From Opitutaceae bacterium (GTDB taxonomy: Bacteria; Verrucomicrobiota; Verrucomicrobiia; Opitutales; Opitutaceae), in NCBI GenBank assembly GCA_026125215.1, contig JAHCLN010000016.1:1-37047 (forward strand): DNA of 37,047 nt, given 5' to 3'. This document shows, piece by piece, positions 1-37,047 of the stretch (positions are counted from its first letter, which is position 1; every line of letters starts with the position of its first letter). The notes beneath the pieces were generated by a model that saw only the letters and a program-made list of their open reading frames with translations, was not told where the DNA came from and ran no database searches. The translations under genes were made by a program, and so were the position numbers.

Positions 1-700
1 CGAGGCCGTCGGCCAGTTCCATGGCCCGCTCCAGCCGGCGGCTGGCGACCGAGAACGAGCCGGCGCCGCGGCTTTGGAAGGCCCGCGCGGTTTTCTCGCC
101 GATCTCGCCCGCGCCCACCAGCAGCACCCGCGCCGGCGCTAGGTCGCCGAAGATGTCGCGGGCCAGCTCGACGGCGACATTGGCCACGCTCACCTGGCCG
201 GTGGAGATGGCGGTATGCGTGCGCACATGCTTGGCCGCCTGGAAGGCCTTCTGAAAAACGCGGTTGAGCACCGGGCCGGTGCTGCCCCGGGCCTGGGCGG
301 CGGCGTAGGCCTCCTTTACCTGGCCGAAAATCTCGGTCTCGCCCACGAGCTGCGAATCCAGCCCGGCGGCGACCTCCAGCAGGTGCCGCACCGTCTGCGG
401 TCCGTGCAGGCTCACGCGGTGGCGCGCGAAGGCGGCCTCGTCGAACTGCTGTCGCCGGCAAAATGCGGCCTGCACCCGCGCGGGCACACCGGGCTCGTCG
501 GCCACGCCGTAAAATTCCACCCGGTTGCAGGTGTTGAGGATGGCGAACTCGCGCAGCCCCGGGATCGCCCGCAGGTCGCCGTGCAGGCCTTCGGCCGCCG
601 TCTCCGCGAGCGACAGCTTTTCCCGCACCTCGAGCGGCGCCGTGTGGTGGCTGGCCCCGAGGATGAACAGGCCCGGATCGTTGTCGGGTGCGCCGCTCAT
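1..700 (-). CDS. hemA: glutamyl-tRNA reductase, N-terminal part (cut by window edge)
   Basis: This enzyme reduces glutamyl-tRNA(Glu) to glutamate-1-semialdehyde, the first committed step of C5 tetrapyrrole synthesis in the cytoplasm. About 233 codons are visible from the ATG at 700 and the frame is still open at base 1, so roughly the second half is missing. The N-terminal catalytic domain shows GASHHTAPLEVRE (residues 15-27) and ILNTCNRVEFYG, where Cys58 is the expected thioester nucleophile. Further on, SQLVGETEIFGQVK and the start of the NADPH-binding domain (VLLVGAGEIGEKTA) are readable. The start overlaps the stop of the upstream membrane gene by four bases (ATGA), so the two are probably translationally coupled. 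The hemA-hemX pairing is known from other bacteria, with the order reversed here. The call is secure. Confidence 0.95.
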   Translation of the reverse strand, partial: MSGAPDNDPGLFILGASHHTAPLEVREKLSLAETAAEGLHGDLRAIPGLREFAILNTCNRVEFYGVADEPGVPARVQAAFCRRQQFDEAAFARHRVSLHGPQTVRHLLEVAAGLDSQLVGETEIFGQVKEAYAAAQARGSTGPVLNRVFQKAFQAAKHVRTHTAISTGQVSVANVAVELARDIFGDLAPARVLLVGAGEIGEKTARAFQSRGAGSFSVASRRLERAMELADGL

Positions 701-1500
701 GCGTGGGAGAGGAGGCCGAGTGAAAGCAGGGCGGCGGCAAACAGCAGGATGCAGGTCCGGCCGAAGCGGGTGGCCACCAGCCGACCGCCCAACCGCAGCC
801 CGAGCGCCGCGGTGTAGCCGGCCCAGATCAGCACGGTCAGCAGGTGCGGCAGGCCGACCCGGCTGAGGTCCTGCAACCAGTAAACCGAGCCGACGGCCAG
901 GGAGGCCGTGAGCAGGATGGTGCCGCAGGCGAGCAGCCGCACGCTGATCAGGTCGAGATCGAAGAGCGAGGGCAGGAAGGAAAACCAGCCGCCGAGGTGT
1001 TTGTGCTTCAGCGAGTGGTTGCGGAGCAGGAGCATCAGCGCCGTGAGGGCGAGCAGTGCAAACACCCCGTAGCTGAACAGGGCCAGCGCCGCATGGAACT
1101 CGATCCAGGCGTTGCCGCCGAAGAGGTCGCTGCGCCGCGTGGCGTCCCACGCCGGGATGAGCAGCGACACCAGCGTCAGCGTGGCGCTCAGGCAGGCCGT
1201 GAAATAGCCCAGCAGACTGCTGCGATACGTCACGCCGATGACCAGGTAGAGCGTGATGGCCGACCAGGCGGTGAATTGGAAAAGCTCGAAGGTGTTCCCG
1301 AGCGGGCAGCCGCCGACCGCGAGCCCCCGCAGGTAGAGGCCTGTGACCTGCATCGCGTAGCCGGCGAGGATGAGCCCATACATCGCGACGTTGAGCGGAC
1401 GGCCGCCCCGCAGGAGCGACCAGGTGCCCAGCAGGAAGCCCACCAGATAGAACTCGGCGGCGAGCCAGAGCCAGGTGCGGTCGGTCATTTGGGCGAGCAT
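697..1500 (-). CDS. HemX/CcsA-like cytochrome c assembly family membrane protein
   Basis: This is a polytopic inner-membrane protein of about 267 residues with roughly eight hydrophobic segments and almost no soluble domain. Its length and helix pattern fit the HemX/YpjD branch of the CcsA/CcmC cytochrome c assembly superfamily. The last part carries GSVYWLQD, which resembles the shortened form of the family's tryptophan-rich heme motif; the full WAWGxxWxWD signature of true CcsA is absent. HemX-type proteins sit beside hemA in several lineages and are thought to affect glutamyl-tRNA reductase level or heme handling, but their biochemical role is not settled. The stop overlaps the hemA start by four bases. 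Two in-frame ATGs (1500 and 1488) are possible starts, and neither has a clear Shine-Dalgarno site. Confidence 0.8.
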   Translation of the reverse strand: MLAQMTDRTWLWLAAEFYLVGFLLGTWSLLRGGRPLNVAMYGLILAGYAMQVTGLYLRGLAVGGCPLGNTFELFQFTAWSAITLYLVIGVTYRSSLLGYFTACLSATLTLVSLLIPAWDATRRSDLFGGNAWIEFHAALALFSYGVFALLALTALMLLLRNHSLKHKHLGGWFSFLPSLFDLDLISVRLLACGTILLTASLAVGSVYWLQDLSRVGLPHLLTVLIWAGYTAALGLRLGGRLVATRFGRTCILLFAAALLSLGLLSHA

Positions 1501-1517
1501 AAGGGCTGGAACGTGCC

Positions 1518-1550
1518 CCGCCGCCGGCCCGGAGGCAAGTCCGGCGGCGG
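1518..1550. repeat. 10-bp inverted repeat between divergent hemX-like and araC-like genes
   Basis: The arms at 1518-1527 and 1541-1550 are perfect reverse complements (CCGCCGCCGG against CCGGCGGCGG) around a 13-base loop. It lies in the 87-base gap between the divergent membrane gene and the AraC regulator. It could be a hairpin in the hemX/hemA leader or an operator, but G/C-only arms also arise by chance in such DNA. Confidence 0.4.
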
Positions 1551-1587
1551 CTTGAATCGCGGCGGCAGGGCGTCAGTCTGCGCCAAC

Positions 1588-2544
1588 ATGCCCGCCCGCC
1601 GTGCCCCGATCCGTCTCGTGCCGTCCGCCGCGATCCAGCGGCCGGCCCCGGCCGGCCGCATCGCCGCCCGCCGGGTGCACACGCTGCGGCCGGAGCAGAT
1701 CCATCCGGTCGTGCGCATCGCCCACCGGCAGGACGGCGGCCTGCTTATTCCGCGCCGCATCATCCTCGACCACGAGCTGGTGTTGATCCTCCAGGGGCAC
1801 GGCACGTGGACGGTGGACGGGGTCGAGCATCCGCTGGCGCCGCATGATCTGCTGCTGATTCCGCCCTTCGTGCCGCATTCCTTCCAGGTGGCGACGGACG
1901 GGCCGGTGGAGCACATCGCCGTGCATTTTGATTTCGCCCCGGCCGTGCCGCCGCCCGCCCGCGGCCTGGAAAAACGCCGGCCCTACCGGGTGCGGCTGAC
2001 GCACGGGCTCGGTTTTCCCCGGCGCCAACATCTTTATGCCGGGCACCGCTTGGAACGCCTGCTTCAGGGCGTGGTGGCGGCGCACGCGTCGGGCGCGGCA
2101 ACCGGCCCGGCGCTTGCCTCCGCACGGCTGGCCGGCGTTTTGTTGGAGCTGCTCGACCACCCGGCAGGCCAGGCCGGCGCCGAACCGTCCGCCCGCCACC
2201 GCGAACGGGTCGGCCGGGTCACGGCGCACATGCAGGCCCATCTCGGCGGAACCATCAACCACGGCCAGTTGGAACGCGTTTCGGGTCTCAGCACCAGCCG
2301 GCTCCAGGCGGTGTTTCGCGAGGTCACGGGTTATCCGCCGTTGGATTACCTGCGCCGGCTGCGGGTCGAGGCGGCGCGGCGATTGCTGGCCGATCCGCGG
2401 CTGGCGGTGAAGGAGATCGCCGCGCGCACGGGTTTCCGCGACACCAGCCATTTCAGCAAGGTGTTCCGCCGCATCGACGGGCTGTCGCCGGCGCATTACC
2501 GCGAGGCCCTGCTGGCGGGCGGACGGGGAAAACAGGAAAAATAG
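1588..2544 (+). CDS. AraC-family transcriptional regulator with N-terminal cupin
   Basis: This is a 318-residue one-component regulator. The N-terminal third contains a cupin-like effector domain (about residues 40-120: LVLILQGHGTWTVDG, HDLLLIPPFVPHSF, EHIAVHFDF), which in this family binds a small ligand, often a sugar. The C-terminal 100 residues hold the two helix-turn-helix units of AraC/XylS proteins, with LERVSGLSTSRLQAVFRE in the first and VKEIAARTGFRDTSHFSKVFRR in the second. The ATG at 1588 is the first that precedes conserved sequence; the open frame extends further upstream only as G/C-rich noise. The PhyH oxygenase gene follows 71 bases downstream on the same strand and is the obvious candidate target or partner. 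The ligand cannot be read from the sequence. Confidence 0.9.
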   Translation: MPARRAPIRLVPSAAIQRPAPAGRIAARRVHTLRPEQIHPVVRIAHRQDGGLLIPRRIILDHELVLILQGHGTWTVDGVEHPLAPHDLLLIPPFVPHSFQVATDGPVEHIAVHFDFAPAVPPPARGLEKRRPYRVRLTHGLGFPRRQHLYAGHRLERLLQGVVAAHASGAATGPALASARLAGVLLELLDHPAGQAGAEPSARHRERVGRVTAHMQAHLGGTINHGQLERVSGLSTSRLQAVFREVTGYPPLDYLRRLRVEAARRLLADPRLAVKEIAARTGFRDTSHFSKVFRRIDGLSPAHYREALLAGGRGKQEK

Positions 2545-2573
2545 CCAACACCTGCGCGCCGCGGCCATGAGTG

Positions 2574-2590
2574 CGCGGATGACATCCGCG
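2574..2590. other. short perfect hairpin between araC-like gene and PhyH gene
   Basis: CGCGGAT and ATCCGCG form a 7-bp stem with a GAC loop, followed by GTTTGG. It sits 29 bases after the regulator's stop and 25 bases before the PhyH start. It may be a weak terminator or a leader hairpin; there is no proper T-run. Confidence 0.35.
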
Positions 2591-2615
2591 GTTTGGCGGG
2601 CATGTTGGCGGCACC

Positions 2616-3419
2616 ATGCTTACCCCCGCCCAAGTCCAGGAATTCCAGTCCACCGGCTATCTCCGCGGCGCCAAGGTCGTTTCCGATGCCGAGGTCGATC
2701 AGATGCGCGCCGAGGTCGAGCGCGTCATCGCGGAGCGCGACCGCAAGGATATCCCGCAACCCGTGCTCTGCCACAATTTCGTGGGCAATGAGGAGGCCCC
2801 CGTCTGGCAGATCGTGAACATCTGGCAGGCCAGCCAACCCTTTGCCGCCCTGATCCGGCACCCGGTTATCTGCGAGGAAATCGCCCAGCTCACCGGTGCG
2901 ACCGACCTGCGGATCTGGCACGACCAGATCCAATACAAACCCGCCGCGCGAGGCGGGGTAAACATGTGGCACCAAGATGCGCCGCTCTGGCCGATCATCC
3001 GGCCGATGACCGAGGTTACGGCCTGGGTGGCGCTCGACGATGTGGACGTGGACAACGGCTGCATGAGCATGGTGCCCGGTTCGCATCGGTGGGGCGACCA
3101 CATGGACTATCTCAGAACCTGGCGTGATTTTACGAAGGACGTGCCGTCCGAGTATCAGAGCCACAAGGTGACGGTGCGCACCTGCCCGGTGAAAAAGGGC
3201 GAGGTGCACTACCACCACGCGCTCACGTGGCACGGTTCGCACGCCAACACCAGCGGCCGCCCGCGCCGGGCCATCGCGCTGCACTTCATGACCGGCGACA
3301 CGCGCTACGTGGCCTCGGGTGAACACTGCATGAAGCAGTTCGTCACCGTGGCCGACGGCGAGGTCCTCCGCGGCGAACACTTCCCGCACGTCTGGAGCAA
3401 GGAAGCCGTGCCGGCTTAA
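2616..3419 (+). CDS. phytanoyl-CoA dioxygenase (PhyH) family protein
   Basis: This is a 267-residue member of the PhyH family of Fe(II)/2-oxoglutarate oxygenases, which usually hydroxylate small molecules. The iron triad is visible: WHQD supplies His119 and Asp121, and the distal His206 lies in TWHGSHANTSGRPRRA, whose arginine (216 or 218) would hold the 2-oxoglutarate carboxylate. The core also shows the typical VTAWVALDDVDVDNGCMSMVPGSH stretch in two pieces (residues 133-157). No signal peptide is present, so it should be cytoplasmic. It follows the AraC regulator on the same strand, and such pairs are frequent in Verrucomicrobiota as I recall them. The substrate is unknown. The ATG at 2616 lacks a Shine-Dalgarno site but fits the usual family N-terminus (LTPAQVQEFQSTGY). 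Confidence 0.88.
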   Translation: MLTPAQVQEFQSTGYLRGAKVVSDAEVDQMRAEVERVIAERDRKDIPQPVLCHNFVGNEEAPVWQIVNIWQASQPFAALIRHPVICEEIAQLTGATDLRIWHDQIQYKPAARGGVNMWHQDAPLWPIIRPMTEVTAWVALDDVDVDNGCMSMVPGSHRWGDHMDYLRTWRDFTKDVPSEYQSHKVTVRTCPVKKGEVHYHHALTWHGSHANTSGRPRRAIALHFMTGDTRYVASGEHCMKQFVTVADGEVLRGEHFPHVWSKEAVPA

Positions 3420-3457
3420 AGAAAACAGGAACGTCCGGAGAGCCGAATGGGTTGGCA

Positions 3458-3485
3458 GGTGGGCGGGCACGTCCCTGTGCCCGCC
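3458..3485 (+). repeat. REP-like palindrome upstream of the transposase gene
   Basis: A GGTGG foot (3458-3462) is followed by an 8-bp stem, GCGGGCAC (3463-3470) and GTGCCCGC (3477-3484), around the loop GTCCCT; G3462 and C3485 add a ninth pair. A second copy in opposite orientation with the same foot and loop lies just after the transposase gene. The layout matches REP elements, which have a short conserved foot and an imperfect palindrome mobilised by REP-associated transposases. It may also act as a terminator for the PhyH gene. Confidence 0.75.
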
Positions 3486-3523
3486 TTTGACAGGCGCTGA
3501 GGCCGGTGGCTACGGTGCTTTCC

Positions 3524-3988
3524 ATGCCCGCGCCCTTTTCTCCCAAAGGTCGTCTTCATCATACCACACCCGGTTGGGTGCCTGAGGGAGAATTTTTCCA
3601 TGTGCGGATACGGTGCGATCGCCGGCAGCAACCGGCGCTGACCGATTCTCGCTTGGCGTGCAGCTTGTTGGAGTCGGTCCGTCACTACCACGTTGGCGGA
3701 CGGTGGTGGTGCCGGTTGTTATTACTGATGCCGGATCATCTGCACGCACTGCTGGCGTTTCCGCCCGTGCCCGGGATGTCGCCGACGGTCAGGCAATGGA
3801 AGGCCTATCATGCTCGCCAAAATCGGGTGCAATGGCAGGACGGCTACTTTGACCATCGCATCCGCAGCCCCAAGGAACTGGACATTAAATCGGATTACAT
3901 CCGGCAAAATCCCGTGGTCAAAGGATTGTGTGCCACGGCTGAAGATTGGCCTTGGATGATCGAACCAAAGGATCGATCACAGGGGTGA
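3524..3988 (+). CDS. REP-associated tyrosine transposase (IS200-like Y1 family)
   Basis: This is a 154-residue single-domain Y1 transposase of the RAYT type, which nicks and rejoins single-stranded REP DNA through a covalent tyrosine intermediate. The HUH motif is MPDHLHALL (His72 and His74) and the catalytic tyrosine is most likely Tyr125 in DYIRQNPVVKGL. The preceding GYFDHRIR block is also typical of RAYTs. I chose ATG 3524; a GTG at 3506 would add six residues. The gene is flanked by two inverted REP-like hairpins 38 bases upstream and 20 bases downstream, which is how non-autonomous REP families and their transposase are often arranged. The frame is intact and the key residues are present, so it may be active or domesticated. 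Confidence 0.88.
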   Translation: MPAPFSPKGRLHHTTPGWVPEGEFFHVRIRCDRRQQPALTDSRLACSLLESVRHYHVGGRWWCRLLLLMPDHLHALLAFPPVPGMSPTVRQWKAYHARQNRVQWQDGYFDHRIRSPKELDIKSDYIRQNPVVKGLCATAEDWPWMIEPKDRSQG

Positions 3989-4008
3989 TGGAGGGCGGAT
4001 GATAATCC

Positions 4009-4036
4009 GACGCGCAGAGGGACCTGCGCGTCCACC
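4009..4036 (-). repeat. REP-like palindrome downstream of the transposase gene (inverted copy)
   Basis: Read on the minus strand this copy has GGTGG (4036-4032), stem ACGCGCAG, loop GTCCCT and stem CTGCGCGT. Foot and loop are identical to the copy at 3458-3485 while the stem bases differ on both arms in a compensating way. It ends seven bases before the stop codon of the leftward aldo/keto reductase gene and could also terminate that transcript. Confidence 0.75.
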
Positions 4037-4042
4037 TTTGGT

Positions 4043-5005
4043 TTACTTGCCCGCCGCCAGGGCCTGCGCCTTGGCGGCGGCGAAGCGCACGCTGAGCCGG
4101 TGCCAGGTTTCGGGCGACAGCACGGCATCGGCCGCCTTGACGACACCGGTGATGTGGTCGGGCGTCTTCACGCCGACAATCGCACTGGTGATGGCGGGGT
4201 GGGTGAGGACCCAGCGCACGGCCAGCTCGGCCATGGTGAGCCCGAGTTCCGCGGCGATGACCTTGGCTTCTTCGACGGCGGCCAGAATGGCTTTCAGGCC
4301 TTCGCCGTGAAACAGCGGGGTCTTGCTCCGGTGGTCGGTGAATTTGGTGTCCGCCGTGTAGCGGCCGCCGAGCAGGCCACGGTAGAGCGGGGAGTAATTC
4401 AGCACGCCGATGTTGTGGCGGAGGCAGTAGGGCAGCTCGCGGGCCTCGATGTCGCGGGCGAGCAGGCTGTAGGGCGGCTGGAGGCTCGCGAGGTTGAAGT
4501 GCCCGCGGTAAAGTTCCATCTGATCGGGGTTGAGGTTGCTGACGCCGAACCAGCGGACCTTGCCTTCGCGCTGCAACTGGGCGAACGCGGCCGCAACCTC
4601 GTCGGGCCGCGTGAGCGGATCCCAGCCGTGGATCTGGTAAAGGTCGATGTGGTCGGTTTGCAGGCGGCGCAACGAGGCTTCGCAGGCGCGCAGGATGTAG
4701 TCGCGGGAAGTGTCGGGGTGACGGCCGCTTGGGGCGGTGAAGTTCCAGTAGAACTTGGTCGCCAGCACAAAGCGGTCGCGGACGCCCTCGCGGTGGAAGA
4801 GCTTGCCCAGCTCCGTCTCGGCCAGCCCGTCGCCGTAGGCGTCGGCGGTGTCGATGAAATTGATGCCGTGGTCGAGGGCAGTCTTCACCGCCGCGGCCCA
4901 GGGCTCAACCGGCACATCGCCCCACCAGGCGGGGCTCAACTGCCAGCAACCGAAGCAGAGCGGTGAAACCTGAAGATCCGTGGAGCCGAGTGGACGCAGT
5001 TGCAT
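4043..5005 (-). CDS. aldo/keto reductase
   Basis: This is a 320-residue cytoplasmic NAD(P)H-dependent oxidoreductase of the AKR superfamily with a TIM-barrel fold, which reduces aldehydes or ketones or works in reverse. The catalytic tetrad is readable: Asp52 and Tyr57 in FIDTADAYGDG, Lys84 in LATKFYW and His126 in LYQIHGWDP. The cofactor side shows GVSNLNPDQ and, near the C-terminus, AIVGVKTPDHI. The start is the ATG at 5005 (MQLRPLGSTDLQVSPLCFG is the usual family N-terminus) with AAGGA about ten bases upstream; the open frame runs further but only through the neighbouring methyltransferase gene and spacer. A TTGACC about 30 bases upstream may be a -35 element. The substrate is not predictable. 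Confidence 0.92.
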   Translation of the reverse strand: MQLRPLGSTDLQVSPLCFGCWQLSPAWWGDVPVEPWAAAVKTALDHGINFIDTADAYGDGLAETELGKLFHREGVRDRFVLATKFYWNFTAPSGRHPDTSRDYILRACEASLRRLQTDHIDLYQIHGWDPLTRPDEVAAAFAQLQREGKVRWFGVSNLNPDQMELYRGHFNLASLQPPYSLLARDIEARELPYCLRHNIGVLNYSPLYRGLLGGRYTADTKFTDHRSKTPLFHGEGLKAILAAVEEAKVIAAELGLTMAELAVRWVLTHPAITSAIVGVKTPDHITGVVKAADAVLSPETWHRLSVRFAAAKAQALAAGK

Positions 5006-5054
5006 ACGGCAACGTTTCCTTGTGTGCCGGCTCCGGTCAACCTTGCGGGCCGTT

Positions 5055-5819
5055 CTATTTTTTCCGCGCGACCCAGAAGCGGCAGTCGTCGGAAAAATCG
5101 CGCACAGCACGCGACTCGGCCGCGACCTCGCGACGCATCACGTCGTGGACGTGTTCCCAGCCGGTGGTGCGCAGGTCGGCGAGGATCTCGTCGCGGTCGG
5201 GCAGGTGCATGAAGGTGCGGCCCGTGCCTTCCTCCTCGAAGTAGCGGTCGCCGAATTCGCGGAGGATGGGGTCCTGTTTGCCACGGGCCCAGCGGCGGGC
5301 TTCGAGGCGCCAGAGGGCCTGTTCGGCGGGGGAGCTGTTGCGATCGTGGGTGGTGAAGAGCAGCGTCGCTCCGGGCCGGCAGACGGCGGCGAGCTGGCGC
5401 AGCGCGCGGCGACGGTTGCGGCGCAGAGGAATCTGCATCAGCCCGTTGAACATGAAGAGCACGCCGTCGAACCGGATGTCATCTATTATATGACAATCGT
5501 GCAGGCGCGTGGCGTCGGCGTGGAAGAGGGTGACCTGCGCTTCGCGCTCGAGAAGGATGCTCTGCGCCTGGGCGAGCAGCTCCTCGGCAAAGTCGAAGGC
5601 ATGCAGCCGGCGGTAGCCGAGTCCCCAGAGGGCGGTGCAGACCCGGCCGGCCCCGCAGCCGGCCTCGAGGAGGCGGGCGGTTTTGTCGGGAAAGAAACGC
5701 TCGATCAGGATCCGCTCCGAAGCCCAGAGACCGAGCTTGTGCGCGGCGCGGGTGTAGTGCACGACCGCGGTGAGGTCGTTGAAGTCGGCACGGACGGTTT
5801 GGGCGGAGATTTTCTTCAC
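5055..5819 (-). CDS. class I SAM-dependent methyltransferase
   Basis: This is a 254-residue soluble Rossmann-fold methyltransferase. Motif I is LLEAGCGAGRV (residues 50-60), with the acidic motif II residue near Asp76 in LHAFDFAEE and a motif IV-like stretch FDGVLFMFNGLMQIP. The family assignment is by fold only; it resembles generic small-molecule methyltransferases, and no substrate signature is visible. The open frame extends upstream into the RsmB gene, but that part is out of frame with RsmB and has no family features. The best start is the GTG at 5819, eleven bases after the RsmB stop, since the next methionine is far inside the domain. Tight spacing suggests cotranscription with the RsmB-like gene. 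Confidence 0.82.
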   Translation of the reverse strand: MKKISAQTVRADFNDLTAVVHYTRAAHKLGLWASERILIERFFPDKTARLLEAGCGAGRVCTALWGLGYRRLHAFDFAEELLAQAQSILLEREAQVTLFHADATRLHDCHIIDDIRFDGVLFMFNGLMQIPLRRNRRRALRQLAAVCRPGATLLFTTHDRNSSPAEQALWRLEARRWARGKQDPILREFGDRYFEEEGTGRTFMHLPDRDEILADLRTTGWEHVHDVMRREVAAESRAVRDFSDDCRFWVARKK

Positions 5820-5830
5820 TGCCGGCTGGT

Positions 5831-6940
5831 TCAGCTGGGGCGGCGCCACGCGGCGATGAACATGCCGTTGGCGTTGAGCTCGTGTGGCCAGAGTAAAAGC
5901 TGCGGGGTGCGGGCGAGGACGGGTTCGGGGGTGAGTTCGGGATGGGCGGCGCCGAAGGCGTCGGCCACGGCCGTGGTCTCGCTGCGGGTCAGCGTGCACA
6001 CGGCGTAGATGAGCCGGCCGCCGGGCTTGAGCGAACCGGCGACGTGGTTGAGCAGGGCGAGCTGGGTGGCGGCGAGCTCGCGCACGTCGTCCGGCGTGGT
6101 GGTCCAGCGGGCGTGCGGGTTGCGCTGCCAGGTGCCGACGCCGCTGCAGGGAGCGTCCACGAGGATGCCGTCGAACTTGGTCTTGGTGGGCAGCTTCGCG
6201 GAGCCGTCCCACACGGCGGTGCGGTAGTTGAAGAGTTTGGCCCGCGCGGCGCGGCGCTTGAGCGTGTCAAGGCGCCTGGCATTGCGGTCGCTGGCCCAGA
6301 TTACGCCTTTGTTGTGCATCAGGTCGGCGAGGTGGAGGGGCTTGCCGCCTTCGCCGGCGCAGGCGTCCCACCAGGTTTCGCCCGGTTGCGGGGCGCAGGC
6401 GAGGCCGACCAGCTGGGAGGCGAGGTCCTGGATCTCGAATTCGCCGGTCTTGAACTGCTCGGTCTTGAACAAATCCTGTGTGCCGGTGAAGCGGACGGCG
6501 TCGGGGGCGAGTTTGGTGGTCTCGGCGGCGAAGAGCGACTTAGCGAGCGCGTGCGCGTGATTGGGCCGGGCCCGCAGCCAGAGCGCGGGTTCGCGCTGCA
6601 GCTGGCGGAGATAGTCCGCGGGCAGTTCCATCTCGGCCGCGACCCAGGCGGGCACGGCGCGCACGGCGAGCGCCTCGGCCTTGACGGATTTCTCGTCAGC
6701 CTTGAAGCGTTCGTGGAGGGTCACGGCCTGCTCGAGGCGCTTTTGCGGCGAGAGTTTGGGGTCAAGCCACGAGAGCCAGCGAAAGTAGGCGAAGACGGTC
6801 TGGGTGATGGCCCGCTTCTCGCGGGCGCCCAGATAGCGCCGGGTTTCAAAGTAAAAGCGCAGCGCGGTGTCGGCGCGTTTGTCCGCGGAGATGCCGGCGA
6901 TGACCTGGGCGGCGTGGTTGAGCGTGGCTTGATCGGGCAT
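5831..6940 (-). CDS. RsmB/NOP-family rRNA (cytosine-5-)-methyltransferase
   Basis: This is a 369-residue RNA m5C methyltransferase, probably acting on 16S rRNA like RsmB. The N-terminal third is a helical NusB-like region (YLGAREKRAITQTVFAYFR). The catalytic domain shows WWDACAGEGGKPLHLADLM as SAM-binding motif I in divergent form, VDAPCSGVGTWQRNP as motif IV (about residue 260) and IYAVCTLTRSE as motif VI (about residue 315). The two cysteines of the PC and CT motifs are the nucleophile/release pair of this family. The ATG at 6940 was chosen because MPDQATLNHAAQVI starts the helical domain; an upstream in-frame extension is low-complexity. Exact target base is not provable, so I give no symbol. 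Confidence 0.9.
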   Translation of the reverse strand: MPDQATLNHAAQVIAGISADKRADTALRFYFETRRYLGAREKRAITQTVFAYFRWLSWLDPKLSPQKRLEQAVTLHERFKADEKSVKAEALAVRAVPAWVAAEMELPADYLRQLQREPALWLRARPNHAHALAKSLFAAETTKLAPDAVRFTGTQDLFKTEQFKTGEFEIQDLASQLVGLACAPQPGETWWDACAGEGGKPLHLADLMHNKGVIWASDRNARRLDTLKRRAARAKLFNYRTAVWDGSAKLPTKTKFDGILVDAPCSGVGTWQRNPHARWTTTPDDVRELAATQLALLNHVAGSLKPGGRLIYAVCTLTRSETTAVADAFGAAHPELTPEPVLARTPQLLLWPHELNANGMFIAAWRRPS

Positions 6941-7079
6941 GGTTTTCACCACGAAGGACGCGAAGGGCGAGGAGGACAAACCCGGAAAAGCCCGATTTTT
7001 CCCGTGCGGGGCGCCGATTGGCGGAAGGCAGCCTGCCAAACCGGGGCAAGCGACCGCCGCGGTTTGGACGGAGGATGAT

Positions 7080-7496
7080 TCACTTCACGCCCGAACCTTT
7101 GGCCAGCCACCAAGGATGAACCTCGATGACGAGCAGGCCGGCCTTGACCATGGGATCCTCGCCGGCGAGACGTTCGGCATCCTCCTTGGTCGCCACGTTG
7201 TAAACCGAAAACCCGCGGATTTCGCCGGGGCCGCCGGTCGGGCCGTTGAGGTTGATGATGCCCTGCTGGTAGAGTCCACCGAGGTATTCGAGGTGGGCCT
7301 TTTGCAGCGCGGCGATCTTCTCCCGGTCTTCGCGGCTCGCGGGGCCCGATTTCAGGAAGACGATGAAGTATTGCTGCATCGTGTATTTTTGGCCGGCCCA
7401 TTCGTAGTCGAAGGTCTTGGGCTGGGGGGCGGGTGCCGGCTCCGAGGCCGGGGCCGCGACGCAGGTGAGGAGAAGGCAGGCGAGGAGACGTTGCAT
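7080..7496 (-). CDS. secreted YCII-domain protein
   Basis: This 138-residue protein starts with a signal peptide (MQRLLACLLLTCVAAPASE, cleavage expected near residue 17) and then a proline-rich linker. The rest is a single YCII-like dimeric alpha/beta domain: YFIVFLKSGPASRED, KAHLEYLGGLYQQG, GFSVYNVATKEDAERLAGEDP and GLLVIEVHPWW. The histidine in KAHLEYL and the aspartate in GEDP are the conserved polar pair of the family. YCII proteins are mostly uncharacterised, and an exported one is a less usual form; a periplasmic place is inferred. The upstream 20 bases on the coding strand are CCTCC-rich and give no Shine-Dalgarno site. It lies alone between the RsmB-like gene and dnaE, with 139- and 69-base gaps. 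Confidence 0.78.
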   Translation of the reverse strand: MQRLLACLLLTCVAAPASEPAPAPQPKTFDYEWAGQKYTMQQYFIVFLKSGPASREDREKIAALQKAHLEYLGGLYQQGIINLNGPTGGPGEIRGFSVYNVATKEDAERLAGEDPMVKAGLLVIEVHPWWLAKGSGVK

Positions 7497-7565
7497 GGGG
7501 AGGAGGGGGTGAGTGCGCCGAGTAGAGCCGATCGTCCGGCAAAGGCGATGCGGATGTGGGGGCGC

Positions 7566-10500
7566 CTAACGCTTCGACCAGCGGCGTTCCTGCTTGAGCT
7601 CGAGGGGCTTGGTTTCGAGCTGGACGCCGGCGACGGCGGGGTGGCTGCGCAGTTCCTGAAACACGGGGGCGGTGAGTTTCCAGGCGAGCGCCGTGCTCAC
7701 CTCGGCGACCGGGGCGACGCGGTCCTCGAAAAGGAAGCCGAATTCCACGCGGGTGTCGCCGTTTTGCCGGTCGATGGTCTGGCGCAGCAGCCGGATAAAG
7801 ACGGGGGTCTCCGGGTGTTCGGGCCGGAGGAGCCAGGTGACCTTCCGCACGATGCCGGTGATGAAATGGTCGAGCGGGTAGCACTCCTTGACGTTGATGC
7901 GTGCGCCGTCGTTGCCGGCGATGATGTTGCCCTGCACGAGCACGGGCGACTCCGGCAGGAGGTTCGCGGCATAGGCGGCGTAGGCGTCGGCGAACATGTT
8001 GAGGGCAACCGAGGACTGCTTGGTCGAGAGGGTGAAGGCGGCCCAGGGGCGGTTGTCCTTCTTCGAGAGTTTTTTGGTGATGTTGCCCGCGATGCCGCAG
8101 AGCCGGAATTCGACGCGGTCGGTCTGCTGCAGAAGGCTGTCCACCGTGTGGCTGTCCACGGCCTCGGCCAGCCCCGCGTAAACGTTCATCGGATGGCCGG
8201 AGACATAGAAGCCGAGCAGTTCCTTTTCAAACTGCAGGCGCTCGGCGGGGGGAAAATCGTCGGCGGATTTGGGATTTTCGATTTTCGAATTTCGGTTTTC
8301 CGCCGGCGCGGGCGCCTCGGCGAGCATGTCGAGGAAGCTGTGCTGGCCGGCGGCCTTGTCCCGGGCGGCGGCGGAGGCGGTGGCCAGCGCGCCGTCGATG
8401 CCGTCAAAGAGCTGCTTGCGGCTGCCGCCGCTGAAATCGAAGGCGCCGGTCTTCACGAGGTGCTCGAGCACGCGCTTGTTCAGGGCCCGGGGATCGCCGC
8501 GGCGCACGAAGTCGGCGAAGTCCGCGTAGGGGCCGTTTTTTTCGCGTTCCTCGATGATCTTCTGCGCCGCCTGCTCGCCGACGCCCTTGATGCCGGCGAG
8601 GCCGAAGCGGATCTTGCCGCCCACCGGGGTGAACATCTCGCGGGATTCGTTCACGTCGGGGCCGAGAACGGTGAGGCCCATGGACTCGCACTCGGCGATG
8701 AAGTGGGAGACCTTTTCCGAGTTGCCCAGCTCGGAGCTGAGCATGGCGGCCATGAACTGGACGGGATAGTTGGCCTTCAGGTAGCCGGTCTGGTAGCTGA
8801 GGACGGCGTAGGCGGCGGAGTGCGATTTGTTGAAACCGTAGCCGGCGAATTTGTTGAGAATGTCGAAGATCGAGTCGGCCGTCTTGGCGTCGATGTTGTT
8901 CACGCGCTTGGCGCCCTCGACGAACTTCGCGCGCTCCTTCGCCATGGCCTCGGCGTCCTTTTTGCCCATGGCGCGGCGGAGCATGTCGGCGCCGCCGAGC
9001 GTGTAGCCAGCGATGACCTTGGCCGCCTCCATCACCTGTTCCTGATAGACCATCACGCCGTAGGTCTCGCGGCAGATTTCCTCGAGAAGCGGGTGGGGGA
9101 ACTTGACGGTTTCGGGGTCGCGCTTGCCGCGGACGTAGTCGGGAATCCACTCCATCGGGCCGGGCCGGTAGAGCGCGATGAGCGCAACGATCTCGTCGAT
9201 GGAAGAGAGGCCGATCTGGCGGCAGAGGGCCTGCATGCCGCCGGATTCCAGCTGGAAGACGCCGGTGGTGCGGCCGGAGTTGAGCAGGGTGTAGGTCTTC
9301 GGGTCGTCGAAACCCACGGCCTCGATGTCGAACTTGGGATCGGCGGTGCGCCGGATGTTGTCCACCGCATCGGCAATCACGGTGAGTGTCTTCAGCCCGA
9401 GGAAGTCCATCTTCAGCAGGCCGAGCTTGCCGACGGCGTTCATGTCGAACTGCACGGTCACATCGCCTTCCTGCTCGGTCAGGGGGACGAACTCGTCGAG
9501 CGGCCGGTCGGTGATGATGATGCCGGCGGCGTGCTTGCCGGTGTTGCGCACCATGCCCTCGAGCACGAGCGCCTGGTCGAAGATTTTCTTGGCGACCGGG
9601 TTTTTGGCGACCTCGTCACGCAGCTCGGCGGATTTCTCCCGGGCGGACTCAAGCGTGATGTTGAGTTCGTCGGGGATCATCTTGGCGAGGCGGTCGGCGT
9701 CGGCGTAGGGGAGGTTGTGGACGCGGGAGACGTCGCGGATGACCATCTTGGCACCGAGGGTGCCGTAGGTGATGATGTTGGCCACGCAGTCGGCGCCGTA
9801 TTTCCGGCGCACGTAGTCGATGACCTCGCCACGGCGGCGCATGCAGAAATCGATGTCGAAGTCGGGCGGCGAGACGCGCTCGGGGTGGAGGAAGCGCTCG
9901 AAGAGCAGCTTGAAGCGCAGCGGATCGAGGTTGGTGATGCCGAGGACGTAGGCGACGAGGCAGCCGGCGCCCGAGCCGCGGCCGGGGCCGACGGGAATGC
10001 CGTGTTCGCGTGCCCAGTGGATGAAATCCCAGACGACGAGGAAGTAGTCGATGAAGCCGGTTTTGCCGATGATGCCGAGCTCGTAGTCGAGGCGTTCGGC
10101 GAGGGTCTGCGCGAGATCCGGGTCGCGCGCGGAACCGGGTTTGGCGTAGTCCACGCCGTAACGGTGCCGGAGGCCTTCGATGCAGAGCTGCTTCAGGTAA
10201 CCGGCGCGGTCGGTCTTCACCTCGGGCGGCAGCGGATACTTCGGGTAGCGCTCGCTGCCCTTGGGGAAGGGGATGGTGAGGTCGCACATGTCGGCGACGA
10301 GCTGCGTGTTGACGACGGACTCGGGCACCTCGGCGAAGAGTTTTGCCATCTCGGCGTGCGACTTGAGGTAGAACTGCGTGCCGGTGAACTTCATCCGGTT
10401 CTCCTCGTCGATCTTCGCGCCGGTCTGGATGCAGAGCATGGCGTCGTGCGGGCCGGCGTCCGCGGCATTGACGTAGTGGACGTCGTTGGTGGCGATGACC

Positions 10501-11213
10501 TTGAGGCCGAATTCCTCACCGAGCCTCAGCAGACCGGGGATGATCTTGCGTTGCTCGGGCAGGCCGTGGTCCTGGATTTCGACGAAATAGTTTTCGCGGC
10601 CGAAAATCTCCACGAAACGGCCGCAGGCTTGGCGGGCCTCCTCCTCGCGATCGTGCAGCAGATGCTGGGGGACGAGGGAGGCAAGGCAGCCGGTGAAGCC
10701 GATCAGGCCCTCTGCGTGGCGGGCGAGGGTTTCGAGGTCGGTGCGCGGCTTGTAGTAAAAGCCCTTGAGGTGCGCATCGGAGACGAGCTTCAGGAGGTTC
10801 TGGTAGCCGGTCAGAGTGCGGGCGAGCAGGCCGAGGTGGAAAATGCTTTTGCCCTCGTCGGACCGGCCGTGCTTTTCGAGGCGGGAGGTCTCGACGAGGT
10901 AAAGTTCGCAGCCGATGAGGGGCTTGATGCCCTTGCCCTTGGCGGAGTTGTAGAAGTCAATGGCCCCGTAGAGGTTGCCGTGGTCGGTGAGGGCGATCGC
11001 CGGCATGCCCAGCTCGACGGCCTTGTCCATCAGCCGGTCGATCCGGCAGGCGCCGTCCAGCAGGCTGTAGTCCGTATGGACGTGGAGATGGACGAATTTC
11101 TGGTCGGCGGCCGGCACGGGAAACGAAGGCAAGAGCGGCGGGGCGGCCGTGCAAGGCCAAAGCCGGGTTTCCGGGTCCAAAAGCGGCACATTTTTCCCCG
11201 GGAAAAAAGCCAT
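7566..11213 (-). CDS. dnaE: DNA polymerase III subunit alpha
   Basis: This is the replicative polymerase catalytic subunit. The PHP domain opens with FVHLHVHTDYSLLDG (residues 40-54) and LTDHGNLYG. The palm shows GPGRGSGAGCLVAYVLGI and PDFDIDF near residues 449-455, with the catalytic aspartates, followed by the fingers motif YPGPMEW-like ALYRPGPMEWIPDY. A helix-hairpin-helix (GIKGVGEQAAQKIIEE) and a C-terminal OB-fold region are present. At 1215 residues it is in the normal range for DnaE1-type proteins; no 3'-5' exonuclease domain as in PolC is seen. The ATG at 11213 gives about 38 residues before the PHP domain; a GTG at 11117 would give the more typical short N-terminus, and no ribosome site decides between them. 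The gene diverges from rpsU. Confidence 0.97.
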   Translation of the reverse strand: MAFFPGKNVPLLDPETRLWPCTAAPPLLPSFPVPAADQKFVHLHVHTDYSLLDGACRIDRLMDKAVELGMPAIALTDHGNLYGAIDFYNSAKGKGIKPLIGCELYLVETSRLEKHGRSDEGKSIFHLGLLARTLTGYQNLLKLVSDAHLKGFYYKPRTDLETLARHAEGLIGFTGCLASLVPQHLLHDREEEARQACGRFVEIFGRENYFVEIQDHGLPEQRKIIPGLLRLGEEFGLKVIATNDVHYVNAADAGPHDAMLCIQTGAKIDEENRMKFTGTQFYLKSHAEMAKLFAEVPESVVNTQLVADMCDLTIPFPKGSERYPKYPLPPEVKTDRAGYLKQLCIEGLRHRYGVDYAKPGSARDPDLAQTLAERLDYELGIIGKTGFIDYFLVVWDFIHWAREHGIPVGPGRGSGAGCLVAYVLGITNLDPLRFKLLFERFLHPERVSPPDFDIDFCMRRRGEVIDYVRRKYGADCVANIITYGTLGAKMVIRDVSRVHNLPYADADRLAKMIPDELNITLESAREKSAELRDEVAKNPVAKKIFDQALVLEGMVRNTGKHAAGIIITDRPLDEFVPLTEQEGDVTVQFDMNAVGKLGLLKMDFLGLKTLTVIADAVDNIRRTADPKFDIEAVGFDDPKTYTLLNSGRTTGVFQLESGGMQALCRQIGLSSIDEIVALIALYRPGPMEWIPDYVRGKRDPETVKFPHPLLEEICRETYGVMVYQEQVMEAAKVIAGYTLGGADMLRRAMGKKDAEAMAKERAKFVEGAKRVNNIDAKTADSIFDILNKFAGYGFNKSHSAAYAVLSYQTGYLKANYPVQFMAAMLSSELGNSEKVSHFIAECESMGLTVLGPDVNESREMFTPVGGKIRFGLAGIKGVGEQAAQKIIEEREKNGPYADFADFVRRGDPRALNKRVLEHLVKTGAFDFSGGSRKQLFDGIDGALATASAAARDKAAGQHSFLDMLAEAPAPAENRNSKIENPKSADDFPPAERLQFEKELLGFYVSGHPMNVYAGLAEAVDSHTVDSLLQQTDRVEFRLCGIAGNITKKLSKKDNRPWAAFTLSTKQSSVALNMFADAYAAYAANLLPESPVLVQGNIIAGNDGARINVKECYPLDHFITGIVRKVTWLLRPEHPETPVFIRLLRQTIDRQNGDTRVEFGFLFEDRVAPVAEVSTALAWKLTAPVFQELRSHPAVAGVQLETKPLELKQERRWSKR

Positions 11214-11241
11214 TGACGGAGCCGGAACCGCATGGCTTGCT
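11213..11241 (+). promoter_or_regulatory. candidate rpsU promoter (TTGACG, 17-base spacer, CTTGCT)
   Basis: TTGACG at 11213-11218 is followed after exactly 17 bases by CTTGCT at 11236-11241, 36 bases before the rpsU start. The same arrangement (TTGACG, 17 bases, CTTCTT) precedes the tRNA-Gly gene. The -10 half is unlike TATAAT, so the call depends on this recurrence. Confidence 0.5.
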
Positions 11242-11276
11242 CACGGGCTTTTCCTCTTAACCACGACCAGTTTGTC

Positions 11277-11474
11277 ATGCCCATCGAAATCAAAATCCGC
11301 AAAAACGAGCCCATCGACCGTGCGCTCCGCCGCATGAAGAAGAAGCTCGAGCGCGAGAACATCATCAAGGGTGTTCGCGCCAAGCGCTACTACGAGAAAC
11401 CGTGCGAAAAGCGCCGCCGCAAGGAGAAGGTTCAGGCCTTCACCCAGATGCTGCGCCGCCGCTACGCCGAGTAA
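11277..11474 (+). CDS. rpsU: 30S ribosomal protein bS21
   Basis: This is a 65-residue, very basic protein of the small ribosomal subunit that binds near the 3' end of 16S rRNA and helps initiation. The family pattern is clear: IEIKIRKNEPIDRALRRMKKK at the start (residues 3-23), then AKRYYEKPCEKRRRKE and a basic helical tail ending RRRYAE. The ATG at 11277 gives the standard N-terminus (MPIEIKIRKN); an upstream ATG at 11232 is in frame but adds foreign sequence. No Shine-Dalgarno site is visible before it (the upstream bases are pyrimidine-rich). A candidate promoter lies 36 bases upstream and a convincing intrinsic terminator 27 bases after the stop, so it is probably a single-gene transcript. 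Confidence 0.97.
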   Translation: MPIEIKIRKNEPIDRALRRMKKKLERENIIKGVRAKRYYEKPCEKRRRKEKVQAFTQMLRRRYAE

Positions 11475-11501
11475 GCCAGCCGGCTCCGTTCCTTTCGCCA
11501 A

Positions 11502-11533
11502 CCGCGTTCCGGCCTGCCGGGACGCGGTTTTTT
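11502..11533 (+). terminator. Rho-independent terminator after rpsU
   Basis: A 9-bp stem, CCGCGTTCC (11502-11510) with GGGACGCGG (11519-11527), includes one G-T wobble and closes an 8-base loop. Six T residues follow immediately (11528-11533). This is the clearest intrinsic terminator in the window. Confidence 0.88.
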
Positions 11534-11579
11534 CGTGCAACCTGCTGGCAAGTCGGTTCGAGATAGCCCCCTGTTCGTG

Positions 11580-12518
11580 ATGCCGATCCTGTCCCTTTCC
11601 TCCAGTTGGAACTCCCACCGCCACCAGGACGGCCATGCCATGTTGCGGGAGATGGCCGACCTGGGCTTCACCCATGCCGAGCTGAGCCACGGCATCCGTA
11701 TCACCCTCGTGCCCGGCATCCTGAAGGCGGTCGAGGAAGGGGTGATCAAGATCGGGACCACGCACAATTTTTGCCCGCTGCCGACCGGGGTGAACACCGC
11801 GGCGCCCAACCTCTTCGAGCCCTCGGCGCCCGACCGCCGCGAGCACGAACAGTGGCTGCGCTACACCAAGCGCTCGATCGACTTTGCGGCGCAGGTCGGC
11901 GCGCGCGCCATCGTGTGCCACCTCGGCAGCGTGGAGTTTTTTTGGTTCAACCCCACGCGCAAGGTGGAGGCCTACCTGGAGGCGCATCCCGACCTCAAGC
12001 CGGCGGAGGACAAGACCTACCAGGCCTTGCTCGCGAAGAGCCTCGCGAAACTGCGCAAGCGCATGGGGCCCTACTGGGAGCAGACCAAGGCGAGCGTGGC
12101 GGAAATCTCGGGCTACGCGAAGGAGAAGGGCGTGCTGCTGGCCTTCGAGAACCGCGAGGCCTTTGACGAACTGCCGCTCGACGCCGACTACGCGGATTTT
12201 CTCGCCGGCCTCCCGCCGGATACGCCCGCCGGTTACTGGCACGACACCGGGCACGCCGACATCAAGGAGTCCATGGGCCTGCTCGATCACCGCGGCATGC
12301 TCGAAAAGATGGCGCCGCGGCTGCTGGGCTTCCATCTGCACGACGTCAACGCCGCCGGCCGCGACCATCAGGCCATCGGCGACGGCAAGATCGATTTCGA
12401 AATGGTGAGCAGTTTCTGGCGCCCCGAGCACCTGCTGACCATCGAGCTCAGCCCGCGGATTGATGCGGAGGGGGTCAAGCGCTCAAAGGCGCGGGTCGAG
12501 GCGCTGCTTCGACGGTAG
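11580..12518 (+). CDS. sugar phosphate isomerase/epimerase-like TIM-barrel protein
   Basis: This is a 312-residue protein of the xylose isomerase-like / AP endonuclease 2 TIM-barrel superfamily, metal-dependent enzymes that often isomerise or epimerise sugars. Metal-ligand type motifs are LAFENREAF, YWHDTGHADI and GFHLHDVNAAGRDHQAIGDG, ending with LTIELSPR. The start is ATG 11580 (MPILSLSSSWN); a GTG 45 bases upstream is in frame but lies in the rpsU terminator tail. There is no signal peptide. It ends seven bases from the convergent mutY stop. Substrate is unknown, and family members include sugar, inositol and ketose enzymes, so only the fold-level name is safe. Confidence 0.85.
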   Translation: MPILSLSSSWNSHRHQDGHAMLREMADLGFTHAELSHGIRITLVPGILKAVEEGVIKIGTTHNFCPLPTGVNTAAPNLFEPSAPDRREHEQWLRYTKRSIDFAAQVGARAIVCHLGSVEFFWFNPTRKVEAYLEAHPDLKPAEDKTYQALLAKSLAKLRKRMGPYWEQTKASVAEISGYAKEKGVLLAFENREAFDELPLDADYADFLAGLPPDTPAGYWHDTGHADIKESMGLLDHRGMLEKMAPRLLGFHLHDVNAAGRDHQAIGDGKIDFEMVSSFWRPEHLLTIELSPRIDAEGVKRSKARVEALLRR

Positions 12519-12525
12519 CGTTCCC

Positions 12526-13563
12526 TCACTGCCTTTGCCTGCGGTCGGCCGCGATTTCGGTAATCCAACGGCGATGCGGTCCGGAAAGCGTATAGGCGTC
12601 CAGCTTTGCGAGCGGCGCCCAAAGCAAGCCGGCGGGCAGTGTGGCCGGCGGGGTGGCGAGGCGGTGGATGGACTCGGTGATCCGGTAGCGGGTGATGCTG
12701 CGCTTTTTGCAGGCCAGCAACGGACCGCGCCGGGCTGCGGCCTCGGTTAAGCCCAATTGCTCCGCGGTGGGCAGCTCGTGCTGGTGGGCGAGGCGGCGCG
12801 CCCGGCCGTCGGCGCGATGCAGGAGCAGGCGTCCGCTTTGTTCGCACCAAACGCGGGTGACGGCGACCTGCTCGATTTTCTTCGGCGCGAGCCGTGGATA
12901 ATGCTCTGGATCGCCGGTCCGCCGTGCGGCGCAGAAATCCGCCACCGGACAGAGGGCGCAGAGCGGGTTTTGCCGCAGGCAGACGGTGGCCCCCAGTTCC
13001 ATCATCGCCTGGTTGTGGTCGCCCGGATTGGCGGCCGGCAGCAGGGCGTCGGCGGTCGGGGTGAACGCTTTCACCGCCGTGGTTCCGTCCTTGAATTCCC
13101 GGCCGTCGGCCGTGAGCCGGGCGAGAATACGCACGACATTGCCGTCCACCACGGCGGCGGGCGCACCGAAAGAGATGCTGGTGATGGCCGCGGCGGTGTA
13201 GGGGCCGACGCCGGGCAACTCGTGCCACGCCGCCGGAGTTTGCGGCGGGGTGGAGAGGGCGGCGACGGCTTGGGCGAGTTTGTGGAGGTTGCGGGCGCGG
13301 GAGTAGTAGCCGAGGCCTTCCCAGAGTTTCAGCACGCGGGCCTCCGGCGCGGCGGCGAGCGCGGCGAAATCCGGCAGCGCTGCCAGCCACCGCGCGAAGT
13401 AGGGGAGGACGGTCTTCACCTGCGTTTGCTGCAGCATGAATTCGCTGACCACGGTCTTGTAGAGCGAAGGCGACTCGCGCCACGGCAGTGCGCGGGCGTG
13501 GCTCCGATACCACCCGAGGAGGGTGCGCTGGAAGGATTCGCGGCGCTTGATGAGGTCGGGCAC
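12526..13563 (-). CDS. mutY: A/G-specific adenine glycosylase
   Basis: This enzyme removes adenine mispaired with 8-oxoguanine. The 345-residue protein has ALPWRESPSLYKTVVSEFMLQQTQV in its N-terminal domain (in which the SEFMLQQTQV glutamate is catalytic), the helix-hairpin-helix LPGVGPYTAAAI, and VVDGNVVRIL with the catalytic aspartate. The iron-sulfur loop has the expected four cysteines with spacing C-X6-C-X2-C-X5-C (CLRQNPLCALCPVADFC). The C-terminal part resembles the MutT-like 8-oxoG recognition domain in reduced form. The start is taken as the GTG at 13563, since VPDLIKRRESFQRTLLGWY begins the domain; the much longer open frame beyond it is antisense to the RNase HIII gene. It diverges from that gene across about 105 bases. 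Confidence 0.93.
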   Translation of the reverse strand: MPDLIKRRESFQRTLLGWYRSHARALPWRESPSLYKTVVSEFMLQQTQVKTVLPYFARWLAALPDFAALAAAPEARVLKLWEGLGYYSRARNLHKLAQAVAALSTPPQTPAAWHELPGVGPYTAAAITSISFGAPAAVVDGNVVRILARLTADGREFKDGTTAVKAFTPTADALLPAANPGDHNQAMMELGATVCLRQNPLCALCPVADFCAARRTGDPEHYPRLAPKKIEQVAVTRVWCEQSGRLLLHRADGRARRLAHQHELPTAEQLGLTEAAARRGPLLACKKRSITRYRITESIHRLATPPATLPAGLLWAPLAKLDAYTLSGPHRRWITEIAADRRQRQ

Positions 13564-13668
13564 GCGCCGATTGCCCGAAAAATCCGCGGGTGGGCGCAAG
13601 CAAACAACCGTTGCGGCGGCCGGTTTTCGTTTTTGCGTTTTTGGCGCATCCTTGCGGACTACTGGACC

Positions 13669-14679
13669 ATGCCCAAGAAGCCGGCCTCCGACGAAGAGGC
13701 GCCCAAGAAGCTCAGCTCCTACACCGTCAAGCTCGACGCCGACCAGCTCTCCAAGCTGCGGTCCTACTGCGAGGCGCGCAGTTGGCTGCCGATGGAGGTC
13801 GCCTACACGCACTTCGCGTTCAAGGCCGACCACCTCAAGCTCAACCTTTCCGCCTACACCAGCGGCAAGGTCGTCATCGCCGGCAAAGGCACGGAGGATT
13901 TCGTGCGCGATGTCATCGAACCGGAAATCACCGGGGCGGCCAAGCTCGGCTACGACGAGGTGCTGCATCCCGACTGGTTCGAGTCGCACGCCGGGCTCGA
14001 CGAGAGCGGCAAGGGCGACTTCTTCGGCCCGGTGATCGCCGCGACGGTGATCGCCGACAAGTCCGCCATCGAGGCCTGGCGCAAGGCCGGCGCGCAGGAC
14101 TCGAAGAAGATGGCCGAGAGCAAGATCATCGAGCTCGATAAGCTCATCCGCGAAACCAAGGGCGCGGCGGTGGAAACCTGCTTTTGCCGCACGATGGCGC
14201 GCTACAACGAGCTGATGGGCCATCCCGGGGCCAACCTCAACCGCCTGCTCGCCTGGCAGCACGCCACCGCGCTGGCCGGTGCCCTTGCGCGCAAACCCGT
14301 GCCGTGGGGCCTGCTTGACCAGTTCAGCGAGCAGCCCCTGGTCCAGCGCGAGCTGGCGAAGAAAGAGATCAAAAATTTCGAGCTGCGCATGCGCACCAAG
14401 GCGGAGTCCGACCCGGTCGTGGCCGCGGCCTCGGTTGTCGCCCGCTCCGAGTATGTCCGCCAGATGCACGCGCTCTCCAAAAAGTTCGGCGCCAAGCTGC
14501 AGAAGGGCGCCGGCCCGCTGGTGAAAAAGCAGGCGCACGAGATCATCACGCGGTTTGGTGCCCGGGCGCTGGGCGACTTTGCCAAGCTGCACTTCCGCAC
14601 GGCCTACGAGGTCGTGGCCGAGGCCGGCAAGCTCGACGAGCTCCCGCTCAAGCCGCCGCCGCCGAAGATGGAGTGGTGA
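13669..14679 (+). CDS. rnhC: ribonuclease HIII
   Basis: This is a 336-residue endonuclease cutting RNA in RNA/DNA hybrids. The first 80 or so residues form the TBP-like substrate-binding domain typical of HIII (SYTVKLDADQLSKLRSYC). The catalytic domain starts with GLDESGKGDFFGPVIAA, where Asp111 and Glu112 open the D-E-D-D active site; the GKGDxFGP form distinguishes HIII from HII. Later acidic positions are visible in GLLDQFSE and ESDPVVAAASVVAR. The ATG at 13669 was chosen because the open frame upstream is antisense to mutY. The RNase HII gene follows after five bases, so both RNases H are probably made from one message. The stop TGA lies at 14677-14679. Confidence 0.94.
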   Translation: MPKKPASDEEAPKKLSSYTVKLDADQLSKLRSYCEARSWLPMEVAYTHFAFKADHLKLNLSAYTSGKVVIAGKGTEDFVRDVIEPEITGAAKLGYDEVLHPDWFESHAGLDESGKGDFFGPVIAATVIADKSAIEAWRKAGAQDSKKMAESKIIELDKLIRETKGAAVETCFCRTMARYNELMGHPGANLNRLLAWQHATALAGALARKPVPWGLLDQFSEQPLVQRELAKKEIKNFELRMRTKAESDPVVAAASVVARSEYVRQMHALSKKFGAKLQKGAGPLVKKQAHEIITRFGARALGDFAKLHFRTAYEVVAEAGKLDELPLKPPPPKMEW

Positions 14680-14684
14680 GCCCC

Positions 14685-15470
14685 ATGGCCAAGCGCCGTC
14701 AGCTTCGCGGATTTGATCTCAAGCAGATCGTGGGTGTTTCCAGCCTCATCGGCGTGGACGAGGCCGGCCGCGGCGCGCTGGCCGGCCCGGTGGTGGCGGG
14801 GGCGGTGTTGGTGACACGGGAGTTCCTGGAAGGACGCTGGGCGGCGGCGAACGCCGGCCGCATCAACGATTCCAAGCAGTTGAGCGCTGCCGAGCGCGAC
14901 GCGCTGTGGTTCGACTTTGAGACGCTGGCGGGGCAGGGCCAGATCCACGCCCACTTCGGGTCCGCCGATGTCGCGGAGATCGAGTCGCTGAACATCCTCG
15001 GGGCGACGAAGCTCGCGATGCGCCGGGCGCTGGAGGGCATCTATCCGCCCTCCGCCTTCGAGCAGAAAGTGGAGCCCGACCTGTTTACACCGCTGGAAGA
15101 GATCAACCGGTTCCAGCCCACCGTGTCGGCCCGGATACTGGTGGACGGGCTGGCGCTGCGAAATTTTCCCTATCCGCATACCGGCATCGTGAGCGGCGAC
15201 GCGCGCTCGCTCTGCATCGCGATGGCCTCGATCGTCGCCAAGGTCACCCGCGACCGGCTGATGGCGGACCTGGATGCGCGCCTGCCCGGTTACGGTTTCG
15301 CGCAGCACAAGGGTTACGGCACCGAGGAACACCGCGAGGCGCTGCTCCGGCTCGGCCGGACGCCACACCACCGCGAGGTTTTTCTGCGCAAGCTCTTCGC
15401 GCAGCGCGTGGACCCGGCGCAGGCGGATTTTCTCAGCGAGGAGCCGGCCGGTGCCGACGGGACGCCCTGA
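14685..15470 (+). CDS. rnhB: ribonuclease HII with an internal insertion
   Basis: This 261-residue protein is RNase HII, which nicks at ribonucleotides embedded in DNA. The active-site residues are Asp25 and Glu26 in GVDEAGRGALAGPVVAGA, Asp154 in ILVDG and Asp172 in SGDARS; SLCIAMASIVAKVTRDRLM and YGFAQHKGYGT complete the family pattern. Between AMRRALEG and ILVDG there are about 33 residues (119-151) where most RNase HII proteins have about ten, giving an unusual insertion. The ATG at 14685 is preferred over the GTG at 14673, which overlaps the rnhC stop. A GGAG stretch lies about eleven bases upstream. It is translationally close to rnhC. Confidence 0.93.
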   Translation: MAKRRQLRGFDLKQIVGVSSLIGVDEAGRGALAGPVVAGAVLVTREFLEGRWAAANAGRINDSKQLSAAERDALWFDFETLAGQGQIHAHFGSADVAEIESLNILGATKLAMRRALEGIYPPSAFEQKVEPDLFTPLEEINRFQPTVSARILVDGLALRNFPYPHTGIVSGDARSLCIAMASIVAKVTRDRLMADLDARLPGYGFAQHKGYGTEEHREALLRLGRTPHHREVFLRKLFAQRVDPAQADFLSEEPAGADGTP

Positions 15471-15479
15471 ATCTTTCCC

Positions 15480-18400
15480 ATGCCCCCACGCCTGCATCTG
15501 GCCAACGATTGGAGTCCGCCCGGTGAACCGCTGCCGCCCCTGCCCGTGGGTGTCGTCCTGCCGCCGCGCGTGCGCACGCCGCAATTTCCGCTCAAGGACC
15601 GGCGCACGCTGTTCAGCGACGAAGAGATAACCCGGGCGCGTGCCAATGTCGGCCAATATGCCTCCGCCCGGAAATTGGCCGGGGAAATCATCAACGCCGC
15701 CGCCTACTGGCTGGAGTGGACGGATGCCGACCTGCATGCGCTTGTGACTTCCGCCGAGGTGCCGCGTGCCTTCGACTGTTCGCCCGCGGGCTGTCCGAAG
15801 TGCGGCAAGAAAATATTCGAGGCGGCGAAGAGCACCTACCCGTGGCGGCTTGATCCGCGCCGGCCGTTCAAGGTTGAGTGCCCGCTCTGTGCGACGGTTT
15901 TCCCGAGCAACGACTACGGGCGTTTTTACCGCAGCGGCTTCAAGGATCGCAGTGATTTCGACGGTCCCTACGTGGACGACGGCCGCGGCTGGGTGGCGCC
16001 CGACGGCGAACGCTACTGGTTCGTCGCCCACGCCAACCACTGGCTGTGGTATTGGCACCCGCAGGCCGACAATCCCACGCTGCTGCGCGGGTGCGAGGCA
16101 CTCGGTCGCGCCTACCTGCTGACCGGCGACCGGCGCTACGCGCACAAGGCCGCCGTCATCCTGCACCGCATCGCCGAGGTCTATCCCAACATGGACCATG
16201 CCACGCAGTCGCGCATGGGTGAGTTCCTGGCGCGCACGGCGGGCGAGATTTATCCGGGCAAGGTGGTAAATGCGATCTGGGAGGCCTACATGTCGGCCCA
16301 GTTTGCCGAGACCTACGATGCGATCTGGGAAACCTTGGATGACGACGCGGAGCTGCATGCATTCCTCGGCCGCACCGGTCCGGAGATCCGCGCACACATC
16401 GAGGCCAACCTCCTCGAGGAAATCCTCGACGGTTACTACGAATGGAAAACCCGCGGCAACTACGGCATGCACCAGCGCTCGCTGCTGCAGACCGCGCTGG
16501 TGCGGCAGCACGGCGACAACGTCCGCTACATCGCCGACGTGTTGGACAAGCCCGACGGCGCCATCTTCCTCGGCCTGCGTTACGCGCTGCAGAGCCTGGT
16601 CTGGCGTGACGGCCACCCTTATGAGGTTGGCGATTACAATTTCGCCTGGGTCAGCAATCTTACGCTCATCGCCGGGCTGCTCGCCAAGCTCGGCGTGGAC
16701 GTCACCGGCCTGCCGCGCCTGCGCCGGCTGCTGGACGCACCGCTCACGAGCCTGTGCATTGGCCGGCTGACGCCAGCGATCGGCGACAGCCAGACCGTCT
16801 ATGCCAACCCCGTCGGCACCGATGCCGGCCTCTATCAGCAGGCATTGCGCACCTATGGCGACGCCCGCTACGCGCAGTGGCTCGCCGGGCTCGGCGCGAC
16901 CGGTGAAAACTCCTTCGCGGGGTTTGCCTCGCTGTTTCACCCGCCGGTCGCCGCCCCGGCGGAACCGCCGGCCCCCGGCCGCTTGTTTCCGCCGCAGCCG
17001 TCCCGCCTGCTTTCGGGCTTCGGGCTCAGTTTGCTGAACAATCCCGCCGACACGGTCGGCCTCTCGCTTTACCACGGGCTGCATCTCAACCACCGGCATT
17101 TTGACCGGCTGCATTTTGACGTGTTTGCGCGCGGGCAGGCCATGATGCCCGACCTCGGTTACCCGGATGCGATGAATGCCATGGTGCCCGGCATCTACAC
17201 GTGGTCGCTGGCGACGATTTCCCACAACACCGTCACGGTGGACGCGGCGATGCAGCCCGGCAACGAGGCCGGGGTCGTCGAACTGCAGGCCGAAGGAGGC
17301 TGGGTGCGGGCCGTGGCGGTCAACGCCCCCGGAACGTATCCGCAATGTCCGGTTTACCGGCGCACGCTGGTGATGGTGGATGCCGGGCACGACCGCAGTT
17401 ATGTCGTGGACTTTTTCGACGTCGCCGGCGGCCGGCAGCACGACTACAGCCTGCATGGTCCGCCGGGCGAATTTGCGCTGAGCGGCGATTGGACGGCGCC
17501 CGCGCCCGGCACCTTGGCGGGTCCGGCTGTGCCGGTCGGTGCGCTTTATGATGACCCTACGCTGGCCTCGCCGGATAACAAAGAAGGCTACGCCGGTTAC
17601 CGTGGCTCGGGCTTCCAGCATCTGGAAAAAGTGCGCCGGCATCGCGGCGGCGAGTGGACGGCCGATTACACGCACGAACGCGATCCGGCGGCACAGCTCC
17701 GGCTGCGTGTGCTCCCGCAGCCGGATCAGGAACTGATCCTTGCCGAAGCCCGGGTGTCGCCCGTCAAGTGGCCGCAGATCCTGCGCTATGTCATCGCGCG
17801 GCGGCAGGGTTCGGACGGTCTTGTGAGCCGGTTTGTGAGTGTGATCGAGCCCCACGAAGGCACGCCCTTTTTGCGCGTCGCCGAACGGCATGAGGCCGAC
17901 GGCGGCACCGCGGTGGTCGTCACGCACGTCAACGGCGGCACCGATTTTATCCTGCATGGTTCACCCGGCGTGGAGCGCCGGTTCACGCTCGCCGGGCACG
18001 CGGTGGCCACGGATGCGCGCGTGACCGTGGTGACGATTGCTGCCGGCGGCGTGGTGGAGCGGCTCTGGTTGGCCGACGGCACGCACGTGACCGTGGACGG
18101 GGTGACGCACCGCGCGGTGCCGCTGACCGGCCGCGTGACGGCGGTGGATCCGGCCAACGCCACGGTGCGCGTCGCGCCTGATGCTGCGATAAGTCCGGAG
18201 ACAGTTGCCATGCTGTCCGGCCGGATCGTTCATTTCGGTCCCGCCCGGGCGGTGGCCAACTCCGTGGCTTCGGCCCGATGGGAGGGCGGGGAACTGGTTT
18301 TGCAGCTGCGCGACGATGTCATCACGGGCTGCGTGAGGCTTCGCTCGGTGGCGCCGGACCGACTGGAAACCGCCTCGCGGCTTATGCTGGCGGCCACCTA

Positions 18401-18590
18401 CGCCGGTCACGGGCTGCGCAATGCCGCGGGTCGTTTCGTCGGCCGGGTGCGGGCCGCCGGCGACGACTGGATCGAGCCGGCGGCGCCGTTGGCGGCCGGC
18501 GACCTGGCGGTGGGCGAAGATGTGCTCGTCACGCTGACCTCGCCCGGCGACCGGTGCGAGTTTCCCGCGATGGCTGCGTGGCGGCGTTGA
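15480..18590 (+). CDS. heparinase II/III family protein with embedded cysteine cluster
   Basis: This 1036-residue protein resembles polysaccharide lyases of the heparinase II/III type, which cleave uronic acid-containing glycans. An alpha-toroid covers about residues 40-460 (NYGMHQRSLLQTAL, YEVGDYNFAW) and the beta-sandwich domain starts near 510 with GLHLNHRHFDRLHFDVFARGQAMMPDLG in pieces typical of the family, followed by TISHNTVTVDAAMQ. A C-terminal all-beta region follows from about 800. Within the N-terminal part, CPKCGKKIFE (Cys105, Cys108) and VECPLCATVFPSND (Cys134, Cys137) form a CxxC...CxxC pattern suggestive of a zinc ribbon; Cys100 is nearby. No signal peptide is visible, which is odd for a lyase. 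It lies nine bases after the RNase HII stop. Substrate unknown. Confidence 0.82.
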   Translation: MPPRLHLANDWSPPGEPLPPLPVGVVLPPRVRTPQFPLKDRRTLFSDEEITRARANVGQYASARKLAGEIINAAAYWLEWTDADLHALVTSAEVPRAFDCSPAGCPKCGKKIFEAAKSTYPWRLDPRRPFKVECPLCATVFPSNDYGRFYRSGFKDRSDFDGPYVDDGRGWVAPDGERYWFVAHANHWLWYWHPQADNPTLLRGCEALGRAYLLTGDRRYAHKAAVILHRIAEVYPNMDHATQSRMGEFLARTAGEIYPGKVVNAIWEAYMSAQFAETYDAIWETLDDDAELHAFLGRTGPEIRAHIEANLLEEILDGYYEWKTRGNYGMHQRSLLQTALVRQHGDNVRYIADVLDKPDGAIFLGLRYALQSLVWRDGHPYEVGDYNFAWVSNLTLIAGLLAKLGVDVTGLPRLRRLLDAPLTSLCIGRLTPAIGDSQTVYANPVGTDAGLYQQALRTYGDARYAQWLAGLGATGENSFAGFASLFHPPVAAPAEPPAPGRLFPPQPSRLLSGFGLSLLNNPADTVGLSLYHGLHLNHRHFDRLHFDVFARGQAMMPDLGYPDAMNAMVPGIYTWSLATISHNTVTVDAAMQPGNEAGVVELQAEGGWVRAVAVNAPGTYPQCPVYRRTLVMVDAGHDRSYVVDFFDVAGGRQHDYSLHGPPGEFALSGDWTAPAPGTLAGPAVPVGALYDDPTLASPDNKEGYAGYRGSGFQHLEKVRRHRGGEWTADYTHERDPAAQLRLRVLPQPDQELILAEARVSPVKWPQILRYVIARRQGSDGLVSRFVSVIEPHEGTPFLRVAERHEADGGTAVVVTHVNGGTDFILHGSPGVERRFTLAGHAVATDARVTVVTIAAGGVVERLWLADGTHVTVDGVTHRAVPLTGRVTAVDPANATVRVAPDAAISPETVAMLSGRIVHFGPARAVANSVASARWEGGELVLQLRDDVITGCVRLRSVAPDRLETASRLMLAATYAGHGLRNAAGRFVGRVRAAGDDWIEPAAPLAAGDLAVGEDVLVTLTSPGDRCEFPAMAAWRR

Positions 18591-18623
18591 CCGCCTGCGC
18601 CGCTTTCTCCATCAACCTCCGCG

Positions 18624-19796
18624 ATGCCCCCGAAGAAACACACCTCGCTCGACCGGGTGCTGGGCCGGCTCGATTCGCTCGACTCGGTAAACCTCGCCAA
18701 CCTCGTGCAGCGGCTCGCCCGCGAGCGCGGGCTGTTTGAGGATATTTTCAACACCCTGCAGGAAGGCGTGCTCGTCATCGCCGGCGACGGCGAGATCGAG
18801 TATGCCAACACCGCCGCGCACCGGTTGATCGGCCTCGGCGACGACGGTCTGGCCGGCCAGGTGCTCTGGCGGCTGGTGCCGGGCCTGCGCCCTTCGCTGG
18901 GGGTTTCGCTGGACGACGATGCCGCCCTGCCGGTGGTTGCGCGGGAGTTTGAGCTCAGCTATCCGGAGCCCCGCACCGTGCGGCTTTACATGGTGCCGTT
19001 CCGCTCCGACGGCCGCGCGGGCGAGCGGCGTTTCGCCGTCATCCTCACCGACGTGACGCGCGACAAGCAGACTACCGAGGCGCGCATCGAGGACGAGCGC
19101 ACCTCCTCCATTTTGCTGCTGGCCGCCGGCGTCGCCCACGAGCTGGGCAATCCGCTCAACTCGCTCACCATCCACCTCCAGCTCGTCGGGCGCCGCCTCA
19201 AAAAACTCAAGGCGGGCCGCGAGACGGAATCGCTCGCCGAGTCCATCCGGGTCTGTGAGGAGGAGGTCAAGCGGCTCGACGGCATCATCACCAATTTCCT
19301 CGAAGCCATCCGGCCGCGGCCGCCCGACCTCGCCGAGCTCAACCTGGCCGACGTGCTGGCGGAGGTGCTGGCCTTCGAACAGCGGCAGCTGGCCGACCGC
19401 GGCATCGTCGTGGAGGCCGAGACGGCGGGCGACCTGCCGCCCGTTCTCGCCGACCGCAACCAGGTGAAGCAGGTGTTTTTCAACCTGCTCAAGAACGCGC
19501 TCGAAGCCATGCAGCCGGGCGGCCGGCTGCGCATCCGCGCGCGCACCGACGACGATCATGTCATCCTTGCGTTCGGCGACAGCGGCAGCGGCATCAAGCA
19601 GGAGGACCTCGCCCGGCTGTTTCAGCCCTACCACACCACCAAGCCCGGCGGACACGGTCTTGGCCTGATGATCGTGCAACGCATCATGCGCGAGCACGGC
19701 GGGCAGATCGGCATCGAGAGCAAGGAAGGTGTCGGCACCGTGGTGACCCTGCACTTCCCCCGCAAGGACCGGCGGGTGCGGATGCTGCAAAGCTGA
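18624..19796 (+). CDS. soluble PAS-type sensor histidine kinase (NtrB-like)
   Basis: This 390-residue cytoplasmic kinase has no transmembrane segment. A PAS domain covers about residues 35-150 (FEDIFNTLQEGVLVIAGDGEIEYAN in its first half). The HisKA helix contains LLAAGVAHELGNPLNSL, with the phospho-accepting histidine near residue 172. The HATPase domain shows the N box QVFFNLLKNALEAM, and G boxes FGDSGSGI and HGLGLMIV. The NtrB-like H-box (HELGNPLNSL) suggests a partner of the sigma-54 regulator type. The nearest such regulator is about 9.6 kb downstream at 29394, not adjacent. The start ATG at 18624 has no Shine-Dalgarno site. The signal is unknown. Confidence 0.9.
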   Translation: MPPKKHTSLDRVLGRLDSLDSVNLANLVQRLARERGLFEDIFNTLQEGVLVIAGDGEIEYANTAAHRLIGLGDDGLAGQVLWRLVPGLRPSLGVSLDDDAALPVVAREFELSYPEPRTVRLYMVPFRSDGRAGERRFAVILTDVTRDKQTTEARIEDERTSSILLLAAGVAHELGNPLNSLTIHLQLVGRRLKKLKAGRETESLAESIRVCEEEVKRLDGIITNFLEAIRPRPPDLAELNLADVLAEVLAFEQRQLADRGIVVEAETAGDLPPVLADRNQVKQVFFNLLKNALEAMQPGGRLRIRARTDDDHVILAFGDSGSGIKQEDLARLFQPYHTTKPGGHGLGLMIVQRIMREHGGQIGIESKEGVGTVVTLHFPRKDRRVRMLQS

Positions 19797-19825
19797 ACTT
19801 CCCTGTCATAAGCGGAAGCAGGCCA

Positions 19826-19842
19826 CGGAGGGTTTGCCTCCG
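19826..19842. other. short hairpin between kinase gene and GH2 gene
   Basis: CGGAGG and CCTCCG form a 6-bp stem with loop GTTTG in the 89-base spacer. There is no T-run after it; it could be a weak terminator of the kinase message or chance in G/C-rich DNA. Confidence 0.25.
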
Positions 19843-19885
19843 GTCCGCCGCGCGCCCACACCAGCCGAACCCCGTTTTTCTCCCC

Positions 19886-21844
19886 ATGAAACAAACCCTG
19901 CCCCTGGATGCTGCTTGGAAACTCATGCCGGTGGAGCCCAACCTCGGGCTCACCGCCGGCTGCTCGGCCCTGCCGTTTGAGCAGCGGTGGATCGACGCGC
20001 AGGTGCCGGGCGACGTGCACCTCGACTGCCAGCGCGCCGGGCTGATCGGCGATCCGTTCTACGGGCTAAACCACGACCACATCCGCTGGATGGAGGAATT
20101 TGACTGGTGGTATCGCACCGAGATCACGCCTCCGACGCCCGGGCCCGGCCAGCGGCTGCACCTGCTCTTCGAGGGACTCGACTGCTTCGCCACCGTGTAT
20201 CTCAACGGCAAGGAAATCGGCCGAAACCAAAACATGTTTACGCCGCTGCGCGTGGATGTGACCGACCATGTCGTCCCCGGCGTTAACCGTCTCGAGGTCT
20301 GTCTCGGCGCGCCCGTCTATCCGCCCGACCGTCCCGCGCGCAGCCCCGGGGTGCGCGGCTACGGCAACGCCCTGCGGCTTCAGGTCCGCAAGGCCCAGTG
20401 CTGCTACGGGTGGAATATCGCCCCGCGCCTCGTCACCATCGGCATCTGGAAGCCCGTCTCGTGGCTCCTCGTCAACGCCGTCGAGATTGACGACGTGTCC
20501 GTGAGCACCGTTGCGCTCAACGCCGACGGCTCCGCCGAGGTCGAGGCGCTCGTCGAGTTGCGCTACAACCACGGCGCGCCCGATGCCGTCACCGTGGATC
20601 TCGCCGTCGCCGGCCAATCGCGCCAACTCGCGCTGCATTTCGACCAGGTCGGCGCCCGGCACGCCGTGCGTTTCACCGTGCCCGCCGCGAAGCTTTGGTG
20701 GCCGCACGACCACGGCGCGCAACCGCTCTACGACTGGAGCGCCACGCTCAGGCATGCCGGCCGCGAGCTTGACCGCCGCGCCGGTCGCTTTGGCATCCGC
20801 ACCATCGGCATCATCCAGGAGCCGGAGGCCGACGGCGGCATTTCCTTCGTCCTCACCGTCAACGGCAAAAAGATTTTCCTCAAGGGGATGAACTGGACGC
20901 CGGCCGACGCCATCTTCGCCCGGGTGGACGCCGCCCGCTACGACCGGCTCCTTGCCGCGGCGAAGGACACCAACATCAACGCCATGCGCGTGTGGGGCGG
21001 CGGTGTGTATGAGCAGGACCATTTCTACGCGCGGTGCGACGAGCTCGGCATCCTCATCACGCACGACTTCATGTTCGCCTGCGGCTGTTACCCGCAGGAC
21101 CAGCCTTTCCTCGACGAATGCCGCCGCGAGGCGGAATACCAGGTGCGCCGCCTGCGGCATTTCGCCTGTGTTGCCGTGTGGTTCGGCGACAACGAGAACG
21201 ATGCGCTCGCGCACATGAGTTTCGAGCAGCCGGAATACCGGCACAACCGGCTCAGCAAACAGGTGCTGCGCGATGCCGTGCACGCCCACGCCCCGCGCAC
21301 GCCCTATCTGCCCAGCTCGCCGTTCTCGCCCGTGCGCTTTGACCAAAACGCACCCGAGGAGGGCGACTGCCACATCTGGGGCCACGGGTTCTCTTACAAG
21401 AGCGATTTTTATGTGAAGCAAAAGCCGCGCATGGTCACCGAGATCGGCCACCTCAGTTTCCCCGACCGCCCGGTCATCGAGTCGTGGGTCCCGGCCGACA
21501 AGCGCTGGCCCGTGTGGAATCCCGAATACCTCACGCACGGCGCCGACTGCATCCGCCTCGACCGCGAGGCCCGCTACCGGCTCAACTGGGCGAGCATCAA
21601 GGAGCGCGGCTGGCCCGAGCCGAAGGACCTCGACGAGACCATCCGCCTCACGCAGCAGCTGCAGGGCGAGGCCTCGAAATTCTGGGTCGAGTTCTACGGC
21701 AACCAGCCGCAGTGCTGGGGCATTTTCCTCTGGAACCTCGCCGACAGCTGGCCGCAGATGTCCGACGCCTACATCGCCTATCCCTACGCCCCCAAAGCCA
21801 GCCTCGCCTACGTGAAGCAGGCCTACGCGGAGCTGAAACGGTGA
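19886..21844 (+). CDS. GH2-family beta-mannosidase-like glycoside hydrolase
   Basis: This 652-residue protein follows the GH2 plan: an N-terminal jelly-roll sugar-binding domain (WIDAQVPGDVHLDCQRAGLI, WWYRTEI, LHLLFEGLDCFATVYLNG), an immunoglobulin-like domain, and a TIM barrel from about residue 325 (LKGMNWTPADAIF, MRVWGGGVYEQDHFY). The acid/base glutamate is the one in WFGDNEND (near residue 432), and the likely nucleophile is the glutamate in MVTEIGHLSF (near residue 518). MNWTPAD and WGGGVYE are the mannosidase-like forms of these blocks. It is shorter than typical 800-plus residue mannosidases, lacking the C-terminal beta domains. No signal peptide is seen, so the substrate is probably an imported oligosaccharide. 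Exact specificity is inferred only. Confidence 0.87.
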   Translation: MKQTLPLDAAWKLMPVEPNLGLTAGCSALPFEQRWIDAQVPGDVHLDCQRAGLIGDPFYGLNHDHIRWMEEFDWWYRTEITPPTPGPGQRLHLLFEGLDCFATVYLNGKEIGRNQNMFTPLRVDVTDHVVPGVNRLEVCLGAPVYPPDRPARSPGVRGYGNALRLQVRKAQCCYGWNIAPRLVTIGIWKPVSWLLVNAVEIDDVSVSTVALNADGSAEVEALVELRYNHGAPDAVTVDLAVAGQSRQLALHFDQVGARHAVRFTVPAAKLWWPHDHGAQPLYDWSATLRHAGRELDRRAGRFGIRTIGIIQEPEADGGISFVLTVNGKKIFLKGMNWTPADAIFARVDAARYDRLLAAAKDTNINAMRVWGGGVYEQDHFYARCDELGILITHDFMFACGCYPQDQPFLDECRREAEYQVRRLRHFACVAVWFGDNENDALAHMSFEQPEYRHNRLSKQVLRDAVHAHAPRTPYLPSSPFSPVRFDQNAPEEGDCHIWGHGFSYKSDFYVKQKPRMVTEIGHLSFPDRPVIESWVPADKRWPVWNPEYLTHGADCIRLDREARYRLNWASIKERGWPEPKDLDETIRLTQQLQGEASKFWVEFYGNQPQCWGIFLWNLADSWPQMSDAYIAYPYAPKASLAYVKQAYAELKR

Positions 21845-21922
21845 CGCCGGGGTGGGGCATGCCTTCGCCGATGGCTGCCGGCCTGCGTTGAGGGCTTGCG
21901 GCCTTCTGTGCATATCCTACTG

Positions 21923-22663
21923 ATGAGCCCTATGCCGCAATCGAGTCAGTTTCCTTGGAGTGAGACAGAGTTTGCCCGACGGCTTAGACTGGCGGTCAAA
22001 GAATACTGGCTAGGACGAGGAGGGCAATATTCACAACAAGCGAGCCGTGGCACCAAGGACGCCGGCAAACGCGGTGAGGTCACGGGCGGCCAACATCTCA
22101 ACCGGTTTTTGGGCTTGCTGACCGGGGTTGCGGAAGCGGCGGGTTTCAACCGCGACGAAATCAAGCTGAGGCAGGGTATTGAGTTGCCGGGGTATTTTCG
22201 CCCGCAGAAGCGCTGGGATATGGTCGTGGTGCGCGGCTCCCGGTTGTGCGCCGCGGTCGAGTTAAAATCGCAGGTCGGCAGCTTCGGAAACAACTTCAAC
22301 AATCGCAGCGAAGAAGCGATCGGCAACTCCACCGATTTTTGGACGGCCTTTCGCGAAGGAGGCATGGGCAAGGAGACGCCTTGGCTGGGTTACTTTTTTC
22401 TGCTGGAGCAGGCTGACAAATCATCCCAGCCGATTGGTCTGAAGCCGGGCCTCTTTCCGCCTTTTCCGGTTTTTGAAGGGACCTCGTATGCGCGCCGTTA
22501 CGAAATTCTCTGCGAGCGTTTGGTGCTGGAGCGGAAATACACCCGCACCGCCTTGCTGCTTTCGCCCCGAGGCGCATCCGGGCGATACATCGAGCCGAAC
22601 CCGGCGCTGGATTTTTACGGTTTTGCCAAGTCTCTGCACGCCCATCTGGGCGGGTGCCGTTGA
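21923..22663 (+). CDS. PaeR7I/XhoI-type type II restriction endonuclease
   Basis: This 246-residue protein matches the PaeR7I family of endonucleases, whose known members cut CTCGAG. The PD-(D/E)xK active site is readable as KRWDMVVV (Asp99) and AAVELKSQ (Glu113, Lys115). The following QVGSFGNNFNNRSEEAIGNS is a strong family block (residues 117-136). The ATG at 21923 was chosen; a TTG at 21896 is in frame but lies among promoter-like sequence. The cognate methyltransferase starts eleven bases after its stop, with the endonuclease first. GC content and codon choice are visibly lower than in flanking genes, indicating transfer. The target sequence is inferred from family membership, not shown here. 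Confidence 0.9.
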   Translation: MSPMPQSSQFPWSETEFARRLRLAVKEYWLGRGGQYSQQASRGTKDAGKRGEVTGGQHLNRFLGLLTGVAEAAGFNRDEIKLRQGIELPGYFRPQKRWDMVVVRGSRLCAAVELKSQVGSFGNNFNNRSEEAIGNSTDFWTAFREGGMGKETPWLGYFFLLEQADKSSQPIGLKPGLFPPFPVFEGTSYARRYEILCERLVLERKYTRTALLLSPRGASGRYIEPNPALDFYGFAKSLHAHLGGCR

Positions 22664-22668
22664 GGAGG
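22662..22668 (+). promoter_or_regulatory. strong Shine-Dalgarno site of the methyltransferase gene
   Basis: GAGGAGG lies six bases before the ATG at 22675 and overlaps the endonuclease stop. It decides the start over the in-frame GTG at 22654. Most other genes in this window have no such site. Confidence 0.8.
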
Positions 22669-22674
22669 ACGAAC

Positions 22675-24333
22675 ATGGAACTCCAGTTGTTCGAAAACTC
22701 CTGGTTGGACGTCTGGGAAGGACGGGAACCACACGAACCGGTGGGAGCGGTGTTTACCAAGCCTGCCATCATCGGCCTCATCCTCGATTTGGCCGGCTAT
22801 GGGCCAGCCCGGGGGCGGTTATCGGGTTATCGCTTGTTGGAGCCGAGTTGTGGCGATGGCGCTTTCATCATCGAAGCTATCAAGCGATTGCTCGTTTCCG
22901 AACGGGAGCATGCTGGGCAAATCGATTGGACCGGCGAGGCTTTGGCCGACGCCATTACCGCTTGTGATCTTAACAGCGGGTTTATCGCTTTGGCGCGAGA
23001 GGCTGCGATCCGCTTGTTGGGCGACGAAGGTTGTCCCCGGCTCCGGGCAGAAGAGCTGGCCGTCCGCTGGATCCGGCACGAAGATTTTTTGCTCACCAAT
23101 CGGGCGGAGCGTTTTGATTTTGTCGTCGGCAATCCTCCTTACGTGCGGATTGAGGATCTGCCCGCCGGGGTGCTGCGTCGTTATCGTGAACTCTATCAGA
23201 CCTGCACCGACCGGGCTGACTTGTATGTGGCCTTCTTCGAGAAGGGGCTGCGACTGCTAGGCCCCGAAGGGTGTCTTGCCTATATTTGTGCAAACCGTTT
23301 TGCGAAAAATCTCTATGGCCGTGAACTCCGGCAGTTGATCGCACGGGAATATCATGTGCGTTATTATCTGAACCTTGAGCACACGCAGCCGTTTGAATCC
23401 GAGGTATCGGCATATCCGTGCATCTCCGTGATTGATCGTGAGCGCGGCAAGCACACTTGTGCGGCTGCCTTGGAGGACGTGGAACCGGCTACGCTCGACC
23501 GCCTGCGTCCGACGGGAATTGCGGCTCGCAGGGCAAAACTATGGGCGAGCTTCCCTTCGTGGTATCAGGACGGAGCGCCGTGGATTGCCACGGAAAGGAA
23601 ACGTTATGATCGGCTGCTCGACTTGGCGGCTCGATTCCCGCTGCTGGAAGAGTCGGCGTCCGGCACGCAGGTGGGGATAGGCGTCGCAACCGGGGCTGAT
23701 GACATTTATATTCGTCACGATATTGACCCGGCCATTGAAGCGACATGCCAGTTGCCTTTGGTGATGGCCGGAGACATCGGTCCTGCCGGTTTGAAGTGGT
23801 CGGGACACCACCTCATCAACCCCTTTGCCGATGCGGATGATGGCAGTCTGCGGGACTTGGCAGATTACCCGGGACTTGCGGCTTATTTTGACCGGCACCG
23901 TGTGGCTTTGATGGGACGTCATGTCGCCCGGAAGCGCAGCGAAAACTGGTATCGCACGATCGACCGTGTGACCCTTGCGCTCACCCGAACGCCCAAACTG
24001 GTCATCCCAGACATCCAATCGGGTGGAGTCGTTGGCTATGACCCGGGGCAATATTACCCTCATCACAATGTTTACTGGATAACTTCGAAAGGCTGGGACC
24101 TACGTGCTTTGCAGGCGCTGTTGAGGAGTTCCATTGTCTTGGAGCAGGTCAGGGCGCATTCCGTTCATATGCGAGGCGGCTCACTGCGGTATCAAGCGCA
24201 GGTGCTTCGTAAGCTCCGATTGCCGGCTTTCGACAGTTTGCCGGCGGCATTGATCGGCCGATTGGCAGCCGTCGCAGGGAATGACGATCAAAAGGTTATA
24301 GACCTGTATGCAGAGGAAGCTTTCGCCGTATAG
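22675..24333 (+). CDS. N6-adenine DNA methyltransferase of a PaeR7I-type system
   Basis: This 552-residue enzyme would methylate adenine in the recognition site and protect host DNA from the preceding endonuclease. The SAM-binding motif I is LLEPSCGDGAF (residues 54-64) and the catalytic motif IV is VVGNPPYVR (Asn-Pro-Pro-Tyr at 153-156), the order of gamma-class N6A methyltransferases. The C-terminal half, with QVGIGVATGADDIYI and HHNVYWITSK, is the target-recognition part. Base use is AT-richer than neighbours: bases 23281-23340 contain 26 G or C out of 60. The two genes form a compact island between the GH2 gene and the nucleoside-hydrolase-like gene, with no integrase or repeat at its ends that I can see. 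Confidence 0.92.
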   Translation: MELQLFENSWLDVWEGREPHEPVGAVFTKPAIIGLILDLAGYGPARGRLSGYRLLEPSCGDGAFIIEAIKRLLVSEREHAGQIDWTGEALADAITACDLNSGFIALAREAAIRLLGDEGCPRLRAEELAVRWIRHEDFLLTNRAERFDFVVGNPPYVRIEDLPAGVLRRYRELYQTCTDRADLYVAFFEKGLRLLGPEGCLAYICANRFAKNLYGRELRQLIAREYHVRYYLNLEHTQPFESEVSAYPCISVIDRERGKHTCAAALEDVEPATLDRLRPTGIAARRAKLWASFPSWYQDGAPWIATERKRYDRLLDLAARFPLLEESASGTQVGIGVATGADDIYIRHDIDPAIEATCQLPLVMAGDIGPAGLKWSGHHLINPFADADDGSLRDLADYPGLAAYFDRHRVALMGRHVARKRSENWYRTIDRVTLALTRTPKLVIPDIQSGGVVGYDPGQYYPHHNVYWITSKGWDLRALQALLRSSIVLEQVRAHSVHMRGGSLRYQAQVLRKLRLPAFDSLPAALIGRLAAVAGNDDQKVIDLYAEEAFAV

Positions 24334-24348
24334 TTTCGGTCCGGTAAT

Positions 24349-24363
24349 GCTGCAACCTGCAGC
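24349..24363. other. small perfect inverted repeat after the methyltransferase gene
   Basis: GCTGCA and TGCAGC flank ACC, 15 bases after the methyltransferase stop. It may be a weak terminator of the restriction-modification message; no T-run follows. Confidence 0.25.
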
Positions 24364-24378
24364 CGCCTGAAGTTTCCC

Positions 24379-25407
24379 ATGAGCATACCCTTTCTGCACC
24401 AGACCGATCTCTTCCACCCCCATGCGGATCCCGACGACCACTGGGATCTGGCCTGCGTGTATGCCCTCGCGCGGGCCGGCGACTACGACCTGTGCGGCGT
24501 GCTGATTGATTACCCGCCGCCGGCGCTGGATGTGACGCCCGACGTGATGGCCGTGGCGCAGTTGAACCATATCACCGGGCTGGCCGTGCCGGGCGCAGTG
24601 GGTTCCGCCGTGCCGGTGCGCACACGCGGCGAAAAGGCGGACGATCAGCCGGCCGCGGAGCGGCACGGGGTGGAGTTTTTGCTGAGTATCCTGCGGGAGA
24701 GCCCTGCGCCGGTGGTGATCACGATCGTCGGCTCGTGCCGCGACGTGGCGCTGGCGGGTGCGCAGGCCCCGGAGTTGTTCCGGGAAAAATGCCGCGCGGT
24801 CTATCTCAATGCCGGCTCCGGCACGCGCCGGCCGGAGCTGCTCGGCGAGCTGGAATACAACGTAAACGTCAACCCGGCCGCCTACGGGATGATCTTCAAC
24901 CTGCCGTGCCCGGTTTACTGGCTGCCGTGCTTCGAGCTGACGCCGCCGACGTGGACGGTCGAGGAGTGGGGGACATTCTACCGTTTCACGCAGGGCGAGA
25001 TTTTGCCGCACCTGAGCCCGCGCATGCAGGCCTATTTTCTCTACATGCTCGGCCGCTCGCCGAGCCCGGACTGGCTGAAGGTCCTGCGCGAACCGGTGGA
25101 CGCCGCGGCGCTGGCTCACTTCGGCACGATGCCGCGCAACATGTGGTGCACGGGCGGATTTTTCCATGCGGCCGGCCGCACGGTAACGGCGGACGGCGAT
25201 ATCGTGCCGTTGGCAGAGGCGGGAGAGCGGGCGGTCTTCGGTTTCGAGCCCATCCGCGTCACCTGTGGCGACGACGGAGTGGTGCGCTGGGAACCGGCCC
25301 CCGCGCCGGGCGACCCGGTGCGTTTCATCTTCCGGGTGCGCGACCGGGCGAACTACGCCGCGGCGATGACCCGCGCCATGCGGACCCTGCTGGCGACGCT
25401 GCCGTGA
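24379..25407 (+). CDS. nucleoside hydrolase-like protein
   Basis: This 342-residue protein resembles inosine/uridine-preferring nucleoside hydrolases, calcium-dependent enzymes that split the N-glycosidic bond of ribonucleosides. The N-terminal block is HADPDDHWDLACVYALA, a variant of the usual DTDPGxDDAxAL metal motif in which the first Asp is replaced by His. A central VVITIVGSCRDVALA and ELEYNVNVNPAAYGMIF correspond to the family's core and its second metal/substrate region. Because the metal motif is altered, activity on nucleosides is uncertain. It is cytoplasmic by sequence. It heads a run of three same-strand genes, with the dihydroxyacetone kinase gene 86 bases downstream. The start ATG 24379 follows pyrimidine-rich DNA without a Shine-Dalgarno site. 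Confidence 0.78.
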   Translation: MSIPFLHQTDLFHPHADPDDHWDLACVYALARAGDYDLCGVLIDYPPPALDVTPDVMAVAQLNHITGLAVPGAVGSAVPVRTRGEKADDQPAAERHGVEFLLSILRESPAPVVITIVGSCRDVALAGAQAPELFREKCRAVYLNAGSGTRRPELLGELEYNVNVNPAAYGMIFNLPCPVYWLPCFELTPPTWTVEEWGTFYRFTQGEILPHLSPRMQAYFLYMLGRSPSPDWLKVLREPVDAAALAHFGTMPRNMWCTGGFFHAAGRTVTADGDIVPLAEAGERAVFGFEPIRVTCGDDGVVRWEPAPAPGDPVRFIFRVRDRANYAAAMTRAMRTLLATLP

Positions 25408-25433
25408 GGGTGCACAAATTTGCCTGCAATCCC

Positions 25434-25451
25434 GCCCGGCTCCCGCTGGGC
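25434..25451. other. hairpin between nucleoside-hydrolase-like and DhaK genes
   Basis: GCCCGGC and GCTGGGC pair over seven positions with one G-T wobble around a TCCC loop. It lies in the 86-base gap and lacks a T-run, so it may modulate but probably does not end transcription. Confidence 0.3.
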
Positions 25452-25493
25452 TTGGGCAAGCGGTCAGGAGCAATCTCAACCCCACCCCGATCC

Positions 25494-27134
25494 ATGAGTC
25501 ATTTCATCAACGAACGCGCCCGGCTCGTGACCGAGTCCATCGACGGTTACCTGCAGGCAATCGGTCCGGACAAACTGGCCCGGCTCGACGGGTTTCCCTA
25601 TACGAAGGTCCTGTTGCGGCAGGACTGGGACAAATCCCGCGTGGCGCTGATCTCCGGTGGCGGCTCGGGGCACGAGCCGAGCCACGCCGGTTTCATCGGC
25701 GAGGGAATGTTGACGGCGGTCGTATGCGGCGAGGTGTTTGCCTCTCCGAGCGTGGACGCGGTGCTCAGCGCGATCTGCGCGGTGACGGGTGCGCCGGGTT
25801 GCCTGCTGATCGTGAAGAACTACACGGGCGACCGGCTGAACTTCGGCCTCGCGGCGGAAAAGGCGCGGCAACTGGGACATCAGGTGGAGCTCGTGTTTGT
25901 GGCGGATGACATTGCGCTGCCGGAGGCGCCGCATCCGCGTGGCGTGGCGGGCACGCTGCTCGTGCACAAGGCGGCGGGTCATGTCGCGGCGCGCGGTGGT
26001 TCGCTCGCGGAGGTGCGGGCGGCGGCGCAGGATGTGGCCGACGCTGTGGTCTCGCTCGGTCTGGCGTTCGCTACCTGCACCTTGCCGGGTGAGGCGGTCC
26101 GGTCGCGGCTTGCCGCCGGGCAGATCGAGCTGGGGCTGGGCATTCACGGCGAGCCCGGGGCGAGGGTGATGGCGGCGGCCGAGGCCAAGGCCTTGGTGGA
26201 AACCTTGGTGAACGAGCTGCGGTCGCGGCTGCCCGCGGCCGGTGCGCTGGCGGCGCTGGTAAACAATCTCGGCGGCACCACGCCTTTGGAGATGAACGTC
26301 CTGACGCGGGAACTGCTTGGCTCCGAGATCGGTGCGCGCATCGAGCTGATCGTGGGACCGGGCCCGCTGATGACGGCACTGGACATGCACGGTGCCTCCG
26401 TGTCGCTCCTGCCGTTGGATGCCGCCCGGCGTGAGTGGCTGCTAAGCGCGGTGGCCGCCGACAGTTGGCCGGGTGCCCGGGCGGTCAGCGCCCCGACCGT
26501 GCTGCCGCTGCCGGTCATGGCGCAGCCGGTGTATAGAGGTTCGGAAGACGCCGGTCGGCGGGCGCTGATCACGGCGGTTGGACAAGCCCTGCAAGCCCAT
26601 GAACAAGAGCTCAACGAACTCGACCGCACGATCGGTGACGGTGACACGGGCACAACGTTTACGACGGCCGCCCGCGATGTGCTGGCTGCGATGCAACGCG
26701 GAGAACTGCCACTGGCCGACGCGGAGCAACTGTGCCTCGCCCTGGGCAATCGGTTGGGCAAAGCGATGGGCGGCTCCAGCGGCGTGCTGCTCTCGATCTT
26801 CTTCACCGCGACGGGCACCGAACTCAGGCAAAAGCTGGATATCGTTGCGGCCTTGGGCCGGGGTCTGGCCCGCATGCAGGCGTATGGCGGGGCGCAGCCC
26901 GGTGACCGCACGATGATTGATGCGTTGGCTCCGGCGATCTCGGCCCTGCCGCGGGGCGGAATCAAGGCCGCGGCGGAAGCAGCCGAGAGCGGAGCCCAAG
27001 CGACCGCCACCATGAACAAAGCCCGCGCTGGCCGGGCCGCCTACGTGAACGCCGGCAATCTCGCCGGTGTGCGTGATCCCGGCGCCGTCGCCGTGGCCAT
27101 AGCCTTTGCCGCTGTGGCCAAGGCGTGCGCTTGA
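25494..27134 (+). CDS. single-chain ATP-dependent dihydroxyacetone kinase (DhaK-DhaL fusion)
   Basis: This 546-residue kinase would phosphorylate dihydroxyacetone or a related ketose to feed glycolysis. The DhaK domain (about 1-330) has SGGGSGHEPSHAGFIG and GIHGEPG, whose His218 is the residue that holds the substrate's carbonyl as a hemiaminal. The DhaL domain (about 345-546) has IGDGDTGTTF, whose aspartates bind Mg-ATP, then GGSSGVLLSIFF and GDRTMIDAL. Both domains in one chain means ATP is the donor rather than a phosphotransferase-system protein. The ATG at 25494 gives a standard N-terminus; the longer open frame upstream lies out of frame across the previous gene. Neighbours suggest sugar or small ketose breakdown. 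Confidence 0.93.
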   Translation: MSHFINERARLVTESIDGYLQAIGPDKLARLDGFPYTKVLLRQDWDKSRVALISGGGSGHEPSHAGFIGEGMLTAVVCGEVFASPSVDAVLSAICAVTGAPGCLLIVKNYTGDRLNFGLAAEKARQLGHQVELVFVADDIALPEAPHPRGVAGTLLVHKAAGHVAARGGSLAEVRAAAQDVADAVVSLGLAFATCTLPGEAVRSRLAAGQIELGLGIHGEPGARVMAAAEAKALVETLVNELRSRLPAAGALAALVNNLGGTTPLEMNVLTRELLGSEIGARIELIVGPGPLMTALDMHGASVSLLPLDAARREWLLSAVAADSWPGARAVSAPTVLPLPVMAQPVYRGSEDAGRRALITAVGQALQAHEQELNELDRTIGDGDTGTTFTTAARDVLAAMQRGELPLADAEQLCLALGNRLGKAMGGSSGVLLSIFFTATGTELRQKLDIVAALGRGLARMQAYGGAQPGDRTMIDALAPAISALPRGGIKAAAEAAESGAQATATMNKARAGRAAYVNAGNLAGVRDPGAVAVAIAFAAVAKACA

Positions 27135-27166
27135 ATTCGCCCGCCCTCGGGCACTGACTGGCCCCA

Positions 27167-28444
27167 ATGAAAGTCGCGCTCGCCTACGGCCAAGGTCATC
27201 TGGAAGTCGATCTGCCCGACGACACCACGGTCGTGCGGCCGCGGCCGCAGCCGGGCCTGCCCGACGAGCGCGCCGCCTTGCTCGCGGCGCTCGATGCCCC
27301 GACCGGCTGGGCGCCTCTGCGCGAGTGGCTGAAACCGGGCGCGAAGGTCTGCATCATTTTCCCCGACATCACGCGTGCGATGCCGAACACGCGTGTGCTG
27401 CCTTGGGTGCTCGACTACCTGCACCGCCACGGGGTGCGCGACGAGCAGGTGCTGCTGCTCAACTCCACCGGCACGCACCGGCCCAATACGCCGGAGGAAC
27501 TTGACGTGATGCTGGGCAAGGCGATCACCGCGCGCTACCGCGTGCTGAACCACTATTGCGAACACGAAGAGGACCTCGTGCCTTTCGGCACGACGCGGGA
27601 CGGCACCCCGGCACTCATCAACCGCCACGCGGCGAAGGCGGACGTGCGCATCCTCACCGGCTTCATCGAGCCGCACTTCTTTGCGGGTTTCAGCGGCGGC
27701 CCGAAGGCGCTGATGCCGGGCGTGGCCGGCTTGAAGACCATCATGAGCAACCACGGCGCGGCCAATATCGGCAGCCCCAAGGCCACTTTCGGCATCAACG
27801 AGGGCAACCCCATCTGGGACGAGATGCTCGAAATTTCCCTGCGCGTGGGACCCAGCTTCCTGCTCAACGTGAGCCTGAACGAGGAGAAGCACATCACGGG
27901 CTGGTTTGCCGGCGACCTCGTGCAGGCGCACCGCCGCGGTCGCGAGTTCGTGCGCGCCTCGGCGATGCAGCGCGTGGACGCGCCCTTCGACATCGTGGTG
28001 ACGACCAACAGCGGCTATCCGCTCGACATGAACCTTTACCAAGGGGTGAAGGGCATGAGCGCGGCGGCGACCATCATCAAGCCGGGCGGCACCATTATCC
28101 TCGCGGCGGAGTGCCGCGAGGGCCTGCCGGCGCAGAGCCCCTTCGACCGACTGTTGCGCACGGTGAAATCGCCGCAGGAGCTGCTCGCGCGTATCGCCAC
28201 GCCCGGCTTCGCGTGGCCAGAGCAGTGGCAGTCGCACATCCAGGCGCTCATCCAGTCGCGCGCCCGGGTGCTGCTGCACAGCGCGCTGCCCGCCGAAACC
28301 GTGCGCGCGGCCCTGCTCGAGCCGTGCGCGGACATCGGTGCGACGGTGCGGGCGGAAGTGGCGCGGCTCGGCCCCGGCGCGCGGGTGGCGGCCCTGCCGT
28401 GGGGACCGCTAACCATACCCTATGTTGCGCCGGCGACGGCGTGA
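27167..28444 (+). CDS. LarA-family (lactate racemase-like) nickel-pincer protein
   Basis: This 425-residue protein matches LarA, which racemises lactate using a covalently bound nickel pincer nucleotide. Key positions are conserved with an offset of four from the Lactiplantibacillus enzyme: His104 (GTHRP), His170 (TGFIEPHFFAGFSGGPK), Lys180, the expected cofactor attachment site, and His196 (MSNHG), the nickel ligand. The start is ATG 27167, 32 bases after the kinase stop, so it belongs to the same run. LarB, LarC and LarE, needed to make the cofactor, are not in the window. LarA homologues act on several 2-hydroxyacids, so lactate itself is not certain. The stop at 28444 faces a convergent gene seven bases away. 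Confidence 0.88.
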   Translation: MKVALAYGQGHLEVDLPDDTTVVRPRPQPGLPDERAALLAALDAPTGWAPLREWLKPGAKVCIIFPDITRAMPNTRVLPWVLDYLHRHGVRDEQVLLLNSTGTHRPNTPEELDVMLGKAITARYRVLNHYCEHEEDLVPFGTTRDGTPALINRHAAKADVRILTGFIEPHFFAGFSGGPKALMPGVAGLKTIMSNHGAANIGSPKATFGINEGNPIWDEMLEISLRVGPSFLLNVSLNEEKHITGWFAGDLVQAHRRGREFVRASAMQRVDAPFDIVVTTNSGYPLDMNLYQGVKGMSAAATIIKPGGTIILAAECREGLPAQSPFDRLLRTVKSPQELLARIATPGFAWPEQWQSHIQALIQSRARVLLHSALPAETVRAALLEPCADIGATVRAEVARLGPGARVAALPWGPLTIPYVAPATA

Positions 28445-28445
28445 C

Positions 28446-28460
28446 CGGGCCTATTGCCCG
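28446..28460. other. short palindrome at convergent gene ends
   Basis: CGGGC and GCCCG form a 5-bp stem with loop CTATT exactly at the junction of two convergent genes. It may contribute to termination in both directions; it is too short to be sure. Confidence 0.3.
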
Positions 28461-29281
28461 CCGGGGACCGCGGGGCCGGATGGTTCTTCGTCTCCGGCAA
28501 AGTGCAGCGGGGCCATGAGGACGTGGCCGGTCGGCATGTCCGTGCGGATGCTGACCTCCTCGGCGTCAATCTCGCGGTCGAAGTAGGCGGAGCCGGCGGC
28601 GAGCATGTCGCGGACGAAGACGTTGAAGTCCCGTTGCGCGGGTTCATCCACAAGCATGGTGGTGCGCCAGTAGAGCCGGATGCCCGAACGTTTTTTCCGC
28701 TTGGGCTCCGCCGGCTGGGTGTGTGGGTTGGCCCAGGCGGACACGGACAGGAAAAGTTTTTCCGCCTGAGCTGCCTGCAACTTGCTCTCATGGCGGAAGG
28801 AGGTTCGCTGCCGTGCGAGGTTGGTGTGCATGCCGTGGGAGATGACCGTGGGCGGCGAGGTGGACTCGGCGATCATCACGTCGTCGAGGTAGGGATTGCG
28901 CAGCCAGCCGCGGCCATAGATCAGGGTTAGAATGATCTCCGGCGGGGTGTCGCCGGCGGCCTCGGTGAAACCGCGCTTCGCGAGTTCCTCCCGCAGGATG
29001 GCGAGAACGGCGGCCTCGTCCACGGGCCGCAGCAACGGCGGGTTGGAAGGCACCAGCGTGATAGCGGCGATGTGGTAGAACTTGCCGTGCTCCTGGCGCG
29101 GCGCTTTGCCGAGGCCCTTGAAGGGCCGCTCCACTTTGGCACGCACGTTGATCTCCAGCTTGGGATCGTCGTTTGCTGGCCGGGCGGAAATTGGCCACGG
29201 CAAGAGGCAGACGAGCAACCAAAACGTCGGCGGAAGCAGACGGCGGGCGGCTCCGAGAGGCGGTGCGGTGCGAGCTTTCAA
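28451..29281 (-). CDS. exported protein of unknown function
   Basis: This is a protein of about 276 residues with a likely signal peptide: a basic region (GAARRLLPP), a hydrophobic core (TFWLLVCLLPWPI) and SARPA as cleavage region. The mature part begins KLEINVRAKVERPFKGLGKAPRQ and contains repeated beta-rich stretches, ALPL-poor and rich in charged residues, with PPEIILTLIYGRGW and IRLYWRTTMLVDEP. It loosely resembles periplasmic DUF4136-like proteins, but I do not recognise the family with confidence. No ATG lies near the N-terminus; TTG codons at 29281 and 29320 are candidate starts, and I chose 29281 because it gives a compact signal peptide. It diverges from the sigma-54 regulator gene. 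Confidence 0.65.
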   Translation of the reverse strand: MKARTAPPLGAARRLLPPTFWLLVCLLPWPISARPANDDPKLEINVRAKVERPFKGLGKAPRQEHGKFYHIAAITLVPSNPPLLRPVDEAAVLAILREELAKRGFTEAAGDTPPEIILTLIYGRGWLRNPYLDDVMIAESTSPPTVISHGMHTNLARQRTSFRHESKLQAAQAEKLFLSVSAWANPHTQPAEPKRKKRSGIRLYWRTTMLVDEPAQRDFNVFVRDMLAAGSAYFDREIDAEEVSIRTDMPTGHVLMAPLHFAGDEEPSGPAVPGGQ

Positions 29282-29301
29282 CGCGACGGTTATCAGGGCT
29301 A

Positions 29302-29329
29302 GTTGATGACAACCCCGCAAACCATCAAC
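29302..29329. promoter_or_regulatory. dyad GTTGATG-N14-CATCAAC in a divergent promoter region
   Basis: Perfect 7-base arms at 29302-29308 and 29323-29329 are separated by 14 bases. The dyad lies between the leftward exported-protein gene and the rightward sigma-54 regulator gene, so it may be an operator for either. A centre-to-centre distance of 21 bases, two helical turns, suits a dimeric regulator. Confidence 0.4.
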
Positions 29330-29393
29330 GGCAGAGTCGCGCTGTGTCGGATTGTCCCATCAAGCGCTTGACCCCCTCCGGGCGGCGGTTGTG

Positions 29394-30773
29394 ATGGGCG
29401 CCATCATGATGCCGAGCGTCCTCATCGTGGATGACGAGAAGCACACCCGAGAAGGGCTGCAGCAGGCCTTGGCGGACAACTACGACGTGTCCGTGGCCGC
29501 CAACGCCGACGAGGCTTTCAACCTCATGGACGCGCAGCCCTTCGATGTCGTCCTCACCGACCTGCGCATGCCGGGCAAATCCGGCCTCAAGGTCATCGAC
29601 CGCGCGCTGGCCCTGCCGAACCAGCCGGCCGTGCTGATGATGACGGCCTACGGCAACATCGAGACGGCCGTGGAGGCGATGAAGCGCGGGGCGGTGGATT
29701 TCCTCACCAAGCCCGTCAACATAGAGCGGCTGGAGGTGCTCATCCAGCGCGCGCTCAAAACCAAAACCCTCGAAGTCGAGGTTAAGCAGCTGCACGAGCG
29801 GCTCGACGAGAAATTCAGCTTCGACCACATCATTGGCCACTCCGCGAAGCTGAAGGCCGTGGTGGACCGGGTGCGGTTGGTGGCGCCCTCCAAGGCCACG
29901 ATCCTGATCGAGGGTGAATCGGGCACCGGCAAGGAGCTCGTCGCCCAGGCCATTCACCAGGTGAGCCCGCGCGCCCGCGCGCCCTTCATCGCCGTGCATT
30001 GCGCGGCGCTCTCGGAAAACCTGCTGGAGAGCGAGCTCTTCGGTCACGAAAAAGGCTCGTTCACCGGGGCGATGGAACGCCGGGTCGGCCGTTTCGAATC
30101 GGCGGACGGCGGCACGCTCTTTCTCGACGAGATCGGCGAGATCTCGCCTTCCACCCAGGTGAAGCTCCTGCGCTTTCTGGAGACCAAGAGCATCGAGCGC
30201 GTAGGCGGGTCGAAGGCCATCGAACTCGACGTGCGCCTTGTTGCCGCGACCAACCGCAACCTGGAACAGATGGTGAAGGATGGAAAGTTCCGCGAGGACC
30301 TCTTCTTCCGGCTCAACGTCGTGCGTATCCTGATGCCGCCGCTGCGCGAGCGGCCCGAGGACATTCCCGTGCTGCTGACGCATTTCATCCGGCTTTTCAG
30401 CGAGGAAAACAAAGTGCCCCCGCTCACGCTGGAGCCGGGCGCCGTGGCCACGCTGCAGGCCTATCCCTGGCCGGGCAACATCCGCGAACTGCGCAATTTC
30501 TGCGAAAACGCCGTCGTCCTGCGGCGCGGCGGCGTCTTTACGGAATACGACCTGGAGCCGAAATTCCGCGGCGGCGGGGCCCCGGCCGCTGCTCCCGGTG
30601 CCGCACCGCTGGCCAATCCGCTTTCGGTGGAGGAAAATGAAAAGCGCCTGCTGCGCGAAGCCCTCATCAAATCCCGCGGCAACCGCACCAAGGCGGCGGA
30701 GCTCATGGGCATCAGCCGCCGCACCCTGCACCGCAAGCTGGCCGAATGGCCCGAGCTTGACGTGACCGACTGA
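29394..30773 (+). CDS. sigma-54-dependent response regulator (NtrC/AtoC type)
   Basis: This 459-residue activator drives sigma-54 promoters. The receiver domain shows IVDDE and the phospho-acceptor Asp56 in VVLTDLRMPG, with Lys in FLTKPVN. The AAA+ domain has Walker A GESGTGKE, the sigma-54 contact loop as GSFTGA (instead of the canonical GAFTGA; this Ser form is known), Walker B GGTLFLDEIGE, and RLVAATNR. A Fis-type helix-turn-helix ends the protein (NRTKAAELMGISRRTLHRKL). ATG 29394 was chosen; ATGs at 29406 and 29409 also fit. Its stop overlaps the next gene's ATG by one base, so it heads an operon with exopolysaccharide-type genes. Its kinase is not adjacent; the NtrB-like kinase at 18624 is a candidate. 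Confidence 0.92.
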   Translation: MGAIMMPSVLIVDDEKHTREGLQQALADNYDVSVAANADEAFNLMDAQPFDVVLTDLRMPGKSGLKVIDRALALPNQPAVLMMTAYGNIETAVEAMKRGAVDFLTKPVNIERLEVLIQRALKTKTLEVEVKQLHERLDEKFSFDHIIGHSAKLKAVVDRVRLVAPSKATILIEGESGTGKELVAQAIHQVSPRARAPFIAVHCAALSENLLESELFGHEKGSFTGAMERRVGRFESADGGTLFLDEIGEISPSTQVKLLRFLETKSIERVGGSKAIELDVRLVAATNRNLEQMVKDGKFREDLFFRLNVVRILMPPLRERPEDIPVLLTHFIRLFSEENKVPPLTLEPGAVATLQAYPWPGNIRELRNFCENAVVLRRGGVFTEYDLEPKFRGGGAPAAAPGAAPLANPLSVEENEKRLLREALIKSRGNRTKAAELMGISRRTLHRKLAEWPELDVTD

Positions 30774-32566
30774 TGAAGCGCCCCCGCACGCTGCAGGAGC
30801 TGATTCATTGGCTGGAACTGGGCGAGGGCGCGCGCTGGGTGCGGCTGGCGGCGGTGCTGCTCGTCACCCTGCTGCTTTCCCTCCGCGTGGCGTGGACGCA
30901 GTTTCACGGGCCCGTGGACGAGGCGGTGCTGGTGCAGGCCGATGTCGCGCGGCAGCTCGCCCGCGGCGAGGGTTTTACCACGCAGGTAAACTACCCGCAG
31001 ACCGCCGCGGTGCTCGCGCAGCGCGGCCGGGATTTCGATGCGGCACGGGCCTACCCGGAGCTGCACCAGGCGCCGTTGTATTCGGTGATGATCGCGGCCG
31101 GCTTCGCCGTGTTGCCCGAGCAAGCCTTTGCCGCACTTTTTGCGGCGCCACCCGTGCCGCCGGACGGGTTTCGGGCGGATTACTTTTTGCTCGGCCTGAA
31201 CGTCGGTCTGCTGTGGCTGGCCGCCTGGTTGACCTACGGGCTGGGCCGGAAGCTGTTTGATGCCCGGGTGGGCTGGGTGGCTGCGCTGGCTTTGCTGGTT
31301 TCGATGCCGCTGTGGAAGCACACGGTGGCCGTCAACGGTCTGCCGCTGCTGCTGGTGCTGGTGCTCCTCGCTTTCCGGTGCTGGTGGCATTGGGACGTGG
31401 CGGTGAGCGCGGGGCAAAAGTCCGCGCGGTGGTGGGCGGCGGCGCTGGGCGGGACCTGCGGCCTTATGTTTCTGACCGAATATTCCGCCGGCGCGCTTGT
31501 GCTTGTGGCGCTGTCGGCGGCCGGTTGGCGGTTGCGCGGCGCGGCGCGCTGGTCGGCCGTCGCGGTGATCGCGGGGGCCTTTCTGCTGGTCACCGGCCCG
31601 TGGCTCGGCCGCAACCTCGCGCTGACCGGCCACCCGCTGGCCCTCGCGGGCCAGAACGTGGCGCTGAAGGCCGGCGACTCCACGGCGGAACCGGCCCAGG
31701 TGCGGGCAACGCTTGCGGCGCGGTTGCCGGAAATCGACATCAACAAACTCGGCAACAAGACGCTGACCGAGCTCAGCGAGAACCTTTAGGCACTGCTTTG
31801 GTCGGGCGGTGCGCTGTGGTTCACGGCGTTTTTCATCGTGGGCTGCTTTTACCGCTTTCGCGATCCCACGGCCGACCGGCTGCGCTGGATGTCCACGGCC
31901 GGGTTTGGGACGCTCATCCTGGCCCAGGCGGTGTTCAATTCGGGCGAAAGTGTCCGGCTGCCGGTGGCCTACCTGACCCCGTTGCTGATCATCTTTGGGA
32001 CGGCATTTTTCTTTGTGCTGCTGGGTGGGCACCCGCTGCTTGGCCGGTGGCCGCGGGCGGCGGCGACCCTCTTGGTGCTGCTGCAGGCCGTGCCTTTGCT
32101 GCACGACCTGCTGGAACCGCGCCGCCTGCATTTCAACTATCCGCCGTATTTCCCCGGCCTTTTCATGGGCATGGGCCGGGATCTGGAAATGCGCGGCGCG
32201 CAGGGTCGATTCGGCCTGATGGCGGATGTGCCGGCGGGCGTGGCTTGGTATGGCGACCAGCGGGTGTGGGCGCAGCCGCATACCTTGCGGGATTTTCTCG
32301 CGGTTTCGCTCGAACAGCGGGTCGGCCAGCTGCTGTTGACCCCGCGAACGCTTGACCGGCCGTTCTTCTCGGAGCTGGCGGCGAATCCGGGTGGGGAAGG
32401 GGCACGGGCGGGCGGTTTGGCCCGTTATGGCGATTGGAGCGGGGTGTATGCGGGGCTGTTTACCGGCCGCATGCCGCGAAATTTCCCCCTGCAGTCCCCC
32501 CAGCGGCTCAGTGAGAACCTCTACGTGCTCTTCGATCCTTCGCTGCCGCCCCTGCAGGGAAAGTAA
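30773..32566 (+). pseudogene. GT39/ArnT-like membrane glycosyltransferase interrupted by an in-frame TAG
   Basis: One continuous frame of 598 codons encodes a GT-C type glycosyltransferase, but a TAG at 31787-31789 splits it into 338 residues (30773-31789) and about 258 residues. The first part has the acidic motif region FHGPVDEAVLVQADVARQL after the first membrane helix, then several helices. After the TAG the frame continues directly with a membrane helix (ALLWSGGALWFTAFFIVGCF) and a C-terminal soluble region (GLMADVPAGVAWYGDQ). The codon before any change was plausibly CAG, giving NLQALLW. A GTG at 31838 could restart translation but would lose half a helix. A sequencing error or a recent nonsense mutation is most likely. 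The ATG overlaps the regulator's stop. Confidence 0.78.
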
Positions 32567-32614
32567 TTGCCTAGGGCGCCCGGAAGGCTCAATAAATCCC
32601 GGAACCCGCTGCCT

Positions 32615-33793
32615 ATGAAAATGCTTCGCCTCGCTCCGGTCGTGCTTTCCGCAGTGGCTTTGCCACTGGCCTGGGGTGTCTATGCTCCCATCCCCGAACA
32701 GGAACAGGGCAAGGCCTTCGTGGTCACGCTGCGCGCGGGATTATCCCACGACAGCAACATCTTCGGCGCCGCCACCGGTGCGATTGACAGCACGGTTTAC
32801 AGCTTCGCCCCCTCGCTGAAGTTCAATTCTTCCGTCACCGACCAGACCTTTGTGTCGGCTTCCTATCGCCTGACCCTGGACAATTTCGAGGACCGCCCGG
32901 GCGACAAGACCCTCGACAGCCACAACCTCGACTTGCGCGTGGCCCATGCATTCAGCCAGACGGCCAACATCGACCTGAGCAACGCCTACACGGTGGCGAA
33001 GAATCCCGAGTCGCTGCTGGCCGGTATCCCGCTCAACACCGACCAGTCATACAAGCGCAACCAGTTTGACGGCCAGCTCACCGGCAATCTCACCGAGCGC
33101 ACCAGCCTCACCGGCAAGGCCCGCTTCACCAACTACGACTACGACGACGCCACCCTCGGCGCCAGCATCGACCGCAACGAGAACCTGATCGGCCTCGCCG
33201 CCACGCACACCCTCCTGCCCGAGCTGAAGCTCAACGCCGAGGTGCGCCGGCAGGAAGTGGACTACCGCACCGGTGGCGCGACCAAGGACAAGGAGTCGAA
33301 CTTTCTGATCGGCGGATTTGATTACAGCGTGGCCCGCAAGTTCACCGCTTCGGGTCGGTTGGGTTACGAGTGGCGCCAGCGCTCCGGCGCCCCGGACGAA
33401 GATGCGCCCTACATCGAGGTCTCCGGCAAGTATGACTACGCCGAGCGTTCCTACCTCACCGGCGGCTTTGTGCACACCCTGGAGGAAGCCTCGGATGTCG
33501 CGCGTTTCACGGACACGAGGGTCAACCGGTTTTTCGTCAACCTGCAGCATTCGCTCAGTCCGCTCTTTGTTCTCTCCGGTTCGCTCACCTACGAGCCCTC
33601 GACGCTGCAAGGCCGCGGCTTGCAGGCCGACATTGATGAGCGCACGACCCGCTTCGGGCTCGGCCTCACCTACCTGCCGAACCGGCACTGGTCCATTTCC
33701 GGCACCTTTGACAGCGACCGCGTGAGCTCGGACCTCGCTTCCCGCGAGATGTCCCGCCGCCGCTACGGCGTCAACGCCGCCTTCTCGTTCTGA
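32615..33793 (+). CDS. outer-membrane beta-barrel protein
   Basis: This 392-residue protein has a signal peptide (MKMLRLAPVVLSAVALPLAW, cleaved near GVYA) and a mature part of alternating polar and hydrophobic strands, for example FVVTLRAGLSHDSNIFG, FVSASYRLTLDNF, TASGRLGYEWRQRSG and TRFGLGLTYLP. It ends in a terminal phenylalanine (NAAFSF), the usual barrel-assembly signal. About 16 to 18 strands can be counted by eye. Related barrels occur in exopolysaccharide clusters, where they may export polymer, and the next gene is a Wzc-like kinase. The ATG at 32615 starts the signal peptide; an in-frame ATG-less extension upstream reaches the previous stop. The exact family is uncertain. Confidence 0.83.
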   Translation: MKMLRLAPVVLSAVALPLAWGVYAPIPEQEQGKAFVVTLRAGLSHDSNIFGAATGAIDSTVYSFAPSLKFNSSVTDQTFVSASYRLTLDNFEDRPGDKTLDSHNLDLRVAHAFSQTANIDLSNAYTVAKNPESLLAGIPLNTDQSYKRNQFDGQLTGNLTERTSLTGKARFTNYDYDDATLGASIDRNENLIGLAATHTLLPELKLNAEVRRQEVDYRTGGATKDKESNFLIGGFDYSVARKFTASGRLGYEWRQRSGAPDEDAPYIEVSGKYDYAERSYLTGGFVHTLEEASDVARFTDTRVNRFFVNLQHSLSPLFVLSGSLTYEPSTLQGRGLQADIDERTTRFGLGLTYLPNRHWSISGTFDSDRVSSDLASREMSRRRYGVNAAFSF

Positions 33794-33862
33794 GTCCGTC
33801 CCCGACCGCAGGCACAAAGTGCTTGCTGAACCCGTCGGCCCGCCGTTCGCTTGGGCCCATTC

Positions 33863-36022
33863 ATGGCTGCCACAAACGCCGGTAAGGACCATGCCTCGCT
33901 CGCGGATTTCCTGCAGGTGCTGCGCCTGCGCAAGGCCCTCATCGCCCTGATCCTCGGGCTGGTGCTTCTCACGACCCTGCTTGTCACGGCTTTTTTGCCG
34001 CGGTGGTATCTCTCGACCACCAAGATTCGGGTCGAGAAGCCCGAAGGCGAGGTGAAGCTCTTCCAGGCCCAGAGCGCCAATTACTACGATCCCTATTACC
34101 TGCAGGACCAGCTCCGCACGATGCGTTCGGAGATCATCATTTATCCTGTGATAGAAAATCTCGGGCTCGGCCGCCGCCTCGCCGCCGAGTTGGGTGCCTC
34201 CGGCACGCTGCCCAACGCCTTGGCTTACCGCTACCTGCTCGACCGGATGCTCCGCATCGAGTCCCAGCGCAATTCTTCGATCATCGAGATCGACGTGTTT
34301 GCGCGGGAGCCCGGACTGGCCGCAGACATCGCGAACGAAATCGCCCGCGTCTACTCGGAGAACCGCATCGCCTTCGCCACCTCCGAGCAGCGCGAAGGCC
34401 TGGCGCAGCTCAAGCGAGAGCTGGAGGCCCAGGAACGCACCGTCAGCGCCCAGCGCGACCTCGTCGAACAGCTGCGCAACGACCTCAACATCTCCGGCGT
34501 GGACCTCAACGCCCGCTACTCCGACATGGAGATCGAGACGCTCCGCCAGATGCAGAACTCCCTCATCGCGCTGAGTGTGGACGCCATCGGGCGGAAGACC
34601 CGTTGGGAACGTTTCCGCGCCATCGCACCCGAGGACCGGGTGAGCCTCGTGAACTCGGAGCTCATCCAAGACCCCAACATCCAGAACCTCCAGCAGGCCT
34701 ACCTCGTGGCCGACCAGACGCTCACGCGGCTGCGCGGCCGGCTCGGTGCGGCGCATCCCGAGCTCATCGCCGCCGAGGAAAACCGCGCCAAGATCCGCGA
34801 GCAGCTCGACGCCCTGCTCCGGGGTTACGAGAGCTCGCTGGAAATTTCTTACAACGAGGCCGAGGCCCGCGTGACCGAGCTGCGCCGCCAGCTCAGCCAG
34901 GCCAAGGTGGACCAGATTCTCTCCGCGCGCGACCGGATGCGCCCCTTCGAAGAGGCCGCGCAGAAACTTGACGACGAGACGCGCCTGCTCACCACGCTCA
35001 AGCTCACGTTGCGTCAACGTGAGATCGATTTCCAGGTGCCGAAGCGCACCATTGAAATCCTCAACACTGCCGAGCCGCCCCGCCGTCCCAGCAAGCCCAG
35101 CTGGCCGCTCAACATCGCCTTCGCCCTCGGCTTTGGCGTCATCCTCGGCGTCGGCGCGGCCGTGCTCATGGAATATTTCGACACCAGCTTCCGCAACGTC
35201 GCCGATGTGGAGACCAAGCTGAAGCTGCCCGTTCTTGGAGTCATTCCGCACAGCCGGGCCCCCGCCGACGAGGGGGATCCCGACCCGGCGGAACAGGAGC
35301 CTTTTCGTGTCCTCCAGACCAATCTCAACCTCGCCCTCAAACCGGGCCAACCGAGTGCGCTCGTGCTGTTTTCCGCCGGTCCCGGCGAGGGCAAGTCCAC
35401 GACGCTGCACCGACTGACCCGGCTCATGGCCGCGGCGGGCGAGCGGGTATTGCTGATCGACTCCGATCTGCGCCGCCCCACCCAGCACCGCCTCGCCCGG
35501 CGCCCGAAGGAGCCCGGGCTGAGCGACCTGCTGCTCGGCCAGAAAACGCTCGATGAAGTGACGCAGCGTGCCGTCGCCCAGAATCTCGATTTTATCCCGA
35601 GCGGTTCGGCGGCGGGCTTTGCGCTGAGCCTGCTCTACGTCAACCGTCTGAAGGAGATCATCGCCGGGCTGCGCGGGCGGTATGACAAGATCATCTTTGA
35701 TTCCCCGCCCATCATCGGCGTGAGCGACGCCTCCGTGCTCGCCAGCGTGGTGGACGGGGCCGTGCTCCTGATCCAGCACCGGCGCAACCCGCAGAGCATG
35801 GTCGTGCGGGCGCAGCAGATCGTGGAAGGCATCAAGACCCCGTTGCTCGGGGTGGTCCTCAACCAGGTGCCTACCGGCACGGGCGACGACTACGGCTATT
35901 ACACCAGCAATTACTCCTACTACAGCGAAGGGGAGAAGAAGCCCAAGGCCGGCCGCGGCGCATCCGGGGAGGGAGAGAAGCTCGTGCTCTCGGAACCCGA
36001 TCCCCGCGAACGACGCCCCTAG
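33863..36022 (+). CDS. polysaccharide co-polymerase/tyrosine autokinase (Wzc-like)
   Basis: This 719-residue inner-membrane protein combines a Wzz chain-length domain with a BY-kinase. The first helix (ALIALILGLVLLTTLLVTAF) is near residue 30, a long periplasmic coiled-coil region follows (EGLAQLKRELEAQERTVSAQ and similar), and the second helix (NIAFALGFGVILGVGAAVL) comes before a proline-rich linker. The kinase shows Walker A AGPGEGKSTT near residue 506, Walker A' VLLIDSDLRRP and Walker B IIFDSPPI. The C-terminal tail has six tyrosines in YGYYTSNYSYY, the expected autophosphorylation cluster. The ATG at 33863 is better than the TTG at 33851. It controls assembly and export of a surface polysaccharide, presumably with the barrel protein upstream. 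Confidence 0.92.
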   Translation: MAATNAGKDHASLADFLQVLRLRKALIALILGLVLLTTLLVTAFLPRWYLSTTKIRVEKPEGEVKLFQAQSANYYDPYYLQDQLRTMRSEIIIYPVIENLGLGRRLAAELGASGTLPNALAYRYLLDRMLRIESQRNSSIIEIDVFAREPGLAADIANEIARVYSENRIAFATSEQREGLAQLKRELEAQERTVSAQRDLVEQLRNDLNISGVDLNARYSDMEIETLRQMQNSLIALSVDAIGRKTRWERFRAIAPEDRVSLVNSELIQDPNIQNLQQAYLVADQTLTRLRGRLGAAHPELIAAEENRAKIREQLDALLRGYESSLEISYNEAEARVTELRRQLSQAKVDQILSARDRMRPFEEAAQKLDDETRLLTTLKLTLRQREIDFQVPKRTIEILNTAEPPRRPSKPSWPLNIAFALGFGVILGVGAAVLMEYFDTSFRNVADVETKLKLPVLGVIPHSRAPADEGDPDPAEQEPFRVLQTNLNLALKPGQPSALVLFSAGPGEGKSTTLHRLTRLMAAAGERVLLIDSDLRRPTQHRLARRPKEPGLSDLLLGQKTLDEVTQRAVAQNLDFIPSGSAAGFALSLLYVNRLKEIIAGLRGRYDKIIFDSPPIIGVSDASVLASVVDGAVLLIQHRRNPQSMVVRAQQIVEGIKTPLLGVVLNQVPTGTGDDYGYYTSNYSYYSEGEKKPKAGRGASGEGEKLVLSEPDPRERRP

Positions 36023-36034
36023 CGGAGCAGCATC

Positions 36035-36913
36035 ATGTGCCGGGTCCGCCGACTCTGCTGGCTGTTGTTGTGGAGCGCGGCGGAATTATGTGCCGCGTGG
36101 CGGATCACGGGCAGCGACCTGTTGGCGGAGGATTTCTCCCGGGAGTTTCGCGCGGCCGCGGAAAGCGCCGGTCTGGAACTCGCCCTCGATTTTGCCGGCA
36201 GCCATCACGGCTGGCGGGCCTTGGAGTCCGGCCGGGCAGATGTCGCCCTGCTCAGTTTCGCGCCCGGGCAAAAGCTGCCGGCGGAGCCCTGGCACTGTCT
36301 GCCGCTGGCTTATCAGGCGGTCGCGGTGGTGGTGTCGGCCTCGCTGCCGCTCGCGCAGGTTGAGCATCGCCAGCTGGCCGGCATCTTTGCGGCCACCGGG
36401 GGCGCGGGGTTGCGTCGGTGGGGCGAATTGGGGCCAACGGAAGAATGGTTGGTCCGGGAGATTGTGCCGCTGGTGCCGGACGCCACCGGGTCCGCCGCCT
36501 TTACCCGTGGGCTGGCCCGCCAGCTCCTGCTGGAGGGCAGGGATTTTCACCCGGTGGTGACGGCCAAGGCATCCCCGCAGGCCCTGCTCGCGCAGTTGGA
36601 GCGTGAGCCCGGCGGCATTGGCCTGATCCCGTGGCCGTTGTCACTGGATGAACGCTTCCGGCTGCTGGCGGTTGGCGCAGATCAACACGCGCCGGCCTTC
36701 CTCCCCACGCCGGAAAATATCCATCGCGGCGACTACGGGTTGCGCTGGCCGCTCTGGCTGGTGTTTCGCCGGGAGCAGGCGCCACAGTTGCTGCCTCTGC
36801 TCCGGCAGCTGTATGGCGACAAGGCTGCGGCTGCGCTGGAAAAGGCACGATTCAGCCCGCTGCCGGTGGCTGTGCGAAGACAGGTCGCTTTCGATTTGGA
36901 AGTGCTAAAATAG
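36035..36913 (+). CDS. PstS-like periplasmic substrate-binding-fold protein
   Basis: This 292-residue protein begins with a signal peptide (CRVRRLCWLLLWSAAELCA) and has the fold signature of phosphate-binding-like periplasmic proteins: ITGSDLLAEDFSREF, a strand-helix SGRADVALLSFAP, PLAYQAVAVVV, and the ligand-loop type stretch DATGSAAFTRGLARQLL. The usual PstS phosphate motif is not well preserved, so phosphate binding is not assured. Such proteins appear in exopolysaccharide clusters without transporter genes; this one is 12 bases after the tyrosine kinase stop. A GGAG site seven bases before the ATG at 36035 fits translation. It may bind a polymer, a precursor or a phosphate group; role unknown. 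Confidence 0.75.
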   Translation: MCRVRRLCWLLLWSAAELCAAWRITGSDLLAEDFSREFRAAAESAGLELALDFAGSHHGWRALESGRADVALLSFAPGQKLPAEPWHCLPLAYQAVAVVVSASLPLAQVEHRQLAGIFAATGGAGLRRWGELGPTEEWLVREIVPLVPDATGSAAFTRGLARQLLLEGRDFHPVVTAKASPQALLAQLEREPGGIGLIPWPLSLDERFRLLAVGADQHAPAFLPTPENIHRGDYGLRWPLWLVFRREQAPQLLPLLRQLYGDKAAAALEKARFSPLPVAVRRQVAFDLEVLK

Positions 36914-36916
36914 CTG

Positions 36917-36945
36917 TTGACGAACACGCTTTCGGCCTGCTTCTT
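36917..36945 (+). promoter_or_regulatory. candidate tRNA-Gly promoter (TTGACG, 17-base spacer, CTTCTT)
   Basis: TTGACG at 36917-36922 and CTTCTT at 36940-36945 are 17 bases apart, and the tRNA starts 12 bases after the -10-like block. The same layout with CTTGCT stands before rpsU. It begins three bases after the previous stop codon. Confidence 0.5.
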
Positions 36946-36957
36946 GCACCCTGCTCT

Positions 36958-37033
<76 letters not shown>

Positions 37034-37047
37034 TATCCGGAAAGCGC

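Follow-up and report, generated by a model that had tools for sequence, protein, structure and literature searches.

A REP-associated tyrosine transposase gene between inverted GTGG-footed hairpins in an Opitutaceae genome

The transposase and its flanking hairpins

In the window, by which we mean the whole stretch of 37,047 nucleotides analysed here from a 3.46-Mb Opitutaceae genome in 224 contigs, the gap that separates a phytanoyl-CoA dioxygenase gene from an aldo/keto reductase gene is occupied by the gene of a REP-associated tyrosine transposase (RAYT, or TnpA_REP) and two hairpins (REPs). The features are as follows; residue numbers of the window RAYT are those of P0001, whose first base is position 3491.

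2616-3419, plus strand: phytanoyl-CoA dioxygenase (PhyH) gene, PF05721
3458..3485, plus strand: left REP, subtype B, reading GGTGG-GCGGGCAC-GTCCCT-GTGCCCGC-C, with foot GGTG, 9-bp stem G+GCGGGCAC / GTGCCCGC+C and loop GTCCCT
3458..3462, plus strand: GGTGG of the left REP foot, containing the guide-like tetranucleotide GTGG
3487..3492, plus strand: TTGACA, immediately 3' of the left REP, kept in the relative L022 (CCTTTGACA)
3524..3988, plus strand: RAYT / TnpA_REP gene, 154 aa from ATG 3524, with an alternative start at GTG 3506
3599..3613, plus strand: strand beta-1, H37-V-R39-I-R41 (numbering of P0001), with R41 at 3611-3613
3737..3745, plus strand: HUH motif H83-L-H85, the nuclease metal site
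3896..3910, plus strand: catalytic Y136 and N140 (SDYIRQNP)
4009..4036, minus strand: right REP, subtype A, reading GGTGG-ACGCGCAG-GTCCCT-CTGCGCGT-C, with foot GGTG, 9-bp stem G+ACGCGCAG / CTGCGCGT+C and loop GTCCCT
4043 to about 4990, minus strand: aldo/keto reductase gene, PF00248

The two hairpins of the original prediction are present at 3458-3485 (+) and 4009-4036 (-), both with the GGTGG foot and the GTCCCT loop, and lie in opposite orientation, head-to-head with feet outward, one on each side of the RAYT gene. The stems pair as had been claimed, while their length, given before as 8 bp, is 9 bp, since the G that ends GGTGG is also paired, its partner being a C. Together the hairpins form the top inverted repeat of the region (27-nt arms, 81% complementary), and both fold as DNA better than shuffled sequences (z about -2.5 to -2.6 and -4.0 to -4.1). 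Within the window, the exact pattern occurs at two places, both being the flanking hairpins, and a covariance model gives only two matches (E about 1e-7), both of which belong to the set from which the model was built.

That the gene between the inverted palindromes encodes a REP transposase was borne out by sequence profile and by fold. A profile of 29 relatives had its best match in E. coli TnpA_REP (4ER8; E 2.7e-13), followed by ISDra2 at 0.0016. The NCBIfam model NF047646 (REP_Tyr_transpos) scored 74 bits (E 1.1e-20), just below its cutoff of 80, and the match to Pfam Y1_Tnp was weak (21.7 bits, cutoff 23). The predicted model of the window RAYT (pLDDT 83, over 90 in the core) is closest, among solved structures, to the complex of E. 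coli TnpA_REP with a REP hairpin (4ER8), with Z 13.5 over 136 residues and a Foldseek value of 5.3e-8. Across the 29 relatives, M80, P81, D82, H85, Y136, N140 and P141 are invariant and H83 is nearly so. The window RAYT also has W115-Q116, D121-H122 and R125, counterparts of the E. coli guide-contact residues W94, Q95, E/D100, H101 and R104 (PMC6006769), and its active site is apparently intact. Named relatives of the enzyme, from which the genome was judged to belong to Opitutaceae (phylum Verrucomicrobiota), come from Opitutus, Lacunisphaera, Cephaloticoccus and Opitutaceae metagenome-assembled genomes. Translation most likely begins at ATG 3524 and not at GTG 3506, since the former is aligned with the start of the relative L022, and TTGACA at 3487..3492 is a possible -35 element of the transposase gene.

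The REP family across the genome

A genome-wide search for GGTGG-N8-GTCCCT returned 15 exact copies, against 1 for a reversed control pattern, and the covariance model found 20, of which 19 have E<1e-3 and the weakest has 0.17, so that the family extends well beyond the pair at the transposase. The copies elsewhere keep the foot and the loop, the exceptions being one GGCGG foot and a few loop variants. A search of Rfam gave no match. In the 15 exact copies, 7.4 of 8 positions are paired between the two arms, compared with 5.5 of 8 when the arms were shuffled among the copies (maximum 6.5 over 1000 shuffles). The compensatory stem change first claimed for the two flanking hairpins holds across the 15 distinct copies, where both-sided changes occur at 5 of 9 pairs, 96.3% of stem cells are paired versus 78.0% after shuffling, and the stem covariation score is 0.534 versus 0.204 in shuffles, with independent compensations fewer than the copies because two stem subtypes, A (xCGCGCAG) and B (xCGGGCAC or xCCGGCAx), supply much of the stem variation. 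Sliding the partner column by one to three positions never gave a covariation above 0.095. The further claim that the structure is kept and not the stem sequence is right with the qualification that the stems come in these two subtypes; the arms still always change together.

All 20 copies are intergenic, with the window about 86% coding; genes for this placement were called with a codon-use script trained on the window's homology-supported genes. The listed neighbours of the 20 copies are convergent or co-directional gene pairs, with no divergent pair among them. Sixteen of the 20 form eight doublets, the RAYT pair counted, and the remaining copies are single. Every doublet is head-to-head with feet outward, and the spacers, the RAYT pair excepted, measure 3-12 nt where readable. 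The doublets are A/B heterodimers in 8/8 cases in this genome and in 20/22 when three relatives, whose doublets were subtyped by hand, are added; re-dealing the subtypes over this combined set gives p 5e-5. In DNA folding, the real heterodimers reach about -11 to -30 kcal/mol, and roughly half form two hairpins apart from each other; artificial homodimers of the same REPs would give a single long hairpin at about -38 to -45 kcal/mol. This modelling suggests that the A/B rule may be explained by homodimers collapsing into one long hairpin. A like proposal has been made for heterodimers generally, which occur in many REP families, and GTAG-17 REPs form head-to-head dimers with 1-2 nt spacers (PMC3733652).

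One candidate origin of the doublet spacers, as internal-deletion products of the RAYT unit, was considered on the basis of TTGAC beside subtype B and CG beside subtype A, both shared with the RAYT unit, and was set aside as unproven, the spacers (3-12 nt) being too variable.

A second RAYT is present in the same genome (G000:C73:5352-5768). It is 41% identical to the window RAYT, carries the strand FFLTLCC (GTAG type), and has on either side GGTAGGGCCCGACCTCCGGGCGGGCC hairpins with GTAG feet and a different stem that contains a mismatch; its REP family has 14 exact copies in the genome and the control pattern 0. The whole second unit spans G000:C73:5316-5884 (locus L017). The genome thus carries two RAYTs, each paired with repeats of a different foot, which is what one would expect of enzymes that each read their own REP, and repeat-specific REPtrons have been described in other species (PMC3733652). 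Two further Y1_Tnp-family genes, at G000:C79:35150-35602 and G000:C1:12007-12438 (L018 and L019), are 32-35% identical to the window RAYT; beside neither did the hairpin script call a hairpin with a GT[AG]G foot. The gene neighbourhood of the second RAYT recurs at L230 (G073:C47:17120-18769) around a RAYT with an internal TGA and different REPs. In genome G013 (one contig, 5.8 Mb), 36 REPs of the GTGG family are present and no RAYT was detected at E 1e-3; these orphan REPs imply that GTGG REPs can persist without a RAYT or that another enzyme serves them.

Site history and interpretation of the unit

In the sister genomes G073 and G115, the PhyH and aldo/keto reductase genes are adjacent, with neither a RAYT nor GTGG REPs; the PhyH of G073 is 97% identical to that of the window, and in the G115 alignment the two neighbour genes lie 77 bp apart. 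Because the same gap lacks the unit in these sisters, the unit is probably young at this site, and its absence from them could in part be loss. Neither an exact insertion junction nor a target duplication was readable by empty-site alignment, as the flanking intergenic DNA is not alignable. G115 has a RAYT of 68% identity between other genes, with a B REP on the left, an A REP on the right and TTTGACA beside the left REP, as in the window. REPINs, the head-to-head A/B doublets, of contigs C35 and C192 are absent at the matching places in G073.

GTAG-footed REPINs lie in the PhyH/aldo-keto reductase gap of G073 and G095, beside the genes that flank the GTGG unit here, and the site of the C35 REPIN in G073 likewise carries GTAG-footed REPINs (in sister loci L167, about 1310-1400; L274, about 2080-2150; L168, about 1390-1470). 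Different REP families reuse the same gaps. At the sister G115 locus, an A-21 nt-B block is directly repeated on both sides of the RAYT (L022, 361-450 and 960-1050); we suggest only that such a repeat could derive from a tandem or circular intermediate.

We interpret the unit as a REPtron, that is, a single-copy RAYT of the HUH, Y1 type between REPs of its own dispersed REPIN family, with a probability of about 0.92. The E. coli TnpA_REP and its REPs (BIMEs) show a similar arrangement, in which an HUH-Tyr enzyme of about 165 aa lies between inverted REPs, a foot tetranucleotide stands 5' of the hairpin and two REP subtypes occur head-to-head. The E. coli REPs differ in having a GTAG foot and a bulged stem that is read by the enzyme, where those of the Opitutaceae unit have GTGG and are unbulged, and the E. 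coli enzyme has a C-terminal tail (4ER8 residues after about 144) with no counterpart in the window RAYT. Closer in stem and tail are the group 3 REPtrons of Stenotrophomonas maltophilia and Marinomonas, which likewise have unbulged palindromes with a short loop and the foot beside the stem, and whose RAYTs likewise have extra N-terminal residues and no C-terminal tail (PMC8266576). With extra N-terminal residues, no tail of the E. coli type and unbulged, short-looped REPs, the window RAYT would be placed by these features in group 3 TnpA_REP as defined there. The group 3 REPs of these two organisms, for which the biochemistry is known, have GTAG feet and other loops (GCT in S. maltophilia). 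Within the same bacterial family, published descriptions exist of the REP families GTAG-17, -19 and -20 of Opitutus terrae, and GTGG is the majority foot of GTAG-20 (PMC3733652). Genome G003 has a RAYT with GTAG REPs whose stems are other than those of the window family. The tnpA_REP genes placed in subclass 2.2 but labelled marginal and GTGG-enriched (PMC6006769), compared by their description, share the GTGG foot and stand apart from the E. coli clade.

The steps by which such a unit would act are taken from the E. coli, Stenotrophomonas and Marinomonas systems (PMC8266576). By analogy with the GTAG REPs of those bacteria, GTGG would be the guide. The RAYT would bind the hairpin extruded on one DNA strand (the folded top strand) and would read its 5' foot GTGG and its loop (the CC core), loop positions being read by the enzyme in the Stenotrophomonas and Marinomonas systems (PMC8266576). 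Y136 would then cut single-stranded DNA near a dinucleotide chosen with the help of the foot, and strand transfer would rejoin the cut DNA beside the hairpin. In this way REPs, mainly as REPINs, would reach further intergenic sites by being copied or moved, probably while the DNA is single-stranded at the replication fork, and the RAYT gene would stay single-copy.

A count of 19-20 copies is low for a REP family, which often exceeds 100, and weighs against the REPtron reading, as do the orphan REPs of G013. The low number fits a decaying relic, in which the RAYT would be inactive and the REPs its remnants, as do the degeneracy of some REPs and the atypical composition of the gene. The GC3 of the RAYT gene is 0.63, below that of the window genes, which average 0.86 and have 0.79 as their lowest value (0.79-0.93), and may reflect either recent arrival or relaxed codon use. 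We consider a relic unlikely, given that the reading frame has no stop, all catalytic and guide-region residues are kept, many REP copies are perfect and the same gap in the sisters is without the unit, which is probably young there.

Far less probable is a classical insertion sequence of the IS200/IS605 type, whose gene and two end hairpins would move as one unit. Fold and chemistry are alike (Z 10.2 to IS608), and the related unit at another chromosomal place in G115 means that within the genus the gene has moved or undergone gain or loss. The window RAYT, however, reaches only 15.2 bits with the NCBIfam IS200 model (cutoff 55) as opposed to 74 with REP_Tyr_transpos, and the genome holds one close copy of the gene, yet 19-20 copies of the hairpin without it. 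The hairpin ends are also inverted here, unlike those of IS200/605, whose end hairpins are not known to be terminal inverted copies. The idea that the hairpins are transcription terminators or mRNA stabilisers with a transposase between them by chance draws on their stable stems and on their placement, always intergenic and never between divergent genes as for 3' ends, and can practically be set aside, since a conserved unpaired foot and loop, a strand-asymmetric motif and A/B doublets are untypical of terminators and family-specific hairpins adjoin dozens of RAYTs; a secondary role of the REPs at mRNA 3' ends is possible.

Foot type and residue 41 of the transposase

Foot type was compared with enzyme sequence at RAYT loci gathered from two sources. 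Hairpins beside each RAYT were called from scratch, the only features required being GT[AG]G and either CC or GAC within the loop. The relatives' RAYTs are flanked by hairpins of the same plan with other stems and loops. On a tree of 102 RAYTs, 99 of them with a called foot (GTGG 50, GTAG 49), foot type changes 4 times, versus 33.3 with shuffled labels (0/500 shuffles), an agreement that is partly expected because the gene and its flanking repeats travel together.

The feet are also reflected in strand beta-1, which reads FH[IV]R[IVL]R in the main GTGG clade and FFIT[IV][CNK] in GTAG enzymes, with F-F-T-V-N at this place in the GTAG-reading E. coli TnpA_REP. In the strict set, comprising rows with two or more hairpins each, residue 41 is the sole column that separates the feet completely, in 84/84 rows (R/H/A/G for GTGG, C/N/K for GTAG), with classes picked after seeing the data, few independent foot switches and many unsupported forks in the tree. 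GTGG enzymes outside the main clade fit as well (L046, FFITIH; L196, FFVTLH; L202, YFFTLG), L202 standing next to the GTAG-footed L230 (YFFTQC), and the GTAG-footed second RAYT of this genome fits too. A formal independent-pairs test of residue 41 found 3 pairs, 1 of them on starred branches, too few for significance. Two loci with one hairpin each, L113 and L048, break the foot pattern; L048 also has a mismatched GTGG hairpin, twice, and both foot calls are probably miscalls.

The GTAG contacts of the E. coli enzyme are made by residues of beta-1, of the region around beta-4 and of the C-terminal tail (PMC8266576), and the beta-1 position of residue 41 fits these contacts. Residue 41 as a reader of the foot is a testable lead, not proof. 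More speculatively, and at less than even odds in our judgement, R41 (aligned with N19 in the 4ER8 chain) may read or gate the third guide base, in which case changes at this residue would have switched the REP guide of the Opitutaceae lineage to GTGG, away from GTAG, on at least two or three separate occasions, thereby making possible two REPtrons per genome that do not cross.

The REPtron/REPIN arrangement is of a known kind, and this precedent lowers its novelty; GTGG feet, in place of the more usual GTAG, are likewise already in print for Verrucomicrobia and for marginal tnpA_REP groups. A limited literature search for papers on the RAYTs of Opitutaceae returned none. New are the present member, the strict pairing of A with B in doublets and the lead on residue 41. 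REPs rank among the most common bacterial repeats, and the matching of RAYTs to their own REPs has been worked out for only a few Proteobacteria. The present clade offers a natural series, in which close enzymes are paired with differing REP stems, loops and feet and both feet occur in one genome, and a single residue that tracks the foot within such a series makes guide recognition testable.

What the first reader, a model, noticed from the sequence alone, without database searches (positions are those of the whole stretch)
21923..24333. Two-gene PaeR7I/XhoI-type restriction-modification island
Endonuclease and methyltransferase motifs are complete, while base composition and codon choice differ from neighbours. 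They sit as an insert between metabolic genes with no visible integrase. CTCGAG sites, the expected target, are present in the window (for example 7599-7604 and 11346-11351), so host DNA would need protection.
Basis: partly seen in the sequence, partly recalled or inferred. Interest (0 to 1): 0.55.

Follow-up and report, generated by a model that had tools for sequence, protein, structure and literature searches.

The report
Endonuclease-first XhoI-family restriction operon
This is an intact two-gene bacterial DNA-cutting and DNA-protecting defence unit related to PaeR7I/XhoI, but its genes run in the reverse order and the host genome's missing sites suggest it may cut GTCGAC rather than the expected CTCGAG.

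Summary
The island is real. Window 21923-22663 encodes a complete XhoI-family endonuclease, 22675-24333 an N6-adenine methylase, both of foreign composition. The pair sits at the same locus in congener UBA2377; congener G004 has the flanking genes side by side without it. Neighbour-like dS and low dN/dS (R 0.055, M 0.12) show both genes were kept since the split from UBA2377.

It is no PaeR7I/XhoI copy: about 41% identical to PaeR7I and in an R-then-M group (8 of 31 loci with both genes; the other 23 are M-then-R) that forms one side of a branch in the M tree (100/100).

CTCGAG as target is unproven. It is only mildly low in the two carriers (Kr 0.81, 0.73; published cut-off 0.78), while GTCGAC, the SalI site, is nearly absent (0.17, 0.16) against 0.68, 0.83 and 1.03 in three congeners. 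This M is the only methylase found in both carriers but not genus-wide. Against: GTAC is equally scarce with no system found; a genome with a 65%-identical pair avoids neither site; 5 of 43 genomes outside the clade also lack GTCGAC. An ordinary system with one testable twist.

The parts
21923..22663 (+). R gene: XhoI-family (PF04555) Type II restriction endonuclease, 246 aa; predicted catalytic D99 (22217-22219), E113 (22259-22261), K115 (22265-22267)
   Evidence: AlphaFold2 model mean pLDDT 86.9 whose highest VIA-align matches are mostly restriction enzymes (PspGI Z 10.4, BbvCI, BstEII, SgrAI, AgeI)
22675..24333 (+). M gene: Eco57I-type N6-adenine DNA methyltransferase, 552 aa; motif I at 22837-22860, NPPY at 23131-23142
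   Evidence: PDB sequence matches to M.BseCI (E=3.3e-18) and M.TaqI
22661..22669 (+). Shine-Dalgarno sequence of M (TGAGGAGGA), overlapping the stop codon of R; predicted pairing -12.0 kcal/mol, 5 nt before ATG 22675
   Evidence: same in L010
21886..21927 (+). 42 nt (leader, start codon and two more bases of R) identical in UBA2377 although dS of the gene is about 0.27; holds a weak promoter-like pair TTGAGG (21888-21893), 19 nt, TATCCT (21913-21918); no Shine-Dalgarno for R
   Evidence: the promoter reading is by eye and the consensus scan found none
19886..21844 (+). Left flank: glycoside hydrolase family 2 protein, native composition
24349..24370 (+). Right flank: leftover 3' end (about 20 coding bases with the stop) of a sugar-isomerase-like gene (AP_endonuc_2) that is intact in UBA2377 (L010 8588-9580) and otherwise missing here
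24379..25407 (+). Right flank: nucleoside-hydrolase-like protein, native composition

Best explanation
A working orthodox Type II restriction-modification operon of the XhoI/PaeR7I superfamily, in a branch whose endonuclease gene comes first. One message probably carries both genes; the endonuclease starts without a Shine-Dalgarno sequence while the methylase has a near-perfect one, so protection should outpace cutting (inferred). The methylase puts N6-methyladenine on a TCGA-centred six-base palindrome and the endonuclease cuts unmethylated copies in invading DNA. The target in this lineage is more likely GTCGAC than CTCGAG. The pair entered between a glycosidase and a nucleoside-hydrolase gene before the split from UBA2377 and has been maintained since. 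Shown here: genes, families, intact motifs, insertion against an empty site, purifying selection, gene order, site depletion. Inferred: activity, methylated base, target, expression logic. R-M function whatever the target: about 0.92; the number below is for GTCGAC.
For: R-M: families and motifs. Kept by selection: dN/dS R 0.055, M 0.122; dS 0.267 and 0.329 against 0.305 and 0.477 for the two flanking genes. Insertion: congener G004 has upstream synteny and the glycosidase and nucleoside-hydrolase genes adjacent without the pair. Own branch and order: 8 of 31 loci R->M, one side of a branch in the M tree (100/100) and in the R tree (89/73); with ten viral-contig rows added, 9 of 41, still one side of a branch (95, quick tree). 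Target: GTCGAC is the most depleted of 64 palindromes in samples of both carriers (Markov 10/120 and 14/159) and, among 6-mers with at least 15 expected, the only one with O/E under 0.45 in both. Karlin Kr is 0.17 and 0.16 against 0.68 (G002), 0.83 (G001) and 1.03 (G004), while CTCGAG is 0.81 and 0.73 (cut-off 0.78 from PMC4687349, passages). Whole-genome GTCGAC counts: 187 and 162 against 314, 828 and 2170 in G002, G001 and G004. Among PF07669, PF01555 and PF00145 matches in the two carriers the only shared methylase (blastp E<1e-15), apart from a gene present in all five genus genomes, is this M. Of the other systems, those scanned look like EcoRII, DpnI with a CcrM-like methylase, a TaqI_C/PglX-like methylase and Type I (own genome), and MvaI/BcnI and MmeI types (UBA2377); none is expected from its family name to read GTCGAC. 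PMC4687349 reports avoidance in all 45 cases of chromosomal systems found in most strains of a species (passage), the nearest published analogue of a long-resident system.
Against: GTAC is even rarer in both carriers (Kr 0.02) and rare in G002 and G001 (0.15, 0.28), with no system found to explain it, so depletion can have causes not seen here. GTCGAC is also the lowest-ranked palindrome by Markov z in G002 and G004, though mildly (0.50, 0.69), and G002's Kr of 0.68 is itself under the cut-off. CTCGAG in UBA2377 (0.73) is just under the cut-off too. The genome with the nearest outside homologue (65% identical, L011/G425) avoids neither site (Kr 0.89 GTCGAC, 0.82 CTCGAG). Among the other clade members G243, G376, G324 and G155 have GTCGAC:CTCGAG ratios of 0.89-1.08, and G275 is short of CTCGAG (Kr 0.13, only 7 expected) as well as GTCGAC (0.51). 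In 5 of 43 counted genomes outside the clade (G005, G128, G167, G297, G308) GTCGAC is under 0.4 of its reversed control, against 3 of 7 in the clade (G000, G003, G275). As a group the clade does not differ from non-carriers in GTCGAC:CTCGAG ratio (p=0.44, 7 v 23). N6_Mtase and D12 families were not searched as such, G000 C213 and C222 methylases were not identified further, and both genomes are 91-94% complete drafts. No SalI sequence was compared.
Confidence: 0.45

Rival explanations
1. The same R-M system with the family's usual target CTCGAG; the GTCGAC shortage is the scar of another, lost or unseen system.
For: Family PF04555 is named for XhoI; PaeR7I cuts CTCGAG and methylates its fifth base to m6A (PMC3031569, passage). 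CTCGAG is somewhat low in both carriers (Kr 0.81, 0.73; Markov 0.52, 0.43) against Kr 1.10 and 0.91 in the two congeners without the family. Scars of lost systems are common (PMC4687349, passage), and GTAC shows a depletion with no system found.
Against: In the own genome CTCGAG stays above the published avoidance cut-off although the system is long resident; G002, which has a PaeR7I-like system, has the same CTCGAG value (0.80). GTCGAC avoidance is far stronger in the two carriers and no other methylase specific to them was found.
Confidence: 0.35
2. A TCGA-core enzyme with a relaxed or different outer base pair (for example both CTCGAG and GTCGAC, or ATCGAT), so that both shortages come from one system.
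For: CTCGAG is the second most depleted palindrome after GTCGAC in both carriers by Markov z; M.BseCI and M.TaqI, among its nearest solved relatives, also read TCGA-core sites (recalled).
Against: The two shortages differ about fivefold (Kr 0.17 against 0.81) and ATCGAT is not depleted by Kr (0.99, 0.93). CTCGAG is also second by z in G002 and G425.
Confidence: 0.12
3. No longer restricting: the endonuclease is silent and the methylase acts alone in regulation or as a relic.
For: No expression data; no consensus promoter; three XhoI-family genes in the phylum carry an internal stop (G208, G350, G254).
Against: R is intact, has all columns invariant in the 13-member alignment and is under stronger constraint than M (dN/dS 0.055 against 0.122).
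Confidence: 0.08

Closest known systems
PaeR7I (paeR7IM/paeR7IR, copy on plasmid pRSB105, DQ839391)
   Same: Both proteins homologous over nearly their full length (R 41%, M 42%); same D, E, K positions; two-gene Type II system
   Different: PaeR7I is M then R, next to a gene annotated as invertase, on a plasmid; here R then M, in a chromosome-like contig of metabolic genes, on the other side of the M tree; target possibly different
XhoI (family PF04555)
   Same: R matches the family model over 183 of 191 positions
   Different: Scores 211 bits against 285-359 for eight PaeR7I-like loci of the phylum (L003, L004, L046, L047, L049, L054-L056); more divergent M->R members score 69-202. XhoI itself was not compared
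SalI of Streptomyces albus G
   Same: GTCGAC, recalled as its site, is the hexamer missing from both carrier genomes; SalI is also recalled to have R before M (not verified in any call)
   Different: SalI endonuclease is recalled as about 315 aa against 246 here; no SalI sequence was compared. The passages seen (PMC3937824) give only that the system exists and is broken by IS112 in strain J1074
EcoRI and Eco29kI
   Same: REase gene precedes MTase gene, with a bicistronic message (PMC12707154, passage)
   Different: Those have a separate MTase promoter and reverse promoters (same passage); no consensus promoter was found here, and they belong to other enzyme families (recalled)

Membership tests
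XhoI endonuclease family (PF04555) | Match over the curated cut-off along the domain | tested here: met
   210.7 bits against cut-off 25, positions 2-184 of 191
XhoI endonuclease family (PF04555) | Conserved D...E-x-K and NNxNNR-x-EE block | tested here: met
PaeR7I-type R-M system | Both genes homologous to PaeR7I M and R and adjacent | tested here: met
PaeR7I-type R-M system | M gene upstream of R gene, as in PaeR7I | tested here: not met
   R->M
PaeR7I-type R-M system | Target CTCGAG | tested here: inconclusive
   host Kr 0.81 in the own genome, 0.73 in the sister; no methylation data
Orthodox Type II (IIP) R-M system | Separate R and M genes, amino-MTase motifs, PD-(D/E)XK-like nuclease | tested here: met
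   fold match is supportive only
Orthodox Type II (IIP) R-M system | Cleavage and methylation activity | not testable with these tools
   needs experiment
SalI isospecific system (GTCGAC) | Target GTCGAC | tested here: inconclusive
   strong host depletion in both carriers, but contrary cases
SalI isospecific system (GTCGAC) | Sequence kinship with SalI R and M | not tested
   no SalI sequence was reached
Mobile element cargo | Integrase, transposase or repeats at the ends | tested here: not met
   none among five annotated neighbours; no direct repeat of 7 or more bases shared by the 95 and 70 bases compared at the two junctions

The most novel reading that the evidence does not exclude
Two branches of the XhoI/PaeR7I superfamily have opposite operon order and, in this lineage at least, differ in the outer base pair they read: GTCGAC here, CTCGAG in PaeR7I. 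That would be a natural XhoI/SalI specificity switch in a family with no solved endonuclease structure found.
Probability: 0.4. Interest if true: 0.5.

Novelty: new variant of a known kind. Interest (0 to 1): 0.3.

Why it matters
If the target is GTCGAC, two related enzyme sets that differ in one outer base pair (PaeR7I at CTCGAG, this one at GTCGAC) would make it possible to map how XhoI-family enzymes and their methylases choose that base, for a family in which no endonuclease structure was found in the PDB by sequence. It also warns against naming a restriction target from the family name alone: host site use is a cheap check and here disagrees. The reversed gene order raises the plain question of how a newly arrived operon avoids cutting its host. 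Otherwise it is an ordinary defence island.

Tried and rejected
Very recent acquisition: rejected, since the pair is shared with UBA2377 at the same place with neighbour-like dS. Exact ends of the insertion: not found; G004's intergenic DNA does not align usefully, and no target duplication was seen. A complication: G004 has a second, closer glycosidase copy (83% against 73%) on another contig without the nucleoside hydrolase; the C1 copy was taken as syntenic because of the matching upstream and downstream genes. The isomerase gene in UBA2377 as part of the island: unlikely, as its composition is native (GC 0.70, GC3 0.85); more simply a neighbour deleted in the window's lineage. Consensus promoters or terminators: none above shuffles. 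CTCGAG avoidance as a family-wide test: the M->R group has fewer CTCGAG per Mb than non-carriers (median 266 against 437, p=0.0018, 13 v 23), but the non-carriers are all of one family, so this may be taxonomy; G310, whose R is 92% identical to PaeR7I, shows little shortage (1581 CTCGAG against 1752 for the reversed control). Markov expectations make both shortages look larger than Karlin's formula does, so Kr is preferred. Strong-M, no-R Shine-Dalgarno as a rule of the clade: it holds in the window and L010 and mildly in L011, but L061 has a strong one for R, L063 shows none or a weak one at its candidate M starts, and M starts of L058-L061 were not resolved by the script. Phage records: no match to R. 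Foldseek alone gave no match at E<=0.001; the VIA-align second look gave the nuclease matches, best Z 10.4, where middling Z is common. Literature: listings only, apart from passages of PMC3031569, PMC3937824, PMC4687349 and PMC12707154; the titles and abstract openings listed showed nothing on this locus or on R-first XhoI-family systems, which does not prove that none is in print. Dropped rows: the R tree left out three partial rows (L009, L057, L064); 7 of 38 loci had no M homologue in the piece held (L048, L050-L053, L057, L064) and are not in the order count; the census holds 10 of 110 plasmid records with an R match; of 14 viral-contig loci, 3 had no M match and L243, much like L242, was left out of the tree.

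Full report
What is there. Two + strand genes fill window 21923-24333. The first is a 246-aa XhoI-family endonuclease (PF04555, E=2.3e-62), the second a 552-aa Eco57I-type N6-adenine methylase (PADLOC Type II MTase E=8.8e-163; related to solved M.BseCI and M.TaqI). Catalytic residues are complete. An AlphaFold2 model of R (pLDDT 86.9) has mostly restriction enzymes among its highest matches (PspGI, Z 10.4, 176 residues at 3.4 A). The methylase ATG at 22675 follows a strong Shine-Dalgarno that overlaps the R stop codon; R itself has none.

Where it came from. GC and codon use differ sharply from five neighbouring genes (GC3 0.62-0.68 against 0.81-0.90). In UBA2377 the same pair lies at the same place (R 97%, M 92%), followed by an isomerase-like gene of which only about the last 20 coding bases remain in the window. 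In congener G004, with matching genes upstream, the glycosidase and nucleoside-hydrolase genes are adjacent, 195 bases apart, with no R-M genes. G019, another genus, also has the upstream genes and glycosidase but no such pair there and no PF04555 match. A 65%-identical pair in another Verrucomicrobia genome sits elsewhere, between an rsgA-like and a pseudopilin-like gene (gene names by eye). So the pair moves between genomes, but here it was in place before the split from UBA2377: dS of R and M (0.27, 0.33) matches the left flank (0.31; the right flank is 0.48), and dN/dS of 0.055 and 0.122 shows that both proteins were kept.

What kind it is. Of 38 XhoI-family loci collected from the window, relatives, phylum and 10 plasmid records, 31 have a recognisable M gene in the piece held: 8 are R->M, 23 are M->R, including PaeR7I itself. 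The R->M set is one side of a branch in the M tree (100/100) and, less firmly, in the R tree (89/73); adding ten viral-contig M rows keeps it so, with one R->M member on a long branch. R-first order as such is known from EcoRI and Eco29kI (PMC12707154, passage).

What it cuts. The 12 CTCGAG sites in the window are what chance gives. In samples of 286 and 383 kb from the two carriers, GTCGAC is the most depleted of 64 palindromes (10/120 and 14/159); by Karlin's measure it is 0.17 and 0.16, against 0.68 in G002 (which has a PaeR7I-like system instead), 1.03 in G004 and 0.83 in G001. CTCGAG is 0.81 and 0.73 in the carriers against 0.80, 1.10 and 0.91. The published cut-off is 0.78; avoidance was seen there in about half of orthodox Type II cases and in all 45 cases of chromosomal systems present in most strains of a species (PMC4687349, passages). 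Three methylase families were searched in both carriers; apart from a gene present in all five genus genomes, only this M is shared, and those of the other systems that were scanned look like EcoRII, DpnI with a CcrM-like methylase, a TaqI_C/PglX-like methylase, Type I, MvaI/BcnI and MmeI types. I therefore put GTCGAC ahead of CTCGAG, but not far ahead.

What speaks against that. GTAC is nearly absent too (0.02 in both) and nothing found explains it. GTCGAC is mildly low in G002 and G004 as well by the Markov measure. G425, with the nearest outside homologue, avoids neither site. Four other members of the clade are not short of GTCGAC relative to CTCGAG, and G275 is short of both. In 5 of 43 genomes outside the clade GTCGAC is under 0.4 of its reversed control, against 3 of 7 inside. 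Group-wise the clade does not stand out (p=0.44). Draft genomes and unsearched methylase families leave room for an unseen system.

Verdict. An ordinary, intact and selected Type II R-M island of a known superfamily, in an R-first branch, whose likely target deserves an assay before it is named.

Noticed in passing
window 24334-24378; L010 8408-9589: A sugar-isomerase-like gene (PF01261) between M and the nucleoside hydrolase in UBA2377 is missing in the window's genome at this place, leaving about its last 20 coding bases next to the R-M pair.
   Followed up: partly
G000 and G003 genome samples: GTAC is almost absent (7 of 299 and 9 of 404 expected by Karlin's formula) in both carriers and scarce in G002 and G001, with no matching restriction system found.
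   Followed up: partly
L179 (G000:C197), L180 (G005:C9): A CcrM-like methylase gene sits beside a DpnI-family (methyl-directed) endonuclease gene in the own genome; both have 73-75% identical counterparts side by side in another genus. An odd pairing, since DpnI cuts methylated DNA.
   Followed up: partly
L048, L050, L051, L052, L053: Five XhoI-family endonuclease genes in the phylum form their own group (100/100) and have no PaeR7I-type methylase match in the pieces held, at most 1.5 kb on either side; their partner is unknown.
   Followed up: no
L004/L044 (G002:C287): Another congener carries a separate acquisition, a PaeR7I-like M->R system at a different place.
   Followed up: partly
L239 (viral contig IMGVR_UViG_2799112978_000001), 3001-5161: A contig of the viral collection carries an R->M XhoI-family pair that joins the window's group on a long branch.
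   Followed up: partly
G208:C54, G350:C9, G254:C213: XhoI-family genes with an internal stop, perhaps decaying.
   Followed up: no
window 36958-37033: tRNA-Gly(gcc) at the end of the contig.
   Followed up: no
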